Assembly (NCBI GenBank): GCA_955651735.1
Contig: CATPAM010000076.1
Location: 1-14,658, forward strand
DNA length: 14,658 nucleotides
From: Candidatus Acidiferrales bacterium
GTDB lineage: Bacteria; Acidobacteriota; Terriglobia; Acidiferrales; UBA7541
Direction of reading: 5' to 3'
The notes beneath the pieces are model-generated. The model had not been told where the DNA came from. It saw only the letters and a program-made list of their open reading frames with translations, and did no database searches. Both the position numbers and the translations under genes were made by a program. Within the stretch, counting starts at the first letter, position 1. Each line of letters opens with the position of its first letter. This document shows, piece by piece, positions 1 through 14,658 of this stretch.

Positions 1-66
1 GAGACTCCATCGCCGCAAAAAGCGCCCTAACCTTTTTTTTTTTTTTTTATGGGGACTAAAGTTTTC
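1..66 (-). pseudogene. In-frame continuation of the priming phosphotransferase beyond an internal stop
   Basis: Reading on past the stop at 67-69 in the same frame gives a short unmatched stretch (ENFSPH), five lysines encoded by the A tract, then RLGRFLRRWSL at bases 33-1. In the WbaP/WcaJ/PglC-type phosphotransferase family a block of the form R-x-G-R-F-L-R-R-x-S-L sits just after DPR(V/I)T and just before DELPQ. The match in the correct frame and order means the catalytic domain continues out of the window. The upstream 390-residue product and this piece were therefore once one gene, or still are if the stop and A tract are sequence errors. The DPR(V/I)T residues themselves are not encoded; lysine codons occupy that spot. 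Too little lies inside the window to see DELPQ or GPRP. Confidence 0.75.
33..48. repeat. Homopolymer run of 16 T (16 A on the coding strand)
   Basis: Sixteen uninterrupted T bases on the given strand, the longest homopolymer I noticed in the window and strikingly out of place in a locus of mid-50s GC. It lies inside the reading frame of the priming phosphotransferase, at the position where the conserved DPR(V/I)T codons are expected, and its present length keeps upstream and downstream parts in the same frame. It could be a slippage tract, a scar or an assembly artefact. Confidence 0.95.
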
Positions 67-1239
67 TTAATTATTGCAATCGTCTGCAGCGGCCGGATCA
101 CGCGCGAGGTGCTTGGTAAGCATTTCTTCACATTCTACGTGCATGCTGCGGAATTTGATGCAGTGGAAATTACGCCCATTGCGACCGAGCCTTTCTTGAA
201 CGAATAAGACAGGGCCACCGGAATCTATTTTGATCAGAACAGCGAGCATCAGGCACAACGGAAAGACCAATAGTGTAATCACGGAACCCAATACAAGGTC
301 GAAAGTCCGCTTCAGCCAGCTATTCCAGGGCTTCGCTAGGTTATTTGAGAGCTTCAGCATCATTAGTCGCTCACGGAGGAAGCCGTCAATTTTCAAATTC
401 ATTAACGGTAATCCCCACAGTTGAGGCACGACATAGATGCTCTCACAACGCGGTTGCAAGCCATGCACGAGAGCTAACAGCTTTTCATCCTCCAAGTCGG
501 GCATGGCGATGAGCACGTCCCGGGCGCGTGTTTTGCCCATCTGCTCGGGGGCATCGGCGAGATTCCCCAGAACAAAGATAGGCTTATCTCGGCAAGTGCA
601 AAAACATTTGCCCTGGCGCATTGGATTATCGTCAAGTAGACCGACAACTTCGTAACCCAGGACAGGGTCTGAGGCAAGTCCTCGGATCGCCAACTTTGCG
701 GTATTGGTTGCTCCAAGAATCAAAATTCGTTTTCGCCACAGACCTACCACTCCCAAAATGCGCTTGGCCCAATAGCGCACCGTCGGCAGGACCATCAAGA
801 GAATAACCGCAGTCAGCATGATGGTCAGCCGGGACAAGACTGGTCCGCGTTGTACCAATGCGATGGCAGCAAAGATCACCATTAAGCCCGAGACGATTGC
901 CTTGGTTAGGTGACCAATTTCATTCCAGAGCGTGCGACGTTGGGTATAAAGACCTTCAACACCGAGGAATACCACCAGCAGCAGCCACAACCATCCAAAA
1001 TCCAGATAATGCCTTAACGGCAACCTTAAAGGCGACACGTGCGTATCGACAAGGGGTACTATATGGGCCCTTAAAAAGATAGCAGACCTAAGAGAGATGA
1101 GGATTGCCAGAACGTCCGCCAGAACAAGACAAAAGGCACAAAGTACTTGGCGGTGGTGTGCGAATGGACGTGGTTCGCCCTGCGTTTCTTCGTTCAACCG
1201 TGAAGGCAGGCGTTCGGGCGCCATCGTAGCAGTAGACAT
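67..1239 (-). CDS. Undecaprenyl-phosphate sugar phosphotransferase (WbaP/WcaJ-like), interrupted before the catalytic core ends
   Basis: Members transfer a sugar 1-phosphate from a nucleotide sugar to undecaprenyl phosphate at the inner membrane, starting repeat-unit assembly. Visible here: hydrophobic segments near residues 33-55, 84-98, 113-130 and 137-153; a Rossmann-like CoA_binding_3 region from about 170 (RILILGA) to 285; then KRTFDLVLG at 310-318 opening the sugar-transferase domain, a membrane segment at 319-338, and GPVLFVQERLGRNGR through KFRSM to 366. The family normally continues for about another 80-100 residues with DPR(V/I)T, SLDELPQ and GPRP, but a TAA stop ends this ORF at residue 390 (relatives are about 460-480). 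The frame later resumes in bases 33-1. The start is ATG at 1239 with AGGAG at 1244-1248. The 152-base gap from the GT4 gene shows no clear terminator or promoter. A CFCTC cluster at 212-216 is unusual. As written, the product should be inactive. Confidence 0.88.
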   Translation of the reverse strand: MSTATMAPERLPSRLNEETQGEPRPFAHHRQVLCAFCLVLADVLAILISLRSAIFLRAHIVPLVDTHVSPLRLPLRHYLDFGWLWLLLVVFLGVEGLYTQRRTLWNEIGHLTKAIVSGLMVIFAAIALVQRGPVLSRLTIMLTAVILLMVLPTVRYWAKRILGVVGLWRKRILILGATNTAKLAIRGLASDPVLGYEVVGLLDDNPMRQGKCFCTCRDKPIFVLGNLADAPEQMGKTRARDVLIAMPDLEDEKLLALVHGLQPRCESIYVVPQLWGLPLMNLKIDGFLRERLMMLKLSNNLAKPWNSWLKRTFDLVLGSVITLLVFPLCLMLAVLIKIDSGGPVLFVQERLGRNGRNFHCIKFRSMHVECEEMLTKHLARDPAAADDCNN

Positions 1240-1391
1240 GGATCTCCTATCGAAAAAGCGGCTTACAACACTTCCGTCGGGGCACTAATGAGATCTGAAG
1301 CGCCAACACAAGTTCACGAATAGGTGGAGGAAATGCTCTCCCCTACACGACATTTTTGCTAAGAGAAGTAAAAGATCCTGGGTCGATCTGG

Positions 1392-2639
1392 CTATTTTGA
1401 AGCTACGTTGAGAGTTGAACCGGGACTGGCTGCTGGTTTCCCGGCAACAGTGGGTTCTCGTTCAGCGCTCGTTCGGGCAAGGTCTGGGAGATCAGCCGCG
1501 CGCGGGTTCAGCATCAATCCACTAGAGCATGGTACTTGCCGGCCATTTAGAACTTGCGCGTAGAGGCTCACATGGTCTCGCACAACATGCTCCCAACGGT
1601 AATTGGCGCGTGCTCTGCGCTCAGCCTTTGAACGGAACTCCTCCACGAGGCCGGGATCGTCCAACAGAGCTTGCAATTGTTGGCAAAGATCTTGAGCTCC
1701 TTCGCTGCCGTGATAGTTGAACCCGGCGTCGGCGATCACCTCAAGATTTGACGGCGTATCGTTCACGAGCACACAGTTTCCGAATCCCATGGCTTCCACC
1801 AAGGCCGGGTGAGTCCCGCCAACTTCGTCCGGCAAAACGAACAAGTAGGCATTTCTTTGTAGCTGCGCGTAACCAACCCCATAGACTCCGCCCGTGAATA
1901 TAATGCGCGGATCTTGAGTCGATTTCCGTGAGCGGACGTACTCTTTCTCCCAGGGGTCATCTCCGACGATCACTAGCTTCTTGTTTGTTCTCGTTTGCTC
2001 GAACGCCCGAATCAGGTGGTGGATGTTATTCTCGGGCACTAATCGGCCTACAAAGAGCACATACTCTCTACTTTCGAGATCGAAGTGTTCCAACCACTCA
2101 AGCCCGTCTGCCGTTGTTTCCCGCATCCCATAGGTGATGAGAGACGAATCGGCTACGTAAACGTCGCTGTAGTACCGCTTGACATCACGCGAGTCGGACA
2201 CTAAGCCGTGACAAAACAGAACCGCGAGACGTTCCGACATCCTTAGATACCATCGCGCAAAGCGGCCCCACTTACCCCGCTGCCAGTCTGTACCGTCCAC
2301 TGAACAGATCACCTTCATCCCAAAGAGTCGCGGAAGGGGTGCGAACAGAGTGGTGCCCGTTATGAAATAGTGGACTACGTCGACGGGGTGAAAAAGAACG
2401 TGAACCGTAGCCAAAAACGAATGAACAATGGTACTCAAGTTTTTCGACTTCAGAGTGGGCAACGTCACAATTCGAACGCCTTCGTAGTCGGTACCAGGGT
2501 GTGTACTCATTCCCGAACGGTTGTAGACAGTCACTTTATGGCCGAGTCGAACGAGCCCGCGAGATAGTTCGTCCACGGCAGTCTCAAAGCCGCCATCCCG
2601 GGCGGGAATCGCTTTAATTCCGATCATTGCAACCTTCAT
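1392..2639 (-). CDS. GT4 family glycosyltransferase with DUF1972 N-terminal domain
   Basis: Probable retaining GT-B glycosyltransferase that adds a sugar to the lipid-linked repeat unit on the cytoplasmic face of the inner membrane. From ATG 2639 it is 415 residues. The N-terminus MKVAMIGIKAIPARDGGFET is the classic opening of the DUF1972 family, whose rhamnosyltransferase-like members usually start M-K-x-A-x-I-G-x-x-G-I-P-A-x-x-G-G-F-E-T. The C-terminal GT domain shows VLFVGRLVPENN (194-205), KLVIVGDDPW (221-230) and GGTHPALVEAMGFGNCVLVND (274-294), the nucleotide-sugar-binding glutamate region. I chose 2639 because it matches the family start; an ATG four codons upstream (2651) is also possible, and a longer frame to 2759 adds sequence unlike the family. 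The last ~50 residues (366-415) are Pro/Ala/Ser-rich and probably disordered. About 125 bases separate it from the preceding GT2 gene. Donor and acceptor cannot be told. Confidence 0.9.
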   Translation of the reverse strand: MKVAMIGIKAIPARDGGFETAVDELSRGLVRLGHKVTVYNRSGMSTHPGTDYEGVRIVTLPTLKSKNLSTIVHSFLATVHVLFHPVDVVHYFITGTTLFAPLPRLFGMKVICSVDGTDWQRGKWGRFARWYLRMSERLAVLFCHGLVSDSRDVKRYYSDVYVADSSLITYGMRETTADGLEWLEHFDLESREYVLFVGRLVPENNIHHLIRAFEQTRTNKKLVIVGDDPWEKEYVRSRKSTQDPRIIFTGGVYGVGYAQLQRNAYLFVLPDEVGGTHPALVEAMGFGNCVLVNDTPSNLEVIADAGFNYHGSEGAQDLCQQLQALLDDPGLVEEFRSKAERRARANYRWEHVVRDHVSLYAQVLNGRQVPCSSGLMLNPRAADLPDLARTSAEREPTVAGKPAASPGSTLNVASK

Positions 2640-2763
2640 TTTTTCTTCCATGATTCGTTCCGAGGAATTCCCTTGGGTATGGAATGAACAGAGAGAGAAA
2701 CTGCCTGCACCCCGCGCGTCGTCATTCGGACCTTGCGCTTGCCGGCCTGGGCAGGTCACCGGG

Positions 2764-3687
2764 TCAAGAAGGGCGGAAGCGAATGCCCAAAGATGCCCGG
2801 CGACCGTCCCAAAATCCCTGCATCATCTTTCTCAAGCAGTCCAGCTTATTTGAGCCGAAGAGCACCACGCCTCCTGCGTGGCGAGCCAAGTGCCGCATGA
2901 CGAATCGTTTGGTTCGGCTGCTCGGGTAGAGCCACCAGGCCGCATACGTCATGTTTCGGCTCATGTAATACTCGCCCCACGGGGCTCGATTCGGCCAGAG
3001 ACCGGAGTAACCCGGCAATCGGACCTCCCGGGCGTTTCCCATTTCATGGGCGAACCGGGAGCCGGTGACGACGGCGATCTTGTAACCATGGGACCTGGCT
3101 CGGAGGCAGTATTCGAAATCCACGAAGTACATGAACAAATCGGTGCGCGGCAATCCGACTTTCTCCACGACGTCGCGCCGCACCATGCACCCCGAACTGA
3201 TGACCAGATCAGCGAACCAGATCGGCTGTTTGAGTTGCTCCGCGGGCGGCTTCACGTAACCGTCGCGCCAAAGCAGAGGCGGATAGCAGATCCCCGTTTG
3301 TGTATGGACAGGCAATGCTGCGGCGATTCCCACCTCGCCATCGTTGTTTCCCAGCGACTCAGTCCCCTTGAGCAAGGATTCCAATGCGTCATTATTCGGC
3401 ACGCTGTCCTGATCGAACGTCCAGACCCAATCATGACGCCTTTCGAGCGCCGCGTAACTTAAGCCAGCCGCCAATCCAGCGCCTATGCCGAGGTTCTCGG
3501 ACATCCGGAGAAGCGTCACCTGCGGATATTGCTTGGCCACCAATGCGCTCGTGCCATCGCTCGACGCATTGTCTACAACAATGATCTCTTCGACTCGCCG
3601 GCTCTGCCGCAAAAGCGCTTCCATTTGCCTGGGCAGCTTGTTCGCCCCATTGTAGGCCACCGTCACGGTCGCGACTGAAAGGCTCAC
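2764..3687 (-). CDS. GT2 family glycosyltransferase, rhamnosyltransferase-like
   Basis: Inverting GT-A glycosyltransferase of 307 residues, expected to extend the lipid-linked repeat unit in the cytoplasm. Visible motifs: VAYNGANKLPRQMEALLRQS (9-29 region); VDNASSDGT (38-46) for nucleotide binding; DQD (92-94), the metal-binding DxD; SSGCMV (164-169); and FVDFEYC (188-194), corresponding to the ED/DxD acceptor-side motif holding the likely catalytic base. The DQD and FVDFEYCLRA pattern resembles rhamnosyltransferase-type GT2s, so rhamnose is a reasonable but unproven donor. The start is GTG at 3687, overlapping the wzy stop as GTGA, with GGAG at 3693-3696 five bases upstream; this argues for coupled translation with wzy. 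Residues 250-307 are basic and aromatic, as in membrane-associated GT2s. Confidence 0.92.
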   Translation of the reverse strand: MSLSVATVTVAYNGANKLPRQMEALLRQSRRVEEIIVVDNASSDGTSALVAKQYPQVTLLRMSENLGIGAGLAAGLSYAALERRHDWVWTFDQDSVPNNDALESLLKGTESLGNNDGEVGIAAALPVHTQTGICYPPLLWRDGYVKPPAEQLKQPIWFADLVISSGCMVRRDVVEKVGLPRTDLFMYFVDFEYCLRARSHGYKIAVVTGSRFAHEMGNAREVRLPGYSGLWPNRAPWGEYYMSRNMTYAAWWLYPSSRTKRFVMRHLARHAGGVVLFGSNKLDCLRKMMQGFWDGRRASLGIRFRPS

Positions 3688-5228
3688 TCTATCTCCGTTC
3701 GCATTGTAGCCGACCCATCAGGGTTCCCCATCAGCTGCCGGCCGGGGGTCGGCCCCAATTCCATCCTCTCCGCGACAACTATTGACGTAGTTCCCTTCCG
3801 CTCTAGCAGGTGAATCAGAGAGCCAAGGAGGCCTAAATGAATCCACGCAAATGAGAGCGAACTGCCGTCGGAGAACTGGAATGCCACTAGGTCAATCAGA
3901 ACCGCTGCGGTCAGACCGATGAGCATCGGATCCGATCCGGTGGTAACATCTCTCATCAGCCTGCGTACCCTAGTTGCAATGCAAGTCATCAACGCTAATA
4001 GGATTCCTAGGCCGATTACCCCAGTATCGTGCAGGGCCCTGAGGAAGATGTTCTCTATGAAGTTGTACGCCTGGCCAGCCATTTCCGGAAAATAATCTTC
4101 CGGAGCGAAAAGAACGTGAAAGCTCCCCGTCCCAGTTCCAAACAAGGGATGCTGTCCTATATCCTTCAGAGCCCCGACAAACATAAATACTCGTGCAAAC
4201 GCCGAACTATCCTCCCCAACTCCGACGGTGCCGAATCGTGCGCGCAGGTAGGTGCCGACCAGCAGTGACGCTGTCAAAACCAGCACAGCACCAACCGCAG
4301 CTAAGTGGAGCAGCCTTCTTCGCGGAACTGTCCTCCTACGGACGGCAACATACATCAGAAAAAGAACTGCAACCACGAAGGCGAGTAGCGAGGCGCGTGC
4401 TAAGCTCACCACCATTGCCACCGCCGTAAGTAAGAAGCCCGCAATATAGTAGTGTTGACGGCGACGATCATCCCCGAAAAGATACAGTCCCAGGAACACC
4501 ACCGAGCAACACGCCGTATAATTCCCGAACATATTCGAGTCATACAACGTTCCGCAGGTTCCTGGTATGCCGCCATCATATTTAGCCGCCTCAATGCCGA
4601 ACTGGGTTCCAAACGCTCGATTCAGCAAGAAGCAGGAGATGCCATACCCGGACACTAGGGCGCCGACCACAAGCAGATAGCCGACTGCGCGACGGACGTA
4701 TCCGTATCGCGTTCCCAAGAAACGAACCACGAAATACGGAAGCACGGCCAAGTTGGTCATAAGCGCCCATCTGAGAGTCAGGGACATCTGGGGCGTAAAA
4801 AACATCGAGCTTACATAATTCATCAGGATGTACGCGAATACTAGGCGATCAACGCTCGTCATAACAACCGTCGGGTGTTTGCGGTGTTCGCGGAAGGGCA
4901 ACCCGGTCAACCAAGCAACCAGGATAAACCCCGTGACAATGTGGTCGGGCCTGGCATTCCACCCATTCACTTCGACGAAAAAACGAGAGAGCGCACTCGA
5001 AATAAGAAGAGCCACAAGGCCACCACGGGGCCACCACATCGAGACCGTCGCGAACAGTGCACAGGCTCCCAGAACAATCGGTACCCAAGTCAGATCCTCT
5101 GAGCCGCACAGCCACACAATCAAACCCAGCTCCGAAAATAGGAACAGCCCGAAGAGCACGCGCGTAAGACTCAAGGTGTCTTTGGATATGTGCCACATTG
5201 GCGACCCGTTTGGGAGCTCCTGGTTCAT
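3684..5228 (-). CDS. wzy: O-antigen ligase/polymerase family protein (probable Wzy)
   Basis: Integral membrane protein of 514 residues with about 11-12 hydrophobic segments, most likely the Wzy polymerase that joins flipped repeat units in the periplasm. The Wzy_C-type features are a long loop around residues 205-235 with YDSNMFGNY (229-237), the membrane segment carrying SLARAS (275-280), R346 after a periplasmic-loop start, then HPLFGTGTGSF (360-370) and ENIFLRALHDTGVIGL (392-407). These are shared by Wzy polymerases and WaaL ligases. Polymerase is favoured because the gene sits beside wzx, wzz and glycosyltransferases and no other polymerase is present in the window. The start is ATG 5228 with a purine-rich GAGGGA upstream; an internal ATG at residue 11 lacks a good site. 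It is preceded by a 222-base gap after the methyltransferase gene, U-rich just after that stop but without a convincing hairpin. Its stop overlaps the next GT2 start. Confidence 0.87.
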   Translation of the reverse strand: MNQELPNGSPMWHISKDTLSLTRVLFGLFLFSELGLIVWLCGSEDLTWVPIVLGACALFATVSMWWPRGGLVALLISSALSRFFVEVNGWNARPDHIVTGFILVAWLTGLPFREHRKHPTVVMTSVDRLVFAYILMNYVSSMFFTPQMSLTLRWALMTNLAVLPYFVVRFLGTRYGYVRRAVGYLLVVGALVSGYGISCFLLNRAFGTQFGIEAAKYDGGIPGTCGTLYDSNMFGNYTACCSVVFLGLYLFGDDRRRQHYYIAGFLLTAVAMVVSLARASLLAFVVAVLFLMYVAVRRRTVPRRRLLHLAAVGAVLVLTASLLVGTYLRARFGTVGVGEDSSAFARVFMFVGALKDIGQHPLFGTGTGSFHVLFAPEDYFPEMAGQAYNFIENIFLRALHDTGVIGLGILLALMTCIATRVRRLMRDVTTGSDPMLIGLTAAVLIDLVAFQFSDGSSLSFAWIHLGLLGSLIHLLERKGTTSIVVAERMELGPTPGRQLMGNPDGSATMRTEIE

Positions 5229-5450
5229 TACCTAGCGTCCCTCAGCCCCAGGTGAGAGTGGCGGCGGAAAAACATGCCATTCGACAGCCGCTCCGATCCT
5301 AGAATTTGATTTATCTCCTGACCGAGTGAGTGCGGACGATGCGAATCAACAGAACAGACTTCGAAACAAACGATTGCGGTGTGTTATCCAGGTTAGAGAT
5401 GGCTAACAAAAAGGAAAAAAGACGACTCAAAGCCTTAATCATAGGAAGCA

Positions 5451-6116
5451 CTATAACCGCAAGTATTTTCGGAAAGACTTCCCGATCTGCGGGGCATGCT
5501 TTTTGAGATGGCGCCCGCGCTCGAACGCCACAACGCTGTCATAGAAGTGCATCGATAGCGTCGACTTGGTGAAATCCGTGAGGGGCACTTGGTTGCGCGC
5601 ATGATCGGCGTTGAGTTCATCGATCAGCGACTTGCACAGTTCGATGAAGCTACCCTCGCGACCGGCGCCCCCGTCAAACTCACTCCAATAGGCGGTGTGT
5701 AGGTCCTCGACCATGTAGACGCCGCCTGACGCGATGCGAGGGTAGAGATATCGGAAGGACTCCGTGATGTCCGCCATCATGTGGCTGCCGTCATCGAGAA
5801 CCACATTGGGCGTCCCGAACTCTTCAAGGACCTCGCTGAGAAACTGAGAGTCCTTCTGATCACCAATACGAACGGCAATCTGATCCTCCTCGAACGCGCT
5901 GCAGCTCTCGTTGATATCGATGCCGACAATCTGGGCGAGCGGGCCAAGATAGCGTTTCCAGAGCTGCAGGGAGCCGCCCTGGCCGCAGCCGATCTCTAGG
6001 AAGGTCGCCGGGCGGTTAATGTAGCGAGCGAAATGGGCTTCATAGATGGGAAAATAGTGCGTCCACTTGTGGATGACGCGACCTTGGTTGGTCAGAAATT
6101 CAGACCAAAGCGTCAT
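5451..6116 (-). CDS. Class I SAM-dependent methyltransferase, MycE/macrocin O-methyltransferase-like
   Basis: Small cytoplasmic methyltransferase of 221 residues, likely an O-methyltransferase acting on a sugar of the repeat unit. Motifs: FLEIGCGQGGSLQLW (39-53), the SAM-binding glycine loop; GIDIN (65-69), whose acidic residue contacts SAM; GDQ (85-87); VVLDDGSHMM (105-114); and YMVEDLHTAYW (134-144). The LDDGSHMM and VEDLHT pair is characteristic of the metal-dependent sugar O-methyltransferase group that includes mycinamicin MycE and macrocin methyltransferases, where acidic residues in these positions bind magnesium. The start chosen is ATG 6116 because GGAAGG lies six bases upstream (6123-6128); a TTG at 6122 is the alternative. 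The first 17 bases overlap the end of the preceding GT2 gene, suggesting translational coupling. Which sugar is methylated is unknown. Confidence 0.88.
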   Translation of the reverse strand: MTLWSEFLTNQGRVIHKWTHYFPIYEAHFARYINRPATFLEIGCGQGGSLQLWKRYLGPLAQIVGIDINESCSAFEEDQIAVRIGDQKDSQFLSEVLEEFGTPNVVLDDGSHMMADITESFRYLYPRIASGGVYMVEDLHTAYWSEFDGGAGREGSFIELCKSLIDELNADHARNQVPLTDFTKSTLSMHFYDSVVAFERGRHLKKHAPQIGKSFRKYLRL

Positions 6117-7080
6117 GCTCAACCTTCCACCCTCGAGCTATCAGCGGCATCCGCAAGCCCTCCCACAAACCTCGATAGATCGCCAAAAGTGCTTTGAAGT
6201 CTCGGTGCCACAATCGCAATGCCGTGTAGAACGCTATGTGGTTAACCAAAAAGCCGCCACAGTAGGTGGGCAGCTGCCACCAACGCGCGTGTTTTCGGGC
6301 AAGCAAGATCGTGTTGCGAGTGCTGAGGTACTGGCGTATGGCCTGACTTCCCGCACCAAGTGATCGTACCGACGTCCGTCCGTCGCAGTGCCATACGCGT
6401 GCCTTAGATGCAAATGCCAGGCGGTACCCCGTCTTTAGGAATCGCACCGACCATTCAACATCTTCAAGATAGGCCCAAAATTGTTCGTCAAGAAGCCCGA
6501 CTTCTCGTAGCGCACTGCAGCGGACCAGCATGCCGCAGCCCGTCGCCAGAGTGATTGGCCTGGCAGAATCGAACTGGCCGCGATCCAGCTCTTTCCACCC
6601 CCGATGGCGCGGCCTGCACGTCCACAGACTGAAGTCGCCGCCTGCATACCAAATCCTTTCCGGTTCCGAGGCGAAATAAATCTTCGGACAGACCGCCCCG
6701 ATGCGATCATCCTCCTGAATTGCTTTCAACAATTCCGCCAGGAAATCCTGTGCCACCCACGTATCATTATTGAGAAGAACGATGAACTCGAACCCGCGTT
6801 CGAGAGCTTCACGGATGCCGATGTTATACGCAGGGCTGAACCCAAGATTCTTTTCCAACGCCAAGAGCTTCACCCAGGGGTATCCAGTTGCCAAAAGCTC
6901 CTTGGACCCGTCGGTGGATCCGTTATCAATTATAAGAGTCTCAAAATGAGCGAATGTTTGGACAGCCAGACTATCGAGACATTCCCCGAGCAGGTCTTTG
7001 CCGTTGTAATTAAGAATGGCGACAACGCATTTTTGCTTCAGGGCAGAATCTACTTTACTCTGGCCGGGCACGGTGTTCAT
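6100..7080 (-). CDS. GT2 family glycosyltransferase
   Basis: GT-A fold glycosyltransferase of 326 residues from ATG 7080, predicted to add one sugar to the growing lipid-linked oligosaccharide. Motifs: VAILNYNGKDLL (20-31), IIDNGSTDGS (50-59), LLNNDT (102-107, the DxD equivalent, here NND), ATGCGMLVR (179-187) and YLEDVEW (204-210), with the ED acidic pair expected to include the catalytic base. STRN at 253-256 and a hydrophobic stretch near 272-290 suggest membrane association. This GT is of the type annotated as rhamnosyltransferase-like (WcaA/GT2_RfbF-like), but the donor is not determinable. The frame stays open upstream to a GTG at 7194, yet those 38 residues do not resemble the family and have no Shine-Dalgarno, so I prefer the internal ATG, whose own site is weak. 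It overlaps the next methyltransferase start by 17 bases. Confidence 0.9.
   Translation of the reverse strand: MNTVPGQSKVDSALKQKCVVAILNYNGKDLLGECLDSLAVQTFAHFETLIIDNGSTDGSKELLATGYPWVKLLALEKNLGFSPAYNIGIREALERGFEFIVLLNNDTWVAQDFLAELLKAIQEDDRIGAVCPKIYFASEPERIWYAGGDFSLWTCRPRHRGWKELDRGQFDSARPITLATGCGMLVRCSALREVGLLDEQFWAYLEDVEWSVRFLKTGYRLAFASKARVWHCDGRTSVRSLGAGSQAIRQYLSTRNTILLARKHARWWQLPTYCGGFLVNHIAFYTALRLWHRDFKALLAIYRGLWEGLRMPLIARGWKVEHDALV
6123..6128 (-). promoter_or_regulatory. Shine-Dalgarno deciding the MycE-like methyltransferase start
   Basis: GGAAGG on the coding strand, six bases before ATG 6116, inside the 3' end of the upstream GT2 gene. It favours ATG 6116 over the TTG two codons upstream. 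Confidence 0.6.
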
Positions 7081-7239
7081 CTCAGGGCAGCTTAACCAGA
7101 TAGAACGCGGCTTGATTCCCGCAACGTCATCACAAAACGGCACGTGAAGACAGCCGACCTTTGTTCGCCTAATTGAGGTACCGGGAGAAGGCACGGGGGA
7201 TCTGAAAGCCGGCTATCTTTCCCTGTCCTTCCTGCTCCT

Positions 7240-8310
7240 CTATTTCTGTGCGACAACGGCGATCTCTTCACCAGCTTCTTGATCTAGCCCGAGTAAAACC
7301 CACTCCATTGCTTGCATCGCGTAGCCCCAGGCTCGGGTGATCAGAGGTTGTCTTGCACGCATGTCGTACCCGTTAGATCGTTGAAGCGAGCGGCTCGCAA
7401 TAAACATAGCATTAGTATCCCGAATCGTCGTGGAAACACGGACCTTGTGAAATCCCGCTGCTCGTAATGCGGCCTTGAGGGACCCTACGGCAAAGATGTG
7501 CAAGTGTCTCGGCGGCTCAAGGCCCCGCCAGTTAGCTTCATAGAGGCGATGACCCCAACTACGCGCGTTCGGAGTGACAACTACCGTGTGACCGCCCGGT
7601 TTCAAAATCCGATAACATTCCCGAAGTAGCGCGACGGGATCCGGCACGTGCTCGATGACATGGCTCATTGTGAGAGCGTCGAACGACTCCTGGGGAAATT
7701 TCTGTTCTTCAATGCTACCGAGGTGGACTTTCAGCCCTCTGGCGCGTGCAATCCCTACGGCTTCAACATCAAAGTCAACTCCCTCAACATGCCAGCCCAG
7801 TCCATCCATCCGCCTGAGCATCGCACCGCCGCCGCAGCCAATGTCGAGCAAACGCCCACCCGGTTTGGAATCTAGATAAAGGACGCTGAAGTCTGTCCGC
7901 GCTCGCCCCCCGGGATACAGGTACATCAGAGCCCCAAGCAGTGACCCGTGAATCCAACGTCCTGGCAATTGATAACCATACACCGACGCTAGATAACTTT
8001 CCTGGATACAGCGATAGACCCGACGAGCAAGTGTCTCAGATGAGTCGGACAGTACCTGATGTGTATAATAACTTGCGTACGCCTTCTGAATATCTTCTTC
8101 GAACGGCATTGGGTCCAACCATACCAGCCCACACCCGTACTCCACGCAGCGCCTCAAGTTCCACTTTCCCGGCGCTTCGAAGAGCTTGTCCCCCAATCCT
8201 TCGTAGAGAGATTCTCCTAACGAACCGCAGGCGTAGCACGTCGGGCATGGGTAAGACCGAATCTCACTGCCATTCATTAGATTGGTAAAGCTTGGTTGAG
8301 CGATCGACAT
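7240..8310 (-). CDS. Class I SAM-dependent methyltransferase with N-terminal cysteine-rich knuckle
   Basis: Methyltransferase of 356 residues. The N-terminus has CPTCYACG (22-29) and RRCVEYGCG (53-61), spaced like the zinc-ribbon found ahead of many sugar-locus Methyltransf_11/23 enzymes. The catalytic domain shows RLLDIGCGGGAML (153-165, SAM loop), VEGVDFD (175-181), FDALTMSHVIEHVPDP (210-225) and ILKPGGHTVVVTPN (235-248). The HVIEHVPDP plus LKPGG arrangement is typical of small-molecule or polysaccharide methyltransferases. The C-terminal region includes YEANWRGLEPPRHLHIF (257-273), also recurrent in this group. I chose ATG 8310 because AAGGA at 8316-8320 lies five bases upstream and overlaps the wzx stop codon; the longer frame to 8373 would overlap wzx by 55 bases and lacks family-like sequence. 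Substrate unknown: a sugar hydroxyl, or a glycan-chain end. Confidence 0.88.
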   Translation of the reverse strand: MSIAQPSFTNLMNGSEIRSYPCPTCYACGSLGESLYEGLGDKLFEAPGKWNLRRCVEYGCGLVWLDPMPFEEDIQKAYASYYTHQVLSDSSETLARRVYRCIQESYLASVYGYQLPGRWIHGSLLGALMYLYPGGRARTDFSVLYLDSKPGGRLLDIGCGGGAMLRRMDGLGWHVEGVDFDVEAVGIARARGLKVHLGSIEEQKFPQESFDALTMSHVIEHVPDPVALLRECYRILKPGGHTVVVTPNARSWGHRLYEANWRGLEPPRHLHIFAVGSLKAALRAAGFHKVRVSTTIRDTNAMFIASRSLQRSNGYDMRARQPLITRAWGYAMQAMEWVLLGLDQEAGEEIAVVAQK

Positions 8311-8315
8311 CAAAT

Positions 8316-8320
8316 TCCTT
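8316..8320 (-). promoter_or_regulatory. Shine-Dalgarno overlapping the wzx stop codon
   Basis: The coding strand reads TAAGGA, so the wzx stop (8319-8321) and the ribosome site of the following methyltransferase share bases; the spacer to ATG 8310 is five bases. This fixes the methyltransferase start and implies coupled translation. Confidence 0.65.
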
Positions 8321-9860
8321 AAAAATACTTCTGTGCGAAGTTTCGTTCTTCCCGGGAAAGAACCATGAACCACGCTACCAGCAGAAAACCTAGAAACGCT
8401 GACACAACAAAAATGCTCTTCAGCATAAGCTGTTGTGGAAGAACGCCCGACGCCAGGGTAACTAAGGCAAGCGCCACCAGCACGGCCGTCCGGGGCCTGA
8501 AACCGCCTCTTGCCGGGAGGAACCGGTTTGCCAGGATAAACAGCATCAGGGCGTCGACGGTCGCACGTATCGTCCAGGCAATCGCCGCGCCCTCAATCCC
8601 ATACATCTTGGTCAGTCCCCACAGCGCAGCCACATAAATGGGGAGTTCGATCATATGCAGCTTCGCAGTAACGTCTGGCCTTCCAAGGCCCTGAAGCATG
8701 GCGAAAGGCACGTTGGCCAGACCGCTCACAAGGACGCCCACCGCTAGCCACTGCAGCACGTGGAAGCTGTTCTGGGCGAATGCGGCCCCCAGCCAAAACT
8801 TCAGGGCGTTTCGTGCAAATACAACAACTAGGAGGACCAAGGGGAAAAGAACCAGCACAAGGTACGTCAGACTTCGAGCGTAAAGGCGGCGCGTCCGGTC
8901 CCGGTCCTGTTCAAAACTCGTAGAGAAAGCAGGGAACATCACACCCACCATCGCTCCGGGGATGAGCCACAATCTCGTCACCATCTCGTAGGGCGCCGTG
9001 TAGTAGGCGACAGCACTGACAGAAAGCAGCGCACCAATCAAGAAACGATCCATGGTGACCATAACCGGACCGACGACATTGGTAACGGTCATCCATCCCC
9101 CGAAACGCAACAGAGGACCTACGGCAGCGCGATGCCAAACCACACGTTCGCGCAGCATTGGCACGACTCTCAGGCAAAGCAATAGATGAGCAACCCACGC
9201 TATCACGCGACCGACGACAAGCAGGGCCACGATCGACAATAAGCTCGTGGAAAACGGAAGGACCAGCATGGGGCCAGCAAACATGAACACACCCATTGGA
9301 ATGCGTAAGGCGTTAACCAAGTCGAAACGCTGCTGAGCCTCCAACAAACCGCGCAGGCCCGCCGTGCTCGTGACCACCGGTATCGAAAGCCCGAGTAAGT
9401 AGAAAGAGCGCAGCGTCCCACGCTGGAGCAGACCACCCACATGGAGGACCCGATTAGTCAACCACGGCGTAATGAGAACCACGACCACGGTGCCCAGCAA
9501 ACCCAGCAGAAGCATCAGCAGTAGAGAAGTCCAGACTAACTTAGGAACCTCGTCATCCTCGCCAGCCCCCAGCTTTCTTGCGACCAATTGGGTCAACGCC
9601 CGGCCTAGACCCACATCGAATAAGGTGGCATAACCAATTACCGTCCAAGTTAAAGTCAGTAGGCCGAAACGATCCGTGCCCAGCCCCCGAATCAGGACCG
9701 GTATACAGAAGACAGCAACTAGCAGAGGTGCCCCGTTGCCGACCAAGTTCCAGATAGTATTCCGGGCCAGAAGGTGCCCGCTCGTTAGCCGCGTGTGCTG
9801 GCGGGTAACTCCTGCACTTGTCGACACCGCCTCTGTGGGTGTAGCGGACTCAGCTTCCAT
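8319..9860 (-). CDS. wzx: Wzx-type polysaccharide flippase (MOP superfamily)
   Basis: Inner-membrane transporter of 513 residues from ATG 9860, with a ~30-residue Ser/Thr-rich cytoplasmic tail followed by about 12-14 hydrophobic segments, as in polysaccharide biosynthesis (PST/Wzx) proteins. The start of the membrane domain, ARNTIWNLVGNGAPLLVAVFCIPVLIRGLGTDRFGLLTL, is the standard Wzx opening (N-x-x-W/N…P…L…G…FG). The stretch from FGGWMTVTNVVGPVMVTMDRF to AVAYYTAPYEMVTRLWLIPGA is the characteristic mid-protein block (MDRF-x-IG, YY-x-x-PY-x-x-x). It should flip undecaprenyl-linked repeat units across the membrane. A TTG at 9866 two codons earlier overlaps the stop of the epimerase remnant; the ribosome site is weak for either start. 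It is followed closely by the zinc-knuckle methyltransferase. Confidence 0.92.
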   Translation of the reverse strand: MEAESATPTEAVSTSAGVTRQHTRLTSGHLLARNTIWNLVGNGAPLLVAVFCIPVLIRGLGTDRFGLLTLTWTVIGYATLFDVGLGRALTQLVARKLGAGEDDEVPKLVWTSLLLMLLLGLLGTVVVVLITPWLTNRVLHVGGLLQRGTLRSFYLLGLSIPVVTSTAGLRGLLEAQQRFDLVNALRIPMGVFMFAGPMLVLPFSTSLLSIVALLVVGRVIAWVAHLLLCLRVVPMLRERVVWHRAAVGPLLRFGGWMTVTNVVGPVMVTMDRFLIGALLSVSAVAYYTAPYEMVTRLWLIPGAMVGVMFPAFSTSFEQDRDRTRRLYARSLTYLVLVLFPLVLLVVVFARNALKFWLGAAFAQNSFHVLQWLAVGVLVSGLANVPFAMLQGLGRPDVTAKLHMIELPIYVAALWGLTKMYGIEGAAIAWTIRATVDALMLFILANRFLPARGGFRPRTAVLVALALVTLASGVLPQQLMLKSIFVVSAFLGFLLVAWFMVLSREERNFAQKYF

Positions 9861-9862
9861 CT

Positions 9863-10069
9863 TCAATCGCTGTCAACTCTCAACCCCCGGCTCGCACCCC
9901 TACCCAGCCATCCAATTCCGCCCCCCATTCTCGCGACGGCGCGGGCTAGAGCCAAAAATCGATGGCCCGTGGAGAGATCGTAGACGCGAACATGATGACC
10001 ACGCCGAGCGAGCTGTCGCGTACTGCGGGTGCCAATATATCCTGCACCCCCAGTTACTAGGACATTCAC
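9863..10069 (-). pseudogene. Truncated GalE-like NAD-dependent epimerase remnant (68 codons)
   Basis: The first ~40 residues from GTG 10069 read as the N-terminus of a UDP-glucose 4-epimerase-type SDR: VNVLVTGGAGYIGTRSTR (dinucleotide-binding G-x-G-Y-I-G), then HHVRVYD-LSTGHR, matching the usual V-Y-D-N-L-S-T-G-H-R with one codon (N) missing. After GHR the similarity stops and the rest (LALARAVARMGGGIGWLGRG…) is Gly/Arg/Ala-rich and unlike an epimerase. Relatives are about 310-340 residues, so nearly 80% of the enzyme is gone. No other frame of this stretch restores it. A strong AGGAGAG site remains five bases before the GTG, and the stop touches the wzx start, so it may still be translated. 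It looks like a deletion or recombination scar between upxY and wzx. A short functional peptide cannot be excluded. Confidence 0.75.
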
Positions 10070-10074
10070 AATGA

Positions 10075-10081
10075 CTCTCCT
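10075..10081 (-). promoter_or_regulatory. Strong Shine-Dalgarno before the epimerase remnant
   Basis: AGGAGAG on the coding strand, five bases upstream of GTG 10069, within the 22 bases between the upxY stop and the remnant. It shows the start of this broken gene is intact and that the gap is a normal operon junction. Confidence 0.65.
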
Positions 10082-10091
10082 GCGAAGCAGA

Positions 10092-10670
10092 TCACTCGCC
10101 GCTCGCCCTTGCCCTTCCCAGCAGCTCCAAATCTGTCGCCTCAACCTCGACTGCGGCGGCACGATGGATCAGATCAAGCGAGATGATCAAGCGCAGGCGG
10201 TTTTTCCTCCGAATGACGATCCCCTCGAGGCCCTCGAGCGGGCCCGCCTTGACTCGCACGCGCCGCCCGACAGTCAGGAATAGGTATGGCTCGGCTCGAA
10301 CCCCACACGCCAAACCCTTCTTTAGTCCCTCGACTTCGGCATCCGGCAACGCCGACGGCTGGCCATTGAACCCCACAATGGTTGCCACACCGGGAATCTT
10401 CAGCACTTGCAGCCGGTCGCGTATAGCCATGCGCACAAACACGTACCCGGGAAACAGCGGCATATCCAGTTCTACCCGCCGGTCTTTCCACCTCCGCACA
10501 GACCGGTACAGCGGCAGAAAATGTTCCACCGATCGCACCGTGAGCTGCTCGGCCACGCGTTTCTCGTGGTTCGCGCTGGTATATGCCGCATACCAGCGCG
10601 GCTCCAGGCCCTCACTTGGCAAAACTACCCCTTTTCGCGTGACCACATTGCTTACCGTAGAAGTGAACAC
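10092..10670 (-). CDS. UpxY-like NusG-family transcription antiterminator
   Basis: Specialised NusG paralogue of 192 residues. The NGN domain opens with RWYAAYTSANHEKRVAEQL (32-50 counted from the longer GTG at 10691), then HFLPLYRSVRRWKDRR and PLFPGYVFVRM (78-88), the conserved core, and IPGVATIVGFNG (99-110). A KOW segment follows: VGRRVRVKAGPLEGLEGIVIRR (141-162). In Bacteroides, UpxY proteins promote read-through of their own long polysaccharide operon; RfaH does the same in enterobacteria. The same role is inferred here for the 10-kb gene run downstream. I chose GTG 10670 because AGGAG (10681-10685) is ten bases upstream, while GTG 10691 has no ribosome site; the difference is seven residues outside the domain. 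It is preceded by an AT-rich spacer after wzz and followed by the epimerase remnant 22 bases later. Confidence 0.9.
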   Translation of the reverse strand: MFTSTVSNVVTRKGVVLPSEGLEPRWYAAYTSANHEKRVAEQLTVRSVEHFLPLYRSVRRWKDRRVELDMPLFPGYVFVRMAIRDRLQVLKIPGVATIVGFNGQPSALPDAEVEGLKKGLACGVRAEPYLFLTVGRRVRVKAGPLEGLEGIVIRRKNRLRLIISLDLIHRAAAVEVEATDLELLGRARASGE

Positions 10671-10680
10671 TGCCTTAGAG

Positions 10681-10685
10681 CTCCT
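10681..10685 (-). promoter_or_regulatory. Shine-Dalgarno deciding the upxY start
   Basis: AGGAG on the coding strand, ten bases before GTG 10670. The spacing is long but no comparable site precedes GTG 10691, which lies just upstream of this motif. Confidence 0.4.
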
Positions 10686-10739
10686 ATGCACCAGACACAG
10701 CTTCGCCCCGTCACTTACAGGGCCGACTGTTACCTAATC

Positions 10740-10768
10740 ATTTTACAATCAATAATTTACAACGAGAA
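10740..10768 (-). promoter_or_regulatory. Candidate internal promoter in the AT-rich spacer upstream of upxY
   Basis: The 106 bases between the wzz stop and the upxY start are distinctly AT-rich in their first half. The coding strand carries TAAAAT (10740-10745, five of six to the -10 consensus) with a poor -35 (TTCTCG, 10763-10768) 17 bases upstream. Transcription from here would leave a leader of about 60 bases before GTG 10670. A specialised antiterminator as the first gene of the glycan unit would make biological sense, but the -35 is weak and the consensus for this lineage is unknown. Confidence 0.25.
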
Positions 10769-10776
10769 AAATCGAC

Positions 10777-12171
10777 TTATTTAAGCGTCTCGCCCTCTTC
10801 CGGGTGTCTTTCCCGCAGGGTTCCAGAAGCCCCCGAACCGTTGTGGTTTCCGGAGCCGTTTTGCGCGAATGCTGGCAGCCGCGTCCTCAGCGTCGTAAAC
10901 ACTTCCTGCGCAAACAGCTTGCGTGCATCATTTGCATCAGTTTCATCCCAAGCCGTCTTTCCCAATACGCAAGTCGCCGCCAGCACAAGACCAAAGGCTG
11001 TTCCGAGAAACATGATTAGCAGACGTGGCGGAAAGGATTTCTTGTCCGGGACGGCGGCCACGTCGAGTACTTTCACCGTCGGGATTTCTTTGACTTCTTG
11101 CACTTTCGCCATTTCGTATTCTTTAGTGAGAGTCTCGAGAACCGCTTCCTGAATCTTTGTCCGCCTGTACAAATCGGCGTACGTGACCCCGAGCAGCGGC
11201 AGTTTTCGGATGGAGGGATACATGGAATCGCCTGGCTGGCCCAAGACGGTCGTCGCGCTCTCGCCCTTCCCGCCCAACTTTTCGAGCTGCCGTTGCAGCT
11301 CGTCGATGCGAGCTTTCACCGTCCGGACGCGCGGGTTGTTGTCGGTGTAGATCTCTCGCAGCCCTTCATATTGCGATTGCGCGGCAATGAGCTGGCCCTG
11401 CAGTAGCGCTGCCGCCTCAACCATGGCTTTGCCCTGTTCTTTGACATCGATCGCTGTGTTCTTGCTCGCAAACTGGCTGAAATCTTTTTCGGCGGCTTCC
11501 AAGTCCTGATTGACCGCCTGCAAGCGCCCTTCGAGGAAAATGCGCTCGCGGCGCGCCGAAGAGGTGCTTAATTCAGCGACTAAATTGTTCAGCTCTTCCA
11601 CGTACGCTTGGCCCATGGCGCCGGCCCTTCGCGGACTCCGGTCAATTACGGTGATGGAGATGATCTGGCTCTTGCGATCCACGGAAATGGCGGTATGTTC
11701 CGATAGATCCCTGCGCGCATCTTCCATTCGGCGGTCCCCATAGAGTTTCTTCAGGTCAAACTGTTGGATCAGTTTGTCTTGCGCCGTGCGGCTGGTCAGG
11801 ATGCCCACGAAGACGTCGCTTGTGCTCTTGAGACCAAGAAAATCGCTAGCAATCCCCCCGAGTCCACCGGCCGCGCCGGACATCGCGGCAGCGGCCATAG
11901 CCAAGCCAGACCCGGACTGATTGTCTGGGGGCATGAGACGAGCGGTGGATTCGTATCGCGAGGGAATAAGAAACGCGGCAAGCGTACTGGCGAGCGCCGC
12001 GTACAGCGCCACGCGGGAGAGCCACCCTCGGTTTCCCCACAGCAGCCGAAGAGAGACAAGCGTTTTCTGACTCTGGTCGTGGCTCTCCTCTGGTACGGGC
12101 GTCACCGGGAAGTCGCTCTCGGGTAACGCGGGCACAGGCTGGCGAACCGGAGCACCGCTCGAATAATTCAC
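10777..12171 (-). CDS. Wzz/GNVR-type chain-length determinant (polysaccharide co-polymerase)
   Basis: Inner-membrane co-polymerase of 464 residues that would set polymer length with Wzy. A Pro/acidic cytoplasmic tail (1-48) leads to a membrane segment near 50-70 ending LIPSRYESTARLMPP, the usual Wzz N-terminal signature. An Ala/Gly-rich stretch (88-107) follows, then a periplasmic region with long helices likely to form coiled coils (about 200-300) including NNPRVRTVKARIDELQRQLEKL (278-299). The second membrane segment (384-404) is preceded by VPDKKSFPPR (374-383), the Pro-rich signature of GNVR-domain proteins. No Walker motifs or tyrosine cluster follow, so it lacks a fused Wzc kinase; the tail is Gly/Asn-rich and ends acidic. 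The start is GTG 12171, overlapping the upstream stop as GTGA, with GGAGG at 12178-12182 six bases ahead, so it is translationally coupled to the PAP2-Wzi gene. Confidence 0.92.
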   Translation of the reverse strand: MNYSSGAPVRQPVPALPESDFPVTPVPEESHDQSQKTLVSLRLLWGNRGWLSRVALYAALASTLAAFLIPSRYESTARLMPPDNQSGSGLAMAAAAMSGAAGGLGGIASDFLGLKSTSDVFVGILTSRTAQDKLIQQFDLKKLYGDRRMEDARRDLSEHTAISVDRKSQIISITVIDRSPRRAGAMGQAYVEELNNLVAELSTSSARRERIFLEGRLQAVNQDLEAAEKDFSQFASKNTAIDVKEQGKAMVEAAALLQGQLIAAQSQYEGLREIYTDNNPRVRTVKARIDELQRQLEKLGGKGESATTVLGQPGDSMYPSIRKLPLLGVTYADLYRRTKIQEAVLETLTKEYEMAKVQEVKEIPTVKVLDVAAVPDKKSFPPRLLIMFLGTAFGLVLAATCVLGKTAWDETDANDARKLFAQEVFTTLRTRLPAFAQNGSGNHNGSGASGTLRERHPEEGETLK

Positions 12172-14658
12172 GGCCGACCTCCGTTCTCCGAGGCGGTGAC
12201 ATCCTCATTCGCGGCTGATCGGCGAAACAATTTCTGCGGCTGAAACAGAATCTCCACCGAAGCGGCGACATTTTTCTGAGCGTTCGGCTGAATTACAGGA
12301 AAAAGCCAGCGCTCGTACTGCACCGAAGTGGAGAGGCTGACATTCGGACGTACCCAGTAATCGGCGCGCACGCCAACATCGGTCAGCGTGCCTCCTCCGG
12401 GAATGAATTCTTGACTCACCTTCTGGTGCCGAAAATTGAACTGCACACGATCGCGTGCGTTGAACCAGTAATTCGTCCATGCTTGAGCGCCTTGGCCCTG
12501 GCGGCCAATCCAACTGCCTAGCAAATTGCCGTTGTTCACGTATCCGTTGAGATATCGAAAGTTAGAGTAGTAGAAACCAGAAACCTGCTGATTTTTCGCC
12601 AGGTGAATGTCCGTGTAAACGCCCTCGAGGCGAAGGTCAAGTCTTGGGAGTTTCGGCAACCGCGGAGCGTACATCCCGGCACTCCATACCGCCCTCTCCG
12701 GATACCCGTTCGGTAGAAAGATGATTTGATCGTTGGCGAAACCGTTCCCATAAAGCGTCAACCAATTTCGAAGTTTTGGTAGACGGTACGAAAAATCCAA
12801 GCCGCTCAGGCGATCTCCCGGGTAAGCAGTGGATCCGTACACGCCTGTGTAGTGGCTTGTGTCGAGGAGGCTGTGCAGGAACGTGTGAATGGTAAGGGGA
12901 TCGCCAGAACCGGCGAAGATCGTCGTGCGCGAGATCCCGAATTCAAAGTTAGCAGTGGGATGAAAGTTCAGCTTCTCGCCATGGAGGAACGGCTGCGGAC
13001 TCAGAGGCTGTGCCCAAGACCCAACTACGCTGGAAGGACCTTGCACAAAGTTGTGTCCCTCAAGCTGTCCAATGAAAAACTCCATTCGCATCGGCCCGAG
13101 CAGGCCCAGGATGCTCGGCAGCCGGAGCGGCGAAACCCGGTTGATACGGAACATGTTGACGGGCTCCGCGTTATCACTCAGCATCATCGGGCCGCCCTCT
13201 CCGGGACCCCACCAAAGACTCTGTTTGCCGAACGTGAGTTGCCAATTCATCAGACTCATCCCCACATAAGCGTCCAGGAGACGAAACCGATCCGTCTGTG
13301 AAATCGGTGTCGCTGGGGGAGGAGGGATCAGACCGAAATCCGCCTGGCTGATGACTTGCCGCGCCGAATCAGGAAGTCCTGAGGCCGCTGGAGCATGCTG
13401 GTATTCACTGCGAACATAGAGGACAAAAGGGCCGCTTGACGCCCACGCGGAGAAACCCGTAACGTTGTTCCAACCTTGGCGATACGGCCGTCCAAAATCA
13501 TTGATCTGCGTTTGCGCGAAGTTGTAGCCGTCAGTGAGGGGCATCCCGGAGATGTATTCGGTCCGAGAATACAGAGACTCTACGCGAAATTGGCCGCCGC
13601 GATCTCCAGCAGTTTCCTCGGTCTCTGGCCGAAATTCACGCTGCAGGGCCTCGACGAGTCCCGCCGCTTCGCCGTTTTCTTGGCCGCCATTTGGCAGTTG
13701 ATCTGCAGCGTCATTCACCAGTCGTGCGCACTCGAGGTGCGTCCACGGCCGCATCCCCATGAATTCATCATTGAGCAAACCAAGCCCCGCAAGCCGCTCC
13801 ATCGCAGGATAGATCCAGCTATCCAGCGGCACGTAGGGCGAGCCCATGTTGCCGGTGCTGCGCTCGCTGCTATCGTGGAGTTCTGCGTACGTTTCCCACT
13901 CGCCGCCGCCGACTCTCGGGTCGTGGTGCTTGCGGTAGACGTACATGCCTTCGAGCCAGCCGATGGCGCTGCCAACCAGAACGTCGGAGGGGAAATGCTG
14001 CTTGGCGGTTATGCGCGAGGCGCTGACCGCTGAAGCTAGGCCGTAGACGAATATCGATGTCAGCGGTCCAGGATATTCGTGCGCGATTACGCTGGCGATC
14101 GACCATGCGGCCGCTGCGTGCTCCGACGGGAACGAGACTCCACCTTGGCCGAATCGGCCACGGTAATTATCCTGGAGCGGGCGCTCGCGGCTGAAGGCGT
14201 ACTTCATTGCATAGACTGGGGTCAGACTGTCGATCGCCGCTTCGCCCGCCAGGATGCCGGTTTCAATCTTGTGATCGTCGTGCGTGAGATGCCCCCACAC
14301 ATACATTCCGCCGCCAATGCCGACCATCGACGCGAGTCCATAATTCGAAAGGTCTTTGCTGTACTTAATACGATTTGGCGAATTCGAAAGGTGCTTGCTG
14401 TATTCCGTGTCCGTGGCAAACATCGCCGCGGCCGCGCCGCCTAGCGGTACTAGCCAGTCCGCATCGACCCAGCGCAGATTCTTCGGGCCGACCCAAAGTG
14501 CTTTCTGATCTTCAGCGATGTTCTTCAGCAAATGCAGCCCCACGCTATTCTCGCCGTCTTCCCATGGCGCAACGGGTTGCACTGAGGTTTCGCCTTTCCC
14601 AGCTTTGCCATCCGAGTTTCCGCTTTCATCCGTGCGTCTCTCTGACGCCGTGCCAGCC
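12168..14658 (-). CDS. PAP2 phosphatase fused to Wzi-like capsule-assembly barrel (5' end outside the window)
   Basis: At least 829 codons; the frame is open to the window edge, with no in-frame ATG upstream of the GTG at 14582, so the true start and any signal peptide lie beyond. Numbering from GTG 14582, the PAP2 domain spans about 40-220 with all three phosphatase signatures: KYAFSRERP (127-135), FPSEHA (151-156, catalytic His) and SRITAKQHFPSDV (189-201, nucleophile His). Next, YVPLDSWIYPAMERLAGLGLL (about 251-271) resembles the S-layer-like helical segment often preceding Wzi barrels. Residues ~330-795 form a Wzi-like region rich in alternating aromatic strands (WWGPGEGGPMMLSDNAEP), expected to be an outer-membrane beta-barrel. 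Known Wzi binds capsule at the cell surface; PAP2 enzymes dephosphorylate undecaprenyl pyrophosphate or lipid phosphates. The fusion would put a phosphatase in the periplasm next to the surface-assembly module. Its stop overlaps the wzz start. Confidence 0.87.
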   Translation of the reverse strand, partial: AGTASERRTDESGNSDGKAGKGETSVQPVAPWEDGENSVGLHLLKNIAEDQKALWVGPKNLRWVDADWLVPLGGAAAAMFATDTEYSKHLSNSPNRIKYSKDLSNYGLASMVGIGGGMYVWGHLTHDDHKIETGILAGEAAIDSLTPVYAMKYAFSRERPLQDNYRGRFGQGGVSFPSEHAAAAWSIASVIAHEYPGPLTSIFVYGLASAVSASRITAKQHFPSDVLVGSAIGWLEGMYVYRKHHDPRVGGGEWETYAELHDSSERSTGNMGSPYVPLDSWIYPAMERLAGLGLLNDEFMGMRPWTHLECARLVNDAADQLPNGGQENGEAAGLVEALQREFRPETEETAGDRGGQFRVESLYSRTEYISGMPLTDGYNFAQTQINDFGRPYRQGWNNVTGFSAWASSGPFVLYVRSEYQHAPAASGLPDSARQVISQADFGLIPPPPATPISQTDRFRLLDAYVGMSLMNWQLTFGKQSLWWGPGEGGPMMLSDNAEPVNMFRINRVSPLRLPSILGLLGPMRMEFFIGQLEGHNFVQGPSSVVGSWAQPLSPQPFLHGEKLNFHPTANFEFGISRTTIFAGSGDPLTIHTFLHSLLDTSHYTGVYGSTAYPGDRLSGLDFSYRLPKLRNWLTLYGNGFANDQIIFLPNGYPERAVWSAGMYAPRLPKLPRLDLRLEGVYTDIHLAKNQQVSGFYYSNFRYLNGYVNNGNLLGSWIGRQGQGAQAWTNYWFNARDRVQFNFRHQKVSQEFIPGGGTLTDVGVRADYWVRPNVSLSTSVQYERWLFPVIQPNAQKNVAASVEILFQPQKLFRRSAANEDVTASENGGRP
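14342..14404 (-). repeat. Imperfect in-frame direct repeat, 39-base period
   Basis: Two 24-base copies (14342-14365 and 14381-14404) match at 21 positions and are offset by exactly 39 bases, i.e. 13 codons. They encode the repeated peptide YSK-x-LSN in the N-terminal part of the PAP2 domain. It may be a small internal duplication or chance similarity of the family sequence. Confidence 0.6.

Follow-up and report, generated by a model that had tools for sequence, protein, structure and literature searches.

The closest described relatives of the gene at the start of this stretch are the WbaP-type undecaprenyl-phosphate galactose phosphotransferases (TIGR03022), among them Salmonella WbaP (PDB 8t53). 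An Asp-Glu catalytic dyad is named for these transferases in PMC10942596. The closest described counterpart of the damage found in the gene is Illumina cycle failure and phasing error. According to PMC3163567, bubbles and particles can obstruct the readout during a single cycle or several and frequently give rise to Ns and errors; phasing and pre-phasing mix neighbouring cycles.

The window, that is, the whole stretch of DNA analysed (14,658 bases), is contig C76 in full, one of 577 contigs of a draft genome that is 73% complete, which places base 1 at the end of a contig. Apart from the interrupted gene, the window is an exopolysaccharide locus. The features are as follows.

82-1239, minus strand: codons 1-386 of a WbaP-type large monotopic phosphoglycosyl transferase, spanning the N-terminal part, PF13727 and the beginning of the catalytic domain PF02397 (predicted from the ORF, Pfam and 382 of 386 residues identical to the relative P0001)
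49-81, minus strand: corrupted stretch, first 11 codons, with TAA at 67-69; the conserved block is still legible in register but noisy, 10 of the 11 codons carrying a single mismatch
34-48, minus strand: corrupted stretch, last five codons, each AAA, where relatives have the conserved DPRLT block; together with base 33 it forms a run of 16 A (A16)
1-33, minus strand: RLGRFLRRWSL, undamaged and still in the original frame, identical to P0001 at 11 of 11 residues
5451-6122: methyltransferase gene, scoring under the Pfam cut-offs
Within the exopolysaccharide locus: Wzi/PAP2 gene
Within the exopolysaccharide locus: Wzz-like, NusG-like, Wzx-like, O-antigen-ligase/Wzy-like and glycosyltransferase genes

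The ORF runs on the minus strand from 1239 to 70 and encodes 390 aa. PF13727 and positions 1-64 of PF02397 were found in it, each above its own cut-off, in the order expected of the WbaP type (TIGR03022). Against the TIGR03022 profile, the shortened ORF scored 219.9 bits, under the cut-off of 403 bits, its last quarter being missing due to the stop and the contig end. The closest relative in the protein search, P0001 (532 aa, 99% identical, uninterrupted, from a contig of 4,215 bases), passed the same cut-off with 426.7 bits, covered positions 1-178 of the 179 of PF02397 and aligned over residues 33-502 with the Salmonella WbaP structure 8t53 (E 6.1e-80). It is P0001 that shows these likenesses to WbaP; the window copy is broken off by the damaged bases and the end of the contig, and the assignment is to the class, without sugar specificity. 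Judged by its sequence, the gene itself is predicted to be an ordinary WbaP-type transferase. The catalytic Asp-Glu pair is presumably the DE of DELPQ; this DE comes after WSL in P0001-P0015, the best 15 of 681 relatives found among 7,997 candidates scored, and the corresponding position of the interrupted gene falls beyond base 1, off the contig.

The sequence-only reading of this DNA had placed the ORF stop at 67-69, followed in the same frame by ENFSPH, five lysines and a resumed catalytic block, RLGRFLRRWSL, at 33-1, and each of these points was borne out by the ORF and its same-frame translation, which continues up to base 1. The resumed block agrees with P0001 at 11 of 11 residues in register and is therefore not a chance match. 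The PF02397 (Bac_transf) match is not ended by the stop but reaches base 1 (312-1; positions 1-88 of the profile; 80.7 bits, with one TAA inside). The last 34 codons of the window submitted alone, a query too short to be informative and with the stop given as X, matched no Pfam family. The extent of the damage had been put at about 12 codons; however, comparison with P0001 shows 16 codons (window 34-81), 15 of them giving another residue, with the length unchanged. The five AAA codons belong to A16, which appears on the plus strand as T16 at 33-48 and is the sole A/T run of at least 12 in the 3.26 Mb draft. The transferase had also been called the only initiating transferase visible; this holds for the 73%-complete draft at the Pfam cut-off, where a profile search of the 577 contigs found PF02397 above cut-off nowhere else and a sub-threshold match of 12.7 bits on contig C1.

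In the comparison with relatives, the missing block was present with no length change in all 15 aligned proteins (P0001-P0015), uninterrupted and without the lysine block. Between the window and P0001, 4 of 386 codons differ before the block, 15 of 16 inside it and none of 11 after it. The four upstream differences are possibly strain differences. At residue 359 (window 163-165) the window encodes His, where the 15 aligned relatives have Arg; this could be a strain difference or one more miscall close to the end of the contig. The comparison with near relatives was made at the protein level only and the expected DNA was derived through the 99%-identical protein, hence synonymous errors are invisible to it. 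Searches of genome contigs with the ORF for DNA of relatives found none, those with the alignment A2 (16 of 120 listed proteins) found just one 37% relative (L039), and no relative was found among viral contigs.

The damaged stretch still carries the gene, and its first 11 codons fit the expected ones in register. Turning the 11 noisy codons into the P0001 peptide takes at least 10 base changes, one per codon in 10 of them. After 200,000 codon shuffles the mean was 18.9 and eight shuffles were as good (4e-5), and 13 of 100,000 base shuffles reached the same fit (1.3e-4). Additionally, the correct peptide fits best among the 522 11-mers of P0001 (10 changes, the next needing 12), and among the 25 registers between -12 and +12 bases the true one is the best (10 changes against 14-23 for the others, the second best being -1 at 14).

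The wrong bases also follow their neighbours. If each base is allowed to be either the expected one or the neighbour that follows it in the gene, and synonymous codons are picked for the best fit, 31 of the 33 bases are explained; base 67, which makes the stop, is one of the two outside this next-neighbour rule. For comparison, we ran simulations in which 10 codons each received a single random substitution that changes the residue, under the same best-synonymous treatment and with approximate base weights. Only 14 of 10,000 simulations were as good for the next-neighbour rule, whereas offsets of -1, +2, -2, +3 and -3 were not unusual (6984, 6410, 9894, 1056 and 2440 of 10,000 as good, respectively). 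With six offsets tried, the 14 in 10,000 corresponds to about 0.008 after correction. A first run of 400 simulations with offsets +1, -1, +2 and -2 gave the same picture. By analogy, the neighbour-base pattern appears dephasing-like.

The sequence-only reading had left two explanations side by side, a recent lesion or an error in the published sequence; the second is strongly favoured by the contig end, the exact length, the spread of single wrong bases over 10 of the 11 noisy codons, A16, the neighbour pattern and the uninterrupted P0001, and the first is left without support. From these comparisons we conclude, with high confidence, that the stop and the A run are most probably a sequencing or assembly artefact at the contig end and that the gene would be uninterrupted in the organism. 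The errors are dense, consist of substitutions only, lie at the contig end and are absent from near-identical relatives, as in an artefact. They are also of the base-calling type (in-register substitutions and neighbour carry-over), with the exception of the stop base 67. Substitution-only in-register errors, neighbour carry-over and a block of one base are shared with Illumina cycle failure and phasing error as described in PMC3163567, although the assignment here is by pattern only.

Under the artefact explanation, the organism very probably carries an intact gene for a WbaP-type undecaprenyl-phosphate sugar-1-phosphate transferase. About 48 bases would have been miscalled, first 33 with frequent carry-over from the neighbouring base and then 15 called A, as missing calls or dark cycles, after which the sequence regains register for 33 bases before the contig end. 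A read that passed through a run of failed cycles and later recovered would produce the exact length, the neighbour carry-over and the signal-less block together, and is presumably also why the sequence recovers past the A block. We infer that this contig end may rest on a single short read, or very few, in which imaging failed over several cycles. Given how base callers and assemblers generally work, the A block could reflect either no signal or N turned to A by software.

If the change were real, a recent clustered mutation with an A-tract would have killed the transferase and left the exopolysaccharide locus without its priming enzyme. The stop does stand in the published sequence, the draft has no other Bac_transf domain above cut-off, and a relative that looks naturally truncated exists (G024:C5, matching only residues 351-505 of P0001 and containing a TGA in the searched frame). 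However, a real lesion needs at least 18 residue-changing base differences within 48 bases (10 + 8), all the differences lie within 81 bases of the contig end without any change of length and are followed by full identity to P0001, and the next longest A/T run in the draft is 11 (runs of at least 9 were listed). A real lesion is not expected to keep the exact length and then return to full identity, and we consider this explanation very unlikely. Equally hard to credit is that real DNA suffered a tight burst of substitutions which kept length and register, ended in an A-tract and silenced the priming transferase of the strain; a mutational process of this kind is not known to us in these genes.

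Surface-sugar genes are known to use long homopolymers for phase variation, and A16 might be read as a contingency tract at which slippage switches the gene on and off and so varies the surface polysaccharide. Against this, in the reading frame the TAA at 67-69 precedes the tract, and slippage within the tract therefore cannot restore reading; the tract replaces conserved codons instead of lying beside them, and at the protein level none of the 15 aligned relatives has the lysine block, which makes such a switch extremely improbable. A chimeric join, in which the contig was wrongly fused to a fragment of another PF02397 gene, would suit the site, since errors of that sort may arise at contig ends, but it can be practically discounted, with both sides matching P0001 in the same register at the exact spacing and the intervening stretch still fitting the correct codons.

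Recognition of the probable artefact averts a false pseudogene call and with it a false story of lost exopolysaccharide priming. Even without reads, a misread stretch of coding sequence can be identified from its register, the per-codon spacing of its mismatches and the carry-over from neighbouring bases, measured against a near-identical relative. The case is also a reminder to treat the ends of draft contigs with caution.

The distribution of this transferase was surveyed in related genomes. The shortened ORF matched 35 of 36 genomes of the genus at E 0.001, with E values of 5.5e-22 or weaker outside its own genome, and at 1e-40 it matched one of 89 family genomes, its own. P0001 matched one of 399 class genomes (a sample) at 1e-80, again the own genome, and two of 95 order genomes at 1e-60, the own genome and a piece in G024. 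The transferase ORF (70-1239) thus finds nothing at E 1e-40 or better among the 88 other family genomes, while on the same contig the Wzi/PAP2 gene shares 70% identity with a gene of the same-genus genome G035. On this distribution, the transferase type may have been exchanged between lineages. Mis-binning of the whole contig was considered because the transferase is without a close match in the family, and it found no support, given the Wzi/PAP2 match in G035; some match to the Wzi/PAP2 gene was found in 51 of the 61 family genomes sampled. A single search of the draft for the rpoB domain gave no match.

Two other frames were noted. Between the NusG-like and Wzx-like genes of the window lies a 99-aa frame (9866-10162, minus strand) that matches just the first 31 positions of PF01370, the NAD-dependent epimerase domain, barely above the cut-off (E 1.3e-4), and looks like a remnant of a sugar epimerase gene. 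The piece in G024:C5 (L043, 1546-2094) is a 182-aa frame whose match to P0001 is 70% identical and restricted to the residues given above, the TGA falling within the wider frame; it looks like a natural truncation, unlike that of the window.
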